Assembly: GCA_030684695.1 (NCBI GenBank)
Contig: JAUXXX010000020.1
Coordinates: 31,933-95,932, forward strand
Reading direction: 5' to 3'
Source: a bacterium
GTDB lineage: Bacteria; Bacillota_I; Bacilli_A; Izemoplasmatales; Hujiaoplasmataceae
DNA length: 64,000 bases
The notes under the pieces are model-generated. The model made no database searches and was not told the origin of the DNA. It saw nothing but the letters and a program-made list of their open reading frames with translations. Made by a program: the position numbers and the translations under genes. Of the stretch, positions 1 through 64,000 are shown piece after piece. How positions within the stretch are numbered: the stretch's first letter is position 1; the number at the start of each line of letters is the position of its first letter.

Positions 1-777
1 TATTCCTGCTCTTCTTCCACCCGCAACCAAACTCACAGCAGTCGCTTCTCCAAGAGTACGACCAATTCCTAAAATAGCAGCGGTAAATATTCCTGATTTC
101 GCAGAAGCAAGCACGACTTTAAAATTGGTTTGGGTGTTACTAGCACCAAGGGCAAGCGACCCATGTTCAATGGTTTTATCCACCGAACGAATCGCTACTT
201 CAGAAATTGCTGTAATCGTTGGTATGGTCATTAATGCTAACACCAATACTACTGAAATAATCGAATTACCACCTTTTGATTGATATCCAAACAAGGCACT
301 GACATCATACACCACTTGCAAGATGATCCCAGCTCCAAACAACCCATAGACAATCGATGGAATCGCTGCTAGTGTTTCGATGACGGTTCTTAGAATCTTA
401 GCAAGTGGTTTTGGGGCAACTTTGGCAATAAACAGTGCCGTTAACACCCCGATTGGAAAACTAACAAGTAGTGATAATAAGGCAATAAAGAGTGTAGATA
501 CAATGATAAAGCCAACACTATACAGATTGGATGCAAACGTCGCACCAATCAACCAAACATCTCCTGTTAAAAACGACCACAAGTTCACCGATCCTAATCC
601 TTGATTATCTGTCACAAAAGGTCTTATTCCTTGAACAAAGATAATTCCTACTACGATAAAGATAAACGAAGCGGATAACAAAGCCGTTCCTAGAAAAATA
701 TGTTGCGTAATTTTATCGGTGATTCGATTTTTCTTCGTACTGCGCATTTGTTCTTTCCATTTTAGTAGTTCTTCCAT
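1..777 (-). CDS. pstC: Phosphate ABC transporter permease PstC (partial, 3' end outside window)
   Basis: This is a membrane subunit of the PstSCAB high-affinity phosphate importer. The frame opens at the ATG at 777 behind GAGGAGA and stays open to base 1, so 259 codons are visible and the C-terminus is missing. Seen: a short charged N-terminus, a first membrane segment at about residues 28-50, an external loop, then several membrane segments with LAAIPSIVYGLFG near 136-148. An EAA-type cytoplasmic loop (ALGASNTQTNF, near 209-219) and GIGRTLGEATAV near 237-248 follow; the last is typical of PstC-type permeases. The pstS homologue lies directly upstream on the same strand. PstC is preferred over PstA because it follows pstS directly and has a long N-terminus. 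Confidence 0.9.
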   Translation of the reverse strand, partial: MEELLKWKEQMRSTKKNRITDKITQHIFLGTALLSASFIFIVVGIIFVQGIRPFVTDNQGLGSVNLWSFLTGDVWLIGATFASNLYSVGFIIVSTLFIALLSLLVSFPIGVLTALFIAKVAPKPLAKILRTVIETLAAIPSIVYGLFGAGIILQVVYDVSALFGYQSKGGNSIISVVLVLALMTIPTITAISEVAIRSVDKTIEHGSLALGASNTQTNFKVVLASAKSGIFTAAILGIGRTLGEATAVSLVAGGRRAGI

Positions 778-801
778 GAAGTCTCCTCTCTAAGGACGAA
801 A

Positions 802-819
802 AAGACCCAAATGGGTCTT
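802..819 (-). terminator. Intercistronic hairpin between pstS and pstC
   Basis: AAGACCC and GGGTCTT form a perfect 7-bp stem with a 4-nt loop, in the 61-nt gap between the pstS stop and the pstC start. There is no long T-run after it on the minus strand. It therefore looks like a partial terminator or an mRNA-stabilising hairpin, which would let the binding protein be made in excess over the permeases. Confidence 0.5.
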
Positions 820-838
820 AACGACTCGTTTGAAAATA

Positions 839-1789
839 TTAACGATTTATTAATGCGTTCCACGTACGGTATGTGCCATTGTACATGTTCTTAAGGTCAT
901 CTGCTGTGACATTAGATACTGGGTTATTCAAATGAACGATAGCGACAATGGCATCCCATGCTAATTGACCACGAATCGACGCCGCAACTGTTAATTCCGC
1001 TCCACGGAAGAATCTGGATGAGAAGCCGATGTCTTTTCCTACGGATGTATCCTTGATAGCAGGATCGTTGGTACGTTTGTATGCATCACTGGATCCTGTA
1101 TGATCATGCTCTGCGGAGAAGTTTCCACATTTTGGGGTAAATGCTTTGGTAAGTGCTTCCGCTACTTTTTGAATGGAATCAGATCCACCAATGCGTAGAA
1201 CAACACCACTGTTATTTTGATTACAAACCGCATGATTTCCTTTTACTTGGTCCCATGTTTGAGTAGAAGGTAGTGGAATCGCTCCCGCATTGTTAATGAT
1301 ATCTCCACCATCGCTCGTTGCTAAGAAAGCGATGAATGCTTGAACGATTTGTTCTACTGTAGTGGATGGATAATCTCCTGCTGGACGAATCATCCACATA
1401 AAGGGACGTTTTAATCCATAGGTATCATTGATTACGTTGGCTTCTGTCGGCGCAACTCCATTGAAATGCAATCCTTTTACAGTGCTGTTTACGCTTGATA
1501 ACGATACATAACCTACTCCGTACTCATCAATCGATAATGCGTTTAAAATGGCGGTATTGTCTTTAATTAGAAATCCTGTTACTAATACAGAATCGGATGT
1601 TGCGGCTTCCGCAAAACCAATGCCTTCCATGAATCCTGTTCTTGTCCCAGAAGTGGTATCTCTGGTATAAACGGTGATGTTCTTTGACCCATCGTATGTT
1701 ACTAAAGTGGTTGCTGATGTTGAAGTTTGTGAACAAGCAGCGAGTGTCAATGTTAATAAACCTACTAATGCAATTAAAACTTTTTTCAT
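839..1789 (-). CDS. pstS: Phosphate-binding lipoprotein PstS, circularly permuted domain order
   Basis: This is a periplasmic-type phosphate-binding lipoprotein of 316 aa. A signal peptide ends in LTLAAC (lipobox Cys about residue 19). All PstS landmarks are present but in swapped order. The part normally in the second half comes first: ITVYTRDTTSGTR near residues 38-50 (the R..SGT phosphate loop), GVGYVSL, and the VEQIVQAFIAFL helix. The part normally first comes last: LRIGGSDSIQKVAEALTKAF near 198-217, DHTGSSD, DIGFSSR, and NPVSNVTADDLKNMYNG...TWNAL at the C-terminus. In canonical PstS the GS(T/D)S and NxxVxxLT..W parts precede the SGT loop. The frame is intact from signal peptide to stop, so this is not a frameshift. 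The gene starts the pst operon, behind a PHO-box-like promoter. Confidence 0.9.
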   Translation of the reverse strand: MKKVLIALVGLLTLTLAACSQTSTSATTLVTYDGSKNITVYTRDTTSGTRTGFMEGIGFAEAATSDSVLVTGFLIKDNTAILNALSIDEYGVGYVSLSSVNSTVKGLHFNGVAPTEANVINDTYGLKRPFMWMIRPAGDYPSTTVEQIVQAFIAFLATSDGGDIINNAGAIPLPSTQTWDQVKGNHAVCNQNNSGVVLRIGGSDSIQKVAEALTKAFTPKCGNFSAEHDHTGSSDAYKRTNDPAIKDTSVGKDIGFSSRFFRGAELTVAASIRGQLAWDAIVAIVHLNNPVSNVTADDLKNMYNGTYRTWNALINR

Positions 1790-1822
1790 AATTTCCTCCT
1801 ATATTCCTTAGTTTACGAGGTT

Positions 1823-1887
1823 ATTATACGTGTTGAAGTTGTTTCCTTCCTTTGGTTTAGGTAAAGGCTTTGTAATGGTTGTGTAAA
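1823..1887 (-). promoter_or_regulatory. pstS promoter with PHO-box-like direct repeats
   Basis: On the minus strand there are three TT(T/A)ACA-like hexamers with exact 11-bp periodicity: TTTACA (1882-1887), ATTACA (1871-1876) and TTTACC (1860-1865). A weaker CAAAGG follows at 1849-1854. They lie 31 nt upstream of a TATAAT -10 (1823-1828) that has no good -35. TT(A/T)ACA repeats spaced by 5 nt are the PhoP-binding PHO box of Bacillus. Direct PhoP control of pstS is inferred. Confidence 0.65.
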
Positions 1888-1916
1888 AAAAACGAACCCT
1901 TTGATAGAGTTCGTTT
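1884..1916 (-). terminator. Intrinsic terminator of the DUF1858-DUF438 operon
   Basis: AACGAAC (1891-1897) and GTTCGTT (1909-1915) form a 7-bp stem followed on the minus strand by eight T's. It sits just after the DUF438 gene and ends against the pstS PHO-box repeats. Confidence 0.8.
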
Positions 1917-1923
1917 CAATATC

Positions 1924-3141
1924 TTACTTTACAAGTCTTTTTTCGCCATCTAGCTGTGTAATTGGCAAGATGTTTTGTGTAACTTCTAAGGTTCCTAAGT
2001 AATTACCTTGTGGATCTTTTATCGCAAAATAACGAATATGGATAAAATTACCCTTCATTCGAATCCAAAAATCCTCATGATCTTTTTTTCCGGATTTGAA
2101 ATCATTAAGTATTTGCTCCACCACATGAACACTTTGTGGTGGATGACACATCGATACGTTTCGTCCAAGAATTGTTTTTGGACGATCAAAGATTCGTTCT
2201 TTTCCTTGGGTAAAGTATTTGACGTTATCGTCTTTATCCACAAACGTCATATCAAAAGGAACGGAATTGAAAATGGCATTAATCTCTGTTCCTGACAACG
2301 TACCAGCATCAAAGGTAAATTCTCCATTGCTGGTATTTGTTAACTCTTCGGTTTGTTGTTGAGAGTCTTCTTTTTTTGCCCACGAGGGGACGTTTTGAAT
2401 CAGAGTATATGGATATTCTGGCATCGATTGATCTATTTTGATCCATTCATAATAACTAAATGTTTCTAACATCAAAGGAATCAAAATATTATTTTCCTTA
2501 AAAATCATATCTTTGACCTTTTGAATCGCTGATTGAATTTTTAAAACAATTTCTGTGGGTTGTATCTGAATGCTTGATAACAAAGAAACACACTCTTTGA
2601 TTTCTTTACGAATCTCATCGTCCACACCCCACATGACTTTAGGAGGTGCTGTAATTCCATGTTTTTCTAAATATGGAAACATCAGATACTCTTTTTTGCT
2701 GTAGTGATGATTGATTTCCGTGAGTCGATCTAGTCCAACGCGTAACATTAAGTGAGACATGTTATCATGTTTCGCTTCGAAAGAAACTAAATACGGCTGA
2801 ATTTCTTCTGAAATCAATAACTCGATTGCGTTGTTTTCAAGGACCAATATGTTTGCCGGATGTCCTGGTAATTTCGTAAAATCTTTTTGCGCATGTATTT
2901 CGCTGATGGATCCTTCAAATACACTGGCATGCACATCACATAAGCGTTGCACATCTTCGATAGGAAGTCCTTCTTTTACCAACGCTTGTTCAATACTTGA
3001 AATCTCGGTTGTGGAGACGTCTTTGAAATGTTTTTGAAACTCGACTTTTACTTCATCTACGGTTTTTCCTTGATGAAGTGATTTAATTAACTCTTTTAAC
3101 AACGTTTTTCTTGAATCGCTGTTATTGATAAACTCACTCAT
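1924..3141 (-). CDS. DUF438 / hemerythrin-like / PAS-domain protein
   Basis: A cytosolic 405-aa protein with three modules. DUF438 covers about residues 5-80. A hemerythrin-like HHE region covers about 85-225, with GHP near 93, INHHYSKKE near 145 and FKENNILIPL near 215 as likely metal-ligand segments. A PAS domain covers about 285-395 (GTEINAIFNSVPFDMTFVD then the PAS core). The architecture matches DUF438-family proteins of anaerobic Firmicutes, which are thought to sense oxygen or NO through a di-iron site; the ligand here is not known. The start is taken at the ATG at 3141, because GGAGG lies 7 nt upstream and it forms an ATGA overlap with the stop of the preceding DUF1858 gene. A GTG or ATG further upstream would extend into that gene. 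A strong terminator follows. Confidence 0.85.
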   Translation of the reverse strand: MSEFINNSDSRKTLLKELIKSLHQGKTVDEVKVEFQKHFKDVSTTEISSIEQALVKEGLPIEDVQRLCDVHASVFEGSISEIHAQKDFTKLPGHPANILVLENNAIELLISEEIQPYLVSFEAKHDNMSHLMLRVGLDRLTEINHHYSKKEYLMFPYLEKHGITAPPKVMWGVDDEIRKEIKECVSLLSSIQIQPTEIVLKIQSAIQKVKDMIFKENNILIPLMLETFSYYEWIKIDQSMPEYPYTLIQNVPSWAKKEDSQQQTEELTNTSNGEFTFDAGTLSGTEINAIFNSVPFDMTFVDKDDNVKYFTQGKERIFDRPKTILGRNVSMCHPPQSVHVVEQILNDFKSGKKDHEDFWIRMKGNFIHIRYFAIKDPQGNYLGTLEVTQNILPITQLDGEKRLVK

Positions 3142-3371
3142 AATGATTCCTCCCATTGAAAACCATGAATCTGCAATACTTCAATGATTTTATCCATTGA
3201 AATTTGTTTCATGATTGCCCCTTTTTTTAACGTCATGATTCGCCCCACTGTTTGTAGTTGGAGTGGGTTTACGATGTTTGAAAACCCAAGTGACACTAGT
3301 ATATCGACAACTTCTGGGTATGTTTGTACAATCGAATAGACCGATTGATTGGCATTAATTATTTTACTCAT
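3138..3371 (-). CDS. DUF1858 domain protein
   Basis: A 77-aa protein that is essentially one DUF1858 domain (INANQSVYSIVQTYPEVVDILVSLGF). This family is found alone or fused to hemerythrin/DUF438 and hybrid-cluster-related proteins in anaerobes, and its biochemical function is unassigned. The start at 3371 is chosen because AGGAGG lies 7 nt upstream; an in-frame upstream start would pass through that ribosome-binding site. The stop overlaps the next start by 4 bp (ATGA), so the two proteins are translationally coupled and probably work together, as the fused versions in other species suggest. An extended -10 (TGATACGAT) and a TTGGTT -35 lie upstream. Confidence 0.8.
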   Translation of the reverse strand: MSKIINANQSVYSIVQTYPEVVDILVSLGFSNIVNPLQLQTVGRIMTLKKGAIMKQISMDKIIEVLQIHGFQWEESL

Positions 3372-3480
3372 TGGGATACCTCCTAACGTTATCGTATCAC
3401 AGTTTCCATCAGTAACCAAACGATGTCATAAGAAATCGTGCGTGCGTGTGCACGCGAGCTATAAATCAGCACTTTACACA

Positions 3481-3519
3481 AAATAAAACAGATGAATCAC
3501 TAATCACGGACTCATCTGT
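3481..3519 (-). terminator. Terminator after the FIVAR-repeat gene
   Basis: ACAGATGA (3488-3495) pairs with TCATCTGT (3512-3519). On the minus strand the stem is followed by a T-rich tract (TTTATTTT). It lies 7 nt beyond the stop codon. Confidence 0.75.
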
Positions 3520-3525
3520 ATAAAA

Positions 3526-5469
3526 TTATGGCTTTTTTTGCAAAAAGGCGATTTTTTTTAGAAATCTGACATACTCTGGTTTAAAGAAAATTAAGGTGGC
3601 TCCCAAAGCCAAGGTCGAAACCGGAATCAATGAAGCAAATACAACCGTAATCACCTGTACTTCTGATTTTACTTGGATCTGTATTTCTTCTTGGACACCA
3701 TTTGACAAGGTAATCGTGAGGATTGCATTTCCAAATCGTTTCCCTTGAACTTGATATAATTCATCTACTTCGATGATAGAAGGGTCACTAGAAACGATGG
3801 ATTTGATACTGGATCTATATAGAAAAATATATTCCGATAAATCAATGGGGTTTTGATTCGCTCGAATGGAAAGCGTCGGACGTTTCCAAATCAACTCTTG
3901 AATAATGGTTTGAAGATGAGTCACATAATCATCCACCAGTGCTTGTGAAGCGTTTGGATTTTGATAAATTGCTTGTGCTTCAACTAAATAGAGTTGAAGT
4001 GTATCTAATGATGCTTTTGAATATCTTGAAACAATCAACGAATCGATCCGATTGATTTGTGTGAGTAGATTATTTTTTTGAGCTTTCAATACTAGTAAAT
4101 CCGTTGCTTGATCCAAAATAAACAGTGCACTTTGAACAACTTGGGTGTCCGTATTACTACTTTGAATGACTTGTCCAACAAGTATAAGTTGTGATTGATA
4201 GATGGAAACAGAGTGAGGGGTATACGCTTCTATATTGATGTGTTGTGCTTGTTGATACTTCGTCATCAATTCCGTAATATCTGCACGTAATACCAACAAA
4301 TCCAGTGCCCCTTGAACTGTAGCTGTAAACAAATCCACTTGCTCTTGCGAAGCATTTAAATCTGCCAAAAGTTGATTGATACGAAAATAATGACCATAAG
4401 CCAAGACTGCTGTTTTAAACAACTCATAGGAGTTTGCAGTATACAAGTGACGTTCTTCATAATAAGCAATCAACACTTGATACCCCATGATTTCTAATTG
4501 TGTTTTATCGGATTGAAGAACCAACACGGTGTATGCTGCTTCAATAGTGTTGATTGCATCTTGAACCTCTTGAAAAGTAGCGTTAAGATTATTGATTACG
4601 GATGCCACGGGTATAATCAACAACATAAACTGTGCATAAGAATTCGGGGTGTAAGGATTGCTTTGCATTGTGGAAGCCATTTGATAATCGTTCATTAATT
4701 GTGTCTTATCCGCTCGTTGAACAAGTTGATTTTGAGCAGCTACTAACAAAGCAAGTGCAATTTGTGCTTCAATTATCGAAGTATCGCTATCGGTTACCAC
4801 ATGCAATACACTGAAGCCTAGTACATCAGGATTGGTTTGAAACAAATCCATCTGCGAAGTAAATAAGTCAAAGGATTGAGGGGTATAAAGCAGACTCCCT
4901 TGTGAATAAATGGCAAGTAGTTCATTCCATTTCGCTGTTAATTCGGTTTTGTCTGCTAACAGAACCAACAAGTCTTTGGCAAGCAATAACTCATCTTCAG
5001 CTTCAAGCATGGCTTGCTCTCCGGATGTTGGTTCATCGATGATTGCCTTTATTCGAAGTAGTTCACTGTTATATAGCGTAATACTTCGTAAGGTATACGT
5101 TGATAAACTTTCACTTTTCGCATTCCAATAGGATGCACTGATTCGAATGTAGGTCGTGTCTAGTGTAAGTTGAGACAGTAACCTCGTTAAATCCACAATC
5201 CACTGATTGACATCACTTTCCAGCGCTAAATCGTCGGCTAGCAGCGCTTCCACAGAAGCGTTGCCTCCTAATGCTTGATAATTTGAGACAAACGCGGTAT
5301 AGGAAGCGTTATAATAATTGCTTGAGTTAGCAAATCTTGTTTGAATTTCATCATATCTTGCCTGTAAGGTTGGTTTATCTACTTCCGCATACAAAGGAAT
5401 CCAAGACATCGCTTGGAAGAAAAATACAAATAAAATTAATGGTGTTAAAAAACGAATCTTTTTAGCCAT
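3526..5469 (-). CDS. Surface protein with FIVAR-like repeats and a C-terminal membrane anchor
   Basis: A 647-aa secreted protein. It has a signal peptide (about residues 1-28, ending LYA), a helical N-terminal region, then repeats of about 65-85 aa that restart at ADKTEL/ADKTQL/SDKTQL/ADITEL-like motifs near 172, 253, 320, 397 and 464. Each repeat carries a YTPxSxxxF segment and a helix such as VQxAixxLxxAxxxLV. This pattern is typical of FIVAR modules of Gram-positive adhesins and glycan-binding proteins. Residues 530-600 look like a small Ig-like (BIG-type) domain, and 606-628 is a single membrane anchor with a basic tail. There is no LPXTG motif. A role in surface adhesion or polysaccharide binding is inferred from the repeats. 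It starts 22 nt after the patB homologue and may share its transcript. Confidence 0.75.
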   Translation of the reverse strand: MAKKIRFLTPLILFVFFFQAMSWIPLYAEVDKPTLQARYDEIQTRFANSSNYYNASYTAFVSNYQALGGNASVEALLADDLALESDVNQWIVDLTRLLSQLTLDTTYIRISASYWNAKSESLSTYTLRSITLYNSELLRIKAIIDEPTSGEQAMLEAEDELLLAKDLLVLLADKTELTAKWNELLAIYSQGSLLYTPQSFDLFTSQMDLFQTNPDVLGFSVLHVVTDSDTSIIEAQIALALLVAAQNQLVQRADKTQLMNDYQMASTMQSNPYTPNSYAQFMLLIIPVASVINNLNATFQEVQDAINTIEAAYTVLVLQSDKTQLEIMGYQVLIAYYEERHLYTANSYELFKTAVLAYGHYFRINQLLADLNASQEQVDLFTATVQGALDLLVLRADITELMTKYQQAQHINIEAYTPHSVSIYQSQLILVGQVIQSSNTDTQVVQSALFILDQATDLLVLKAQKNNLLTQINRIDSLIVSRYSKASLDTLQLYLVEAQAIYQNPNASQALVDDYVTHLQTIIQELIWKRPTLSIRANQNPIDLSEYIFLYRSSIKSIVSSDPSIIEVDELYQVQGKRFGNAILTITLSNGVQEEIQIQVKSEVQVITVVFASLIPVSTLALGATLIFFKPEYVRFLKKIAFLQKKP

Positions 5470-5491
5470 GACGTGGTCCTTTCTACAATAT

Positions 5492-6646
5492 TTATGGGTA
5501 TAAGGTGAAATATACTTCTTTTAATTGATTCATCGCTTTTTCTAACAAAATGCGTGGGGACGCTAGATTTAATCGATAATATCCCTTGCCATCTTGTCCA
5601 AACAAGATTCCATCTTCGCCACGAACTCTTGCTTGTGTTTCAAAAAAATCGACGACAGATATTGAAATGTTTCGACAATCTAACCATAATAAATAACTTC
5701 CCTCTAGAGGTAATACTTTAATTCTAGGCATATGTTGTGTAAACTCTGAGACGACATACTGATAATTTTGATAGATATAGAGGATTACTTGATCCAACCA
5801 ATCATCTCCGTGGCGATACGCTGCCTCGACCATCGCCATCGATATCACATTCATCGCTCCCAAATGGAATTTGGTCATCCATTGTTTGATTGCGACTTGA
5901 TAATCAAGATTCGCTGTAACAATCAATGCCATTCCCGCTTGAGCAATGTTGAATGTTTTCGTTGAAGAAACTAAAGTAATGGTTCGTTGCTTTGCCTTGG
6001 GATGAACTTGAACAAATGGAATATGTTGATACCCAGGCATAATCAAATCCGCATGGATTTCATCACTAATCACCATAATATCATACTTTTCTACCAAATC
6101 ATAAATTCGTGTTAACTCTTGCATGGTAAACACTCGACCCACAGGGTTATGAGGATTACATAACAACAATACGTTGCTCTTTTGCAAACTAATTTCTAAC
6201 TGTTCAAAATCGATTTCCATGCGATTACATCGATTGATCATCGATACTTCATTTAGGGTTCGAGACGTTTCAGAAACACTCATCGGAAATCTCATATATA
6301 CAGGACTGATAATGGTAACTCTATCTTCTTCTTTGGTAAGTGCCATGAAACATAGATGGATGGCAGAAACAACTCCATAATAAGGAATCATATCGGATGG
6401 TTGATAGGTTACACGATGTCTTCGTTGATACCAAAGCGACGCTGCTTCTAACAAAGAAGCTGGGAGTGTAGTATAACCAAATATTGGATGAAGAAGTCTT
6501 TCCTGCGCTGCTTGTATGATTTCATGACTCACTTCAAAATCCATATCCGCTACCCACAGTGGAATCATCGCTTCAGCTAATTGATAATCTTCTTTGATGC
6601 TTCCAGTATTACGGCGATCAATGACTCGATTAAAATCATAGTCCAT
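5492..6646 (-). CDS. patB: MalY/PatB-type PLP-dependent aminotransferase or C-S lyase
   Basis: A 384-aa fold-type I PLP enzyme. The N-terminus (YDFNRVIDRRNTGSIK, then PLWVADMDF) is diagnostic of the MalY/PatB family, which cleaves cystathionine and other C-S substrates and can have aminotransferase activity. The PLP lysine lies in SSTKTFNIAQ near residue 230. NPHNPVGRVF near 165 and SDEIHADL near 195 are the usual cofactor-contacting segments. The length is typical (about 380-390). It is 12 nt downstream of purB in a minus-strand run (flavin reductase-folD-purB-patB). A role in methionine/cysteine interconversion is likely, but the substrate cannot be read from sequence. Confidence 0.85.
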   Translation of the reverse strand: MDYDFNRVIDRRNTGSIKEDYQLAEAMIPLWVADMDFEVSHEIIQAAQERLLHPIFGYTTLPASLLEAASLWYQRRHRVTYQPSDMIPYYGVVSAIHLCFMALTKEEDRVTIISPVYMRFPMSVSETSRTLNEVSMINRCNRMEIDFEQLEISLQKSNVLLLCNPHNPVGRVFTMQELTRIYDLVEKYDIMVISDEIHADLIMPGYQHIPFVQVHPKAKQRTITLVSSTKTFNIAQAGMALIVTANLDYQVAIKQWMTKFHLGAMNVISMAMVEAAYRHGDDWLDQVILYIYQNYQYVVSEFTQHMPRIKVLPLEGSYLLWLDCRNISISVVDFFETQARVRGEDGILFGQDGKGYYRLNLASPRILLEKAMNQLKEVYFTLYP

Positions 6647-6658
6647 AAAGGGTACTCC

Positions 6659-7954
6659 TTAGTTTGTAAATACTTGAGAATAGATATAATCTACATGTCT
6701 TGTATAGAAATCAAGCGTAAAACAAGAGTTGATTTCTTCTAAGGATAGTATGGTTTTCACAAGAGAATCGCTTTTTAATAACGATTGAAAATCAACTTGT
6801 AATGTCATGGCTTGCATGGCAATCACTTGAATATGATCATAAGCTTGTTCTCTTGACCATCCTTTTTCAAGTAAAAGAGTTAATACTCGTTGTGAATATA
6901 TGACCCCTTGTGTTGCGTTGATTTGTGCTAGCATTCTATCTTCATACACCACCAAGCCATCTAAGGTAGTGGTATAGCGTTGTAACATATAATCAAGCAA
7001 CGAAGTAGCGTCTGGCATAATAATTCGCTCTACGGAAGAATGAGAGATATCTCTTTCATGCCATAACGCAACACTTTCCATCGCAGGTACGCAGTATCCA
7101 CGAAGTACACGGGATAATCCACAAGTATTTTCACTTGATATTGGGTTTTTCTTATGAGGCATTGCGGAAGACCCTTTTTGTCCACTACTAAAGGGTTCGC
7201 TCACTTCTTGAACTTCTGTTCTCATTAAATGTCGAATCTCCGTAGCAATTTTTTCTAACGTCGCACCAATCAATGCCAAAGTAGTAATATAAAAAGCATG
7301 ACGATCACGTTGTAATGTTTGAGTGGAGATTTCAACCCGGCCCAATCCCAACCGCTCCAAGACATATTGTTCAATAAAAGGATCAATGAAGGCATAATTT
7401 CCAACAGCACCACTGATTTTTCCGACTTCAATGTCTTTAGACGCTTGTTGAAAACGAACTAAATGTCGTTTCATCTCACTGTACCACAATGCAAATTTTA
7501 AGCCAAATGACGTAATATCTGCATGTATCCCATGGGTTCTCCCAATGGTCATTGTATGTTTATATCGAAGTGCTTTTTGATGAAGCACCTCCATGAATCG
7601 TAACATATCTGCACGTATCAACGCATTGGCTTGTTTAAACAACAACCCATAAGCCGTATCTACAACATCAGTAGAGGTTAATCCATAATGGATGAATCGC
7701 TTTTCAGGCCCAAGAGATTGAGAAACTGCTCGTGTAAAAGCAATCACATCATGTTTCAGTGACTCTTCTAGTTCATGAATCAACGGGATACTAAAAGAAG
7801 CGTTCGCTTTTAATAAAGCAAGTTCAGCTGTTGAAACAACTCCTTGTTTATGAAGAGCTTCTGCATTCATTAATTCAATTTGTAGGAATGCATTGTATTT
7901 GGCTTCTTCGGTCCAAATGGCTTGCATTTTTTTAGTGGTATAGCGCTCAATCAT
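6659..7954 (-). CDS. purB: Adenylosuccinate lyase
   Basis: A 431-aa member of the fumarase/aspartase superfamily. It catalyses two steps of purine synthesis: release of fumarate from SAICAR and from adenylosuccinate. The signature SSAMPHKKNPISSE (near residues 262-275) contains the catalytic serine loop. TSTDVVDTA (near 93) and GRTHGIHA (near 139) are the other two conserved active-site regions. Length is typical. It follows folD with a 1-nt gap, so it is cotranscribed with the one-carbon enzyme. purA lies 12 kb away on the same strand. Confidence 0.95.
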   Translation of the reverse strand: MIERYTTKKMQAIWTEEAKYNAFLQIELMNAEALHKQGVVSTAELALLKANASFSIPLIHELEESLKHDVIAFTRAVSQSLGPEKRFIHYGLTSTDVVDTAYGLLFKQANALIRADMLRFMEVLHQKALRYKHTMTIGRTHGIHADITSFGLKFALWYSEMKRHLVRFQQASKDIEVGKISGAVGNYAFIDPFIEQYVLERLGLGRVEISTQTLQRDRHAFYITTLALIGATLEKIATEIRHLMRTEVQEVSEPFSSGQKGSSAMPHKKNPISSENTCGLSRVLRGYCVPAMESVALWHERDISHSSVERIIMPDATSLLDYMLQRYTTTLDGLVVYEDRMLAQINATQGVIYSQRVLTLLLEKGWSREQAYDHIQVIAMQAMTLQVDFQSLLKSDSLVKTILSLEEINSCFTLDFYTRHVDYIYSQVFTN

Positions 7955-7955
7955 C

Positions 7956-8807
7956 TTAGACTCCTACTAAATCACGGTAACAAGTTAACGTGTTTTCTAA
8001 CAAACATGCAATCGTCATTGGACCAACTCCACCTGGTACGGGGGTGAGATACGCTGCGATTGGAAAAACAGAATCATAATCCACGTCGCCCTTAATGACT
8101 CCGTCTACTTTGGAAATCCCCACATCAATCACTGTCGCTCCTATTTTTACATAGGAGGAATCAATCATGTTAGGAACTCCGATGGCAGCGATTAAAATAT
8201 CTGCTTCTTTGCAAACAGCACGCAAATCTGCTGTTTTCGAATGACAAATGGTAACCGTCGCATGATCTTTTAATAACAATGCCGCCATTGGTTTTCCAAC
8301 AATTTGGCTTCTTCCAATCACAACAGCTCTTTTTCCTAGGATACGAACTTGATATGTTTGTAACAACCTCATCACACCTAAAGGGGTACATGGTACCAGA
8401 TGCGGAAACCCATTGGAAAGTTTTGCGACATTGGTCCAAGTGAAGCCATCTACATCTTTGGATGGAGAAATTTGATTGATAATGAAGTCGCTATTTAAAT
8501 GTTTGGGAATGGGAAGTTGTAATAAAATCCCATGTACGTTGCTGTCTTGGTTTAATTGATGGATAATTTCTAAGACTTCAGCTTGTGAAGTAGTGTCTTC
8601 TTTTTTTATGATGGTACTTTTGATTCCCGCTTTTTGACAAGCCAACTCTTTGCCTCTGACATAGGACATTGAAGCGGCGTTATCTCCAATTAAGAGGACC
8701 ACCAAATGTGGAATAATGTGATATTTTGCAATCAGTTCACTCGTTTGAATTTTTATTTGTTCACGCAACGCTATTGCTGTTTGTTTTCCATCCATCAGTT
8801 GAGCCAT
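7956..8807 (-). CDS. folD: Bifunctional methylenetetrahydrofolate dehydrogenase/cyclohydrolase FolD
   Basis: A 283-aa enzyme that interconverts 5,10-methylene-THF and 10-formyl-THF, supplying formyl groups for purines. Seen: the SYVRGKELACQKAG segment with the catalytic Tyr/Lys region near 49-62, the VHGILLQLPIP motif near 95-105, the VIGRSQIVGKPMA nucleotide-binding loop near 162-174, and the C-terminal PVPGGVGPMTIACLLENT near 257-274. Length is typical. It sits 3 nt after the flavin-reductase gene and 1 nt before purB, in a compact minus-strand operon that joins one-carbon metabolism to purine synthesis. glyA, which generates methylene-THF, is at 56.4 kb. Confidence 0.95.
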   Translation of the reverse strand: MAQLMDGKQTAIALREQIKIQTSELIAKYHIIPHLVVLLIGDNAASMSYVRGKELACQKAGIKSTIIKKEDTTSQAEVLEIIHQLNQDSNVHGILLQLPIPKHLNSDFIINQISPSKDVDGFTWTNVAKLSNGFPHLVPCTPLGVMRLLQTYQVRILGKRAVVIGRSQIVGKPMAALLLKDHATVTICHSKTADLRAVCKEADILIAAIGVPNMIDSSYVKIGATVIDVGISKVDGVIKGDVDYDSVFPIAAYLTPVPGGVGPMTIACLLENTLTCYRDLVGV

Positions 8808-8810
8808 GGG

Positions 8811-9332
8811 TTACACATCCTTTCGAGTTCTATAAATATCGACTACTTCAGCGTAGTATGCAATGTGCATGGAATCATTCCCTGGAGAATAGTATCTGTT
8901 CAATATATCTTCTGGAATATGATCTTTATCCAGCAATTGTTTGTATATGACCTTGCATTCCATGTGCAAAGGGCATTGTTCAATAATTGGTGCATCGATG
9001 GTTCTTGCTTCTTTTGTAGTTAAACCTGCTAGTGCAAATTTATTAACTCCTTCTCCTCGAATGGACCCACAAATTGAAATGGCTTTTTTTAAATCAGTCT
9101 GAATCGGAATACTTAATGTAAAGCAGTTCGCTGCTTCAAGTAATTGGTATGAATACCGAACGTCACGAACGTAAACAATCACCATTGCTTTTCCCCAATG
9201 AAATAAAATCCCACCCCACCCAATAATCATGGTGTTATCAATGGAACCAAAACGAGTGTTTAAAAAAATACCTGATTTCATCAAAGACATGACTTCTGTT
9301 GATACTTCATTCAATGAAACGGACTCAATCAT
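8811..9332 (-). CDS. Flavin reductase-like FMN-binding domain protein
   Basis: A 173-aa protein of the flavin reductase / FMN-binding split-barrel family. Supporting segments are the N-terminal LMKSGIFLNTRF, then MIIGWGGILFHWGKAMVIVYVRDVRYSYQLLEAANCFTLSIP, and a C-terminal part with HMECKVIYKQLLDKD. Such proteins bind FMN and transfer electrons to unknown acceptors. The start at 9332 is chosen because a TATAAT -10 (9354-9359) sits just upstream, so the longer upstream frame would begin before the transcript, and AAAGGA lies about 10 nt before the ATG. It is the first gene of the run with folD, purB and patB. The substrate is unknown. Confidence 0.75.
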   Translation of the reverse strand: MIESVSLNEVSTEVMSLMKSGIFLNTRFGSIDNTMIIGWGGILFHWGKAMVIVYVRDVRYSYQLLEAANCFTLSIPIQTDLKKAISICGSIRGEGVNKFALAGLTTKEARTIDAPIIEQCPLHMECKVIYKQLLDKDHIPEDILNRYYSPGNDSMHIAYYAEVVDIYRTRKDV

Positions 9333-9353
9333 GACTTCACATCCTTTGGGGTA

Positions 9354-9359
9354 ATTATA
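9354..9359 (-). promoter_or_regulatory. -10 element of the flavin reductase-folD-purB operon
   Basis: TATAAT on the minus strand, preceded by a G-rich tract with no clear -35. It lies about 22 nt upstream of the chosen start at 9332 and argues against the longer reading frame. Confidence 0.5.
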
Positions 9360-9454
9360 CCACAATCGCCTTTGATGTGGTAGGGTCCTTACAGAGGTGC
9401 TCAATAATTCTTAAAAAAGAATCAAGAATTCTCTAAAATATCACATGTTTGTGC

Positions 9455-9460
9455 TACAAT
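9455..9460 (+). promoter_or_regulatory. -10 element of the tyrA-aro operon, with upstream inverted repeat
   Basis: TACAAT lies 30 nt before the tyrA ATG, with no good -35. An inverted repeat, AATTCTT (9406-9412) and AAGAATT (9424-9430), lies immediately upstream in the divergent spacer and could be an operator. No leader long enough for a T-box or riboswitch is present. Confidence 0.4.
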
Positions 9461-9490
9461 ATTTGAGTATAAACGAAAGGTGGTGAGTGG

Positions 9491-10327
9491 ATGAAAATCG
9501 GAATTATCGGTCTAGGATTGATGGGCGGAAGCATCGCCATGAAACTTCATGAGACACATGAAGTATTTGGATTTGATATCAATCAATCGACCATTGATTA
9601 TGCCATCAAGCATAAAATGATCGATGGCGGAAGTACTTGTGTTGATCATTTTTTTTCTGATTTGGAAGTCGTCTATCTTTGTTTGTATCCCACTCAAATA
9701 GTCCCATTTATTCAAAACAATCAATCTTTCATCCGACCAAATACTGTAGTGATTGATATTGCTGGAATTAAACTGCCTCTCCAAAAAAAGGTGCTACCGA
9801 TTTTGCGTGAGGACATTGATTTTGTCTTAACACACCCAATAGCTGGAAGAGAAAAGATTGGCATTCAACACGCTAAGTCTAGTATCTTTCATAATGCGAA
9901 CTACATTATTACGCCTACATCGCTCAATAAAGAATCATCTTTAGAAATAGTGGAATCTTTGGCAAAATCCATGGGATTCAAAACCATTACTCGAGTAGAT
10001 GCTTTCACACATGATGATATTATCGCCTATACTTCTCAACTCACACATGCCATCTCTTTGGCATTGGTTCATAGTGAAGAAGACTCCATAAATGTCAGTT
10101 CTTTTATTGGGGATTCGTACAGAGATTTAACTAGAATAGCGATGATCAATGAACCATTATGGAGTGAATTATTCATTGAAAATAAAGAAGCTTTATTGTC
10201 TAAAATTAGCGCTTTCCAAGAATCGTTATCCTTGTTAAAAAGCACCATTGAATCTTCTGATTCTAATGTGTTACAAGATTACATGACCTATGTGAAGAAC
10301 AAGCGTTTAAAAATTGAAAAGGGGTAA
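9491..10327 (+). CDS. tyrA: Prephenate dehydrogenase
   Basis: A 278-aa NAD(P)-dependent enzyme converting prephenate to 4-hydroxyphenylpyruvate, the penultimate tyrosine precursor. The N-terminal Rossmann motif GIIGLGLMGGSIAMKL is clear. HPIAGREKIGIQHA near residues 117-130 is the conserved prephenate-site segment, and the C-terminal helical domain contains HAISLAL and SFIGDSYRDLTRIA. There is no C-terminal ACT domain, so feedback inhibition by tyrosine through ACT is not expected. It is the first gene of the aromatic operon, 3 nt before aroA. No chorismate mutase gene is visible in the operon, although prephenate must be formed from chorismate. Confidence 0.9.
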   Translation: MKIGIIGLGLMGGSIAMKLHETHEVFGFDINQSTIDYAIKHKMIDGGSTCVDHFFSDLEVVYLCLYPTQIVPFIQNNQSFIRPNTVVIDIAGIKLPLQKKVLPILREDIDFVLTHPIAGREKIGIQHAKSSIFHNANYIITPTSLNKESSLEIVESLAKSMGFKTITRVDAFTHDDIIAYTSQLTHAISLALVHSEEDSINVSSFIGDSYRDLTRIAMINEPLWSELFIENKEALLSKISAFQESLSLLKSTIESSDSNVLQDYMTYVKNKRLKIEKG

Positions 10328-10330
10328 GTT

Positions 10331-11602
10331 ATGAATGCAATCATTGAACCAAAACCAATCCTTGGAACTGTCTTAATTCCCCCCTCCAAAAGTTGCTCAC
10401 ACAGAGCCATTATTTGTGCTTCTCTTGCCAAAGGAAAAAGTGTGATAAACAATATTATATTGTCCGATGATATCATTGCGACTGTAGAAGCCATGGAGAA
10501 GATTGGTGCTAGAATCATCAAGAATCCCTATCAATTGGTGATTCACGGCCAAGGCAAAGTAATCATTGGAGACGACAATTTTATCGATTGTAAAGAATCT
10601 GGATCCACCATCCGGTTTTTAATGCCCGTGATGGCTTTGTCCAAACAAAAAGTCGTGTTTACTGGTAAAGCAGGCTTGTTTAAAAGACCCATGAGTGTGT
10701 ATGAAGACTTGTTCAATCAAATGGGTTTTTTGTATCAACAATCGGAAAAAGGAATTATCTTAAGCGGCTCACTACAGTCTGGAAGTTTTGAACTTCCAGG
10801 CAACTTATCCAGTCAATTTATCTCAGGTTTATTGTTTGCACTTCCTTTATTAAAAGAAGATTCAACGATTACGTTAACTACCACTTTGGAATCTGCAGAA
10901 TATGTGGATATTACCATTCATATTTTAAAGCAATTTGGTATCCAAATTCATGTTCTTGATAATGGCTATCACATTCCAGGAAATCAGTCGTATCAAGCAA
11001 CGACTGTGGAAGTAGAATCCGATTATTCACAACTCGCTTTTTTTGCGGTAGCTGGAAGCCTCAGTGGACCCATCAATGTCAAAAAATTCAAAAGTACCAT
11101 TTCTGCTCAACCTGATCGGCGCATCATTGATTACATCAATCAAATGGGGGGTTCCATCATTCACAAAGGAAATGAATACTGCATCAAAAAGTCTAAAACC
11201 ACTGGTCGAACCATCGATGTGAGTCAATGCCCAGATATCGCTCCTATTTTAGCCTTACTCGGTGCTTTATCCACTGGAAAAACCGTAATAGAAAATGCCT
11301 CTCGCTTGAAACTAAAAGAATCCAATCGTTTAAAAACAACTTTCGATACCTTACAAATGTTTGGTGTTGATGTCGAAATGACAGAAGATTCCTTAATCAT
11401 CCAAGGAGAAAACAAAGCCTTGAATGGCGGAGTTTTTGATTCCTTTGGGGATCATCGAATCGCGATGATGATTGCCATTGGTGCTATACGTGCAAAAGGT
11501 CCAGTACTTATTAAAAACGCAGAATCTGTGAACAAATCCTACCCTCACTTTTTTGATGATTACATCAGTTTGGGTGGCGAAGTTCATTTTACGGAGAATT
11601 AA
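10331..11602 (+). CDS. aroA: 3-phosphoshikimate 1-carboxyvinyltransferase (EPSP synthase)
   Basis: A 423-aa enzyme that joins PEP to shikimate-3-phosphate. The N-terminal PPSKSCSHRAIICASLA motif provides the PEP/S3P-binding lysine, serine and arginine. ESGSTIRFLMPV near residue 87, LPGNLSSQFISGLLFALPL near 155, and a C-terminal KESNRLKTT and FGDHRIAMMIAIGA complete the family signature. Length is typical. It lies 3 nt after tyrA and 2 nt before aroB. The conserved GNAGT-type glyphosate loop is represented here by ESGSTIRF, as in class II-like enzymes, so reduced glyphosate sensitivity is possible but not shown. Confidence 0.95.
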   Translation: MNAIIEPKPILGTVLIPPSKSCSHRAIICASLAKGKSVINNIILSDDIIATVEAMEKIGARIIKNPYQLVIHGQGKVIIGDDNFIDCKESGSTIRFLMPVMALSKQKVVFTGKAGLFKRPMSVYEDLFNQMGFLYQQSEKGIILSGSLQSGSFELPGNLSSQFISGLLFALPLLKEDSTITLTTTLESAEYVDITIHILKQFGIQIHVLDNGYHIPGNQSYQATTVEVESDYSQLAFFAVAGSLSGPINVKKFKSTISAQPDRRIIDYINQMGGSIIHKGNEYCIKKSKTTGRTIDVSQCPDIAPILALLGALSTGKTVIENASRLKLKESNRLKTTFDTLQMFGVDVEMTEDSLIIQGENKALNGGVFDSFGDHRIAMMIAIGAIRAKGPVLIKNAESVNKSYPHFFDDYISLGGEVHFTEN

Positions 11603-11604
11603 CC

Positions 11605-12606
11605 ATGAAAAAACTAACTGTTTCCACACGTTTCTTTGATTATGATATTTTCGTTATGCCAAAGCTCATTCAAAACGTAGCTTCTTTTTTGGATGTTCAG
11701 AAGACGTATGTCATTATCACAGACTCTGGGGTTCCGGTTAGTTATCTAACAACACTTCAGTCACAAATCAATGTGTTATATACAAAAATTATCCCTCAAG
11801 GGGAATCTTCCAAATCCATGAACCAATATCATGAGATTATCGAAGAATTGATTCATCATGAGATTAAAAAAGATACCTTCATTCTAGCTTTAGGCGGTGG
11901 CGTTGTTGGTGATTTGGCAGGATTCGTTGCATCTACGTACCTACGAGGTGTTCCGTTTATTCAAATTCCAACCACACTTCTGTCTCAAGTGGATTCTTCC
12001 ATTGGTGGGAAAGTAGCGATCAATTCCAACACTGCGAAGAACATGATTGGTCAGTTTTATCCACCTCTTAAAGTGCTTATTGACCCTTCGCTTCTACATA
12101 CTCTTCCCCCAAGACAAATCGCCAACGGATTTGCGGAAATCATCAAGATCGCTGCTATTTCTGACGCTGATTTTTTTGAGAGACTGGAAAAAGGATTCAT
12201 TGTAGAAGAACTGGAAGATATTATTTTTCGTGCACTAGAACTTAAAAAACGGTTTGTGGAAGCAGACGAACTTGATCAAGGGATTCGTCAAGCTTTAAAC
12301 TTTGGTCATACCTTCGGTCATGCCATTGAACAGTATTATCACTATGATGAATACTTGCACGGAGAAGCTGTAGCCATTGGTATGGTACTGATTGTATCAA
12401 GCGAAGAAGTAAAAAGCCGTTTAAGAAAAATACTCACAAAATATCAGTTACCAACCGAATGTCCGACATCCATCCCCGAATTGTATCCCATTATTCAACG
12501 GGATAAAAAATCTACAAGACATCAATTTTTAGCCATTGATGTGCCTCAAATTGGCCAATTTATCATTCGCCCATTCGGGGTTCTCTCGAAAGGAGCATTC
12601 CAATGA
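11605..12606 (+). CDS. aroB: 3-dehydroquinate synthase
   Basis: A 333-aa NAD- and divalent-metal-dependent cyclase converting DAHP to 3-dehydroquinate. Seen: GGGVVGDLAGFVASTYLRG near residues 98-116 (NAD binding), IPTTLLSQVDSSIGGKVAIN near 121-140, and the metal-ligand segments NFGHTFGHAIE near 232-242 and HGEAVAIGM near 252-260. It is slightly shorter than the usual 340-360 aa but contains all core motifs. GGAGA lies 6 nt before the ATG. The end overlaps the aroC start by 4 bp, so translation is coupled. Confidence 0.95.
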   Translation: MKKLTVSTRFFDYDIFVMPKLIQNVASFLDVQKTYVIITDSGVPVSYLTTLQSQINVLYTKIIPQGESSKSMNQYHEIIEELIHHEIKKDTFILALGGGVVGDLAGFVASTYLRGVPFIQIPTTLLSQVDSSIGGKVAINSNTAKNMIGQFYPPLKVLIDPSLLHTLPPRQIANGFAEIIKIAAISDADFFERLEKGFIVEELEDIIFRALELKKRFVEADELDQGIRQALNFGHTFGHAIEQYYHYDEYLHGEAVAIGMVLIVSSEEVKSRLRKILTKYQLPTECPTSIPELYPIIQRDKKSTRHQFLAIDVPQIGQFIIRPFGVLSKGAFQ

Positions 12607-13700
12607 ATACCATAGGAAAAAACATACAAATTACCGTATTTGGAGAGTCTCACGGACAAACAATCGGTGTTGTTATTGATGGACTTGAAGCTGGAATAGC
12701 GCTCGATATAGACGCTATTCATTTTGAACTACTCAAGCGAAGACCAAAAAGTAAGGTTTCTACACCACGGGTAGAATTAGATGAATTCAACATTGTATCT
12801 GGATATTCCGGTGGCGTATTAACGGGAGCTGCCTTAACGATTTTAGTACCCAATACCAATACTGCTTCAAGTGATTATGATCAAACAGCATTCATTCCTC
12901 GTCCTGGACACGCGGATTACCCTGCTTATGTGAAATACAATGGCTTCCATGACAAACGTGGTGGTGGAATATTTTCCGGACGAATGACGGTATTGTTGGT
13001 CATTGCTGGTGCGATTGCCAAGCAAATTTTGGAACGAAAGGGCGTAATTATTGCTTCCCATATCGACCGTATTGGATCAGTCGTAGATTCCACGTTTCCT
13101 CCACTAGGAGAAGACATCAACGTGTTAAAGCGTCTTCAAACAATGGATTTTCCAGTCATAGAACCCGCAAAGGAATCGTTAATGAAACAAGTAATCCTCG
13201 ATGCTCTTGAACAAAATGATTCCGTTGGAGGCTCCATTGAATCCATTATCCAAGGAGTACAAGCAGGAATTGGCGAGCCGTTGTATCGTTCGATTGAATC
13301 TACTTTAGCACAATATCTTTTCTCGATTCCAGCCATCAAAGGGGTAAGTTTTGGAGACGGTTTCGAGTTTGCAAAACAAACCGGTACTCAGTCTTCCGAT
13401 GGCTACACGCAAAAAGATGGTCAAATTCAAACCATTGCGAATCACAATGGTGGAATCTTGGGTGGCATTTCTACTTCTATGCCTATCATCGTTCATACCG
13501 TATTTAAACCAACTTCCTCCATTGCTTCTTCTCAAGTAAGTGTGGATTTATTGACCAATCAAGGTGTCCATTTAGAAATAAAGGGACGACATGATCCAGC
13601 TATTGTCAACCGAGGGATTCATGTTGTAAATGCTGTCTTATATATAGGAATGTTGGATTTATATTTAGACACATATCCAAGAAGTTGGATGAAAGAATGA
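12603..13700 (+). CDS. aroC: Chorismate synthase
   Basis: A 365-aa enzyme that converts EPSP to chorismate using reduced FMN. The signatures GESHGQTIGVVIDG (residues 14-27), RPGHADYPAYVKY (near 99-111), GGGIFSGRMT (near 120-129) and the C-terminal KGRHDPAIVNRG are all present. Length is typical of the bacterial family. It overlaps aroB by 4 bp at its start and the following fusion gene by 4 bp at its end. A separate flavin reductase would be needed to supply reduced FMN if the enzyme is monofunctional; the 8.8-9.3 kb gene is one candidate, by proximity only. Confidence 0.95.
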   Translation: MNTIGKNIQITVFGESHGQTIGVVIDGLEAGIALDIDAIHFELLKRRPKSKVSTPRVELDEFNIVSGYSGGVLTGAALTILVPNTNTASSDYDQTAFIPRPGHADYPAYVKYNGFHDKRGGGIFSGRMTVLLVIAGAIAKQILERKGVIIASHIDRIGSVVDSTFPPLGEDINVLKRLQTMDFPVIEPAKESLMKQVILDALEQNDSVGGSIESIIQGVQAGIGEPLYRSIESTLAQYLFSIPAIKGVSFGDGFEFAKQTGTQSSDGYTQKDGQIQTIANHNGGILGGISTSMPIIVHTVFKPTSSIASSQVSVDLLTNQGVHLEIKGRHDPAIVNRGIHVVNAVLYIGMLDLYLDTYPRSWMKE

Positions 13701-14956
13701 ATGGGTTAGTAGGCAAACAACTGACTCATAGTTTATCGCCTTTGATTCATAACTATTTTGGTTATCCCAATTATCAACTCATTGAAACACAAAATATCGC
13801 AGCTTTTTTACAACAAAAGAATTTTGAAATGGTCAACATAACCATCCCTTATAAAGAAATGGTTCTCCCCTTTTTGGATGTCATTGACCCACTTGCCAAA
13901 GAGATTGGTGCGGTCAACACGATTATTCATAAAAACAACCAATTGTATGGGTATAATACAGACTATATCGGATTACTTTCAGCGCTTGATTCTTTACATC
14001 TTTCCTTAAAGAATCAACGGGTCGTCATCACAGGTAATGGAGGTATGGCTAAGTGTGCTCACATCTTGTGTCTTCATGAACATGCATACTCGATTCATCA
14101 TCTTGTTCGAACAAAAAAAGATCATTTTGATGTATCATTTGATGAAATAGCTTCCTTACAACAGACAACCGTGTTGATTCAAACCACCCCCGTTGGGATG
14201 TATCCAATGCTTAATGAAACCTTGCCTTTTTCCTTACATCAATTTCCTCATCTCATCGGGATGATAGAAACGATTTATAACCCTTATCGAACTGATTTGT
14301 TAATTCAAGCTTCTCAATTAAGAATTCCTTCTACCAACGGATTACACCAGTTGGTCGTTCAAGCAAAACAAGCAAGAGAGCTCGCAGATCAACGAATCAT
14401 TCCTCAAGAACTGATTACCAAAGTGCTTCAAACAGTACGAAAAGTTACATTGAATGTGGTCTTAATTGGTCTTCCTATGTCTGGTAAGTCTTCGATTGGA
14501 AAACTATTGGCTACCCGATGGAATAAATCATGGATTGATACCGATCAAGCCATCGAAGAAATTCAACACCAAACAATTGATGAAATATTTGATTTATTAG
14601 GTGAACAAAGCTTCCGACAAATGGAACTTGACTATGCATTATCGATTCAACACCTGAAGAATACAATCATTTCAACGGGTGGTGGAATGATTGAACAAAT
14701 CCCCCTAATAAACGCATTAAAACGCAATGGAATTTTGATCTATTTAGAAAAACAGCCTGTTCAAACCAAAGGGCTTGACATGACGGGTCGTCCACTGTTA
14801 AAATTTCCCGAAGCGATGTTTAAACTCCATGAAAAACGTGCTCCCTTATATCAAAAACACGCTGACATCATCATCAACGCAAATCAACCTTATGAGCAAA
14901 TTTTAAGGGAAATCGAGGAAAAATTCGATGAAATTACTCGTTTTAGGCGGTCCTAA
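13697..14956 (+). CDS. aroE-aroK: Shikimate dehydrogenase-shikimate kinase fusion (AroE-AroK)
   Basis: A bifunctional 419-aa protein. Residues about 1-250 are AroE: LVGKQLTHSLSPLIHNYF at the N-terminus, NITIPYKE with the catalytic Lys near 54-61, GAVNTI near 76, YNTDYIG near 91 and the NADPH loop VVITGNGGMAKCA near 115-127. From about 252 a complete shikimate kinase follows: Walker A VLIGLPMSGKSSIGK near 255-269, DTDQAIEE near 281, the FRQME segment and STGGGMI near 325. The protein thus catalyses dehydroshikimate reduction and then shikimate phosphorylation. The ATG at 13697 is chosen because it makes an ATGA overlap with aroC; a TTG at 13685 is the alternative. There is no stop or frameshift between the domains. 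Confidence 0.9.
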   Translation: MNGLVGKQLTHSLSPLIHNYFGYPNYQLIETQNIAAFLQQKNFEMVNITIPYKEMVLPFLDVIDPLAKEIGAVNTIIHKNNQLYGYNTDYIGLLSALDSLHLSLKNQRVVITGNGGMAKCAHILCLHEHAYSIHHLVRTKKDHFDVSFDEIASLQQTTVLIQTTPVGMYPMLNETLPFSLHQFPHLIGMIETIYNPYRTDLLIQASQLRIPSTNGLHQLVVQAKQARELADQRIIPQELITKVLQTVRKVTLNVVLIGLPMSGKSSIGKLLATRWNKSWIDTDQAIEEIQHQTIDEIFDLLGEQSFRQMELDYALSIQHLKNTIISTGGGMIEQIPLINALKRNGILIYLEKQPVQTKGLDMTGRPLLKFPEAMFKLHEKRAPLYQKHADIIINANQPYEQILREIEEKFDEITRFRRS

Positions 14957-15362
14957 TCTCAATTTTTTGGGTATTCGTGAAGTTGGTATCTATGGTCTTA
15001 TGACCTATACCGACTTAATTCATGACATTCAAGAGTATGCGTTATCTTATGGAATTGAAACGCTCTTTTTCCAATCGAATCATGAAGGTGAACTCATTGA
15101 CTATCTACAATCACACTACCGTGAAATCGATGGCATTATTATCAATCCAGGAGCGTTGACCCATTATTCGTATGCCCTATACGATTGTTTAAAAAGTATT
15201 CCTGTCTGTGCGATTGAAGTTCACCTAAGTGACATCCATCAACGCGAACCGTTTCGGCGCATTTCGGTCATCAAAGACGCCTGCATTGCTCAAATTTGCG
15301 GCAAAGGTCTTCACAGTTATTTAGAAGCCATCGACCGATTTCGAAAGGACAAACAATCATGA
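14928..15362 (+). CDS. aroQ: 3-dehydroquinate dehydratase, type II
   Basis: A 144-aa dodecameric-type dehydroquinase that converts 3-dehydroquinate to 3-dehydroshikimate. The N-terminal GGPNLNFLGIRE and the QSNHEGELID segment near residue 48 are characteristic. IINPGALTHYSYALYD near 73-88 and EVHLSDIHQREPFR near 100-113 contain the catalytic His/Arg region. Length matches the family (about 145). It starts 29 bp inside the preceding fusion gene and ends with an ATGA overlap with the DAHP synthase gene, which shows tight translational coupling. Confidence 0.93.
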   Translation: MKLLVLGGPNLNFLGIREVGIYGLMTYTDLIHDIQEYALSYGIETLFFQSNHEGELIDYLQSHYREIDGIIINPGALTHYSYALYDCLKSIPVCAIEVHLSDIHQREPFRRISVIKDACIAQICGKGLHSYLEAIDRFRKDKQS

Positions 15363-16375
15363 TTATTAAATTTAAAGAAGGTACCAGCCGAAGTGATATT
15401 GAATCCATGCGTCAATACCTTATGGGTCGTGGATTTGAAATTCACGAATCCATCGGTCAAAGCATTACATTATTTGGGGTAGTAGGCGATACTACAAAAT
15501 ATGACATCAATAGTCTCTATGCCTTTAAATACATCGATACTGTCGTACGCATCCAAGAACCATTTAAGAAAGTAAACCGTAAAATCAAGCCAACAGACAC
15601 CATAGTAGATTGTGGAGGTGTTTTGGTAGGTGGAAACAACATTGTCATCATTGGTGGGCCGTGTGCCGTGGAATCTGCAGAACAAATCGACTTAACCACT
15701 TCTTTGGTAAAAGAAGCTGGTGCGAAAATGCTTCGAGCCGGTGCTTATAAACCAAGAACGTCTCCTTACTCCTTCCAAGGAATGGGAAAAAGTGGCCTTG
15801 ATTTACTAAAAGAGATGAAAGACAAATACCATTTGCCGATTGTTTCAGAATTAATGGATATTGATGATCTGCCTTATTTTATGGATACGGTAGATGTCAT
15901 CCAAGTAGGCGCACGAAACATGCAAAACTTCGCTTTATTAAAAGAACTTGGTAAAATTAACAAACCCATTTTGCTAAAAAGAGGTCTGGCAAGCACCATT
16001 GAAGAATGGTTAATGTCCGCAGAATACATTTTAGCAGGTGGAAACCCCAATGTCATATTATGTGAACGTGGCATTCGAACCTTTGAAACGCAAACACGAA
16101 ATACTTTAGACATTTCTGCCATTCCTGTGATTAAAAAATTAACTCACTTGCCAATCATCATCGATCCAAGTCACGCAAGCGGACGCTGGGAATATGTCGA
16201 ATCCTTGGCAAGAGCTGCCATCGCAGCTGGAGCAGATGGATTAATCGTTGAAGTTCATCCAGAACCAGAAAAAGCATTATCGGATGGGCAACAATCCTTA
16301 AAACCAGAACGTTTTGAAGAGTTGGTCAAAGTTTGTCGTAAAATCGCTTTGGCTGTAGATCGTACCCTAGACTAA
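15359..16375 (+). CDS. aroF: 3-deoxy-7-phosphoheptulonate (DAHP) synthase, type I-beta
   Basis: A 338-aa enzyme for the first committed step, condensing PEP with erythrose-4-phosphate. Residues about 1-70 form a ferredoxin-like regulatory domain, as in Thermotoga-type DAHP synthases where it mediates Tyr/Phe inhibition. The TIM barrel follows: GGPCAVES near 99-106, RAGAYKPRTSPYSFQG near 125-140, LLKRGLAST near 206, and IIDPSHASGR near 266-275. The ATG at 15359 has AAAGGA upstream and an ATGA overlap with aroQ. The initiating enzyme is encoded last in the operon. A 13-bp inverted repeat follows. Confidence 0.93.
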   Translation: MIIKFKEGTSRSDIESMRQYLMGRGFEIHESIGQSITLFGVVGDTTKYDINSLYAFKYIDTVVRIQEPFKKVNRKIKPTDTIVDCGGVLVGGNNIVIIGGPCAVESAEQIDLTTSLVKEAGAKMLRAGAYKPRTSPYSFQGMGKSGLDLLKEMKDKYHLPIVSELMDIDDLPYFMDTVDVIQVGARNMQNFALLKELGKINKPILLKRGLASTIEEWLMSAEYILAGGNPNVILCERGIRTFETQTRNTLDISAIPVIKKLTHLPIIIDPSHASGRWEYVESLARAAIAAGADGLIVEVHPEPEKALSDGQQSLKPERFEELVKVCRKIALAVDRTLD

Positions 16376-16390
16376 ATAAAATTAAAATAT

Positions 16391-16431
16391 GAATGGCATT
16401 GTCAATATGTAGAATATCGACAATGCCATTC
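16391..16431. terminator. Bidirectional terminator-like hairpin
   Basis: GAATGGCATTGTC (16391-16403) and GACAATGCCATTC (16419-16431) form a perfect 13-bp stem between convergent genes. The T-tracts on both sides are weak, so termination may be partial. Confidence 0.65.
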
Positions 16432-16448
16432 ATCTATAAATAAGTTCT

Positions 16449-17114
16449 TTAACCTATACTCATCTTCGTTTTTTTAAAGCGAACTACAATATCGTTTTTG
16501 ATTTTCAGCGCTAAATAGATTACAAAAATAATGTGATAAAGCCAGGAATACTTACTGAACATTATACTAAATGTTCCATTCGAAACATACAATGTAAAAG
16601 CTAAATGAATATAGATCATTGCATAAACAATATAAGCCGCTTTATGAACATTTTTCCATGTATTTCCTTTGAGTTTTCTTCTCACTTTCGGTATTGATGT
16701 TATCACTAGAGGTATCATAAGGATAAAAGCGATAATTCCTGTACTATTATACCCAGATAATGCAAGTGACAAACGGTAGACAACGTGAGGAACTAAAAAG
16801 ACAAATCCTAGAAAAGCCATTTGTCGCCTTACACGTAACAGTACCATTTTAAACTTGGATTTATTTTTTAAAGCCCCTACAAACATCACCACGTAAAACA
16901 ATGCAAAACTCAGAGGTCCATTCACAATGACTTGATGTAAAACCGGAATTCTTATGTCTAACATAAGCAAGATACTAAGGACGACTGAGATAAGAAACGC
17001 TCCAAGGTAAATCCGATATTCTTGTTTATAAAATGGTTTTCCAAATTTAGTCATCACAAAAAAAATCAAAAAAATCAACCAAACTCCAAGTGTTTCTAAT
17101 AGAAAGTTTATCAT
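16449..17114 (-). CDS. Ferric reductase-like multi-pass heme membrane protein
   Basis: A 221-aa integral membrane protein with about six hydrophobic segments, resembling the ferric-reductase-like transmembrane domain (FRD/MsrQ-type). Candidate heme ligands are the histidines in VLHQVIV, LVPHVVYRL, WKNVHKAAYIVY and IYIHLAF. The spacing of the last two, on neighbouring helices near residues 157 and 169, is typical. No FAD or NADPH domain is attached, so it would need partners. The second ATG (17114) is preferred because AAGGGGGT is too close to the first. It starts 12 nt after a duplicated cytochrome-b5-like lipoprotein and is almost certainly cotranscribed with it. A membrane electron-transfer role is inferred. 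Confidence 0.7.
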   Translation of the reverse strand: MINFLLETLGVWLIFLIFFVMTKFGKPFYKQEYRIYLGAFLISVVLSILLMLDIRIPVLHQVIVNGPLSFALFYVVMFVGALKNKSKFKMVLLRVRRQMAFLGFVFLVPHVVYRLSLALSGYNSTGIIAFILMIPLVITSIPKVRRKLKGNTWKNVHKAAYIVYAMIYIHLAFTLYVSNGTFSIMFSKYSWLYHIIFVIYLALKIKNDIVVRFKKTKMSIG

Positions 17115-17126
17115 GAACATACCCCC

Positions 17127-17741
17127 TTACTCGATGATAATTCCAACAATAGGAATACCATCTAAAACCCTTGTTCCATGAGGTGAAACTCCCAATATTT
17201 GAGTGGTTAAATCTTGTCCTGCTTGATATCCATTATGGTTGCCTCCTGGCCACCTTGGTGAATTTGAAACATCATAAACAACTCCATTGACTGCTATGTA
17301 TGCTTTTCGTCCCTCAAGACCGTCGTAGGAAGCCAGTTCTTCAAGAGTTAACTGAAGTCCTTGAACTAACTCGTTTTCTTCTTCTGGTAATTCTTCATTG
17401 ATTTCACTGTCCGGAAGGGATTCAACCAAGGAACCAACGATTGGAATTCCATTAAGAACTCTTATCCCATGGGGTGAAACACCTAAGATTTCTGTGGTAA
17501 GATCTTGACCAGCTTGATATCCATTGTGGTTGCCTCCTGGCCACCTTGATGAATTTGTTACATCATAAATAACTCCATTGACAGCTATGTAGGCTTTTCG
17601 CCCCTCGAGACCGTCGTAAGTTGCCAACTCTTCGATTGTTAGTTCAATCAATTCCAAATCGATTGTTGTCGTTGTTGCGCTGCAAGCATATATAGTTAGA
17701 ATTATAAGTAGCGAAAATACTCCTTTTATTAATTTTTTCAC
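17127..17741 (-). CDS. Lipoprotein with two tandem cytochrome b5-like domains
   Basis: A 204-aa surface lipoprotein. A GTG at 17741, 10 nt after AGGAGG, starts a signal peptide ending in IYAC (lipid Cys near residue 20). Two nearly identical domains follow, at about 36-107 and 132-204. Each runs LTxEELAxYDGLEGRKAYIAVNG, then V/IIYDV, then WPGGNHNGYQAGQDLT and GVSPHG. This is the bacterial cytochrome-b5-like pattern, in which the histidines of GNH and PHG are the likely heme ligands. An acidic linker joins the copies. The copies are also close at DNA level (17190-17350 and 17480-17640), which suggests recent duplication. It precedes the heme-membrane protein, so the pair may pass electrons across the membrane. 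Confidence 0.75.
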   Translation of the reverse strand: MKKLIKGVFSLLIILTIYACSATTTTIDLELIELTIEELATYDGLEGRKAYIAVNGVIYDVTNSSRWPGGNHNGYQAGQDLTTEILGVSPHGIRVLNGIPIVGSLVESLPDSEINEELPEEENELVQGLQLTLEELASYDGLEGRKAYIAVNGVVYDVSNSPRWPGGNHNGYQAGQDLTTQILGVSPHGTRVLDGIPIVGIIIE

Positions 17742-17953
17742 AATAATCAATCCTCCTATTGTTATCGTATCATACACAAGAAAAAATATTCGTTCATATG
17801 CTTTCTGGTTGCTCATAGAGATGAAAACCGTCCAAAAAAACCATCGCTTGATGGGTTAATTGTTAATTTTTTGTAAAAATCGAAGGTTTTTTTACAATTG
17901 GATTATTCTTTCCCTAAAAAGTGCTATAATTCATTTCAAAGGAGTGTGATGCT

Positions 17954-18169
17954 ATGAAAGAATACGTACGATTAATTGATGGGTTGCCTTTGATTTTGAA
18001 AGTGATTCTTGCTTTTCCTGGTATTGATGGCTTTGTTTATGGATTTTACCGTATTGCTAAAGGGAGACTTTTAGAGGGTATCATTTGGATTTTCGTTGGA
18101 TTTTTCTTATTTTGGGTTCTCGATATCTATTCGCTTCTTACCAAAGGAAAAATTACTTTCTTCGTTTAA
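17954..18169 (+). CDS. Small membrane protein (71 aa), copy 1 of a tandem pair
   Basis: A 71-aa protein with two hydrophobic segments, about residues 10-30 and 41-60. A short basic loop (YRIAKGRLLEG) lies between them, and the C-terminus is SLLTKGKITFFV. The size and two-helix layout resemble TM2-like small membrane proteins, but this is not a firm assignment and no function is proposed. AAAGGAG lies about 9 nt before the ATG and TATAAT lies near 17926, so it is a monocistronic unit closed by a terminator. A paralogue about 80-85% identical lies 345 nt downstream. Confidence 0.75.
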   Translation: MKEYVRLIDGLPLILKVILAFPGIDGFVYGFYRIAKGRLLEGIIWIFVGFFLFWVLDIYSLLTKGKITFFV

Positions 18170-18514
18170 TCAAAGGACAAACAACCAAAAAGGGCTGTAT
18201 GGAAATGAAGATTTTTTTCTCTTCGTGGACATAACAGTCTTTTTTTTTGATTAGTGACTTTAAACACTACTCCACATCTTCTGTAAGTCATACGAATCAA
18301 GACCCAATAAGGTCCGTTCTTAGTTGATATCGATAAATAACTTCATTTTTTTTGCTTTGAAAGTGAATTGATGTATCAATTTGATTGAAACTAGTGAATA
18401 TCCCTTTACTTTACATATATTTATCATTTTTTTCATATAAATGACATATTATTCATAATTATACACTTGAAATGCAATAAGAGTGGTATAATGCATGTAG
18501 AAGGGTGTGATAAT
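18170..18514 (+). other. Gene-free stretch between the two small membrane-protein genes
   Basis: It holds the terminator of copy 1 (18191-18248) and the promoter of copy 2 (TATAAT at 18487-18492). Between them is AT-rich sequence with no open frame and no recognisable RNA. Confidence 0.6.
18191..18248 (+). terminator. Terminator after small membrane-protein gene copy 1
   Basis: AGGGCTGT (18191-18198) pairs with ACAGTCTT (18234-18241), allowing two G-T pairs. An inner GAAG/CTTC helix is possible, and a run of nine T's follows. Confidence 0.65.
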
Positions 18515-18730
18515 ATGAAAGAATATGTTCGAATAATGGATGGTTTACCTTTAATTTTGAAAGTGCTTCTCGCTTTTCCTGGTATCGATGGATTTGCATA
18601 TGGATTTTATCGGATTGCCAAGGGTAAAATTTTAGAAGGTGTGATTTGGATATTCGTTGGTTTCTTCTTGTTTTGGATTCTCGATATCTATTCACTTCTT
18701 ACTAAGGGAAGAATTACTTTCTTCGTTTAG
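18515..18730 (+). CDS. Small membrane protein (71 aa), copy 2 of a tandem pair
   Basis: A paralogue of the gene at 17954, again exactly 71 aa, with the same start (MKEYVR), the same two hydrophobic segments and the same end (ITFFV). Most differences are conservative (for example VYG/AYG, KGR/KGK, WVL/WIL). The start at 18515 is taken from the alignment with copy 1 and from GAAGGGTG upstream; a longer frame reaching 18467 overlaps the -10 at 18487-18492 and is not believed. The function is unknown. Maintenance of both copies with separate promoters and terminators suggests dosage or differential expression. Confidence 0.75.
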   Translation: MKEYVRIMDGLPLILKVLLAFPGIDGFAYGFYRIAKGKILEGVIWIFVGFFLFWILDIYSLLTKGRITFFV

Positions 18731-18750
18731 TGAAAGAATGAGCAACCAAA

Positions 18751-18780
18751 AAAGGAATCGAAAATTCGATTCCTTTTTTT
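18751..18780. terminator. Bidirectional intrinsic terminator
   Basis: AAAGGAATCGAA (18751-18762) and TTCGATTCCTTT (18765-18776) form a perfect 12-bp stem with A and T tracts on each side. It serves the plus-strand small gene and the minus-strand aminotransferase. Confidence 0.9.
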
Positions 18781-18784
18781 GATA

Positions 18785-20020
18785 TTATACGTATTTTTTG
18801 ATAGTTTCTACCAATCGAGAAACTTCAGATAACTTAATGGACGATAAAGCCACTCGTATTAAGCCTGGCATCGGAACCACGAAAATATGAGCATCTACTA
18901 ATTGTTGGAATATTTTGTTGTTCTTGGATTCGATTCCTACAAAGAATCCGCCTCCGTAAGGTAGTGTCTTTAACCCAATACGGTCAGCTTCTTTACAAAA
19001 CGCTGCCGCACGTTCTTTGAGCAAATCGTGGGCAATCAGTAATTTTTCTTTGAATAGTTCTCTATTTTCAGGAATTGAAAATACTTTTCCAATCGCAGAC
19101 ATAGCAGGATGACTCACAGAGGAGAACCTTCCGCGAACAGAATGATCGCCTACGCGTGCAAAATCATCAAGCACTTGTTTGTTTCTAGAAAGTCCTATTT
19201 GAGCTCCAATTCGGAATCCATACAAAGAGAAACTTTTTGATCCACTAAAAGACACCACAGCTAAAATATCTTCATGCAACTCAAGATATCGTTCAAACAC
19301 CTGACGGCTTTGATTGTATCCCCCCATTTGATAATCAATATAAGCAATGTCATGTAGTAAAATAACTGGAATTCCTTGAGAAGCAATCTCATTTAAGGAT
19401 GTTACCACTTTTTTCCAAGCGTCTTGTGTCATGCAAAGACCTGTAGGGTTATTACAAGGATCATTTAAAATAACAAATAGCCGTTGCTGAGAAGCAGCTA
19501 ATTTTTTCGCTACTTCGTCAAAGCTTTGGTTGTTAAACTGATAATGCTCATCATACATCAAAAAGGTATCGACTCCACAATTGCCTTCGGCAGCGATATT
19601 TTCGTAAGGAGTCCAATAATAATTTGGAACTAAAATTTTATGACCAAATTCATTGAAGTTGTAAACGGCGTTACTAATCGCTGCGGTTCCACCTGTGGTT
19701 GGAATAACTTGATAGTGGAATACTTGCTTTAACGACTCTGCGAAAGGACCAAAGACCCACGTGAAAATCCCTTCTGTAAATGCTTTACTACCACTAACGG
19801 GTGCGTATGGATAAAGTTGGAGGTCATCCAAGTTTTTCCATAAATCATCGATCACCGGGAATGTGAAAAGGGCTCCCGAGTCATGATTGAGCATACCAAC
19901 TGTGGCATCAATCACATCTGCATGTTCTTTCTTGCTTTGTTTGGCCATCTCTGCGATTCGTAAAATATTGCTTTCTACTTTTTTGGTAAGTGCATGTTGA
20001 CCAACGATACGTGAAATCAC
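18785..20020 (-). CDS. Class I/II PLP-dependent aminotransferase (aromatic/aspartate type)
   Basis: A 411-aa fold-type I aminotransferase starting at GTG (20020) behind GCGGTGAT. Seen: TTGGTAAISNAVY near 108-120 (PLP phosphate), VPNYYWTPYENI, NDPCNNPTGLC near 188, the YIDYQ segment, and the PLP lysine in SFSGSKSFSLYGFRIGAQIGL near 256. It resembles the AspC/TyrB-type aromatic aminotransferases, so it could convert 4-hydroxyphenylpyruvate from TyrA into tyrosine. That assignment rests on family resemblance and on the nearby aromatic operon only. It lies 20 nt downstream of purA on the same strand and may be cotranscribed. Confidence 0.8.
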   Translation of the reverse strand: MISRIVGQHALTKKVESNILRIAEMAKQSKKEHADVIDATVGMLNHDSGALFTFPVIDDLWKNLDDLQLYPYAPVSGSKAFTEGIFTWVFGPFAESLKQVFHYQVIPTTGGTAAISNAVYNFNEFGHKILVPNYYWTPYENIAAEGNCGVDTFLMYDEHYQFNNQSFDEVAKKLAASQQRLFVILNDPCNNPTGLCMTQDAWKKVVTSLNEIASQGIPVILLHDIAYIDYQMGGYNQSRQVFERYLELHEDILAVVSFSGSKSFSLYGFRIGAQIGLSRNKQVLDDFARVGDHSVRGRFSSVSHPAMSAIGKVFSIPENRELFKEKLLIAHDLLKERAAAFCKEADRIGLKTLPYGGGFFVGIESKNNKIFQQLVDAHIFVVPMPGLIRVALSSIKLSEVSRLVETIKKYV

Positions 20021-20040
20021 TTCATCACCGCTTTCTGTTT

Positions 20041-21423
<1,383 letters not shown>

Positions 21424-21567
21424 TTATATAGAACAATTTCATCTTTTTACAAAGGGGTTGGTTCTACAAGTTTCTATCTTTTGAAACGATTATAAATGAT
21501 AAGTAAAAATACATCCTCCTTTTCTTGTTTTATCATATAATAGATATGATTACTGGAGGATTTCATC

Positions 21568-21831
21568 ATGATTGATTATATTGGCGTCGCAGCTGCATTT
21601 CTTACTACCATTTCCTTTTTGCCTCAAGCTATTTCTGTGGTAAAAACCAATAAAACCGCAGGCATTTCTTTGCCTATGTATGTTCTATTCAGTATTGGTG
21701 TTGTTTGTTGGTCGATCTATGGTCTTGCCCGCAATGACATTCCTTTGTTTGTGGCCAACAGCATTACTCTTGTATTCGCGTTGGTTGTACTGATCACGAA
21801 AATCAAAAATGTGATTCGTAAAATAGATTAA
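21568..21831 (+). CDS. SemiSWEET-type PQ-loop transporter
   Basis: An 87-aa three-helix membrane protein of the SemiSWEET (MtN3) family. A dimer of such proteins forms a sugar or related-solute transport channel. Residues 5-25, 38-57 and 62-80 are hydrophobic; the first helix carries the conserved FLPQ motif (PQ loop), and TAGISLPMYVLF and the Trp/Asn in helices 2 and 3 match the family. ACTGGAGG precedes the ATG, and TATAAT lies near 21535. It is a single gene closed by a strong terminator. The transported solute is unknown. Confidence 0.85.
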   Translation: MIDYIGVAAAFLTTISFLPQAISVVKTNKTAGISLPMYVLFSIGVVCWSIYGLARNDIPLFVANSITLVFALVVLITKIKNVIRKID

Positions 21832-21863
21832 TAATCAACATTATCCTAGTTGAACACATCTTT

Positions 21864-21893
21864 GTCTATTTGATTCCAAATAGACTTTTTTTT
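21864..21893 (+). terminator. Terminator after the SemiSWEET gene
   Basis: GTCTATTTG (21864-21872) and CAAATAGAC (21877-21885) form a perfect 9-bp stem with a 4-nt loop, followed by T8. Confidence 0.9.
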
Positions 21894-21995
21894 ATCTTTG
21901 TACACTCTTATAACGCTCAGATTGTCCCCAACAATACAAAAGAAATCCTCTTGATGATTCATTCTTATGGATTGAAACGAATTTCCTTAGGTGCA

Positions 21996-22025
21996 TTGAC
22001 AAAACGTTATTTCTGATTCTATAAT
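21996..22025 (+). promoter_or_regulatory. Promoter of hydCBA
   Basis: TTGACA (21996-22001), an 18-nt spacer and TATAAT (22020-22025) make a near-consensus housekeeping promoter. The predicted transcript starts near 22032, about 218 nt before the hydC ATG. Confidence 0.75.
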
Positions 22026-22032
22026 AGAAGAA

Positions 22033-22220
22033 ATGAATCAATCAAAGGAGGACTGTGTCAACATCATCTTGCGTTGCTCAAATCTGAAATAGGCTTTAAA
22101 TCGGTGAAACACTATTTCTACAGATCTGGATGCAAACAAAGGACCGAAAGTCTGCAAGAGTTTTGTCAACAACATGAGCGGTACTTTATTTTGCACAGGG
22201 AACACTTCCCTGTTTTTTTG
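22033..22220 (+). promoter_or_regulatory. Candidate regulatory leader RNA of hydCBA with internal terminator
   Basis: Between the promoter and hydC lies about 160 nt of structured sequence followed by a perfect terminator (ACAGGGAA at 22195-22202, TTCCCTGT at 22206-22213, then T7). Visible pairings include CTGAAATAG (22085-22093) with CTATTTC (about 22112-22118), and GGAC with GTCT around 22141-22152. The sequence GTCAACA(T/A)CAT occurs twice (about 22058-22068 and 22165-22175). The terminator sits upstream of the first gene, so expression must involve read-through. I do not recognise a known riboswitch or T-box class. Confidence 0.55.
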
Positions 22221-22250
22221 TTTTATATTACTAATGAAAGGAACACTAAA

Positions 22251-22712
22251 ATGGACTTAACTCAATTGCTTGCACAATACCCTCACGAAGAAAATCGTTT
22301 GATTGATCTCCTTTTGGATATTCAAAAGCAAAAAAACAATCATTTTATAAGCGAACAAGAAATTCAAATGGTTGCTAAACACATTGGTGTCTCGGAGGCG
22401 AAAGTATGTAGTGTCATCTCGTTTTATACCTTACTTTCCTTTCATCCGCGTGGTCGATACGTCATCCAAATATGTCGTGATATTCCCTGTCATATCAACC
22501 ATTCTGCTTCGATTGTAGGAACCCTTGAACAACTCCTTGGTATTCAAATGGGACAGACCACACAAAATGGATTATTTTCACTGGAGTATTCGAGTTGTCT
22601 TGGCCATTGCGATGCCCCTCCTTCGATGAGAATCGATGGACGAACTTATGTTCATCTCACTCCAGATAAAGTAAAAGCGATCATTTCTGAATATCGCGGG
22701 AGGACTCCATAA
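22251..22712 (+). CDS. hydC: NuoE-like [2Fe-2S] subunit of NADH-linked hydrogenase (HydC)
   Basis: A 153-aa thioredoxin-fold [2Fe-2S] protein of the NuoE/HydC family. It carries electrons between the flavin subunit HydB and the hydrogenase HydA. The N-terminal helical part includes ISEQEIQMVAKHIGVSEAKV and ISFYTLL. The cluster ligands are expected in CRDIPC (near residue 79) and SSCLGHCDAPPSM (near 119). The ATG at 22251 follows GAAAGGA; the frame further upstream crosses a transcription terminator. The stop overlaps the hydB start (TAATG). Length matches HydC/NuoE (about 155-165). Confidence 0.9.
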   Translation: MDLTQLLAQYPHEENRLIDLLLDIQKQKNNHFISEQEIQMVAKHIGVSEAKVCSVISFYTLLSFHPRGRYVIQICRDIPCHINHSASIVGTLEQLLGIQMGQTTQNGLFSLEYSSCLGHCDAPPSMRIDGRTYVHLTPDKVKAIISEYRGRTP

Positions 22713-23965
22713 TGGAACGTAAATTAATCTCTGCTCGTTGTGGGGTCATCAATCCACTTTCCATCGATGATTATATCAAAACTGGTGGCTATGTTGCTCT
22801 TCGTAAGGCATTACGTATGGAAAGAATTGAAATTCTTGAAGAAATTTCAGATTCAAAGTTGCGCGGTCGTGGGGGTGCAGGATTCCTTACTTCCACAAAA
22901 ATGATGGGGCTTGCTAAAGAATCCGGTCCAATGAAATACATCGTATGTAATGCAGACGAAGGAGAACCTGGAAATTTTAAGGACCGATTCTTAATCGAAA
23001 ATGATCCGCATCAAATCATTGAAGGTATGGCAATCATTGCTTTCGCAACACGGGCGAATCATGGTTATATCTATGTACGTGGAGAATACGACCATGCGAT
23101 CGAAGTGCTCCAATGGACACTTCTTGAAGCTAGAAAGCATAAATTTCTTGGAAACAATATCATGGACTCTGACTTTTCGTTTGACATAGAATTACGATCC
23201 GGTGCAGGATCTTATGTTTGTGGAGAAGAGTTCGCACTGATTGAATCCATTGAAGGAAAACCTGGACGAACGCGTGTGAAACCCCCATTCCCAACTTCAA
23301 TTGGATTGTTTGGAAAACCAACACTCATTCAAAATGTCGAAACACTAGTAAACATCCCTGCAATTCTCACCATGGGAGGAAAAGCATATTCAAAAATAGG
23401 TATGCCCAATTGTACAGGAACGAAATTGATTAGTTTATCCGGTAATGTAAAAAATAAAGGAGTCTATGAGATTCCGTTTGGTATTTCGATTCGTAAAGTA
23501 ATTTTTGAACTTGGTGGTGGGATAGAGAACAACAAAAAACTAAAGATGGTTCAACTAGGCGGTGCTTGTGGACCGTTTATTCCAGAATATATGTTAGATA
23601 TGCTTATTGACTACGAACGTTTCGAAGAGTTTGAATCCAAAACCGGAGCTGGGGCCATCATTGTGGTAGATGATCGCTTCGATCTGTTCGATTTAATGTT
23701 ACGTGTTGTACGCTTCTTTGAACATGAATCCTGTGGAAAATGCACTCCTTGTCGTGAAGGTCATGCCCAATTGGTCATCTTACTACAAAAGTTCATTGAT
23801 AAGAAAGCCTCTATGAAAGACCTGATTTCCATCGAAAGTTTGGCTCGCGTAATGCACCAAACAGCGCTTTGTGGTTTGGGTCAATCATCACCAACCGCTA
23901 TTATTTCAACACTCCGATATTTTCGCGATGAGTATATCGATCGCTGTGATATTTGGACAAACTGA
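22712..23965 (+). CDS. hydB: NuoF-like flavoprotein subunit of NADH-linked hydrogenase (HydB, short form)
   Basis: A 417-aa FMN/NAD(H)/[4Fe-4S] subunit. Seen: LRGRGGAGFLTSTK near residues 50-63 (FMN/NADH glycine loop), CNADEGEPGNFKDR near 77-90, GAGSYVCGEEFALIESIEG near 170-188, and the HESCGKCTPCREG cluster motif near 339-351. It is the size of NuoF (about 420-430). It lacks the N-terminal thioredoxin-like [2Fe-2S] domain and the C-terminal 2x[4Fe-4S] ferredoxin domain of the long Thermotoga-type HydB. It forms a compact operon with hydC (1-bp overlap) and hydA (6-nt gap). Confidence 0.92.
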   Translation: MERKLISARCGVINPLSIDDYIKTGGYVALRKALRMERIEILEEISDSKLRGRGGAGFLTSTKMMGLAKESGPMKYIVCNADEGEPGNFKDRFLIENDPHQIIEGMAIIAFATRANHGYIYVRGEYDHAIEVLQWTLLEARKHKFLGNNIMDSDFSFDIELRSGAGSYVCGEEFALIESIEGKPGRTRVKPPFPTSIGLFGKPTLIQNVETLVNIPAILTMGGKAYSKIGMPNCTGTKLISLSGNVKNKGVYEIPFGISIRKVIFELGGGIENNKKLKMVQLGGACGPFIPEYMLDMLIDYERFEEFESKTGAGAIIVVDDRFDLFDLMLRVVRFFEHESCGKCTPCREGHAQLVILLQKFIDKKASMKDLISIESLARVMHQTALCGLGQSSPTAIISTLRYFRDEYIDRCDIWTN

Positions 23966-23971
23966 GGTGCT

Positions 23972-25696
23972 ATGATGATTCAACTTAAAATTAACAATAT
24001 CGAGTTATCCGTTCCTGAAAAAACAACGATTCTAAACGCGGCACGAATGAATAATATAAACATCCCAACCCTATGCTATTATCCGGATTTGGGACTTCAA
24101 TCGGATTGTCGAATTTGTGTTGTGGAGATTGATGGTCAAAAAGGACTAGCAACCTCTTGCTCCACAAAGGTACGCGAAGGGATGGTTGTAAAAACGAACT
24201 CCCCACGTGTACTAAATGCTCGTAAAACCATAACCGAGTTGATTTTATCTAATCATGATGCAAATTGCACCGCTTGTCCCAAAAACTTAAAATGTGAACT
24301 TCAATCCTTAGCAAACAAATTAGGGATTGACCAAAATCGTTTTGAACCAGTTCTTCGGGTTAAGCCAATAGATACTTCAAACCCTTCCTTGATTCGAAAT
24401 CCCAATCGGTGTATAAAATGTGGACGATGCATCGATGTATGTAAAAATGTTCAAGGAATGAATGTTCTCGAACTAATGGGTCGTGGTCATGATGCAGAAA
24501 TAACCCCTGCGTACGGTCGTTTTTTATCGGATGAAAGTTGTACGTATTGCGGACAATGTGCTTCCGTTTGTCCTGTAGGTGCAATTATCGAAAATGATGA
24601 AACCGATCGTGTTTGGAAACAGCTACATGATAAAGATAAAACAACCATTGTTCAAGTAGCTCCAGCCGTACGTGTTTCTTTAGGGGAAGCTCTTGGGTTA
24701 CCAATTGGAAGTATTGTTACTGGAAAACTGGTAACGGCCTTAAAACTACTTGGGTTTCACTATGTCTTTGATACCGATTTTACTGCAGACTTAACCATCA
24801 TCGAAGAAGGACACGAGTTGCTTCATCGAGTTACCAACAACGGGGTTTTACCGATGATTACTTCTTGTTGTCCTGGTTGGATTAACTACGCAGAACAAAG
24901 ATATCCTTCCATCTTATCGCATATATCCACTTGTAAATCGCCCCAACAGATGTTTGGTGCACTTGCAAAAACATATTTTACAAAAATCATTCAAAAGGAA
25001 CCAAAAGATGTTATTGTAGTCTCTATTATGCCTTGCACTGCTAAAAAATATGAGGCCAAGCGTGACGAAATGAAATCAGATGGCATCCATCAAGACGTTG
25101 ATATTGTATTGACAACACGTGAACTGAGTAAAATGTTGGATCAAATGGGAGTTGATTTTGCCAAACTCGACGAAACTCCATTTGATAATCCGTTTGGAAT
25201 CACCACTGGTGCGGCCGCCATCTTTGGCGCAACAGGTGGTGTTATGGAAGCTGCGCTTCGTACCGTCTATGAAGTTGTCAATCATCAACCACTTGAATCA
25301 ATCGAATTAACTGAGGTTCGTGGATTAGATGGAATAAAAGAAACTTCCGTTGAATTAGGTGGAAACGTATATCGCTTCGCCGTTGCACATAGCTTATCGA
25401 ATGCAAAAACTCTCGTTGATCAAGTGTCAAACGGTACTTCCCCATATACCTTTATCGAAATAATGTGCTGCCCAGGAGGTTGCATTGGTGGTGGTGGTCA
25501 ACCATACGGAACGATACAAAAAACCAGAAGAGATCGAATCGAGGCAACCTACCTTCTCGATCAATCTATGCCCCTTCGAAAATCTCATGAGTCCCCAGCA
25601 GTAAAAGAAATATACCGTGCTTTCTTGGGTGAACCGCTTGGAGAATTATCTCATAAACTATTGCATACCCATTACCATAGCAGACAACATACGTAG
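23972..25696 (+). CDS. hydA: [FeFe]-hydrogenase catalytic subunit (HydA)
   Basis: A 574-aa iron-only hydrogenase. The N-terminus is a [2Fe-2S] ferredoxin domain (CYYPDLGLQSDCRICVVE, then SC), followed by a His-Cys3 [4Fe-4S] segment (HDANCTACPKNLKC near residue 91) and two CxxCxxCxxxC clusters (CIKCGRCIDVC near 140 and CTYCGQCASVC near 184). The H-cluster motifs are complete: TSCCPGW near 300 (L1), MPCTAKKYE near 352 (L2) and EIMCCPGGCIGGGGQP near 495 (L3). With HydB and HydC it should oxidise NADH, possibly together with ferredoxin, and evolve H2. The first ATG at 23972 and the second at 23975 are both possible. Maturases HydE, F and G are not in the window. Confidence 0.95.
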   Translation: MMIQLKINNIELSVPEKTTILNAARMNNINIPTLCYYPDLGLQSDCRICVVEIDGQKGLATSCSTKVREGMVVKTNSPRVLNARKTITELILSNHDANCTACPKNLKCELQSLANKLGIDQNRFEPVLRVKPIDTSNPSLIRNPNRCIKCGRCIDVCKNVQGMNVLELMGRGHDAEITPAYGRFLSDESCTYCGQCASVCPVGAIIENDETDRVWKQLHDKDKTTIVQVAPAVRVSLGEALGLPIGSIVTGKLVTALKLLGFHYVFDTDFTADLTIIEEGHELLHRVTNNGVLPMITSCCPGWINYAEQRYPSILSHISTCKSPQQMFGALAKTYFTKIIQKEPKDVIVVSIMPCTAKKYEAKRDEMKSDGIHQDVDIVLTTRELSKMLDQMGVDFAKLDETPFDNPFGITTGAAAIFGATGGVMEAALRTVYEVVNHQPLESIELTEVRGLDGIKETSVELGGNVYRFAVAHSLSNAKTLVDQVSNGTSPYTFIEIMCCPGGCIGGGGQPYGTIQKTRRDRIEATYLLDQSMPLRKSHESPAVKEIYRAFLGEPLGELSHKLLHTHYHSRQHT

Positions 25697-25741
25697 ATAG
25701 AACAATTGATAAACTCCTTTGACTAACCAAAATGAATAAGA

Positions 25742-25780
25742 AAGACCACTAACTTTGTCCGTTTGACATCTAGTGGTCTT
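25742..25780. terminator. Bidirectional terminator between hydA and the amidohydrolase
   Basis: AAGACCACTA and TAGTGGTCTT form a 10-bp stem with a loop of about 19 nt and a T-rich tract on the plus side. It lies between convergent genes. Confidence 0.7.
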
Positions 25781-25793
25781 ATTTTGTTATTTA

Positions 25794-27389
25794 CTATATT
25801 TGAATCATTCTACCTATTTGAGCTGCTATAGGATGGATTACTTCGTTGTTATTCACAATGATTTTCCCATTGTTTATGACATATTCAATTCCTTGAGGGG
25901 ATACATCCTTGCCTTCTTCAAACGATAATTTGTTTAGATCAAATATGACAACATCGGCATATTGACCAACTTCAAGGCTTCCTCTTTCTTTGATTTGGAA
26001 ACGCGCAGCACTCAACCCTGTCATTTTATAGATGGCTGCTTCAAGTGATGTTTGGTGATCTCTTGCCAAAGTCATAAATTTAGGAAACGCATAATAACAA
26101 GCAAAGTTTTGAACACCTGATTCTTGTTCAATCCAGGCATCAGACATATAAATACTTTGTGGATGAAGTCGTAGTTTTTCAATGATGTCTTTGTTTTGAT
26201 ATTGGTACATCAATACATTAATTTTCCCATTGGTTTTTTCAATGAGTTCTAGGTAAGTTTGAAAAGCACTTTTCTTCCATTTTTTTGCAATTTCAGTAAC
26301 TCGCAAGCCTTCTAGTTCTTTTAGCTTACCAAAAGTATTAGAAACCAACATATCTTTGAATCCAAACCCAAGAGCTTTCGTCGCCACAAAAATCTCAAGC
26401 CATAACCGAACTTTTGTAATCAATGTCTTTCTTTTTTCTTTGGGCATTCCAAGATACCATGCCGGCAACACAACAGTGATCACTGAAGCCCCAAATTCCA
26501 TAGGATACATATCAAACCCTATTTCGAATCCTTCCTTTTTTGCTTCCTCAAGGAGTTGAAGCGATTCTTCCACGGTACTCCATGATTGTTTTCCTACAAA
26601 AATTAAATGGGAGTATTGTGTTCGAACACAAGTCTTTCTCATAATTGATAATACTTCATCCATTGCTCGAAGATTATGAGCCCTTCCACCAATCGGTGGT
26701 TGATACGAAGTAGATACTTTCGAACAAGCTCTAGCGTGGAACGTTACAATCTTGTTGTGTTTTTTGACAAGTTTACAAATTTCTTCTAATTCCTCGATGG
26801 GTGCGTATTGTCCTGGTTCATACATAAGACCAAAACTTACTCCGGCTGCGCCCTCCAAAAGTGCTTGTTCGATGGAAGAAAGCATTTGAGTCATTTGTTC
26901 GTCTGTTAATGGGGATGGACTTTTTCCATTCACACCAATTCGTGCAGTCCCGTGCCCGACTAAACTTACAAGATTGACAGGCATGTGTTGATGAACCAAC
27001 GAAGACCACTGTTTAAATGAGTGATAATCCCGACCATCGTTGGTAAACAACCCTCCACCTACTAAATGAGAATAATCAGAACCTTCAAGATATCCAGCAG
27101 CTGAAAAACCGCAGTTTCCGGCGATCATCGTGGTTACTCCTTGTTTAATAAATGGCTCGAAAAATAACATATTATTATCTTTTCCAGCGAAGAAATCATT
27201 ATGTGTGTGTGCATCAATAAATCCTGGAGTGACCATCTTATTTGTACAGTCAATCATCTCTTCATCAGGCAAATCCACGCCGTCCTCCAATGAGAAAATT
27301 TTGACGATACGTTCACCTTGAATCAAAATGTTTCCTTGATAAGCTGGATTGTTTAATCCATCAATGATGGTTGCGTTTTTTAATAACAT
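25794..27389 (-). CDS. D-aminoacylase-family (N-acyl-D-amino-acid deacylase-like) amidohydrolase
   Basis: A 531-aa metal-dependent amidohydrolase. The N-terminal small beta domain (LKNATIIDGLNNPAYQGNILIQGERI) is followed by VTPGFIDAHTHNDFF near residue 55 with the first metal histidines, IAGNCGFSAAG near 92, GAAGVSFGLMYEPGQYAPIEEL near 183 and VTFHAR near 217. The C-terminus returns to the beta domain (GSLEVGQYADVVIFDL). This order matches the N-acyl-D-amino-acid deacylase family, which hydrolyses N-acyl-D-amino acids; related members act on dipeptides or other amides. The ATG at 27389 follows GAGGA, and the stop of the upstream flavoprotein gene is 2 nt before it, so the two are cotranscribed. 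Confidence 0.75.
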   Translation of the reverse strand: MLLKNATIIDGLNNPAYQGNILIQGERIVKIFSLEDGVDLPDEEMIDCTNKMVTPGFIDAHTHNDFFAGKDNNMLFFEPFIKQGVTTMIAGNCGFSAAGYLEGSDYSHLVGGGLFTNDGRDYHSFKQWSSLVHQHMPVNLVSLVGHGTARIGVNGKSPSPLTDEQMTQMLSSIEQALLEGAAGVSFGLMYEPGQYAPIEELEEICKLVKKHNKIVTFHARACSKVSTSYQPPIGGRAHNLRAMDEVLSIMRKTCVRTQYSHLIFVGKQSWSTVEESLQLLEEAKKEGFEIGFDMYPMEFGASVITVVLPAWYLGMPKEKRKTLITKVRLWLEIFVATKALGFGFKDMLVSNTFGKLKELEGLRVTEIAKKWKKSAFQTYLELIEKTNGKINVLMYQYQNKDIIEKLRLHPQSIYMSDAWIEQESGVQNFACYYAFPKFMTLARDHQTSLEAAIYKMTGLSAARFQIKERGSLEVGQYADVVIFDLNKLSFEEGKDVSPQGIEYVINNGKIIVNNNEVIHPIAAQIGRMIQI

Positions 27390-27391
27390 TG

Positions 27392-28807
27392 TTATCCTCT
27401 TTTCGCGATGTCTCTGGCAATCCAAATACCATTTGCGCTTGCCTGTGCAAGCCCTCTGGTGATTCCAGCTCCATCTCCTCCAAAATATAACCCTCGAATC
27501 ATGCTTTCAAACGAATCATTTACCTCTGGTCTTGCGGAATAAAACTTCGCTTCTACCCCATAAAACAAGGTATGTTCACTTGCAATCCCTGGAGTTACAT
27601 GATCCAGCGCTTCAATCATTTCCATAATGGCTTTCATCGATTTGTAAGGCAAGACCAATCCTAAATCACCAGGTACTGCTTCTTTTAATGTAGGAATGAC
27701 AAACCCTTCCTTGATTCGTTTATCGGTAGATCTTCTTCCTCGTTTTAAATCACCATACCGTTGAATAATAATAGAACCATTGGATAACATATTAGCTAAA
27801 CGGGATACCCCATGAGCGAACTCATTTGGTTGGTTAAATGGTTCTGTAAAACTATGACTCACCAATAAGGCAAAATTCGTGTTCTTACTTCCAAGTAGAC
27901 TATCCGTATATGCGTGACCATTTGCGAGGACAGTTCCACTATGATTTTCAATAACCACATGTCCCGATGGGTTGGAACAAAATGTTCGAACTTTTAATCC
28001 TCCACTTGTTTGATATATAAATTTACCTTCGTATAAGTGTTTGTTAATTTCTGCCATGATTTCATTGTTGGTTTCTACACGCACTCCAATATCAACATGA
28101 TTAGAATGCATGCCTATTCCCAATCGGTTACAAAGTCCAGACAACCATTTTGATCCGTCTCTTCCTGGTGTAATGATCACATATCTCGTTTTAATCATTT
28201 CTTTGTTTGCTAAAAGAACTGCCTCTACTTGATTTTGATTGACAATCACATCTTGAACTTCAGTTTTATAGACCATATCAATTTTAGTACGTAAATATTC
28301 ATAGAGATTTCGTAATATCTCTAAATTGATTTCCGTTCCAAGATGACGGACCTTTCCACGTAATAGTTTTAACCCTACAGCAAGACCTCTACGCTCGATT
28401 TCTCGTACCTTCTCGGTAGTAGGGTCGGTTATCTCTAAAGGTGCTCCAAACCCTAAATTGATTTGGTCAACATATCCAATTAATTCCTCTATTCGATCAT
28501 CATCCATATATTCAGACATCCATCCACCGTATTCACTCGTAATGTTAAATTTTCCATCTGAATACGCTCCAGCTCCACCAAAACCATTCGTGATGGAACA
28601 ATTCGGTAAACACCCGATTTCACCATTGTTACGAACCGGGCATTTTTTTAGTTTCTTTTCTAAAATCGGACAGTTTCGATGATAAATATCGTTTCCTTTA
28701 TCAATCAAAAGTACCGATAATCCCGGGTTTTTTACGGTTAATTCATACGCTGCCATGGACCCAGATGGGCCACCACCAACAATTACTACGTCGTATTCTT
28801 TTTTCAT
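27392..28807 (-). CDS. FAD-dependent oxidoreductase, COG2509-like
   Basis: A 471-aa flavoprotein. The N-terminal dinucleotide motif VVIVGGGPSGSMAAYEL is clear. It is followed by an unusual cysteine-rich stretch near residues 46-70 (NCP, KCP, GCLPNC) and NGFGGAGAYSDGKFN, which is typical of the uncharacterised COG2509 dehydrogenases. The C-terminus has the second FAD motif (GLYFGGDGAGITRGLAQASANG). The substrate is unknown. The cysteine pattern could bind metal or an iron-sulfur cluster. It is cotranscribed with the D-aminoacylase-like gene, which suggests linked catabolism, but this is only contextual. It lies directly downstream of dnaN with its own spacer. Confidence 0.75.
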   Translation of the reverse strand: MKKEYDVVIVGGGPSGSMAAYELTVKNPGLSVLLIDKGNDIYHRNCPILEKKLKKCPVRNNGEIGCLPNCSITNGFGGAGAYSDGKFNITSEYGGWMSEYMDDDRIEELIGYVDQINLGFGAPLEITDPTTEKVREIERRGLAVGLKLLRGKVRHLGTEINLEILRNLYEYLRTKIDMVYKTEVQDVIVNQNQVEAVLLANKEMIKTRYVIITPGRDGSKWLSGLCNRLGIGMHSNHVDIGVRVETNNEIMAEINKHLYEGKFIYQTSGGLKVRTFCSNPSGHVVIENHSGTVLANGHAYTDSLLGSKNTNFALLVSHSFTEPFNQPNEFAHGVSRLANMLSNGSIIIQRYGDLKRGRRSTDKRIKEGFVIPTLKEAVPGDLGLVLPYKSMKAIMEMIEALDHVTPGIASEHTLFYGVEAKFYSARPEVNDSFESMIRGLYFGGDGAGITRGLAQASANGIWIARDIAKRG

Positions 28808-28875
28808 AAAAATCGACTCCCCTCGTAAAACATAGAAATAATATCATTTTACTATGCTCTTTGCAATAATCAAAT

Positions 28876-28898
28876 TAAAAATGGAGCCGAAGCTCCAT
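28876..28898 (-). terminator. Terminator after dnaN
   Basis: ATGGAGC (28881-28887) and GCTCCAT (28892-28898) enclose a CGAA/TTCG tetraloop. On the minus strand the stem is followed by TTTTTAATTT. Confidence 0.8.
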
Positions 28899-28914
28899 CA
28901 AATGTTTATATTAT

Positions 28915-30039
28915 TTATTCCGTTCGAACAGGTAGAATTAATTGAACCAATCCTGGATCCAATTCTCCTTCAATAACGAATGGACGAATCTCTCCAGTGA
29001 ATTTGACATATACTTGTTCTGAATTAAATGTTTTTAATGCTTCCATGAAAAATTTAGCAGAGAAGGCAATTTTGATGGAAGATCCAAGGACTTTATCGAG
29101 AGGAAATACTTCTTCATTCACTTTACCAATTTCTGGAGAATTAGAAGTAATTTCGACTACATTATCAGCACGTAAATTTAATTTAACAATACTTGCGCTT
29201 CCTTCTCTAGCAGATAACAAGGAGGCACGATCAATAGCAACGAATAAATCATTTTTATTAAATTTAATCACAATTGGAAATTCTACTGGAATCAAACGAC
29301 TTGTTTCTGGGAAGTTTCCATCAAGCAATCGTGATTGGAATAACACATTTCCATATTCAAATAAAATCGATTTATGATCCAAATGAATTAAGATTTCATC
29401 TAAGTTTAATTCCAACACTTTGGATAACTCATCCAAACTTCTTGCAGGAATTACCACATTCATTTTTTCGAAGTTTGCTGGTAAATCAATATGTTTTTGG
29501 GATAAACGGAAAGAGTCGGTCGCAATCGCTGTTAATTTACCACCATCCACACGAATGTTCACACCGGTTAATATCGGACGGTTTTCAATCGCAGATGCAG
29601 CGAATGTAGTTTGACGAATCACAGATTTCATGACCTTGGCATCAATCTTAATTGGATTGTCATTTGTAATAAATTGAATGTCTGGATAATCTTCGACATT
29701 AATCATATTTAGGGTTACATCAGAATTTCCAGCTTGAATCCGTAGTGTGTTATTATCAACTACTGAAAACGCTACTTCCGTTCCATTCATTTTCCGCATG
29801 ATTTCTACAAAGTATTTTCCAGGAACTAAAATTTGTCCGACATTTTCTACTTTTAAACTTTCGTCTTTTATAGAAATCTTAATGGAGATGTCTGAATTAC
29901 TAGTAATCAATACCAGTTCATGTGGATAGACCTCAAGTTTAATTCCTTGAAGATATGGAGCGGGTGTTTTAGTGGAGAGGGCTTTTTGGGAGATTAATAG
30001 GTGATTAAGAATAACATCTTTTGCAATCGTAAAATTCAT
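28915..30039 (-). CDS. dnaN: DNA polymerase III beta subunit (sliding clamp)
   Basis: A 374-aa three-domain clamp. The start MNFTIAKDVILNHLLISQKALSTKTPAPYL and the segments LVPGKYFVEIMRKM, RPILTGVNI, ATDSFRLSQKHIDLP (near residue 174), VVIPARSLDELSKVLEL and the C-terminal end VQLILPVRTE are typical of Firmicute DnaN (about 370-380 aa). It is the processivity factor that encircles DNA. AGGAGG precedes the ATG. It follows dnaA on the same strand after a 160-nt spacer with its own -10. recF, which normally follows dnaN, is on the other side of the origin. Confidence 0.96.
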   Translation of the reverse strand: MNFTIAKDVILNHLLISQKALSTKTPAPYLQGIKLEVYPHELVLITSNSDISIKISIKDESLKVENVGQILVPGKYFVEIMRKMNGTEVAFSVVDNNTLRIQAGNSDVTLNMINVEDYPDIQFITNDNPIKIDAKVMKSVIRQTTFAASAIENRPILTGVNIRVDGGKLTAIATDSFRLSQKHIDLPANFEKMNVVIPARSLDELSKVLELNLDEILIHLDHKSILFEYGNVLFQSRLLDGNFPETSRLIPVEFPIVIKFNKNDLFVAIDRASLLSAREGSASIVKLNLRADNVVEITSNSPEIGKVNEEVFPLDKVLGSSIKIAFSAKFFMEALKTFNSEQVYVKFTGEIRPFVIEGELDPGLVQLILPVRTE

Positions 30040-30199
30040 AGTTTACCTCCTGGGCACTTCTTTATTTATTATCTTTAGCTTTTAATGATGATTGTTGTTA
30101 CGTCTGTGGAAACTGTGGAAAACAACATAATTTAGATGCTTATATTATACCATATATGGCCGTTAAAGTACATTATTTAGAAAAATGTTTTCCCCAAAA
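30040..30199 (-). promoter_or_regulatory. dnaA-dnaN spacer with dnaN promoter and DnaA-box-like sites
   Basis: On the minus strand a TATAAT -10 (30144-30149) lies 105 nt upstream of dnaN, with a poor -35. Two TGTGGAAA near-matches to the DnaA box lie around 30100-30118 between this promoter and dnaN, so dnaN may be DnaA-regulated. This could also be a secondary part of the origin. Confidence 0.5.
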
Positions 30200-31576
30200 C
30201 TACGCCTTTTTTCCACATTTTAATAAGAGCTTATCAACGTCGTCTTTTTTTGATTGATCGATTTGAATATCGTTGGTGATTTGCTCGATAGAGTAGATTA
30301 CAGTGGAATGATCGCGGTTATTAAACAACTGACCGATTTTTTTATAGGTGAGATCATACAATTCTTTTAAAATGTACATCGAAATTTGTCGAGGATAGAC
30401 ATATTGCTTGTTTCTTTTTGTTGATAATAAATCACTGGTTGTAATTCGATAGTACGAACTGACAACATCAAGTACCGTATTATAATTTCCATTATTGACG
30501 CTTTTATTCGAAATATCTTTTGAGTTAAGCAAGTTCTTTAAAGCCTCTTCCGCATTTTGAACGGTGAACTTATAATCAAATGCCGTGCAATAAAACAAAA
30601 CTCGTTTTAACGCTCCTTCTAACTCACGAACGTTGTTATCAAAGATACTTGCAATAAACTCAAGTACTTCTTCTGGAATCAAGTCTGGATTTTGGGTTTC
30701 AACTTGAAGTTTCTTCTTTAAAATTAAGATTCGATGATCCAAACTAGGACGATTAATATCAACAGTAAGTCCCCATTCAAAACGAGAAGTGAGTCGCGAC
30801 ATGATATCAAAAAGTTCAGGTGCAGGACGGTCAGAAGTAATGACGATTTGCTTATTTGCTTCTTTTAAACGTTCAAATATTTTGAAAAATTCTAGTTGAG
30901 ATTGAGTTTTACCCGCTAAGAATTGAATATCATCTACGAGTAAAATATCAATGTTTTCGTATTTTTTTGAAAATTCTTCAAATGTTTTCTTGACTGCAGC
31001 ACGACCATAATCTTCGATAAATTGGTCTGTCTTTACATACAAGACCTTTCGTTTAATGTCGTTTTCTAAAATATAGTTACCCACACATTGCATTAAGTGG
31101 GTTTTTCCAAGGCCAACATCACCAAAAATGTATAAAGGATTGGCAAATTCTCCGGGTTGATCAGCGACTTTGATGGCAGAAGTATATGCCAATCGGTTGG
31201 AAGCGCCCACAACAAAGTTATCAAAGGTATAGGAGTTGTTCAATCCTGTTTTAAAGCGTTCCTCTAATTTTGGTTCCGGAGTATTGATTTGGTACTCTTT
31301 TGTTTTTGAAATTTCTTCCGCTGCTTGATCTTTGGTAATGATTTTAAAGACATGCTTTTCTTTTAAGTGCTCGCTTAACATTCCATTGAGGCGATTTAAC
31401 CAGAAATTATCAATCTTGCTTTTAATAAACGGATTCGGAGCGATTAAATATATGTTATTGTTTACAACCTTAAAAACGTTTGAAATACTGACAAACGTTT
31501 CTTTAAAATCTTCTTCAGCAATGGATTGTTCCAATTGAGTTTTTATGTTGTTCCAGATGTTTTGAAATGTTTCCAT
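30200..31576 (-). CDS. dnaA: Chromosomal replication initiator DnaA
   Basis: A 458-aa AAA+ initiator. Domain I spans residues 1-85. After a short linker, domain III begins with YTFDNFVVGASNRLA, and Walker A GDVGLGKTHLMQ lies near 152. Walker B is ILLVDDIQFLAGK near 213, and sensor 2 lies in NVRELEGAL. The DNA-binding domain IV has the helix-turn-helix (LLSTKRNKQYVYPRQISMYIL) and the signature FNNRDHSTVIYSIE near residue 425. It binds the DnaA boxes just upstream of its own gene. GAGGGA precedes the ATG. Length is typical for Firmicutes. Confidence 0.97.
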   Translation of the reverse strand: METFQNIWNNIKTQLEQSIAEEDFKETFVSISNVFKVVNNNIYLIAPNPFIKSKIDNFWLNRLNGMLSEHLKEKHVFKIITKDQAAEEISKTKEYQINTPEPKLEERFKTGLNNSYTFDNFVVGASNRLAYTSAIKVADQPGEFANPLYIFGDVGLGKTHLMQCVGNYILENDIKRKVLYVKTDQFIEDYGRAAVKKTFEEFSKKYENIDILLVDDIQFLAGKTQSQLEFFKIFERLKEANKQIVITSDRPAPELFDIMSRLTSRFEWGLTVDINRPSLDHRILILKKKLQVETQNPDLIPEEVLEFIASIFDNNVRELEGALKRVLFYCTAFDYKFTVQNAEEALKNLLNSKDISNKSVNNGNYNTVLDVVSSYYRITTSDLLSTKRNKQYVYPRQISMYILKELYDLTYKKIGQLFNNRDHSTVIYSIEQITNDIQIDQSKKDDVDKLLLKCGKKA

Positions 31577-32019
31577 ATGTGTCCCTCATATCCTTACTAA
31601 GAATATACCACATTTTCAAGCACTTGAATCAAATAGTTTTCCACAAAAAATGTGGATAAACTTCTCTCGAAATTCTTTCTTCCACAATGAAATGTGGATA
31701 ACTAAGCGCTACATATAGCAAAAATCGGCACTTTTCCACATATCTACAAAGTCATCTATCCACAAAATTGTGGAAATGGGGATAACACGTCATCCATCCA
31801 CATTTCTATTAGGCAAGAAAGGAGAAACAATTATTTGTAGTAAAACAATCCTTTACGAAGAGATATTTCCTTAAATATACGTACGTGTGTACACAAGGGA
31901 TAGAGTTCGTCTTTACAAGAGAAACGTGAAGGGCAAAAGAATTATTGTTGACATAAAAAGTAAAATCACTTATAATGATTAAGCATGGTTTTTGAAGTAT
32001 CTGTAGGGAGGTGCCAATT
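31577..32019. other. oriC: Replication origin region (oriC), dnaA-rpmH intergenic
   Basis: This gene-free stretch carries DnaA boxes clustered at 31637-31802. Perfect TGTGGATAA boxes are at 31651-31659 and 31693-31701. Close variants are TTTTCCACA (31637-31645, 31732-31740), TCTTCCACA (31678-31686), CTATCCACA (31756-31764), TGTGGAAAT (31769-31777) and CCATCCACA (31794-31802). Gene orientation switches here from mainly minus (left) to mainly plus (right), as expected at the bidirectional origin. The right part holds the rpmH promoter. No GATC-rich or obvious 13-mer unwinding repeat is evident. Confidence 0.88.
31948..31976 (+). promoter_or_regulatory. rpmH promoter
   Basis: TTGACA (31948-31953), a 17-nt spacer and TATAAT (31971-31976) form a perfect consensus housekeeping promoter, in keeping with the high expression of ribosomal protein L34. 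Transcription would start near 31983, leaving a leader of about 37 nt that contains the GGGAGGTG ribosome-binding site. Confidence 0.88.
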
Positions 32020-32163
32020 ATGAAAAAGACCTATCAACCTAGTAAACTAAAAAGAGCTAGAACGCATGGCTTCCGCGCAAGAATGGCGAGTGCAACTGGC
32101 CGCAAGGTACTTGCAAGACGCCGCCAAGTCGGACGCAAATCCTTAACGGTTTCTGATCGTTAA
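32020..32163 (+). CDS. rpmH: 50S ribosomal protein L34
   Basis: A 47-aa highly basic protein, [18 protein letters not shown] at the start followed by [17 protein letters not shown] and ending TVSDR. It has the invariant HGFRxRM...GRxVLxxRRxxGR pattern of L34. Slightly longer than the usual 44 aa, by a short C-terminal extension. GGGAGGTG lies 5-6 nt before the ATG. It is the first gene right of oriC and is separated from rnpA by a hairpin terminator. Confidence 0.97.
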
Positions 32164-32199
32164 AAACAAAATCAACCAAACCATTATATTTATACCCGT

Positions 32200-32246
32200 A
32201 ATCACCAGAATAATATAATCAATTATTTGGTGATTTTTGTTTTTTC
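32200..32246 (+). terminator. Attenuating terminator between rpmH and rnpA
   Basis: AATCACCA (32200-32207) pairs with TGGTGATT (32228-32235), with additional AATAAT/ATTATT pairing inside. The stem runs into TTTTTGTTTTTT. It lies in the rpmH-rnpA gap and should reduce rnpA transcription relative to rpmH. Confidence 0.75.
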
Positions 32247-32259
32247 TTGGGGGTACGTG

Positions 32260-32595
32260 ATGAAAAAAGAATTTAGAATCAAAAAAAGTAGTGAAATTGA
32301 ACGGATTCTCGACAAGCGCAATTCCGTTGGAAACAGTCATTTTTCACTATACAAGAAAGAAAACCATGAATTATCACATTTTCGTTTTGCAATAAGTGTC
32401 TCAAAGAAATTTGGAGGATCTGTAGAACGAAATCTTCTAAAAAGACGCGTGCGTGATATTGTGAAAGAACATCAATTTTTAACGTTTATCGAGTTCTTTA
32501 TTATTGCAAAGCCTGCCGCAAATCAATTGACGTATCAAGAAATAAAATCAGACTTAGAAAAATTATTCGCTCGAGCGAAGATACTAGAGGTATGA
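32260..32595 (+). CDS. rnpA: Ribonuclease P protein component
   Basis: A 111-aa basic protein that assists RNase P RNA in 5' maturation of tRNAs. It contains the RNR motif in SVERNLLKRRVRDIV (near residues 51-65) and the FRFAISVSKKFG strand before it. The ATG at 32260 follows GGGGGTACGTG; the longer frame from 32227 lies in the upstream terminator and is rejected. It ends 1 nt before yidC, a conserved rnpA-yidC arrangement. The RNase P RNA gene is not in the window. Confidence 0.95.
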   Translation: MKKEFRIKKSSEIERILDKRNSVGNSHFSLYKKENHELSHFRFAISVSKKFGGSVERNLLKRRVRDIVKEHQFLTFIEFFIIAKPAANQLTYQEIKSDLEKLFARAKILEV

Positions 32596-32596
32596 A

Positions 32597-33883
32597 ATGA
32601 AGAAAAATAAATGGCTTCTCTTGGTAATGGCGTTTGTACTTGTTTTAACACTTTCTGCATGTGGCGGAAGTCCAAAGGGTACCGTCTCTTATCAAAATTA
32701 TGATCAAATTATCGAAGGAACGACTACTTATAACGAAGTCATCATCTTGCTTGGCCAACCAACCACTTCTGATGTGAGTAAACATCTTACTTGGACCAAT
32801 TATCAAGTTGGAGAACAAAGTTATACATTCACCATCATCTTTACTTCAGGAAACATTGTCAAAATGCTTCCATCCGATTTATCTACGATGCCAGTAGCGT
32901 CTCCAGCACTTCAAGTAGATGTTGCCACACTCACCGATGTCGTAAATCAATTTGGTAACCCAAGTACAAACGATACTATTACCGTGATTCAGTATTCCAA
33001 AGCGGATGATATTTATGATGTTACTCTTACATTTGGAACGAACAATGTGGTTTCATCCATGACACCCATTGAGGAATCAAATTTGTTTGTTTCAGCGTAT
33101 ACCACTCCGATTGGTTTAAAAACAGGGGCTTGGGAATGGATCATCTTACAAATCGGAAGATTTACGTTCCATGCAAGCAACTTATTCGGTTTATTAGGAA
33201 ACACCTACATTTACTGGATTGGATTATTAATTATGACATTAACCATTCGTACTCTTGCATGGCCTGTCTATGCTAAATCGAATGATATGACGATTAAAAT
33301 GGGAATTGCACAACCAGAGTTAGGCCGTATCCAAGAAAAGTATCGGGGAAAAACCGATCAAGCCAGCCAGCAACGGATGCAACTAGAAACCATGGAAGTC
33401 TATAAAAAATATAAGATTAATTTCTTAGGTTGCTTAATGCCACTTGCTCAAATGCCCATCTTTATTGCGATGTACCAAGTGGTACAACGTTTCCCATTGA
33501 CTCAAACAACCGTATTTGGTTCCGATGTTTCAATCAATATTGACTTCTTATGGACAAACCTTGGAAACACCAGTTTCTGGGCAAATTTACCGTTAGCGAT
33601 TATCGTCGCTGCTACGATGTTCTTAAGCCAATGGTTGATGAATCAACGAACAAAAGCGAATACCAAAAACGTAAAATACCAAAATGCTCAAGCACAACAA
33701 ACTCAAAAAACAATGAAATATATGATGTACTTCATGACCTTAATGATGGGGTATATTGCGGTAGGTAATGCTGGTATTGCGTATTACTGGATCATCGGTA
33801 ACGTTTATCAATTATTCCAAAGTCATGTTTCTCACAAAAAAAGCGGAGCTCGTCAAGAGCAACTCCGTAATCGAGCTAACTAG
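32597..33883 (+). CDS. yidC: Membrane protein insertase YidC with N-terminal BamE/BLIP-like modules
   Basis: A 428-aa insertase for membrane proteins. A lipoprotein signal peptide ends in LTLSAC (Cys22), as in Gram-positive YidC. The Oxa1/YidC core starts near residue 175, with membrane segments near 203-222, 275-297, 328-347 and 375-402, and the conserved groove arginine in TIRTLAWPV (Arg218). Between them, residues about 32-92 and 105-155 form two modules of about 50-60 aa with the pattern YxxIxxGTTxxEVxxLLGxP and VVNQFGNPS followed by beta-strand-like segments. This is reminiscent of BamE/SmpA or BLIP-type domains. Usual Firmicute YidC is 250-300 aa and lacks these. It lies between rnpA and jag, the standard order. 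Insertase function is sure; the role of the extension is unknown. Confidence 0.93.
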   Translation: MKKNKWLLLVMAFVLVLTLSACGGSPKGTVSYQNYDQIIEGTTTYNEVIILLGQPTTSDVSKHLTWTNYQVGEQSYTFTIIFTSGNIVKMLPSDLSTMPVASPALQVDVATLTDVVNQFGNPSTNDTITVIQYSKADDIYDVTLTFGTNNVVSSMTPIEESNLFVSAYTTPIGLKTGAWEWIILQIGRFTFHASNLFGLLGNTYIYWIGLLIMTLTIRTLAWPVYAKSNDMTIKMGIAQPELGRIQEKYRGKTDQASQQRMQLETMEVYKKYKINFLGCLMPLAQMPIFIAMYQVVQRFPLTQTTVFGSDVSINIDFLWTNLGNTSFWANLPLAIIVAATMFLSQWLMNQRTKANTKNVKYQNAQAQQTQKTMKYMMYFMTLMMGYIAVGNAGIAYYWIIGNVYQLFQSHVSHKKSGARQEQLRNRAN

Positions 33884-33902
33884 TTCACTCAGGGGGATTT
33901 TT

Positions 33903-34523
33903 ATGAAATCGTTTCGTTTAGAAACCAAAAGTATTGGCGAGCAAGAAAAGAAACTTGCGGCGAAAGAATTAGGGGTCAATCCAAACTACGTCGAACTAAA
34001 AGTCGTTGAGGAGAGAAAAGGACTGTTTCACTTGAATCGTTCTTATACCATTGAAGCAACGGTGAAGTTTGATGTCATCAAAGATAGCATTGCGTATTTA
34101 AATCTCATGTTAACCAATATGGAAGTGGAAGCATTCGTTGAAGCAAGACAAGGCGAAGACCGTCAAATCATTTTTACGGTTGATACCAATGAAAATCCAT
34201 TATTGATTGGTAAAAATGGTAAAACATTGGATGCTATTCAAGTCTTAATCAAAAACTTACTAAATGTTTATACTGAAGAACACTACGTTGCACTAGTCGA
34301 TGTAGGTGGATACAAAGAACAACGTAAAAAACAATTAGAAATCCTAGCGACTAAAACAGCAAAAGATGTTGCGAGAACCAAAATAAAAGTTCGCTTAGGC
34401 AAAATGAATGCGTATGAACGTCGAGTAATTCACACTAAATTAGCAGAATGGCGTGATGTTTCAACAGAATCCGAAGGGGAAGAACCCAATCGGTATGTTG
34501 TCATCAAACCAAAGCACAAGTAA
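33903..34523 (+). CDS. jag: RNA-binding protein Jag/KhpB
   Basis: A 206-aa protein with three domains. An N-terminal Jag domain covers residues 1-52. A KH domain follows, with the loop GKNGKT in LLIGKNGKTLDAIQVL near 102-117. An R3H domain covers about 145-205 (RVIHTKLAEW and NRYVVIKP). KhpB-type proteins bind many RNAs and influence cell elongation and sporulation in Firmicutes. The ATG at 33903 has AGGGGG upstream; the longer frame lies inside yidC and is not used. The gene follows yidC as in most Gram-positive genomes and precedes pth by 2 nt. Confidence 0.92.
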   Translation: MKSFRLETKSIGEQEKKLAAKELGVNPNYVELKVVEERKGLFHLNRSYTIEATVKFDVIKDSIAYLNLMLTNMEVEAFVEARQGEDRQIIFTVDTNENPLLIGKNGKTLDAIQVLIKNLLNVYTEEHYVALVDVGGYKEQRKKQLEILATKTAKDVARTKIKVRLGKMNAYERRVIHTKLAEWRDVSTESEGEEPNRYVVIKPKHK

Positions 34524-34525
34524 AG

Positions 34526-35080
34526 ATGCGATTGGTTGTCGGTCTCGGAAATCCCGGGAAAATTTATCAATGGTCGAAGCATAATATCGGTTTTTTAGTG
34601 GTGGATGCCTATGCGACATATCTTGGATTAGTTTTTAGTAAAGAACCTAAATTTCAAGGTGAAATCATCAAAACCGACACATGTATCTTTTTAAAACCAA
34701 AAACGTTTATGAATTTGTCTGGCAACTCCGTTTCATTGGTTGCTCAGTTTTACAAAATAGAACCCAAAGACATTTTGGTTGTTTCAGACGATCTTGACTT
34801 ACCTTTTTTAAAGCTGCGAGTTCGCGAAAAAGGAAGTGCAGGCGGACACAACGGATTAAAATCGATTATTGCATCGCTTTCCTCTCCTGAATTCAATCGT
34901 CTTCGAATTGGAATCGACCGAGAGGAAGAAATGGATACGAAGGATTATGTATTAAGCAATTTCTCGAAAGCAGAAAAAAAGGAGTTAAGCGGATTATTTG
35001 CCCTTACAAACGATCTCATAGATCGCTTTGTCAAAAATGAGTCCATTGACAGTATCATGAATCAGTTTAATCGAAACTAA
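34526..35080 (+). CDS. pth: Peptidyl-tRNA hydrolase
   Basis: A 184-aa esterase that frees tRNA from peptidyl-tRNA released by stalled ribosomes. The N-terminal LVVGLGNPGKIYQWSKHNIGF contains the catalytic His and the conserved Asn. FLKPKTFMNLSG near residues 52-63 and VVSDDLDLPF and GSAGGHNGLKSI near 90-117 complete the active site. Length is typical (about 185-190). It starts 2 nt after jag and closes the rpmH-to-pth run with a compact terminator. Confidence 0.96.
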   Translation: MRLVVGLGNPGKIYQWSKHNIGFLVVDAYATYLGLVFSKEPKFQGEIIKTDTCIFLKPKTFMNLSGNSVSLVAQFYKIEPKDILVVSDDLDLPFLKLRVREKGSAGGHNGLKSIIASLSSPEFNRLRIGIDREEEMDTKDYVLSNFSKAEKKELSGLFALTNDLIDRFVKNESIDSIMNQFNRN

Positions 35081-35100
35081 GAGGCGTGAGCCTCTTTTTC
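35081..35100 (+). terminator. Terminator after pth
   Basis: GAGGC, a GTGA loop and GCCTC, followed by T5, begin directly at the pth stop. The stem is short (5-6 bp) but GC-rich. Confidence 0.75.
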
Positions 35101-35135
35101 AATGGGGATTTTAAGAATTCTTTAACAGACCATGG

Positions 35136-35141
35136 TATAAT
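35136..35141 (+). promoter_or_regulatory. -10 element of the SDR gene
   Basis: TATAAT lies 29 nt before the ATG at 35171, preceded by TTTAACAG with no clean -35. A transcript from here would start after the alternative start at 35144, which supports the internal ATG. Confidence 0.5.
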
Positions 35142-35170
35142 AATTGCATGCAATTCAAGGAGGAACGGAC

Positions 35171-35920
35171 ATGTACGCATTTATCACTGGAGCCACAAGC
35201 GGAATTGGAAAAGAAATCGCATATCTTTTAGCACAAGAAAAAATGGATCTCCTATTATCTGGTAGAAGAGTGGCTCAACTAGAAGAAATTCAAGCAGACA
35301 TTCAACAACGTTTTTTTGTTAAAGTCCAGATATTACCAGCAGATTTATCAGTTCGGTCTGAAGTATATGAATTACATAAACTGGTGTCTGCCTTTCAACC
35401 AGAAATTGTGATAAACAATGCAGGATTTGGGGTAGTCGATCATTTTATTGATAGTTCACTTGATACGGAACTCTCCATGCTTGAAACGAATATTGTTAGT
35501 CTACATATCTTAACAAAACTGTTTGCTAGATCAATGACAAAAGGAAAAATCTTGAATGTAGCGAGCATGGCTGCGTTTTTACCAACACCCAAGATGGCTT
35601 CTTACGCAGCTTCCAAGTCGTATGTCTATCATTTTTCTGAAGCGATTAATTATGAAATGAAAAAAGTAAAGCCTTCTATTCAAGTTTTGTCCTTGTGCCC
35701 AGGGCCGGTTGATACTGGATTTGCACAAGTAGCAGGAGTTCATATGGCGTTGCCAGGGATTAGTGCAAAGAAATGTGCAAAAATAGCGGTCAAAGGATTA
35801 CTCAAGGGAAAACGAGTGTCGATACCGGGATTTTCGATGAAATTGACACGATTCTTTGTACGCTTCATCCCAACCCGCCTTTTACTAGCGATTAGTTATC
35901 GTCTACAACAAAAAAAATAA
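35171..35920 (+). CDS. Short-chain dehydrogenase/reductase
   Basis: A 249-aa cytosolic NAD(P)H oxidoreductase of the classical SDR family. The cofactor motif TGATSGIGKEIA is at the N-terminus (residues 6-17), NNAG near 80, catalytic Ser in NVASMAAF near 133, and YxxxK in YAASKSYVYHF near 147. The C-terminus has a basic helical tail near 220-249, as in DltE/YqjQ-like and some membrane-associated SDRs. The substrate is unknown. GGAGG is placed 7 nt before the ATG at 35171. It is monocistronic, between pth and mfd. Confidence 0.85.
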   Translation: MYAFITGATSGIGKEIAYLLAQEKMDLLLSGRRVAQLEEIQADIQQRFFVKVQILPADLSVRSEVYELHKLVSAFQPEIVINNAGFGVVDHFIDSSLDTELSMLETNIVSLHILTKLFARSMTKGKILNVASMAAFLPTPKMASYAASKSYVYHFSEAINYEMKKVKPSIQVLSLCPGPVDTGFAQVAGVHMALPGISAKKCAKIAVKGLLKGKRVSIPGFSMKLTRFFVRFIPTRLLLAISYRLQQKK

Positions 35921-35943
35921 GGATGAAACAAATCGGTTTTTGA

Positions 35944-36000
35944 TACAATAGAGTTGGATGTTGATGATACCCCAGGCGAGTGACAAACTCGCCTAATCGG
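35944..36000 (+). promoter_or_regulatory. mfd upstream region: -10 and hairpin
   Basis: TACAAT (35944-35949) is a plausible -10. A hairpin AGGCGAGT (35974-35981) / ACTCGCCT (35987-35994) with a 5-nt loop follows, between the expected transcript start and the mfd ribosome-binding site (GGAGG). No T-run follows the stem, so it is not a standard terminator. Confidence 0.4.
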
Positions 36001-36014
36001 TGTTGGAGGAATAA

Positions 36015-39000
36015 ATGAAAAACATTGTTTCGTACTTACAAAAAAACCCAATCATCTCAGATTATCTTTCATTTGTCTCGTTACGACAAGAAAACACTTT
36101 GTTCGTGGAAGACGTGAATGATGAGGCAGCACTTACGTTAATCGCATCTGCGTGGATAGCCACAGATCGTTCTTTTGTCGTGGTATTACCCAACTTATAT
36201 AAAGCCCAACAAACCTATGACCGTTTATCCGTTTTACTAGGCGCAGAGGGGATTTGCTTTTTCCCACAAGATGAGTTTATTACCGCTGAACTACTTTCAT
36301 CAAGTTATGAATTAAAGATAGAGCGTCTACATACCATTGCCCAGATTCTATCCAAGAAACGCGTGATGGTGGTCACTCATGTGGCGGGATATGTCAAAGC
36401 ACAGGTTCCATTACCACATTGGAAAAGTGCTAAAATAAGCCTTATTTCGGGGGAGGACTATCCTCAAGAAATACTCATCAACCAATTAAGCACCTTAGGA
36501 TATAAGAGGGAGTATACCGTAGAAAAGCCAGGGGATTTTGGGGTTCGTGGCGGGATTATCGATGTTTTTCCCATTGATGCGATTCAACCAGTTCGATTGG
36601 ATTATTTTGGAGATACCGTCGAAGATATCAAAGTATTTGAAGTAGATAGTCAACGATCGGTGGATCGAACCAGCAATGTAGAAATTCTGCCTGTACATGA
36701 GTTCTTCTTTTCTGATGAACAAGTCAAGCCGTTGATATCGTTTTTAACACAAGCAAAGGATTCCATTATTTCTGGAAAAGTTGCGATAGAAAAAGTGTTA
36801 CAGGACATTGAACACTTACAAACACGAGACAATCTTGATCGATTGGTTCGTTATATTCCGATGGTTTTTGGGACAGTGTCAACACTCGTTGATTTTTTTG
36901 TTCAACCAATGGTTTTCTTTGTAGAAGAACACCGAATTCAAGAGCAAATCAAGATCATCGCATCTGAAACAACAGATTGGTTTTTATCCATGGAGGATTA
37001 TCTTAAGATTGGGTTCACTCCTTATTTAACACTAAAAGAAGTAACTCCTGTACAAGCGGTTCACTTTGATACTTTTCACTCACAGAGTACTCAACATTTT
37101 ACTAAAAGACTTTCCATTCCTAGTAAAACTCCTGTTCGATATGAAGGAGACTTTGAATATTTAGCGAAGGATGTATCGCATTTTTCGTTATCGAAAGCTG
37201 TCTTGATTCTTGTAAAAAACATTGTTTCCTTAGAACACCTTTGTGAAGAACTCGATCAACGACTCATACCTTATCGTGTGATTGGACCAGAGGATGAAAT
37301 CAAAGAATTCCAGATACAACTGTTGATTAACGATCATTATTTTGATGCTGTCTTTGATTGTGGGAATTTAGCCATCATCACCGATCAAATGATTTCTCGA
37401 AAACTCACTCCATCAAAAAAGGGAAGATACCGATCCATTACCCAAAACACCAAGCGACTGACTTCTGTCAATGATTTAAAACCAGGAGATTATGTTGTTC
37501 ATTATGATTATGGCATTGGGCGTTTTTTAGAAATTGTTACTATGGAACTGGGAAAAACCAAGAATGATTATATTCACATTGAATACAAAGATGGAGATAA
37601 ATTATACATTCAACTTGATGCCATTGACCAAATCCAAAAATACGCAGGCAGCGAAGGGTTTCAACCGCGATTAAGCAAATTAGGAGGCACGGATTGGTCA
37701 AAAACCAAGCAGCGTGTCCGAGCAAAAGTCCAAGACATTGCAGAGAAACTTATTGTCTTATACGCACAGCGAGAAAAATCAGTTGGCTATGCCTTTTTAC
37801 CAGATAATTCCATGCAAAAAGACTTTGAAGAAGATTTTGAGTATGTCGAAACACCCGACCAACAACGGGCCATCGATGAAGTAAAGAAAGATATGGAGAT
37901 AGCTAAACCAATGGATCGGTTACTATGTGGGGATGTTGGTTTTGGAAAAACCGAAATTGCTTTGCGTGCAGCGTTTAAAGCAGTATTATCGGGAAAACAA
38001 GTTGCTTATTTAGCTCCAACCACTGTTTTAGCCAAACAACATGCCAATACATTCAAACGTCGGATGGAGAAGTTTGGTGTAAAAGTAGCACTTCTCAATC
38101 GATTTGTTTCTAGAAAGGAACAAAAGCAAGTGTTGATAGAACTACAATCTGGTCAAGTTGATGTTCTTATTGGAACTCATCGTATTTTATCTGAAGACGT
38201 AAAGTTTAAAGATTTAGGATTGTTGGTCATTGATGAAGAACAACGTTTTGGTGTAGAACATAAGGAAAAAATTAAAGAAATGAAAGTCAATGTTGACGTC
38301 ATATCGTTGTCTGCAACGCCCATTCCAAGGACGTTGCAAATGGCAATTATGGGAGTTAAAAACATGTCATTGCTCGAAACAGCTCCTGAGAATCGCTATC
38401 CAATACAGACGTATGTTCTAGAAAGAAATGACACCGTCATAAAGGATGCAATCGAACGGGAACTAGCAAGAAATGGCCAAGTTTTCTACTTATATAACCG
38501 CGTGGAAGACATTCATAATATCGAAACCTATATCAAACGAATGGTTCCAGAAGCTCGTGTTCAAATTGCACATGGACAAATGTCAAAAATCCAGTTAGAA
38601 AATGTTGTCGATGATTTTATCGAGCAAAAAATTGATGTATTGGTTGCTACTACCATCATTGAAACAGGAATCGACATTCCAAATGCTAATACGTTAATTA
38701 TTCATGATGCAGATCGGTTGGGATTGTCTCAACTCTATCAAATTCGAGGACGTGTAGGAAGATCAAACCGAATTGCTTACGCGTACTTGATGTACCAAAA
38801 GAATAAAGTTCTCACCGAAGACGCAGAAAAACGTTTGAAAGTGATCAAAGAGTTTACTGAACTTGGAAGCGGATTTAAGATCGCGGTTCGCGACTTATCG
38901 ATCAGGGGAGCAGGGGATGTGTTGGGCAGTGAGCAATCAGGGTTTATCGATTCAGTGGGGATTGATTTGTACTTAAAAATCCTTCAAGAAGAAGTTGCTT

Positions 39001-39476
39001 ATCAACAAGGGAACTCACCAGTTGCCCAACCGATTGCCCGAATCAAAGCTCAAGTATCGAAATTTATTGACAAAACCTATGTGGAAGACGATTTTGTAAA
39101 ACTGGAAATGCATGGGAAAATTAATAGTGTGCGTTCAAAGGAACAACTAGAAGACTTATTATTCGAATTTTCTGATCGTTTTGGAACCTATCAAGGAGAG
39201 CTTGAATTATACTTATACGAAAAACTTTTTGAGCACTACTCTTTGGTGTTAGATGTCGAGAAACTCCAGGAAGCAAAAACAAACGTAACCTTAACTATTT
39301 CTGAAGAAGGCACGAAAAAATTAGCGGGAGACAAGTTATTTACTACCGGAGTAGAGGTCTCTAAGTTCTTACGATTTGCATACAAAGATCATAAAATTCA
39401 AATCATTTTAGACACGATACGCTTAGATAAACATTGGTTGTATACAATGTGCGATTTTCTTGAAAAAATCGTCTAG
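36015..39476 (+). CDS. mfd: Transcription-repair coupling factor Mfd
   Basis: An 1153-aa DNA translocase that removes stalled RNA polymerase and recruits UvrA. Residues about 1-330 form the UvrB-homology region. A CarD-like RNA-polymerase-interacting domain covers about 475-550 (LKPGDYVVHYDYGIGRFLEI). The helicase core follows, with Walker A CGDVGFGKTEIALRAAF near 636-652, the DEEQ box in LVIDEEQRFGVEHKE near 737, SATPIPRTLQMA near 767, TTIIETGIDIPNAN near 886 and the QxxGRxGR-type motif. The C-terminal TRCF domain follows. Length matches the family (about 1150). It is preceded by GGAGG and followed by a strong terminator. Confidence 0.96.
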   Translation: MKNIVSYLQKNPIISDYLSFVSLRQENTLFVEDVNDEAALTLIASAWIATDRSFVVVLPNLYKAQQTYDRLSVLLGAEGICFFPQDEFITAELLSSSYELKIERLHTIAQILSKKRVMVVTHVAGYVKAQVPLPHWKSAKISLISGEDYPQEILINQLSTLGYKREYTVEKPGDFGVRGGIIDVFPIDAIQPVRLDYFGDTVEDIKVFEVDSQRSVDRTSNVEILPVHEFFFSDEQVKPLISFLTQAKDSIISGKVAIEKVLQDIEHLQTRDNLDRLVRYIPMVFGTVSTLVDFFVQPMVFFVEEHRIQEQIKIIASETTDWFLSMEDYLKIGFTPYLTLKEVTPVQAVHFDTFHSQSTQHFTKRLSIPSKTPVRYEGDFEYLAKDVSHFSLSKAVLILVKNIVSLEHLCEELDQRLIPYRVIGPEDEIKEFQIQLLINDHYFDAVFDCGNLAIITDQMISRKLTPSKKGRYRSITQNTKRLTSVNDLKPGDYVVHYDYGIGRFLEIVTMELGKTKNDYIHIEYKDGDKLYIQLDAIDQIQKYAGSEGFQPRLSKLGGTDWSKTKQRVRAKVQDIAEKLIVLYAQREKSVGYAFLPDNSMQKDFEEDFEYVETPDQQRAIDEVKKDMEIAKPMDRLLCGDVGFGKTEIALRAAFKAVLSGKQVAYLAPTTVLAKQHANTFKRRMEKFGVKVALLNRFVSRKEQKQVLIELQSGQVDVLIGTHRILSEDVKFKDLGLLVIDEEQRFGVEHKEKIKEMKVNVDVISLSATPIPRTLQMAIMGVKNMSLLETAPENRYPIQTYVLERNDTVIKDAIERELARNGQVFYLYNRVEDIHNIETYIKRMVPEARVQIAHGQMSKIQLENVVDDFIEQKIDVLVATTIIETGIDIPNANTLIIHDADRLGLSQLYQIRGRVGRSNRIAYAYLMYQKNKVLTEDAEKRLKVIKEFTELGSGFKIAVRDLSIRGAGDVLGSEQSGFIDSVGIDLYLKILQEEVAYQQGNSPVAQPIARIKAQVSKFIDKTYVEDDFVKLEMHGKINSVRSKEQLEDLLFEFSDRFGTYQGELELYLYEKLFEHYSLVLDVEKLQEAKTNVTLTISEEGTKKLAGDKLFTTGVEVSKFLRFAYKDHKIQIILDTIRLDKHWLYTMCDFLEKIV

Positions 39477-39495
39477 TGGTCAATTATGATACCAT

Positions 39496-39529
39496 AGAGC
39501 ACAAACTTCATTGTGCTCTTTCTTTTTTT
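39496..39529 (+). terminator. Terminator after mfd
   Basis: AGAGCACAA (39496-39504) and TTGTGCTCT (39511-39519) form a 9-bp stem with a 6-nt loop, then TTCTTTTTTT. Confidence 0.9.
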
Positions 39530-39581
39530 GAACATATCGTTTGAAAAATGATTTTTTTGTGAAGATTTTGGCCGGTTTCAA

Positions 39582-39622
39582 TTGAAAATTCCTATATAAT
39601 ATTATATAATATTATATAATAG
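39582..39622 (+). promoter_or_regulatory. yaaA-recF-gyrBA promoter with three tandem -10 hexamers
   Basis: The 10-bp unit TATATAAT(A)(T/G) occurs three times in a row (39593-39602, 39603-39612, 39613-39622), placing TATAAT at 39595, 39605 and 39615. TTGAAA at 39582-39587 lies 17 nt from the middle hexamer, the optimal spacing. The ATG of the S4 protein is 38 nt beyond the array. Confidence 0.7.
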
Positions 39623-39660
39623 GTTACCCCATAAACTCGCATTGATGAAGGGATGAAACG

Positions 39661-39885
39661 ATGAAAACAATCACTATTCAGACCGAATATATTACATTAG
39701 GACAATTGTTAAAATATGCGGACATCATCTCAAATGGCGGAGAAGCGAAGAGTTATCTAGAAGCCAATAAAGTCTTCGTAAATAACGAACAAGATCAACG
39801 AAGAGGACGTAAGCTTTATCCAGGAGACAAAGTAAATATTACTACAAAATATGCACTTTTGATTGCTAAAGCTCATGTGGATTAA
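39661..39885 (+). CDS. yaaA: S4 domain RNA-binding protein YaaA
   Basis: A 74-aa protein that is almost entirely an S4-type RNA-binding domain (YITLGQLLKYADIISNGGEAKSYL, then NEQDQRRGRKLYPGDKV). The gene lies directly upstream of recF, the conserved position of Bacillus yaaA (RlbA). A ribosome-associated role is suggested for the family. It starts behind GGGATGAAACG and overlaps recF by 11 bp. Confidence 0.9.
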   Translation: MKTITIQTEYITLGQLLKYADIISNGGEAKSYLEANKVFVNNEQDQRRGRKLYPGDKVNITTKYALLIAKAHVD

Positions 39886-40978
39886 AGAACTGACACTGAG
39901 TCATTTTCGCACCTATCCCAAACAAACTCTCAAACTGCACAAGGGATTACACTTCATGGTGGGGAACAATGGGGTTGGAAAAACCAACTTTTTGGAAGCC
40001 ATTTATGTTCTGGGTTTGGCGAAAAGCTATAAATCAGATGACGATGACTTGATTCATTATGAAGATGAATTCGCTAAAATTACGGCAACGATTGTTGTTG
40101 GACAGCGCGAGCGAGTACAAAGCATCATCATTAGTGAAATTGGTAAAAAGGCAATTGTGAACCAAACCGAGATTAAACGATTAAGTGATTACATCGGATT
40201 GTTAAACATCGTCGCGTTTACTCCGGATTCGATGAACTTAATCAAAGGGTCTCCTTTGGGTAGGCGATATTTTCTTGATGTATTTTTAGGACAAAGTGAT
40301 CGAGCTTATTTCCTTGCATTATCCGCATTCAAACAAGTATTAAAACAACGAAACGAACTTCTAAAACAATACGGTGTATCCCATAAAATCGATGAGACAC
40401 TCTTAGATGTACTCGATCAACAATTTGCGCAATACGCTCAAATCATTATTCATAAAAGACAGGCATTCATTGATAACGTCAAAGAAAAAGCAACTACTGT
40501 TTTTCAACAATTGACCAACTCTGATTCCTTGTTAACACTAAAGTATCTCCCTTCTATTGGCAACGATATTATAGCAGTATTACAAAGTAAGCGAAAAAGC
40601 GATCTGCATCAAGCAATGACGTTGATGGGTCCTCATCGAGACGACTTTGAGTTTTATCTAAACGAAAAGAATGCCAAAGATTTTGCCTCACAAGGAGAAC
40701 AACGATTAGCGATTTTGTCGATTACACTTGGATTGGTGGATTACTTATCCGAAATCACAGGTGAAATTCCAATTTTACTTCTTGATGATGTATTTAGTGA
40801 ACTAGACTCACAAAAGCAAAACTACTTGATTCGACGATTGATCGAATCAGGAGCACAGACGATTATTACAACGACGACTTTATCCGATATCATGAGTGCG
40901 AACTTAGTTCGTGCCAAACGATACACGGTTGCAAAAGGAACAATCAAGGAGGAACAACCTAGTGGACAACACGATTAG
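39875..40978 (+). CDS. recF: DNA replication and repair protein RecF
   Basis: A 367-aa SMC-like ATPase that loads RecA at single-strand gaps. Walker A is [24 protein letters not shown] near residue 30, preceded by [17 protein letters not shown]. The signature motif [20 protein letters not shown] lies near 272, and Walker B is [12 protein letters not shown] near 303. The start is the ATG at 39875; an in-frame TTG at 39863 is less likely. It overlaps yaaA (11 bp) and gyrB (17 bp), so recF is translationally coupled to both. Confidence 0.95.
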
Positions 40979-42872
40979 AAAGTATGATGAAAGTAGCATT
41001 CAAATTCTAGAAGGGCTTGAGGCGGTTAAAAAACGTCCAGGGATGTACATTGGGACTACGGGTCCTAGAGGGTTACATCACTTAGTATGGGAAATCGTTG
41101 ATAATTCAGTCGACGAAGCCTTAGCGGGATTTGCAGATACCATTGGTGTTGAAATTCTCCCAGGAAACGTAATTCGTGTTACCGATAATGGAAGAGGCAT
41201 TCCAATTGAAGTGCATCCAAAAACCAAACGTCCCTCTGTAGAGACGGTTTTTACGGTATTGCATGCTGGTGGGAAGTTTGACCACAACTCGTATAAAGTC
41301 TCTGGAGGATTACATGGTGTTGGTGCATCGGTTGTTAATGCACTGAGCTCGTATTTGAATGTTGAAATTCACAAAGATGGTAAACAATATTTGATTGGTT
41401 TTGACCATGGTTTTGTGAAACAAGAGTTACTTTGTTTAGGAGAAACGGATCGCAACGGTACAACGGTCACATTTTTAGCAGACGCTGAAATCTTCTCTGA
41501 ATCACAAGTGTATGAATTTGAGACGCTACGTAACCGGATTCAACAACTTGCTTTTCTAAACAAAGGCATTCGCTTTTGGATTGAAGATTCCAGAGAAACC
41601 AACGCAGTTGTTCATAAAGAGTACAAGTATGATGGGGGAGTACGTGAATATGTTCAATTCTTAAACCAAGGAAAAGAACTTCTTCATCAAAACGTCGCTT
41701 ATTTTGAAGGCGAACAAGAAGGAATAACCGTTGAAATTGCCATGCAATACAACGAAGGATATGCAGCAAACATTTATCCATTTACAAACAACATTACCAA
41801 CCCTGAAGGTGGAACACATGAAGAAGCCTTTAAGACAACACTAACGCGGATTATTAACAACTTTGGAAGAAACTTGAACATCTTTAAGAAGGACGAATCT
41901 CTCTTAGGGGAAGACACCAGAGAAGGATTGATCGCGATCGTTTCTGTGAAACATCCCGACCCTCAATTTGAAGGACAAACCAAATCAAAATTAGGATCTA
42001 GTGATGCAAGAAGAGTGGTTGGAAATATTATGTCCATTGGTTTAGAACGATTCTTGTTAGAAAACCCTACTGCAACAAGAGTGATTCTTGATAAAGCAAT
42101 CATGGCACAACGTGCGCGACTCGCTGCTAAAAAAGCCAGAGAAGCTACTAGAAGAAAATCACCACTTGATTCCCTCGGATTTGCGTCTAAATTAGCGGAT
42201 TGTCGCACCAAAGACGCGACACGTTCAGAAATCTATATCGTCGAAGGAGATTCTGCCGGTGGTTCTGCAAAACAAGGCAGAGATTCTGAGTTCCAAGCCA
42301 TTCTTCCTCTTCGTGGAAAAGTACTGAACGTTGAAAAAGCACGTTTGGATAAAATCTTAGGAAACAAAGAAATCTTATCGATGATCCAAGCATTTGGGAC
42401 AGGAATTGGTGAAGATTTCCAAGTAACATCCGCCCGATATCATAAAATTATTATCATGACCGATGCCGATGTCGATGGTGCACATATTCGTACATTACTG
42501 CTTACCTTTATTTATCGTTATTTACGCCCATTGATTGAAAAAGGGTATGTATACATCGCACAACCACCTCTTTTTAAAGTGCAACAAGGAAAAAACATTG
42601 AATATGCCTATGACGAAGCTCAAATGGAGTTAATCATGGCAAAAATCACTGGAAAACCAGTGATACAACGATACAAAGGTCTTGGGGAAATGAACCCAGA
42701 ACAATTGTGGGACACCACAATGGATCCGGAAACCAGAACATTATTACAAGTGACACTAGAAGATGCCATGGACGCTGACCGCGTATTCTCGATGCTTATG
42801 GGAGAAGACGTGTTAAGTCGTCGTGAGTTTATTCAAGAGAATGCGGTCTATGTCCGCAATCTAGACGTATAA
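40962..42872 (+). CDS. gyrB: DNA gyrase subunit B
   Basis: A 636-aa ATPase subunit of gyrase. The GHKL domain includes [38 protein letters not shown], and the [13 protein letters not shown] and [13 protein letters not shown] segments. The TOPRIM region has [14 protein letters not shown] near 424 and [19 protein letters not shown] near 503. The C-terminal [20 protein letters not shown] is typical. The start is GTG at 40962 with GGAGG 9 nt upstream; the longer frame runs inside recF. Length is usual for type II GyrB without the Gram-negative insert. It precedes gyrA by 10 nt. Confidence 0.97.
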
Positions 42873-42882
42873 GGGGGAACAC

Positions 42883-45486
42883 ATGGACAATATAAACCAA
42901 ACGGTGGGACCCGTATCAACCGCACATAAAGTGGTGGAGATCAACATCACCACGGAAATGAAAACCTCGTTTTTAAGCTATGCAATGAGTGTCATTGTTT
43001 CAAGAGCGTTGCCTGATGTTCGTGACGGATTAAAACCAGTTCATCGACGCATTTTGTATGGGATGGAAGAGCTTGGTGTATATCCAGACAAACAATATAA
43101 GAAGTCTGCTCGTATTGTTGGGGACGTCATGGGGAAATATCATCCTCATGGAGACTCGGCAATTTATGAATCCATGGTTCGGATGGCTCAAGACTTTAGC
43201 TATCGATATCCCTTGGTCAATGGACATGGAAACTTTGGGTCTGTCGACGGAGACGGCGCTGCGGCGATGCGTTATACCGAAGCCAAGATGGAAAAAATCA
43301 CCTTAGAAATGATTCGGGATTTGCGTAAAAATACCGTGGATTTTGTCGACAATTATGATGGTTCGGAACAAGAGCCAAAAGTACTACCTTCTCATTTTCC
43401 AAACCTTTTGGTCAATGGCGCAACTGGAATCGCTGTCGGTATGGCAACGAACATTCCACCACACAACTTAACAGAAGTGGTGAATGGATATATTGCGTTC
43501 ATTAAAAATCAAGACATCACTTCCGAAGAACTTATGGAATACATCAAAGCACCTGATTTTCCAACAGGAGGCACCATCTTAGGTCTTGCAGGTGTGAGAG
43601 AAGCATACACCAAGGGCAAAGGCACTGTGCGTGTCAAAGCTAAAATTGATGTGGTTGAAATGGCTTCAGGTAAAAAGCAACTCATCATCAAAGAAATCCC
43701 TTATCAAGTCAATAAAACCACATTGATTGAACGAATTGCTGAATTAGCCAAAGAAAAGAAAGTCGATGGCATCACTGATTTGCGTGACGAGTCCAACCGC
43801 AACGGAATGCGTGTTGTGATTGAACTTCGTCGTGATGTAAATGCAGAAGTCGTTGTAAACAACTTACTCAAAAATACTCAACTCCAAATCTCTTATAGCG
43901 TCAACATGCTTGCATTGGTCAATGACACACCTCAAGTGCTTTCCTTAGTGGAAGTATTACGTCATTATTTCCATCATCAAGTGGAAGTATTGGTTCGTAA
44001 AACCAAGTTTGATTTAGACAAAGCTACGCAGCGCGAACATCTATTGCGTGGATTCATCATCGCGCTCGACAATATCGATGAAGTGATTCGTACCATTCGG
44101 GAGTCATATGACGATACCGAACAACGTTTAATCGAACGTTTTCAATTATCGGAAGTGCAAGCCAAAGCCATTTTATCGATGCAATTACGCCGACTTTCCG
44201 GAATGGAACGTTCCAAAATCTATGACGAGTTAAAACAAATTGAAGAGGCTATCATCTACTTCAATCAAATCTTAAGTAGTACAGAAGTTCAACACCAAAT
44301 CTTAATTGCAGATGCTCAAGACATCAAAGAACGTTTCGGTGACAAACGCAGAACGGAAATCGATCCATTCGGAGATTATGACATTGAAGATGAAGACTTG
44401 ATTCCCGTGGAAGAAGTTATTATAGCGGTCACCACCAACGGCTATGTCAAGAGAATGAACATTGACACCTACAAATCTCAAAACCGTGGAGGCCGTGGAA
44501 AAACAGGTATGAAGATCAATGAAGACGATGTCATTGATTCGATTGTCTCGATGTCCAGTCATGACTATTTGCTGTTCTTTACCTCCTTAGGCCGCGTTTA
44601 TAAAATGAAGGGCTATAAAGTTCCAGCATTAGGCAGAAACTCCAAAGGATTGCCAATTGTTAATCTACTCAACCTCACAGACGGCGAAACGTTAGCGGCA
44701 GTCATGAGTATTCAAAACTTTGAAGAAGGATTCCTCTTCTTTACCACTCTAAAAGGCGTTGTTAAAAGAACCTCTGTTTCTAATTTCCAAAACATACGTA
44801 CCAACGGGATTCGCGCGGTATCACTGCGCGACGGGGACCAATTACATAGCGTAAAATTCACTAACGGAGACCAAGATATCATCATAGGAGCTTCCAACGG
44901 GAAAGCCATTCGATTTAACGAAGTGGATGTCCGCGATATGGGAAGAAACGCAGCGGGAGTTCGAGGAATCGAGTTAAGCGACAACGAAGAAGTCATTGGG
45001 GTTACTACCGTTACGGAAGATCGAAACGAAATCTTAGTCATTTCTGAGAAAGGGTATGGAAAACGTACCATTGTTGAGGAATATCGTCTTCAAGGCCGCG
45101 GCGGAAAAGGTGTAAAAACCATCAATGTGACCGAGAAAAATGGTGCGCTTCGCAAACTGATCAGTGTAACAAGCGAAGAAGATTTGATTGTAGTAACCGA
45201 CAAAGGAATGATCATTCGAGTACCTATCGACCAAATCACACAAACAAAACGTTCAACACAAGGAGTCAGAATCATTAACTTAATGGAGGGTCATTGTGTC
45301 GCAACGATTGCCATCGTGCCCCGCGAGGAAGAAGTCAGTGAGTTTGACGAATCAATCGAAGATCATGAAGTAACCACCGCATCCATCATCGAAGCACTTC
45401 ATAAGCCAACCGTACTGGAGTTTGCAAACGAAGAAGACGAAACCAGTGTTTCAGAAATTAACGACTTAATGAGCGAAAGCTACTAA
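42883..45486 (+). CDS. gyrA: DNA gyrase subunit A
   Basis: An 867-aa breakage-reunion subunit. The QRDR segment [16 protein letters not shown] and the catalytic tyrosine in [14 protein letters not shown] lie near residues 92-134. MATNIPPHN near 187, and the C-terminal beta-pinwheel with the GyrA box [10 protein letters not shown] near 535 identify gyrase rather than topoisomerase IV ParC. The acidic tail after residue 810 is typical. GGGGGA precedes the ATG. It is cotranscribed with gyrB and followed by serS after 11 nt. Confidence 0.97.
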
Positions 45487-45497
45487 GGAGAACGCCC

Positions 45498-46772
45498 ATG
45501 TTAGATATTAAACTCATTCGTGAGAACCCAGAAAAAATCATCGAGTTACTCAATCGACGCAATCAGGACTTTTCATATTTGTATGACGTAGTACAAAAAG
45601 ATAAAAATAGACGAGATGCGATTGCTTCTGTAGAACTATTAAAAGCGAAGAAAAACGAAGTATCCAAACAAATTGGCATTGCGAAAAGAACCGGTGCAGA
45701 CACGAGCTCTTTACAAGCAAGCGTGGTTGAATATGGAGACGAAGTCAAACGACTAGACCAACTTGTTTCCTCAATCGATGAGGAAATTAAGAACGTTCTT
45801 ATGGCAACACCAAACCTTCCACATGAAGACATTAACGTTGGGAAGGATGACTCGGATAATCGCGAATTATGGCGCTATAGCACCCCAAGAGTCTTTGATT
45901 TTCCAATCAAAGCTCACTATGAACTAGGAGAAAGTTTAGATATTTTAGACTTTGCAAGAGCAAGTAAAATCGCAGGAGCGAGATTTGTTGTATACAAAGG
46001 TCTTGGCGCGAGACTGGAACGAAGTCTGATCATGTTCATGATGGATTTACATTCCAATCAACATGGTTACACCGAAGCCATTCCTCCATATATTGTCAAT
46101 GAAGCATCGATGTACGCAACAGGACAATTTCCAAAGTTCAAAGAAGATGCCTTTAAGCTATATGATGATCGACAATTTTATTTAAATCCTACCGCTGAAG
46201 TGCCCACCATCAATTTACATCGTGATGAAGTACTTGATGTGACGAAGTTACCGATTAAATACGTTGCCTATACCACTGCATTCCGTCAAGAAGCAGGTTC
46301 AGCAGGACGTGATACAAGAGGAATCTTACGTCAACACCAGTTTAATAAAGTGGAACTTATCAAGTTTACCAAAGCGGAAGATTCCTATATAGAACATGAT
46401 AAAATGTTAAAAGATAGCGAAAAAGTGTTACAACTTCTTCAAATTCCTTATCGGGTCATGGAACTTTGCACCGGTGATTTAGGGTTTGGTATGCGAAAAA
46501 CCTATGACATTGAAGTCTGGATTCCATCTGAAAACAAGTACCGTGAAATTGGATCCATCTCCAATGCAGAAGATTATCAAGCAAGACGTGCAAACATTAA
46601 ATACCGTCCAACACCAGATTCTAAGTTAGAATATGTGCATACGTTGAATGGATCAGGGTTGGCAGTTGGAAGAACAGTCATTGCCATCATGGAAAACTTT
46701 CAACAAGCCGATGGAACGATTATTATTCCTGAAGTACTCCGTCCCTACATGGGAACAGACATTATTAAATAA
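45498..46772 (+). CDS. serS: Seryl-tRNA synthetase
   Basis: A 424-aa class II aminoacyl-tRNA synthetase. Residues about 1-110 form the long antiparallel coiled-coil arm. Motif 2 lies in AFRQEAGSAGRDTRGILRQHQFNKVELIKF near 257-286. The EIGSISNAEDYQARR segment near 350 and motif 3 in LNGSGLAVGRTVIAIMENFQ near 378-397 are complete. Length is typical. AAGGAG precedes the ATG. It is the last gene of the gyrase run and ends in a bidirectional terminator. Confidence 0.97.
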   Translation: MLDIKLIRENPEKIIELLNRRNQDFSYLYDVVQKDKNRRDAIASVELLKAKKNEVSKQIGIAKRTGADTSSLQASVVEYGDEVKRLDQLVSSIDEEIKNVLMATPNLPHEDINVGKDDSDNRELWRYSTPRVFDFPIKAHYELGESLDILDFARASKIAGARFVVYKGLGARLERSLIMFMMDLHSNQHGYTEAIPPYIVNEASMYATGQFPKFKEDAFKLYDDRQFYLNPTAEVPTINLHRDEVLDVTKLPIKYVAYTTAFRQEAGSAGRDTRGILRQHQFNKVELIKFTKAEDSYIEHDKMLKDSEKVLQLLQIPYRVMELCTGDLGFGMRKTYDIEVWIPSENKYREIGSISNAEDYQARRANIKYRPTPDSKLEYVHTLNGSGLAVGRTVIAIMENFQQADGTIIIPEVLRPYMGTDIIK

Positions 46773-46773
46773 G

Positions 46774-46803
46774 AAAAAGGCAAGCACGAATGCTTGCCTT
46801 TTT
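46774..46803. terminator. Bidirectional terminator, serS and HIT gene
   Basis: AAGGCAAGCA (46777-46786), CGAA and TGCTTGCCTT (46791-46800) with A5 before and T5 after form a strong hairpin that works on both strands between convergent genes. Confidence 0.93.
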
Positions 46804-46809
46804 GAATGC

Positions 46810-47220
46810 TCATAATTGTGCCCGAATGGCTTCTTTAATTTCAGTAAATTTTTCTTTTGATGTATTGCCCATGTTGTTAATGAAGTCGATTTCAACGCCA
46901 TCATGGGGATAACGCGGAATCAGATGTACATGGAAATGAAAGACTGTTTGTAATGGTTTTTCTGTGTTGATTAAGACATTGAGTCCAATCGGATGAAAAG
47001 CGTTTTTTAATGCGTTAGCCAGTTTTGGAATCACTCGAAAGATGTCTGCAGCGACATTTTCGTCAATGTCATACAAATTCTTATAGTGACGCTTCGCCAC
47101 AATTAATGTATGACCTTTGGTTGCTTGTGAGATATCGAGTAAAGCCAACACGTTTTCATCTTCGTAGACGATGTTTGAGGGGATTTCCCCTGATACAATT
47201 CGACAAAATACACAATCCAT
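46810..47220 (-). CDS. HIT-family nucleotide hydrolase (Hint-like)
   Basis: A 136-aa histidine-triad protein. The N-terminal DCVFCRIVSGEIPSNIVYEDENVLALLDI is characteristic and supplies CxxC-type zinc ligands with a later His. TKGHTLIVAKRHY lies near residue 35. The catalytic triad is HFHVHLIPR near 94-102. Hint-type enzymes hydrolyse AMP-lysine and related phosphoramidates. It overlaps the stop of the HAD gene by 1 bp (TAATG) and is translationally coupled to it. Confidence 0.92.
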   Translation of the reverse strand: MDCVFCRIVSGEIPSNIVYEDENVLALLDISQATKGHTLIVAKRHYKNLYDIDENVAADIFRVIPKLANALKNAFHPIGLNVLINTEKPLQTVFHFHVHLIPRYPHDGVEIDFINNMGNTSKEKFTEIKEAIRAQL

Positions 47221-47882
47221 TATGATCCCTCCATTTGATTATATTTTTTGACCCATTGGATCAATTCAAATCCATTTTGAATCCACCCATCAGGGTTGGA
47301 TTTTTTGAGTTCCTCTAGCTTTAAACTATAGAGAACCCCTAGAGTTGGAATCTTAGCATTCTTCCCTGATTCGATATCCGTTGAGTTATCTCCTATCATC
47401 ACTGCATGAACAGAGCACAGCCGTTTCATCGCAAGATACAGCGGTTCAGGATCCGGTTTCGGACAAACAACATCTTCTAGCGCAATGATGTCTTGTAAGT
47501 ATGTATGAAGACCAAAATGCAGAATGGATGGCATTGCAGAATCACGAAATTTAGTTGTTACAACGGCTTGTTTGATGCCGATTTTATGAAAGTACTCCAT
47601 TGCTTCTTTCATGCCATCATACAGGCTCAAGTATTCGAACTCTACTTGTTTGTATCTTGTTAAATAGGTGTGAATCATGTCTTCTACCATTTGTGATTCT
47701 TTTGTAAAACGATGAAATGTTTCCTTCAGTGGTGGACCCATCATGCCAAGATAATCCGCTCTTGTTAATTGCATGCTGGGAAAATGAATCTCAAACGTTT
47801 TTTGAAACGTTGAAAGGATAAGTTCATTTGAATCGACAAGCGTTCCATCTAAATCATAGAGTATTGTATCAAGTTTGGCCAT
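47220..47882 (-). CDS. HAD-superfamily hydrolase (PpaX/phosphoglycolate phosphatase-like)
   Basis: A 220-aa HAD phosphatase. Motif I is ILYDLDGTLVDSNE at residues 7-20, motif II is VVTTKF near 109, and motif III plus IV are KPDPEPLYLAM and VMIGDNSTDIESGKNA near 146-180. The cap is the small four-helix type found in PpaX, Gph and beta-phosphoglucomutase. The substrate could be pyrophosphate or phosphoglycolate. The start at 47882 lies behind TTAGGTGATG, and a TATAAT -10 about 20 nt further excludes the longer frame. It is divergent from the lipid-kinase gene and cotranscribed with the HIT gene. Confidence 0.87.
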   Translation of the reverse strand: MAKLDTILYDLDGTLVDSNELILSTFQKTFEIHFPSMQLTRADYLGMMGPPLKETFHRFTKESQMVEDMIHTYLTRYKQVEFEYLSLYDGMKEAMEYFHKIGIKQAVVTTKFRDSAMPSILHFGLHTYLQDIIALEDVVCPKPDPEPLYLAMKRLCSVHAVMIGDNSTDIESGKNAKIPTLGVLYSLKLEELKKSNPDGWIQNGFELIQWVKKYNQMEGS

Positions 47883-47955
47883 ATCATCACCTAATTCATT
47901 ATACCAAAGGATGATACCTTTGTCTTGTATGTTGGGAATAAATGGTGATTTGTGA

Positions 47956-47961
47956 TATAAT
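47956..47961 (+). promoter_or_regulatory. -10 element of the lipid-kinase gene
   Basis: TATAAT with TGTGA just before it (extended -10 TGTGA-TATAAT). The transcript would start near 47968, so the GTG at 47977 has a very short leader. Confidence 0.5.
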
Positions 47962-47976
47962 GTGCGTGGTGATAAC

Positions 47977-48888
47977 GTGAAGCGAGCCATTATTATATAC
48001 AATCCAAAAAGCGGTAAACAAGACTTTCAATCGAAAGTCGATTGTGTCGTGGGAAAAATGGAGCGTATGCATTATTTGGTTGATTCCTACGCAACAGCCT
48101 ATCCTGGACAAGGCACTGAGCTTGCTAAAGTAGCGTGTGAAGAACGATACGATGTACTCATCATCGTTGGCGGCGATGGAACGTTTAATGAATGCGTGAA
48201 TGGGGTCATGGAATTTGAACAAAGACCCATACTCGGTTACATCCCCGCTGGGACAAGCTGTGACATCGGACACACCCTCGGATTATCCAAAGATGTCGAT
48301 CAAGCACTACATAACATCTTACATAATCAGTCTGTTAAGATGGATGTAGTGAAAGCAAATGACCGGTATTTTTGTTATGTCTCTGGCAATGGAGCGTATG
48401 TTGATATTAGTTATGTAACGGACTCATACTTAAAGAAAAAGATTGGGTATTTGGCCTATGTGCTCAAAGGCATAGAAGAACTATTTACCATTCCGAAACT
48501 GCGGATGAGAATCATCCATGATAAAGGTGAGTTTAAAGGCCGATTCTCTTTGGTGTTGATCATTAACTCAAAACGAGTGGCTGGGATTAGTATGATTTAT
48601 AAACCGACCTTAGACGATGGGTTAGTTGATGTTGTGTTGTATCCCTATTTATTCCCAATCAATAATATTATCTTTTTGATTGGATTCTTCTTACCCTTTT
48701 GGTCTACTCCTTTGGTAAAACGCTTTAAAACGTCGAAGTTGAATATTATTACCAATGCAAAATCAAGATGGAACATCGATGGCGAATCCGGTGGCGTTGG
48801 AAATCAAACCATGCAAGTATACAAACAAGCCATCGAAGTGATTGTTCCTGCATATATTAAAAAGAGATATTTTAAGAATCAAGCATAA
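47977..48888 (+). CDS. Diacylglycerol/sphingosine kinase-family lipid kinase (DgkB/YegS-like)
   Basis: A 303-aa enzyme. The start VKRAIIIYNPKSGKQ and the ATP motif IIVGGDGTFNECVNGV near residue 63, followed by LGYIPAGTSCDIGHTLG near 87, are the DAGK catalytic domain. It would phosphorylate diacylglycerol or a similar lipid, keeping the membrane DAG pool in use for phospholipid synthesis. A C-terminal membrane-associating stretch (YPYLFPINNIIFLIGFFLPF) is unusual in length. The GTG at 47977 follows GTGGTGAT; an alternative GTG at 47962 overlaps the transcript start. Its substrate is inferred from family. Confidence 0.87.
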   Translation: MKRAIIIYNPKSGKQDFQSKVDCVVGKMERMHYLVDSYATAYPGQGTELAKVACEERYDVLIIVGGDGTFNECVNGVMEFEQRPILGYIPAGTSCDIGHTLGLSKDVDQALHNILHNQSVKMDVVKANDRYFCYVSGNGAYVDISYVTDSYLKKKIGYLAYVLKGIEELFTIPKLRMRIIHDKGEFKGRFSLVLIINSKRVAGISMIYKPTLDDGLVDVVLYPYLFPINNIIFLIGFFLPFWSTPLVKRFKTSKLNIITNAKSRWNIDGESGGVGNQTMQVYKQAIEVIVPAYIKKRYFKNQA

Positions 48889-48895
48889 GATAGTG

Positions 48896-48918
48896 GGCCG
48901 ATAGGCCTTGTTTTTTGA
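48896..48918 (+). terminator. Weak hairpin upstream of rnmV
   Basis: GGCC, a GATA loop and GGCC followed by TTGTTTTTT lie between the lipid-kinase stop and the rnmV ribosome-binding site. The stem is only 4-5 bp, so it would be a leaky terminator. Confidence 0.4.
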
Positions 48919-48925
48919 GGTGAGC

Positions 48926-49462
48926 ATGTTGAAAGAAATTATTGTTGTGGAAGGACTCCACGACGTTCAAAAGCTACAAAGTATCGATCCATTCATCGAA
49001 TGCATTTTTACCAATGGCAGTGAGATTTCACCCAAGACCATCGAACTGATAAAGCAAGCCCAACAAGCACGAGGGGTGATTTTGTTCATGGACCCCGATT
49101 TTCCTGGAAGAAAGATTACCCAAACGATTATGGCACTGGTTCCTAATGTGAAAGTTGCCTTTATTGAAAAGCAAAAGACGATTAGTAAAAATGGAAAAAA
49201 AGTAGGAATAGAACATGCCAGTAAAGCTGATATTTTGGAGGCTTTAAGCCATTTTCACAGTATAGATGAATCTAAAAAATTACCAGTCATCACCATGACA
49301 GAGTTGTATCAATTAGGATTGTGTGGACAGCCACATTCGTTTGAAAGTAGAGCAAAAGTCTCGCAGGCTCTCCATTTACCACCAACGAATGCAAAGACAT
49401 TATTAAAGTGGTTGAATATGTTACGTATCAGTTTATCCCAAGTAAAGGAGGTGCTCTTATGA
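48926..49462 (+). CDS. rnmV: Ribonuclease M5
   Basis: A 178-aa TOPRIM-domain endonuclease that matures the 5S rRNA termini in Firmicutes. The start LKEIIVVEGLHDVQKLQSI provides the catalytic Glu, TNGSEISPKTIELIKQAQ follows, and ILFMDPDFPGRKI near residue 53 provides the DxD. EHASKADILEAL near 93 and the C-terminal helical RNA-binding region complete the family. GAGGTGAGC lies before the ATG at 48926. The stop overlaps the rsmA start by 4 bp (ATGA), the usual rnmV-rsmA arrangement. Confidence 0.93.
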   Translation: MLKEIIVVEGLHDVQKLQSIDPFIECIFTNGSEISPKTIELIKQAQQARGVILFMDPDFPGRKITQTIMALVPNVKVAFIEKQKTISKNGKKVGIEHASKADILEALSHFHSIDESKKLPVITMTELYQLGLCGQPHSFESRAKVSQALHLPPTNAKTLLKWLNMLRISLSQVKEVLL

Positions 49463-50325
49463 ATGAAATAGGATCGATTAAAAAAGTTCGTGAAATGCTT
49501 CAAGAAAACCAGTTTCGAATCAAAAAGCATTATGGACAAAACTTTATTACGGATCAAAACCTACTCAAAAAAATCGTAGATTCAGCAAATATTGGACCGG
49601 AATGCGGCGTGATTGAAGTAGGACCAGGATTTGGGGCATTAACTCAACATTTGGTTGGTAAAGCAAAAAAAGTATTAGCATTCGAAATTGATAAAGAATT
49701 GATTCCTTTATTACAATCGCAGTTTATCAATTATCCTGCATTTATCTTAATTCATCAAGATATTTTAGAAGTACAAATTGATGAAGTCATTCATACGTAC
49801 CTTAGTGATTGCAAAGAAATTGTGGTGGTTGCGAATTTACCTTATTATATTACAACGCCTATTCTCATGCGTTTTCTTGAAACTTCCCAAAAAGTATCAC
49901 GCTTGATACTCATGATGCAACATGAAGTGGCGATGAGAATAACAGGGAAACCGAATACGAAAGATTACAACGCTCTTAGTATTGTTATTCAATATTTAGC
50001 GAAAGCCAAACTACTATTCAAAGTGCCAAGAACCGTCTTTATCCCCGCGCCTAATGTTGATTCTGCGATTGTTCATCTCGAAATCAAAAAGACAAAAGAG
50101 TTGAATCCACAACTTGAACCTCGCTTCTTTGATTTCGTACACCAATGCTTTACCCAACGTCGTAAAACACTGATGAATAACTTGAAAGCTTCGAATCTTG
50201 GAAAATCAAAAGAAGAATATGAAACTAGTTTAACTTCTTTGGGTATTGCTCTTGATGCTAGAAGTGAACAGCTTGATGTTGTGACATTCCTTGCCTTGTT
50301 TCATCAGTTGGGAGAAAACGTTTGA
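49459..50325 (+). CDS. rsmA: 16S rRNA dimethyladenosine transferase RsmA (KsgA)
   Basis: A 288-aa SAM-dependent enzyme that dimethylates two adjacent adenines near the 3' end of 16S rRNA. KHYGQNFITDQNLLKKIVDSA is the conserved N-terminal region, GVIEVGPGFGALTQHLV near residue 50 is the SAM motif, and VVANLPYYITTPILMRFL near 123-140 contains the catalytic NLPY. The C-terminal HQCFTQRRKTLMNNL is typical. AAAGGAGGTG precedes the ATG. Both ends overlap neighbours by 4 bp. Confidence 0.96.
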   Translation: MNEIGSIKKVREMLQENQFRIKKHYGQNFITDQNLLKKIVDSANIGPECGVIEVGPGFGALTQHLVGKAKKVLAFEIDKELIPLLQSQFINYPAFILIHQDILEVQIDEVIHTYLSDCKEIVVVANLPYYITTPILMRFLETSQKVSRLILMMQHEVAMRITGKPNTKDYNALSIVIQYLAKAKLLFKVPRTVFIPAPNVDSAIVHLEIKKTKELNPQLEPRFFDFVHQCFTQRRKTLMNNLKASNLGKSKEEYETSLTSLGIALDARSEQLDVVTFLALFHQLGENV

Positions 50326-51221
50326 AAAAATTAACGGGTTTCGCTGCAATTTTTGGTGTAGTAGTCTTTTGGGGGATTAGTTTTATTAGTATCAAAATCG
50401 TTTTGGAAGTCATTGATCCGATTTTATTGGGATTGTTTCGATATGTATTAGCGGTATTGTTTGTGCTAGGAGTAGTTGTTGTAAAAAAGATATCCTTGCG
50501 AGTTACAAAAAAAGACTTGTTGGTCTTTTTCTTAGCAGGATTGTTTGGCATCTTTTTGTATTCCTCTTTGGAAAATACCGCAATGCTTTATGTCTCAGCT
50601 CAAACCGCAGCGATCATGACCTCTTTGGTGCCACTGATGATTATCATCGGCAACTCTATTGTATTTAAGGAACGTTTCTTATTCCGGTATTTGTTTTATG
50701 TTGGATTATCCATATCGGGGGTATTGTTGGTTGTGTTACCAGATAGTGCTACTGATACGGGGACAAATAACCTCTTAGGAGTAACTCTTTTGTTCTTATC
50801 GATTGTATCGTGGACGGGGTATGCTTTAATGACAAAAAAAGTGATTGAGAAATACAATACGATTAAAGTGACTGCACTTCAATCAATTATGGCATTGCTT
50901 GCCTTTTTCCCATCGTTGTTTTTAAGACCATTTCCTGTATTTTCTACGTTTATGTTTGAGCATTGGGCACATTTATTGTTTCTAGGAGTTGTGTGTTCGG
51001 GAGTTACTTATTTGTTATATGTACATTCCATCAATCGATTAGGGGTAGCGATTCCGAATATATTTTTGAATTTTATCCCACTTGTGACGGTACTTGCTAA
51101 CCTCATAATTTTTGGAATTACGATTGGATGGATTCAAATTGCTGGAGGATTGGTGGTTGTAATCACGATGACGTTGTTAACCATGGATCGAATGAAACAA
51201 GATAAAGCAACTGTTTCATGA
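50322..51221 (+). CDS. EamA-family (DMT) transporter
   Basis: A 299-aa membrane protein with about ten transmembrane segments in two EamA repeats (about residues 5-145 and 152-290). Motifs such as FWGISFISIKIVLEVIDPILLGLFRY and the second-half VCSGVTYLLYVHSINRLG are typical of drug/metabolite exporters. The solute is unknown. It starts with TTG at 50322 behind GGGAGAAAACG, overlapping the rsmA stop by 4 bp (TTGA). It ends the rnmV-rsmA operon. Confidence 0.85.
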   Translation: MKKLTGFAAIFGVVVFWGISFISIKIVLEVIDPILLGLFRYVLAVLFVLGVVVVKKISLRVTKKDLLVFFLAGLFGIFLYSSLENTAMLYVSAQTAAIMTSLVPLMIIIGNSIVFKERFLFRYLFYVGLSISGVLLVVLPDSATDTGTNNLLGVTLLFLSIVSWTGYALMTKKVIEKYNTIKVTALQSIMALLAFFPSLFLRPFPVFSTFMFEHWAHLLFLGVVCSGVTYLLYVHSINRLGVAIPNIFLNFIPLVTVLANLIIFGITIGWIQIAGGLVVVITMTLLTMDRMKQDKATVS

Positions 51222-51233
51222 GAAGTTTGTGAG

Positions 51234-51268
51234 GAGAGGTCTTTGGAAGACATTTTCTCTTTTTTTTT
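51234..51268 (+). terminator. Terminator after the EamA gene
   Basis: GTCTT (51239-51243) pairs with AAGAC (51247-51251), extended by AGAG/CTCT across a 5-nt bulge, then T9. Confidence 0.65.
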
Positions 51269-51328
51269 CTGTAAAAATGTGATATTATTCGTGTGTAACT
51301 GTTTTCATCTAGAAGGAGGACTTCGTTT

Positions 51329-52702
51329 ATGAAAAAAATAATGATACTAATAGTCGCTATATTTTCAACATTTAGTATTCTTGCATGCGATGTTACTAGT
51401 ATTTCTTTAGATACCACTTTACCAATCACGTCTACTATTTCGAGTACGGAGTCTCCATCCACTTCAACAGCTGGAACCACGACGTCATTGAATCCTACAA
51501 CCACATTAACAACTTCAAATACAACAAATACAACAACTTCACCTACGACTACTAATACAACCACTTCCACGACTTCCTCCACTGTCTTGGGGTTGATGGG
51601 TCAAATACCAACGGAATGTCAACACATTCCCATTGAATCAGGTTGGATCCCTGTTTGGTGTGATGAATTTGAAGAATCCTTTGGTGAATCCATTGTCGAT
51701 CCAAGCAAATGGGTATATGAAGTAGGTACAGGCGTCTGGGGTTGGGGAAATAATGAAGCCCAATATTACACCTACCGTGATCCAGATAATACAAAAGTAG
51801 AAGAAGGGTTTTTAAAGATTATTGCTCTTCGTGAAAATTTTGGTGGAAAAGAATATACTTCAACAAGACTTCGCACTAGATTAGGCACAGAATTTAAGTA
51901 TGGAAAATTTGAAATGCGTGCAAAACTTCCTTTTGGGAGAGGTACTTGGGTCGCCTTTTGGATGATGCCAAGAAACTCCGTGTATGGCGGTTGGCCATCA
52001 AGTGGCGAAATCGACATCATGGAACATGTTGGTTATGATATGAACGTGGTTCATGGAACGATTCATACCAATCGCTTCTTCGGTACGAATGGACGAGGTG
52101 GCACCACTCGTTCCTTGATTACTTCTGGTCAAATAGCACCATTTAGTGTGGTAAATGATTTCCATACTTATGGAGTGGAATGGGTAGAAGGGAAAATTAC
52201 CTGGTTCTTTGATGGACTGGCGTATGCATCAGTAAGCTATGATCCAAACCTTGCAAGAAATAGTTATCTATATCCAACCAATATCGATTGGCCTTTTGAT
52301 CAAGCGTTCTACCTAATTTTAAATTTTGCAATTGGTGGACAATGGGGCGGAGCTCAAGGAATTGATAACTCCATTTTCCCTCAAACATTCACGATTGATT
52401 ATGTACGTGTATTCCAAAAAGAATATGTGGTTGGTGATCAAGAAAACCCAAGCATGATTTCCAACTTTAGAGTGCTACATAAAACATCATCTACTGCATA
52501 TATTACATGGAATGAAGCCACTGATGATATGCGTGTCAAAGGGTATTTAGTCTTTGTGGATGGCCAACTCAAGAAAACCACTGATTTATGGGGGACCCAA
52601 TTAACAGGGTTATTACCAGGAGACCGATTCATCTCCATTTATGCCGAAGATTATGCAGGTAACTTATCGGAAGTATTTGAAACGGTTATTACGATAGAAT
52701 AA
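51329..52702 (+). CDS. GH16 laminarinase-like lipoprotein with FnIII domain (copy 1)
   Basis: A 457-aa surface glycoside hydrolase. The signal peptide ends in SILAC (lipid Cys20), followed by a Ser/Thr-rich linker (about 25-85), a GH16 domain (about 95-365) and a C-terminal fibronectin type III domain (about 372-457). The catalytic motif GEIDIMEH gives nucleophile Glu227, Asp229 and acid/base Glu232. The GTWVAFWMMP and GTIHTNRFFG segments match beta-1,3-glucanases. The substrate is likely laminarin or a mixed-linkage beta-glucan, but licheninase activity is not excluded. GAAGGAGG precedes the ATG. A second GH16 lipoprotein starts 10 nt downstream. Confidence 0.88.
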   Translation: MKKIMILIVAIFSTFSILACDVTSISLDTTLPITSTISSTESPSTSTAGTTTSLNPTTTLTTSNTTNTTTSPTTTNTTTSTTSSTVLGLMGQIPTECQHIPIESGWIPVWCDEFEESFGESIVDPSKWVYEVGTGVWGWGNNEAQYYTYRDPDNTKVEEGFLKIIALRENFGGKEYTSTRLRTRLGTEFKYGKFEMRAKLPFGRGTWVAFWMMPRNSVYGGWPSSGEIDIMEHVGYDMNVVHGTIHTNRFFGTNGRGGTTRSLITSGQIAPFSVVNDFHTYGVEWVEGKITWFFDGLAYASVSYDPNLARNSYLYPTNIDWPFDQAFYLILNFAIGGQWGGAQGIDNSIFPQTFTIDYVRVFQKEYVVGDQENPSMISNFRVLHKTSSTAYITWNEATDDMRVKGYLVFVDGQLKKTTDLWGTQLTGLLPGDRFISIYAEDYAGNLSEVFETVITIE

Positions 52703-52711
52703 AGGATGCGT

Positions 52712-54037
52712 ATGAAAAAAATAACTATTTTCTTTGTCTTATTATTCACTTTGATTGGATTTATTGGATGTCAAAGTAGTACAACAATTTCTACAACTAC
52801 TGCCCTGACTACTTCATCCTCTACAACTATTGATTCGACGACGATATCAACATGGGAATCGACTACTTCGATTACTTCCACTACAACCATTCCTACAACA
52901 ACTACCATCCCTACAACCACTACAGTACCAACCACTTCCACAACCATGACAACTACACTTGATCCAAATAGTTTATTAGCAAATATTCCATCGGATTGTA
53001 ACCTTGCGCCTATTGAACAAGGGTGGATTCCAGTATGGTGTGAAGAGTTTAATTATACAGGTCCAGTTGATCCAACCAAATGGAAACATCAAGTAGGCGG
53101 TGGTGGATTTGGAAATCAAGAATTGCAATATTACACCTCACGCCCTGAAAATGCGATTGTGGATGGGGAAAAACTGATCATTACAGCAATCAAAGAATCC
53201 TACGGCGGACATGCTTATACCAGTTCCAAAATTTGGACACAAGGTCTTCATAACTTTAAGTATGGGAAGTTTGAAATCCGTGCAAAAGTTCCAGCAGGAC
53301 TTGGAACGTGGCCAGCATTTTGGATGATGCCAAAATCAAGTGTCTATGGCGGATGGCCCAACAGTGGTGAGATTGATATTTTAGAACATGTTGGGAATAA
53401 TCTCGATTCTCTTTTAGGAACCATTCATACCGGTAAATACAATCACATGACTGGAAATCAAAAGGGACACAGTCGCTATGTAAAAGGATTGTCAGAAGAA
53501 TTTCATGTGTATTCGATTACCTGGAATGAACATACCATTTCATGGCAAATTAATGGACTAAACTATGGAATAACCACATTTATTCCTGGAGAAAACCTCG
53601 ATGTAGAAACCTATATGGCTTGGCCATTTGATCAAGAATTTTACTTGATTCTAAACCTTGCAATGGGGGGAGGACTTGGGGGAAGTGTTGACCCTAATTT
53701 TATCTTTGATCGTTTTGAAATCGATTATGTTCGTGTGTATCAAAAAGACCATGTTACTGGAGACACCATTAAACCATTTAGCCCTACCGATATTGAAGCA
53801 CTTCGAATTACACCAACGAGTGCGTACTTAATCTGGACGCGTGCATTTGATAACAGACAAATCAAGTATTATAATATCTATGTGAATGGAGTTTTGAATA
53901 AGAAGGTCTCATTAAATACGTGGAAGATGTCTTCGTTGTTACCTAACACGACGTACATGATTGAAATTGAGTCCGAAGATTATGCTGGAAATCGATCTGC
54001 TAAAGTTCCATTTAGTTTTACAACCACGAGTGAATAA
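52712..54037 (+). CDS. GH16 laminarinase-like lipoprotein with FnIII domain (copy 2)
   Basis: A 441-aa paralogue of the preceding gene with the same layout: signal peptide ending in FIGC, a Thr-rich linker (about 25-83), a GH16 domain (about 95-345) and FnIII (about 350-441). The catalytic motif is GEIDILEH (Glu220, Asp222, Glu225). The two GH16 domains are clearly related but diverge in loops, including the segment after GTIHT (NRFFGTNG versus GKYNHMTGNQ) and the missing insert near residue 280. They may therefore cleave different linkages. The second ATG (52712) is used because AAAGG abuts the first. The gene is in the same operon as copy 1. Confidence 0.87.
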   Translation: MKKITIFFVLLFTLIGFIGCQSSTTISTTTALTTSSSTTIDSTTISTWESTTSITSTTTIPTTTTIPTTTTVPTTSTTMTTTLDPNSLLANIPSDCNLAPIEQGWIPVWCEEFNYTGPVDPTKWKHQVGGGGFGNQELQYYTSRPENAIVDGEKLIITAIKESYGGHAYTSSKIWTQGLHNFKYGKFEIRAKVPAGLGTWPAFWMMPKSSVYGGWPNSGEIDILEHVGNNLDSLLGTIHTGKYNHMTGNQKGHSRYVKGLSEEFHVYSITWNEHTISWQINGLNYGITTFIPGENLDVETYMAWPFDQEFYLILNLAMGGGLGGSVDPNFIFDRFEIDYVRVYQKDHVTGDTIKPFSPTDIEALRITPTSAYLIWTRAFDNRQIKYYNIYVNGVLNKKVSLNTWKMSSLLPNTTYMIEIESEDYAGNRSAKVPFSFTTTSE

Positions 54038-54060
54038 TCAAAACTTTACAAAAGAAGTCG

Positions 54061-54089
54061 TTGACATTGATTATTTGCTATGGTAAGAT
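54061..54089 (+). promoter_or_regulatory. Promoter of the uracil permease gene
   Basis: TTGACA (54061-54066), a 17-nt spacer and TAAGAT (54084-54089). The transcript starts near 54096 and contains the PyrR attenuator. Confidence 0.75.
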
Positions 54090-54095
54090 ACCGAT

Positions 54096-54203
54096 AGAAT
54101 TTCCCTTTAATATAGTCCAGAGAGGCTAAAAAGAGAACATAATCTGTAACTTCCGATTATTGGAATCTTGTTCCTAAGTCTCTTTGACTTAGGACTTTTT
54201 TTT
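54096..54203 (+). promoter_or_regulatory. PyrR-dependent attenuator leader of pyrP
   Basis: The leader contains AGTCCAGAGAGGCT (54114-54127), which matches the consensus PyrR-binding loop of Bacillus pyr attenuators. It ends with a terminator made of TCCTAAGTC (54172-54180), a TCTTT loop, GACTTAGGA (54186-54194) and T8. PyrR with UMP/UTP would bind the anti-antiterminator and promote termination, so uracil uptake falls when pyrimidines are plentiful. The pyrR gene itself follows the permease. Confidence 0.88.
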
Positions 54204-54231
54204 GGGAAAAACACAAAAAAAGGAGAATAAT

Positions 54232-55785
54232 ATGGAAAAACTACTGCTCGAACCGAATCAAAAACCGAAAACAGCGAAATGGATTTTGTTATCCCTCCAA
54301 CATGTCTTTGCGATGTTTGGCGCTACAGTCTTAGTACCCTTATTAACAGGTCTTGATGTCGGAGTTACCTTAATTGCAAGTGGAGTGGGAACCCTGATTT
54401 ACATTCTATGTACCAAGGGGAAAGTTCCAGTGTATCTTGGAAGTAGTTTTGCTTATATCGGTGCGATTGTTGCATCGGCCTTACAATCCGCAAAAGACTT
54501 AGGAATTGTCAATCCAATAGATGCAAGCTTACCCTTAGACTTAAGTGTCGTATCACAAGCCATTCGTAATGGTCAAGTTAGTTTTGCTCAAGTCTATGCA
54601 AGTGCCTTTATAGGACTGATGGTTGTTGGAATCATCTACATCATCGTTGCATTGATCATTCGTTTTGTCGGTAGTGCCTGGTTGAAAAAATTACTTCCTC
54701 CTGTTGTTATTGGACCCATGATTATCATCATCGGGTTGGGATTAGCACCAGTTGCGATTAACTCCTCTGGTCTATCAGGTGCGTCAGGTTGGCAAATCCC
54801 CGCTACTCTTGCCATCGTAGCGGTATTAATCGGCGGATTGTTTGTCGGACTAAAAAAATTAGTATCTCTTCTAAAGAATCCGAAGGCATTCTCCATCGCT
54901 AAGTCCCTCATTTTACCAGTGGTAGCATTAATCGTCTTGCTAGTAAGTCCTTTATTACTGGACGTACTGAATATTGAATTAGCTCCATCTCATCTTGGAC
55001 CGATTGTAGCGATTATTACCTTAGCAGCAGTTGTTATTGTCTCCTTGTTTGGAAAAGGCTTTGTAAAAGTCGTACCATTCTTAATAGCAGTAGTCATTGG
55101 GTATCTCGCGGCTGTACAATTCAATTTACTTGATCTATCAACCGTATTTGCCAATCACTCTTTCTTACAAGTACCATCGGTCACCTTGTTTGGAACGTAT
55201 GCGATTAACTGGGCAGCGGTCTTAACCTTCGCACCCATCTCGTTTGTGACCATCGCTGAACACATCGGGGACCACTCCGTGTTAGGTGAAATATGTCAAA
55301 AAGACTTTATTACCGATCCAGGCCTAGACAAAACATTGCTTGGGGATGGAATAGCGACACTTTTTGCAGGAGCCATCGGTGGTCCAGCGAATACAACGTA
55401 TGGAGAAAACACAGGGGTTGTAGCGATGACCAGAGTTGGATCGGTATATGTCACTGGATTAGCCGCAATCTTCGCGATTGTACTCGGATTCTTTGGATAT
55501 GTCCAAGCATTCATTCTAAGCATTCCATGGGCTGTCATTGGTGGAATGACGATTGTGTTATATGGATTAATTGCAGGTAATGGTGTCAAAGTGTTGATTA
55601 AGGCAAAAACAAATCTTGGAAACATGAAAAACTTAATCGTCATGGCAACCATGTTGGTTCTAGGACTTGGTGGAGCGGCATTTAGTTCTGGTAATTTCAC
55701 CTTAACTGGAATGAGTTTAGCAGCGGTTGTTGGGATTATCTTAAACTTAGTATTACCAGATGAAGTAGAAGCAAAATCAATCTAA
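54232..55785 (+). CDS. pyrP: Uracil/xanthine-family nucleobase permease (uracil permease)
   Basis: A 517-aa symporter of the NCS2 (UraA/PyrP) family with at least 12 hydrophobic segments. LLSLQHVFAMFGATVLVPLLTGLDVGVTLIASGVGTLIY is the diagnostic N-terminus, and the FAPISFVTIAEHIGDHSVLG and GPANTTYGENTGVVAMT regions (near 345-415) carry the conserved glutamates of the substrate site. It is about 90 residues longer than E. coli UraA, with extra length near residues 90-120 and 220-260. AGGAG lies before the ATG at 54232. PyrR control and the neighbouring pyrR gene point to uracil as substrate. Confidence 0.9.
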   Translation: MEKLLLEPNQKPKTAKWILLSLQHVFAMFGATVLVPLLTGLDVGVTLIASGVGTLIYILCTKGKVPVYLGSSFAYIGAIVASALQSAKDLGIVNPIDASLPLDLSVVSQAIRNGQVSFAQVYASAFIGLMVVGIIYIIVALIIRFVGSAWLKKLLPPVVIGPMIIIIGLGLAPVAINSSGLSGASGWQIPATLAIVAVLIGGLFVGLKKLVSLLKNPKAFSIAKSLILPVVALIVLLVSPLLLDVLNIELAPSHLGPIVAIITLAAVVIVSLFGKGFVKVVPFLIAVVIGYLAAVQFNLLDLSTVFANHSFLQVPSVTLFGTYAINWAAVLTFAPISFVTIAEHIGDHSVLGEICQKDFITDPGLDKTLLGDGIATLFAGAIGGPANTTYGENTGVVAMTRVGSVYVTGLAAIFAIVLGFFGYVQAFILSIPWAVIGGMTIVLYGLIAGNGVKVLIKAKTNLGNMKNLIVMATMLVLGLGGAAFSSGNFTLTGMSLAAVVGIILNLVLPDEVEAKSI

Positions 55786-55802
55786 CTCAAACAAGATATT
55801 GG

Positions 55803-55825
55803 AAAGCCCGCTTCGGCGGGCTTTT
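55803..55825 (+). terminator. Terminator after pyrP
   Basis: AAAGCCCGC, a TTCG tetraloop and GCGGGCTTTT form a 9-bp GC-rich stem. The T-run is short but continues with CTTTTTT. Confidence 0.88.
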
Positions 55826-55894
55826 GCTTTTTTTATGCTTTTTTTAACAGATTGGTTCTAAAAGATTCATGATATAATAAGGATGGTGATAAAG

Positions 55895-56404
55895 ATGAAA
55901 AAAGTATATCCATACGAAGATATCCAACGGATGATTCGGCGCATAACCCATGAAATTAATGAGAAAAATCCGGTGTTATCGGAGATTATTTTAGTTGGGA
56001 TATTAAAAAAAGGGTTGCCATTGGCAAAACTAATCCAAGAAAATTTAAAGACCTACGAAGGAATGGATGTCACTTGTGTGGCACTTGATATTTCATCATA
56101 TCGTGATGATGAGAAGAAAACGCCAGGAAAGATTTCTTCCATTGATGTTACTGACAAAGTATGTATTTTAGTCGATGATGTGTTTTATACCGGTAGAACT
56201 GCAAGAGCTGCTATGGATGCATTAATTGATCTTGGACGGCCTGCCAAAATTCAATTGGCAGTATTGGTAGATCGAGGACACCGTGAATTACCCATACGAG
56301 CTGATTTTGTGGGCAAAAATATACCAACATCGAAAGAAGAAAGAATTGTTGTGGATGTAACCTCGGACCAACCGGGGATTTATATAGAAAGAGTTGAGGG
56401 CTAA
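55895..56404 (+). CDS. pyrR: Bifunctional pyr attenuation protein / uracil phosphoribosyltransferase PyrR
   Basis: A 169-aa PRTase-fold RNA-binding regulator. [18 protein letters not shown] is near residue 28 and the PRPP motif [22 protein letters not shown] near 83-104. [25 protein letters not shown] near 122-146 is diagnostic of PyrR. It binds the leader at 54114-54127. A -10 (TATAAT, 55872-55877) lies in the gap after pyrP, so it also has its own promoter. The start at 55895 is preferred; the upstream ATG at 55883 coincides with the expected transcript start. The stop lies 1 nt before glyA. Confidence 0.94.
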
Positions 56405-56405
56405 T

Positions 56406-57647
56406 ATGAATCATATTTTGAAAACCGATCCAGTCATGTACGAACTCATTGGAAAAGAAATTGGTCGCCAAAAATCCCATTTAGAACTAATTGCTTCTGA
56501 GAACTTTGTCTCCTTAGCGGTATTAGAAGCAGCGGGGAGTGTACTGACCAATAAGTACGCAGAAGGGTATCCTAAAAAACGTTATTATGGAGGCTGCGAA
56601 TTCGTTGATGAAGTCGAAGAACTAGCAAGACAACGAGTCAAACAATTGTTTCATGTTCAATATGCAAATGTGCAAGCTCATTCTGGTTCGACTGCCAACA
56701 TGGGAGCGTACCGTGCCATCTTGAAACCAGGGGACACTGTCCTTGGATTAGCACTGGATCAAGGCGGACATTTGACTCATGGACATCCATTAAACTTTAG
56801 TGGAATTGATTATCATTTCCATCCTTATTTTGTTTCCAAAGAGTCCGAAACGATTGATTATGAAGAGTTAGCTTTATTGGCACAAGCGGTACGGCCTACT
56901 TTAATTGTGGCAGGTGCGAGTGCGTATCCACGAATCATCGATTTTAAAAGATTTCGTGAAATCGCTGATTCTGTCGAAGCACTCTTAATGGTGGATATGG
57001 CCCATATCGCAGGATTGGTTGCGGCGGGACTTCATCCCAATCCTTGTGATTATGCAGATATTGTTACCTCTACAACACATAAGACACTACGTGGCCCAAG
57101 AGGCGGAATCATTTTAACGAATCGTCAAGACATCGCTGAAAAAGTAGATAAAGTAGTGTTCCCAGGGATTCAAGGGGGACCACTCATGCATGTCATCGCT
57201 GCCAAAGGGGTTGCGTTTAAAGAAGCCTTAGAACCATCGTTCGTGGAATATCAAAAACAAGTGATTAAAAATACCAAAGCAATGTCAGATGAGTTTATGA
57301 AGTTGGGGTATCATGTCGTTAGTCATGGAACGGACAATCATTTAATTCTTCTTGATGTGCTAAAGACAACCGGATTGACTGGTAAAAAAGCAGAGAATCT
57401 CTTGGACAGCGTAAATATTACTTGTAATAAAAATACCATTCCTTATGATACACAAAAACCATTTATTGCTAGTGGCATTCGTCTAGGAAGTCCTGCAATG
57501 ACTTCTCGTGGGCTAGTGGAAACTGATTTTACGACGATTGCACAGTTGATTGATCGAGCATTAAAAAACCCTAACAACATCGATGAGTTAGCCTCTGTCA
57601 AAGCGGAAGTAATCGCTTTAACAGATCGCTATCCACTTCCTTACTAA
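56406..57647 (+). CDS. glyA: Serine hydroxymethyltransferase
   Basis: A 413-aa PLP enzyme interconverting serine and glycine and generating 5,10-methylene-THF, the substrate of Fol[39 protein letters not shown] is the conserved N-terminal region. The PLP lysine is in [15 protein letters not shown] near residue 225, and [11 protein letters not shown] follows. The C-terminal [10 protein letters not shown] is typical. Length matches (about 410-417). It begins 1 nt after pyrR, which links pyrimidine regulation and one-carbon supply in one transcript. Confidence 0.96.
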
Positions 57648-57649
57648 TC

Positions 57650-58204
57650 ATGAAACGGATTCTTGTTGGGATGGAAGACAAGCTCGCGCTTTTTCAGCTC
57701 GACCGTGTCTTAAAAACCAAACAGGTATCCTATGACTTGGCTCAAGGATTGGTTTCAAAAGAAACCGTCCTTCGGTACGATGTCTTGATTGTACATCCTT
57801 CCTGGAGATTGCCAAGTCTTTTTGTGTTTGTGGAAAACTTGGTGTTATCCGAACAAGTTATTGTACTTTTTATTCAACCATCCATGTCATCGAACTCCTT
57901 GAGTCGTGTTCAAGAGAGTGCATATTTGGTACGAATTAATGAATTGAAGCAAGAAAGTGAACTTCCCTTGGCTTTGGAATTGTCGATGAAATTTATGACG
58001 GAGAAGAAAAGATTATTCAAACAACTTCACATCGCACAAAACAAGCTTACTCAGCAAGAAAAAATAGTGGAATGTAAATTCCTTCTAGTAGACAAAGGAA
58101 TGACCGAAGAAGAAGCTCATCGCTACATCATAAAAGTAGCGATGGACCATCAAATGACCAAATACGCAGCTTGCTTAAAAATCTTGTCAGAATTTAAAAC
58201 ATAA
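57650..58204 (+). CDS. ANTAR-domain RNA-binding antiterminator (NitR-like)
   Basis: A 184-aa protein. The C-terminal part (about residues 128-180: AQNKLTQQEKIVECKF, then KGMTEEEAHRYIIKVAM and ACLKIL) matches the ANTAR three-helix RNA-binding domain of NasR, AmiR and EutV. The N-terminal 115 residues look like a degenerate receiver domain: ILVGMED and YDVLIVHP are present, but the phosphorylatable Asp region is not convincing. In Clostridium the ANTAR protein NitR is encoded beside glnA and affects nitrogen control. Here the gene is directly upstream of glnA and 2 nt after glyA. Control of glnA through its leader RNA is inferred. Confidence 0.8.
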   Translation: MKRILVGMEDKLALFQLDRVLKTKQVSYDLAQGLVSKETVLRYDVLIVHPSWRLPSLFVFVENLVLSEQVIVLFIQPSMSSNSLSRVQESAYLVRINELKQESELPLALELSMKFMTEKKRLFKQLHIAQNKLTQQEKIVECKFLLVDKGMTEEEAHRYIIKVAMDHQMTKYAACLKILSEFKT

Positions 58205-58207
58205 GAC

Positions 58208-58236
58208 TTGAAACTTCGCTTACTTCCTTATATAAT
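58208..58236 (+). promoter_or_regulatory. glnA promoter
   Basis: TTGAAA (58208-58213), a 17-nt spacer and TATAAT (58231-58236). The transcript begins near 58243, 4 nt before the first leader hairpin. Confidence 0.75.
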
Positions 58237-58242
58237 TGGCAA

Positions 58243-58336
58243 CTATAAAAGACAAAGGCGTCTTTTTAAAAAACAGAGAGGTCATCCAATCGATTGGCAT
58301 GCATTGCATGGTCCAAGGATTCGATGAATGTAGACC
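58243..58336 (+). promoter_or_regulatory. Structured glnA leader, candidate ANTAR target
   Basis: The leader begins with hairpin AAAAGAC (58247-58253) / GTCTTTT (58260-58266). Its loop is exactly six nucleotides, AAAGGC, with A at position 1 and G at position 4, which is the loop signature bound by ANTAR proteins. A second weaker candidate has loop ATCGAT (58288-58293 region) on a 3-bp stem. Further on, CATGGTC (58307-58313) pairs with GACCATG (58333-58339), which includes the first glnA ATG. The only T-run is short, so control may be on translation as well as transcription. Confidence 0.5.
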
Positions 58337-59680
58337 ATGATGGCAAAATTTACCAAAGAAGAGATTCTTCGTAGCGCGAAGGAAGAAAACGTCCGCTACA
58401 TCCGTTTGATGTTCACCGACATCAACGGCGTAATTAAAAGTGTTGAAGTACCAGTAGGAAGATTAGAAACTGCATTAGATGGCAAAGTGATGTTTGATGG
58501 ATCCTCAATTGAAGGATTTGTTCGAATCATGGAAGCGGACATGTATTTACGCCCAGATTATAATACATGGTTGATTTTCAGTTGGGAAGAAACTGCTTAT
58601 GGAAAGGTAGCTCGTTTGATTTGTGATGTCTATACTCCAGATGGCAAAGCATTTGCAGGAGACCCAAGAAGCAATTTGAAAAGAGTCGCTGCACGCATGG
58701 AAAAGCTGGGATTCTCAGCACTCAATATTGGTTTTGAACCAGAATTCTTCTTATTTAAAACCGATGAACACGGTAACCCTAAAATGGAATTTACAGACAA
58801 TGGTGGCTATTTCGACTTATCCCCAATCGATGGAGCGGGCGATTGCCGTCGTGATATTGTCTTAGAACTAGAACGAATTGGTTTCACCATTGAAGCGTCT
58901 CATCATGAAGTCGCTCCTGGTCAAAATGAAATCAACTTCCAATTCTCGAATATTATTGAAGCTTGTGATAACGTACAAACATTTAAGTTAGTGGTTAAAA
59001 ACGTTGCACGTCGACATGGTCTCCATGCGACATTTATGCCAAAACCAGTAGCGAAAATCAATGGTTCTGGGATGCACACCAATTGCTCTTTGGCTGATTT
59101 AGAAGGAAACAATGCGTTTTACGACCCCAAAGATCCAAACGGACTTTCTTTGGTTGCTCGTAAATGGCTTACAGGAATTTTAACTCATGCACAAGGATTT
59201 TGTGCCATTACCAATCCAACCGTCAACTCCTACAAACGTCTCGTTCCAGGATATGAAGCTCCTTGTTATATTTCTTGGTCCGAACACAATCGTAGTGTGA
59301 TGGTTCGTATTCCAGCAACAAGAGGAAGAACAACACGGACAGAAATTCGTTCTGTGGATTGTTCCGCAAACCCCTATTTAGCGATGGCAACCATTTTAGC
59401 AGCGGGATTAGATGGTGTAGAAAATGATTTACCATTAATCGGGCCTGTCAATGAAAACCTCTTTGCCAAGTCCGCAAAAGAGCGGGCTGCGCTTGGCGTA
59501 GAAAACTTACCAGAAAATTTAAAAGAAGCTCTTCTTGCGTTATCCAAAGATGAAGTCATTAAAGACGCATTGGGAGCACATATTTATAAAAAATTCGTGG
59601 AACTCAAGAACCATGAATGGGATGATTTTAGAATGAGCATTACAGAGTGGGAACTCAAACGTTATTTAAATATGATGTAA
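58337..59680 (+). CDS. glnA: Glutamine synthetase, type I
   Basis: A 447-aa ATP-dependent ammonia-assimilating enzyme. [24 protein letters not shown] near residue 52 is the beta-grasp/catalytic loop, EPEFFLF near 132, the metal glutamates in [12 protein letters not shown] near 191, [11 protein letters not shown] near 242 and [21 protein letters not shown] near 300. This is the short Firmicute (GSI-alpha) form; the adenylylation-type C-terminal loop of GSI-beta is absent. The first (58337) or second (58340) ATG may be used. No clear Shine-Dalgarno is next to either, and the start lies in a leader hairpin. Confidence 0.95.
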
Positions 59681-59684
59681 TAGG

Positions 59685-59712
59685 AAGATGCCGCTTGCGG
59701 CATCTTTTTTCG
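59685..59712 (+). terminator. Terminator after glnA
   Basis: AAGATGCCGC, a TT loop (or a 6-nt loop with a shorter stem) and GCGGCATCTT, then T6. Confidence 0.92.
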
Positions 59713-59770
59713 ATTTTACCCACAAAATCAAGAAATTTATGGTATAATGTGAATGAAATGAGGTGGAATG

Positions 59771-60085
59771 ATGGACTACCAATCCAAATTAGCATCCAAT
59801 GATTTAACTATACTATTTGAGGCAATTTTACAGTTGAAAACGGTAGAAGAGTGCTACCGATTTTTTGAAGATTTATCTACCATCAAAGAATTACAAGATA
59901 TGGGTCAACGGTTTATGGTAGCAAAAATGCTATTTGATAAAAAACCTTATTACCGAATCTCTGAACAAACCAAAGCATCCACTGCGACAATTAGCCGTGT
60001 GAATAAATCATTGGTGTATGGAGCTGAAGGATATAAACTAATCTTGGAACGATTGAAATCTCAAATTAAAGCGAATCCAGAATAA
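59771..60085 (+). CDS. yerC: YerC/TrpR-superfamily transcriptional regulator
   Basis: A 104-aa all-helical DNA-binding protein. SNDLTILFEAILQLKTVEECYRFFEDLSTIKELQDMGQRFMVAKML and the helix-turn-helix YRISEQTKASTATISRVNKSL near residues 60-80 match the YerC/YecD branch of the Trp repressor superfamily. No tryptophan genes are present here, and the ligand is unknown. The second ATG (59771) is preferred, 6 nt after AGGTGG. It is a single gene between two terminators. Confidence 0.88.
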   Translation: MDYQSKLASNDLTILFEAILQLKTVEECYRFFEDLSTIKELQDMGQRFMVAKMLFDKKPYYRISEQTKASTATISRVNKSLVYGAEGYKLILERLKSQIKANPE

Positions 60086-60092
60086 TCCGTCC

Positions 60093-60120
60093 AAACAGGC
60101 AAGTTACCGCCTGTTTTTTT
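60093..60120 (+). terminator. Terminator after yerC
   Basis: AAACAGGC (60093-60100) and GCCTGTTT (60109-60116) with an 8-nt loop, followed by T-rich sequence. Confidence 0.9.
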
Positions 60121-60196
60121 AATGATTGGGGAAGGATGGTTTTTCAAAGAAAAACGGATTCTTGACACTAATTTATTTTGAATCACTCATAAGTCA

Positions 60197-60225
60197 TTGA
60201 CTCTATGTCCACAGATTATTATAAT
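60197..60225 (+). promoter_or_regulatory. Promoter of the M29 aminopeptidase gene
   Basis: TTGACT (60197-60202), a 17-nt spacer and TATAAT (60220-60225). The transcript would start near 60232, which rules out a start at 60205 and supports the ATG at 60265. Confidence 0.75.
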
Positions 60226-60264
60226 GAAAGAGTTGAAACTATGAATTCATCAAGGAGGGTTAAA

Positions 60265-61497
60265 ATGAATCAAACATTATTAGAAAAATATGCAAAAGTC
60301 GCTGTGGTTATCGGCGCAAACGTTCAAAAGAATCAACGATTAATTGTCAATTCTTCAACAGAAACCAAAGAATTAGCCAGAGAAATTGCAAAACAAGGAT
60401 ATCTTGCTGGTGCGAAGTCAGTTGATATTTTGTGGAATGATGCGTATGTTTCGCGTTATGGATACGAGTACATGTCCGATGAAGAACTAACTTCCATTCC
60501 AGAGTGGATCATTAATCGCTATCAGTTTTATGTAAATGAAGGAGCTTGCCTAATCAGTATCGCTTCTCCCATCACAGGAGTGAATGAAGGAGTAAACCCT
60601 CAAGCCATCCAAAAATCAAGCGTCGCTGTTTCAAAAGCCATTGCTTTTTTCAGAAATCATACCATGGCCAACCATACCCAGTGGTGTGTCATTGCGGCTC
60701 CCAATCCCATTTGGGCAAGCAAAGTGTTTCCGCACGTTCCTGTAGATCAAGCAGTAGAATTACTTTGGGATGCCATTTTAAAGGCAAGTCGAGTAACGGA
60801 AAATAACGATCCAGTTGCCGAATGGAATCAACACAATGCCACATTAGCAAGCCACAACAAGATTTTGAATGACTATCAATTTGAATCCCTTCATTTTAAA
60901 AACAGTGTGGGAACTGACGTAGTTGTTTCGTTGGTCAAAAATCATATTTGGGCTGGTGGGTGTGAGCATTCTTCAAAAGGTGTATTGTTTAATCCCAACA
61001 TTCCAACCGAAGAAACCTTTACCATGCCTCATAAATTTGGTGTCAACGGAAAAGTCGTTGCGACCAAACCACTTGAATATCAAGGCAATTTAATCGAAGA
61101 TTTTTACCTCATTTTTAAAGATGGAAAAGTCGTTGAATATGGAGCGAAGAAAAATCAAGATACACTAAAAAATTTACTAACTGCAGATGAAGGAAGTTCT
61201 CGTTTAGGTGAAATTGCATTGCTATCCCATGACTCTCCGATCTCTAATTCAGGAATTTTGTTCTTGAATACACTGTTTGATGAAAATGCTAGTTGTCATA
61301 TGGCTCTGGGAAGAGCTTATCCAATTAATGTCCAAGGTGGAGTAAACATGTCTCCAGAAGAACTAGAAAAAGTAGGATACAATCAATCGATGGTTCATTC
61401 TGATTTTATGTTTGGTAGTGCCTGCATGCAAATGGTTGGCTATACCTTTGATGGAACTGAAGTAGTCGTATTTAAAGATGGTAATTTTGTAATTTAA
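60265..61497 (+). CDS. M29-family metallo-aminopeptidase (AmpS/PepS-like)
   Basis: A 410-aa cytosolic aminopeptidase with broad N-terminal specificity, working in peptide turnover. LLEKYAKVAVVIGANVQKNQRLIVN, the Asp/Trp segment LWNDAYVSRYGYEYMSDEEL, and the metal-ligand C-terminal half (EHSSKGVLFNPNIPTEETFTMPHKFGVNG, SRLGEIALLSHDSPIS, LNTLFDENASCHMALGRAYP, MVHSDFMFG) are the M29 signature. GGAGGG precedes the ATG. Length is typical (about 410). It is monocistronic. Confidence 0.93.
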   Translation: MNQTLLEKYAKVAVVIGANVQKNQRLIVNSSTETKELAREIAKQGYLAGAKSVDILWNDAYVSRYGYEYMSDEELTSIPEWIINRYQFYVNEGACLISIASPITGVNEGVNPQAIQKSSVAVSKAIAFFRNHTMANHTQWCVIAAPNPIWASKVFPHVPVDQAVELLWDAILKASRVTENNDPVAEWNQHNATLASHNKILNDYQFESLHFKNSVGTDVVVSLVKNHIWAGGCEHSSKGVLFNPNIPTEETFTMPHKFGVNGKVVATKPLEYQGNLIEDFYLIFKDGKVVEYGAKKNQDTLKNLLTADEGSSRLGEIALLSHDSPISNSGILFLNTLFDENASCHMALGRAYPINVQGGVNMSPEELEKVGYNQSMVHSDFMFGSACMQMVGYTFDGTEVVVFKDGNFVI

Positions 61498-61508
61498 AAC
61501 ATCAAAAT

Positions 61509-61543
61509 AAAAGAGCAAATGGCTTCACTCCATTTGCTCTTTT
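61509..61543. terminator. Bidirectional terminator, aminopeptidase and hslO
   Basis: AAAAGAGCAAATGG (61509-61522) and CCATTTGCTCTTTT (61530-61543) form a perfect 14-bp stem with a 7-nt loop between convergent genes. Confidence 0.93.
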
Positions 61544-61547
61544 CTAT

Positions 61548-62432
61548 TTATGCTTCCTTATGAGAAGCAATTTTTTCTAACGTCTGTAATTCAGGAATGG
61601 TGAAGTTATATTTTTTCCCACAAAAACGACAGATAATCTCAACATCATTTTTTTCTGAAATCAAAGAGGTAAGTTCAGTAGAACCCAGTGATAATAATCC
61701 TTTTTCAAACTTGTCTTTATGACAATCGCAGGCATAAGATAAATCAAGATACTCAATGAATTCATGATCTTCTTTGGTTATTTGTGAAACAATCATTTCA
61801 GGAGTATATCCCAAATGGATGAGTTCACTCACTGGTTTCATCGATTTGATGTTGGCTTCAATCGCTTGTAAGGTTGCTTCTTTCGCTCCAGGCATCACTT
61901 GAAGGATATATCCGCCACTCGACAACACAGAATTATCATCGTTGACTAACACACCAAGACCAACGGCGGAAGGAATTTGTTCACTCATAGCAAAGTAATA
62001 AGTGAAGTCTTCAGCAATTTCACCTGTTCGAAGTTCTGCACTTGAAGTGAAGACATCACGTACTTTTAAATCTTTGGTAATATGAATGAATCCATCGCTT
62101 CCTACTACATGTCCAACAGCGAGTTTGTCGTCATTAGTAGACATGTGAACATGAGGTTCTTGCACATAACCACGAATCGTTCCATTGGCAGAAGTGACAG
62201 CGATGATATCACCAATTGGTCCTCCACCGTTGATACGAATCGTCAGTGTTTGATCCCCTTTGTACATAGCCCCCATGATAATTCCAGCAGTCAAAACACG
62301 CCCAAACGCAGCGGTAGCGGCCGGCCAAGTATCGTGAATTTGTCTTGCGTGTTCTACCAACTGAGTGGTTGTCGCTCCATAAATACGGACTGTTCCATCA
62401 AACGCGTAGGCTTTTACTAAATAGTCTTTCAT
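61548..62432 (-). CDS. hslO: Redox-regulated chaperone Hsp33
   Basis: A 294-aa holdase activated by oxidative unfolding. The N-terminal domain begins MKDYLVKAYAFDGTVRIYGATTTQLVEHARQIHDTWPAATAAFGR. The C-terminal zinc center is YACDCHKDKF near residue 236 and CRFCGKKY near 268, giving the four cysteines of the redox switch. A TATAAT -10 lies at 62513-62518. The Shine-Dalgarno sequence closest to the ATG is weak; the good AAAGGAG is 47 nt upstream and separated from the ATG by a hairpin. Length is typical. Confidence 0.94.
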   Translation of the reverse strand: MKDYLVKAYAFDGTVRIYGATTTQLVEHARQIHDTWPAATAAFGRVLTAGIIMGAMYKGDQTLTIRINGGGPIGDIIAVTSANGTIRGYVQEPHVHMSTNDDKLAVGHVVGSDGFIHITKDLKVRDVFTSSAELRTGEIAEDFTYYFAMSEQIPSAVGLGVLVNDDNSVLSSGGYILQVMPGAKEATLQAIEANIKSMKPVSELIHLGYTPEMIVSQITKEDHEFIEYLDLSYACDCHKDKFEKGLLSLGSTELTSLISEKNDVEIICRFCGKKYNFTIPELQTLEKIASHKEA

Positions 62433-62518
62433 GTTATCACGTATAATTAAATCTGTAAGAAATACAGGTTTAATTATTACTCCTTTCTTAGTTAATCTAT
62501 TTGGATTAACATATTATA
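62433..62518 (-). promoter_or_regulatory. hslO promoter and structured 5' leader
   Basis: On the minus strand the TATAAT -10 (62513-62518) is followed by a 7-bp hairpin (GTTAATC/GATTAAC, 62491-62510), AAAGGAG (62480-62486), and a second hairpin (about 8-9 bp, stems 62449-62457 and 62463-62471) before the ATG at 62432. Confidence 0.5.
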
Positions 62519-62533
62519 ATATTGTTATAAGCG

Positions 62534-62711
62534 CTGTGGATTTGTTCCTATGTTATTATACCTTGAGTATTAGAGGGTGACTCAGACCACAGTTTTTTAT
62601 TTAATAATGGTAATCAGTTAGGTAAGACTCGATCTTTTATGTACGTGATGACATGAGTAGAAAACTGTTTAAACCACACGCTTAAATTGTTAGTAAAAGA
62701 GGTTGATAGTC
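62534..62711 (+). ncRNA. Structured non-coding left end of the IS110 element, candidate bridge RNA
   Basis: A gene-free segment before the transposase with nested complementary blocks. CTGTGG (62534-62539) pairs with CCACAG (62587-62592). TTGAGT (62563-62568) pairs with ACTCAG (62580-62585). CAGTTTT (62590-62596) pairs with AAAACTG (62661-62667), enclosing ACTC (62627-62630)/GAGT (62655-62658) and ATGT (62639-62642)/ACAT (62651-62654). IS110 transposases use an RNA transcribed from the element's non-coding end with target- and donor-pairing loops. Whether this is the RNA here, and its limits, are inferred. Confidence 0.45.
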
Positions 62712-63881
62712 ATGTACTTGATTGGCATTGATGTGTCTAAGTACAAGCACGACTGCTTCATCGCCACGGAAGCAGGTCAGGTCATTAAAGATTCTTTTAC
62801 CTTCACAAACGACGCCAAAGGGTTCAACACATTACTAGAAGTTCTTCACAGTTTGGATCCTGCCCAAACAAAAAGGATAGGCCTAGAAGCTACGGGACAT
62901 TATGGCTATAACTTAAAAGTCTTTCTTGATCGACATGGTTTTGATTTTATGGAGTTCAATCCCTACTTAGTGAAAAAACTTTCCACAGGACTTTCACTAA
63001 GAAAAACGAAAACCGATTCTGTCGATGCGAAACTTTTATCCATGATTTTACTGTCCGTAGAATACAAGGTCTACCCAGTTCAATCATATCACATTTATGA
63101 TCTTAAATCATTAACTCGCTACTATAAAGATTTGGTAAAAAAGCATTCGAAAGAATTGGTGGTCTTAACCAATCTCCTTGATTCCATGTTTCCTGAATTC
63201 AAGGCTTTCTTTAACAACCGTTTTACCAAAACGGCTCTTTATCTGCTTGAACACTATCAAACCCCGGAGAAAATGGCGAGAATGACGCTTCCAAGTTATG
63301 AAAAACTACAAAATATTTCCAGGGGACATTTCTCTTATGCGCAATTTATTCACTTGAAAAATCTCGCAAAGAATACCATCGGCTCAACGAGTCCTTATCT
63401 TGAATTTAAGTTAGAATCCTCGCTTCGTGTCATCCGAACATTCAATCAAGAAATTCAAGAGTTAGAATCTCGTTTGAAAGATTGGGCAAGTCGGATGAAC
63501 TCTGTGGTTTTTTCCATCCATGGCATTGGCGTCATTTCAGCGCTGTCTATCATCGCTGAATATGGTTCTTTTGATTCGTTTGACTCTCCAGCTAAGATGC
63601 TTTCTTTCGCTGGATTAGAACCTTCTGTCAATCAATCTGGCACTTCCAATACCTCAGGTCATATGGTCAAACGAGGTTCTGGCTATCTTCGTGAAACCAT
63701 CATGAACGTTGCTGTTTCCTTTATGATGCATAACCCGACCATTTATGAATACTACCTTAAAAAAAGAAATGAAGGAAAGTCCCATCGTGTTGCCTTGTCT
63801 CATGTGGCGAAAAAACTCATCCGGATTCTCTTTCATCTTGTTAAATCAAACGTATCTTTTCTTCCTTCTAAACTTGTTTGA
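62712..63881 (+). CDS. IS110-family transposase (DEDD, RuvC-like)
   Basis: A 389-aa recombinase. The N-terminal RuvC-like domain shows IGIDVSKYKHDC (first Asp), IGLEATGHYG (Glu near residue 60) and RKTKTDSVDAKLL (Asp pair near 103-106). After a helical linker, the Tnp domain has IHGIGVISALSIIAEYGSFDSFDSPAKMLSFAGLEPS and KRGSGYLRETIMN, whose serine is the proposed nucleophile of this family. The frame is intact and full length. The ATG at 62712 is preferred over a TTG at 62703; GAGG lies upstream. The gene appears functional. Confidence 0.93.
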   Translation: MYLIGIDVSKYKHDCFIATEAGQVIKDSFTFTNDAKGFNTLLEVLHSLDPAQTKRIGLEATGHYGYNLKVFLDRHGFDFMEFNPYLVKKLSTGLSLRKTKTDSVDAKLLSMILLSVEYKVYPVQSYHIYDLKSLTRYYKDLVKKHSKELVVLTNLLDSMFPEFKAFFNNRFTKTALYLLEHYQTPEKMARMTLPSYEKLQNISRGHFSYAQFIHLKNLAKNTIGSTSPYLEFKLESSLRVIRTFNQEIQELESRLKDWASRMNSVVFSIHGIGVISALSIIAEYGSFDSFDSPAKMLSFAGLEPSVNQSGTSNTSGHMVKRGSGYLRETIMNVAVSFMMHNPTIYEYYLKKRNEGKSHRVALSHVAKKLIRILFHLVKSNVSFLPSKLV

Positions 63882-64000
63882 TCCTTCCTCTTAGTGGCTG
63901 AAGTCTAAGGATCATTGCCCTTTTTGTGAACCGCTTCTCATCAGAAGAGGTGTTTTGTCATGAACTGCACTTTTATCTTGATTTCTAATAGTTAGTCACC
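63882..64000 (+). other. Non-coding right end of the IS110 element (cut by window end)
   Basis: It contains a hairpin CTTCT-CATC-AGAAG near 63935-63950 and AGTCACC at the final bases. There is no open frame. In IS1111-type elements the guide RNA can lie on this side of the transposase. Confidence 0.5.

Follow-up and report, generated by a model that had tools for sequence, protein, structure and literature searches.

The pstS gene of the 64,000-nucleotide stretch of DNA analysed here (the window) very probably encodes an ordinary PstS phosphate receptor of the Pst ABC importer whose chain is circularly permuted; we infer its part in phosphate binding, transport and regulation. The permutation itself is real, and the evidence supports well that it is a common arrangement already present in a solved structure, representing an existing, under-described kind of PstS. 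An ORF check of the window confirmed the 316-aa frame at 839–1789 (minus strand), with an ATG start, in which the landmarks of the family occur in swapped order (Table 1). The first half of the protein carries ITVYTRDTTSGTR (residues 38–50), GVGYVSL (91–97) and C-terminal-type helices (about 143–167), and the second half carries GGSDS (201–205), DIGFSSR (253–259) and then NPVSNVTADDLKNMYNG, followed by the TWNAL end. All of the landmarks listed in the initial annotation were found at the relative positions claimed for them.

Table 1 Features of the permuted pstS gene, the adjoining pstC and tandem loci in other genomes
Feature	Position	Strand	Basis
pstS, circularly permuted phosphate-binding lipoprotein	839..1789	-	316-aa ORF, swapped-order family matches, model pLDDT 92.8
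Lipoprotein signal peptide, residues 1–19, lipobox Cys19	1733..1789	-	Sequence MKKVLIALVGLLTLTLAAC; Cys19 invariant in 35/35 relatives
Canonical PstS C-terminal half, now first, residues 35–176	1262..1687	-	TIGR02136 35–172 = model 161–294; half-profile match 35–176
Phosphate loop RDTTSGTR, residues 43–50	1640..1663	-	Tree alignment, 51 permuted rows: R43, S47 and G48 fully conserved, T49 almost fully
Linker joining old C-terminus to old N-terminus, residues 177–194	1208..1261	-	Gap between half-profile matches
Canonical PstS N-terminal half, now last, residues 195–312	854..1207	-	PF12849 195–312 = model 7–125
GGSDS ligand loop, residues 201–205	1175..1189	-	No variation at S203 or S205 among permuted rows
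IGFSSR motif, residues 254–259 (canonical DIG..SR)	1013..1030	-	S258 fully conserved in permuted and canonical rows, R259 almost fully
pstC, next operon gene, cut by the window start	1..777	-	TIGR02138; in L216 the gene is complete (320 aa) and scores above the cut-off
Tandem permuted PstS	L150:3449-5224	-	
Tandem permuted PstS	L151:2592-4436	+	
Tandem permuted PstS	L152:2796-5513	+	
Tandem permuted PstS	L153:2316-4211	+	
Tandem permuted PstS	L154:3003-4928	-	
Tandem permuted PstS	L155:2321-4276	+	

Searching the protein against family profiles with hmmscan gave a two-part match to TIGR02136 (E = 5e-27), whose better part aligned residues 35–172 to positions 161–294 of the 295-position model, and a match to Pfam PF12849 (PBP_like_2, E = 1e-16) aligning residues 195–312 to positions 7–125 of 267. 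When the halves were reordered as N-half followed by C-half, both matches became continuous and their scores rose, from 94.8 to 106.5 bits for TIGR02136 (model 42–294) and from 61.8 to 77.1 bits for PF12849 (model 9–265). In a sequence scan of the PDB, the canonical PstS structures 4q8r, 4gd5, 1twy and 4n13 were each aligned only as two swapped stretches. The swapped-half match is far beyond chance: since profile and PDB matches are swapped alike, and become continuous with higher scores once the halves are reordered, the observation of a circularly permuted PstS homologue made in the initial annotation is confirmed. Canonical TIGR02136 proteins (4q8r, 4gd5, 1twy) share both halves, the phosphate-loop motifs and the operon partners with the window protein, but run from N-half to C-half in one stretch where the latter matches in two.

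Both halves of the family profile were matched, and the PF12849 score exceeded the gathering score of 27 bits. The curated TIGR02136 cut-off (206.6 bits), however, was missed by the protein in either order, while a canonical-order protein from the same class scored 230.6 bits. A score that stays below the cut-off even after reordering indicates that the Acholeplasma-type protein has diverged in sequence in addition to being permuted; its fold, motifs and operon make it PstS-like, yet it lies outside the curated model. Family models score the permuted form poorly, so that a survey of PstS relying on curated models would miss it, and two named examples, the Monoglobus and Treponema plasmid genes described below, carry no annotation more specific than substrate-binding domain-containing protein.

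An AlphaFold model of the window protein (35 sequences in the input) reached a pLDDT of 92.8 and a pTM of 0.81. Foldseek keeps chain order, and an end-to-end match is therefore possible only for a permuted target. Its sole full-length match in the PDB was 4h1x (E = 1e-22, TM-score 0.83 by target length), whereas the canonical 1twy was matched over 156 columns only. From the model and the full-length match to 4h1x, the protein is predicted with high confidence to retain the PstS fold, a point for which a structure prediction had been proposed. Entry 4h1x is the phosphate-binding protein PstS 2 of Streptococcus pneumoniae (SP_2084 in the PDB title, released 2012-10-17), and its sequence is collinear with the window protein, residues 35–312 aligning to 8–263 in phmmer. 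Like the window protein, it has the same fold with the C-half first and is opened before the R..SGT strand at identical cut points: the chain start, IEVISRENGSGTR, is the same strand as ITVYTRDTTSGTR and the chain end is the same W motif. Unlike the window protein, to which it is ~22% identical in the structural alignment, it has a shorter linker, is without the cysteine pair described below, and is placed apart from the window protein's clade in the tree. The order seen in 4h1x is probably natural rather than that of a construct, since it gives an uninterrupted alignment both with the Monoglobus gene (47.5% identity) and with the Treponema gene (43.7%).

The interpretation in the initial annotation is thus supported in part: the reading as a permuted PstS stands, but the suggestion that such a protein was unknown finds no support, since the same permutation is present in 4h1x and in a widespread group of proteins. 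No paper describing PstS as permuted, or dealing with the permutation of 4h1x, was found in the open-access literature. In the PstS fold, the old termini lie in one lobe and the new termini in the other. With old and new termini in opposite lobes, the permuted receptor would carry its lipid anchor on the lobe opposite to the usual one. Permuted PstS is a natural test of whether binding-protein topology, and the lobe that is lipid-anchored, matters to the importer. Among binding proteins of ABC transporters, natural permutation has its precedent in MglB-2 (Tp0684) of Treponema pallidum, a circularly permuted lipoprotein for which Gram-positive relatives were reported by its authors, who also raised anchoring as a possible reason for the topology of this glucose-binding lipoprotein (PMC4990184). 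MglB-2 differs from the window protein in belonging to another family (type I, sugar-binding) and in its cut point.

Could the order be an artefact of two normal pstS halves wrongly joined by mis-assembly or a frameshift? The window's genome is a draft of 129 contigs, but the gene is a single open frame within a 95.9-kb contig, and the same order recurs in proteins 41–75% identical from dozens of independent assemblies, including the closed chromosomes CP017948 and CP076020 as well as complete plasmids. These independent assemblies rule out the artefact, which had been named as a finding that would undo the claim and to which we assign a negligible probability.

The pstS gene heads the order pstS-pstC-pstA-pstB-phoU, followed by a PhoB-like response regulator and a kinase whose best match was the PnpS model, the regulator and kinase matches both falling below curated cut-offs. 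Upstream of pstS, likewise on the minus strand, the window holds genes for a DUF438-hemerythrin-PAS protein (1924–3156) and a DUF1858 protein (3138–3419). Elsewhere in the same genome, contig C95 (L045:2147-3361, minus strand) encodes a membrane-anchored protein of 404 aa whose PstS-like halves follow the canonical order; apart from this protein, no other pstS was found in the genome.

The phosphate-contacting loops (GGSxS, GS, DIGxxSR and RxxxSGT) were conserved in the permuted rows of the alignment and nearly the same in canonical rows. Among permuted rows, R43, S47, G48, S203, S205, S233 and S258 were invariant, and T49 and R259 nearly so. Position 253 is mostly Asp in canonical PstS, and Asp or His in most permuted proteins. 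This substitution, together with the divergence from canonical PstS that leaves the protein below the TIGR02136 cut-off, could be taken to mean that the permuted protein now binds a ligand other than phosphate (another oxyanion) or acts mainly as a sensor. We consider such a change of function improbable, given the seven invariant residues and the position of the gene at the head of a complete pst-phoU operon in a genome with no other pstS but the membrane-anchored PstS-like protein.

As a phosphate receptor, the protein would have its old N- and C-termini joined by the linker of ~18 residues and its chain opened just before the strand leading into the R..SGT phosphate loop. The folded receptor would be anchored via the lipid on Cys19, close its two lobes around inorganic phosphate, contacting it through the usual loops, and pass it to PstC/PstA with PstB as the power source, a hand-over that the gene neighbours suggest. 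The same neighbourhood points to PhoU and the PhoB/PnpS-type two-component pair as most likely tuning expression to phosphate supply.

The homology search for relatives of the same order covered 101 whole genomes, 100 of them from relatives, and returned a match in 50, the window's own included. Apart from the latter, 47 were single matches spanning the full length or close to it (32–75% identity), and two were canonical and partial. Of the 80 loci retained in a scan of named genomes, one had two fused units and the remaining 79 a single permuted one; they came from Acholeplasma laidlawii, A. oculi, A. granularum, Peloplasma, Paracholeplasma, Izemoplasma, Erysipelotrichaceae and others, closed chromosomes included. 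Across the loci examined in the class, the permuted form was present in at least 13 families and the canonical form in six (f8, f11, f15, f18, f19 and f21), two of which hold both; ORF counts in these class-wide loci are redundant and serve as a picture only. Swapped halves are the normal state of a textbook transport receptor across a large part of one bacterial class. Outside the class, the permuted order adjoins pstC-pstA-pstB-phoU on complete plasmids of Monoglobus pectinilyticus (Clostridia) and Treponema saccharophilum (pTS2). Searching at the DNA level for the phosphate loop with a degenerate pattern gave no match, the pattern being too strict. Two adjacent canonical pstS genes were seen ahead of pstC on plasmid pILYOP01 of Ilyobacter polytropus (L213:1-814 and 1066-1899).

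A tree built from the two halves joined in canonical order split the permuted rows into three positions: a large clade that includes the window protein, another that includes 4h1x, Treponema and Monoglobus, and a single row on a long branch. This amounts to three changes on the tree, with none of 200 bootstrap trees giving one, and would fit a permuted order that arose more than once, e.g. separately in the line of 4h1x and in that of Acholeplasma/Izemoplasma. We regard repeated origin as possible but the less probable case: constraining the permuted rows to one group lowers the log-likelihood by only 6.5 units, so that the AU test does not reject a single origin (p-AU = 0.27), and both lines share their cut points, for which a single origin is a simple explanation, though structure could also dictate them. 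The likely origin would be the standard route, an in-frame tandem duplication (N-C-N-C) with subsequent loss of the outer halves, probably long before the present species.

In six genomes, from three families, an ORF of 591–905 aa with one signal peptide encodes fused permuted units, two in five of the genomes and three in the other, the units being 75–98% identical within a protein. These fused in-frame duplications are the kind of step thought to give circular permutation, but of the already permuted form. It is conceivable, if rather unlikely, that PstS was permuted more than once via tandem duplication at a favoured cut point and that the fused chains represent a living duplication step, in which the middle N-C pair could fold canonically and the two topologies interconvert in evolution. 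The predicted structure of a tandem two-unit protein had a pLDDT of 48.6, too low to inform on the pairing of its halves.

The linker measured 10–28 residues in permuted relatives, with a median of 18. Cys189, within the linker (window 1208–1261), and Cys221, in the N-half (1127–1129), were both present in 30 of 35 relatives and one of them in two; this co-occurrence in the sequences suggests a disulfide possibly stapling the new junction.
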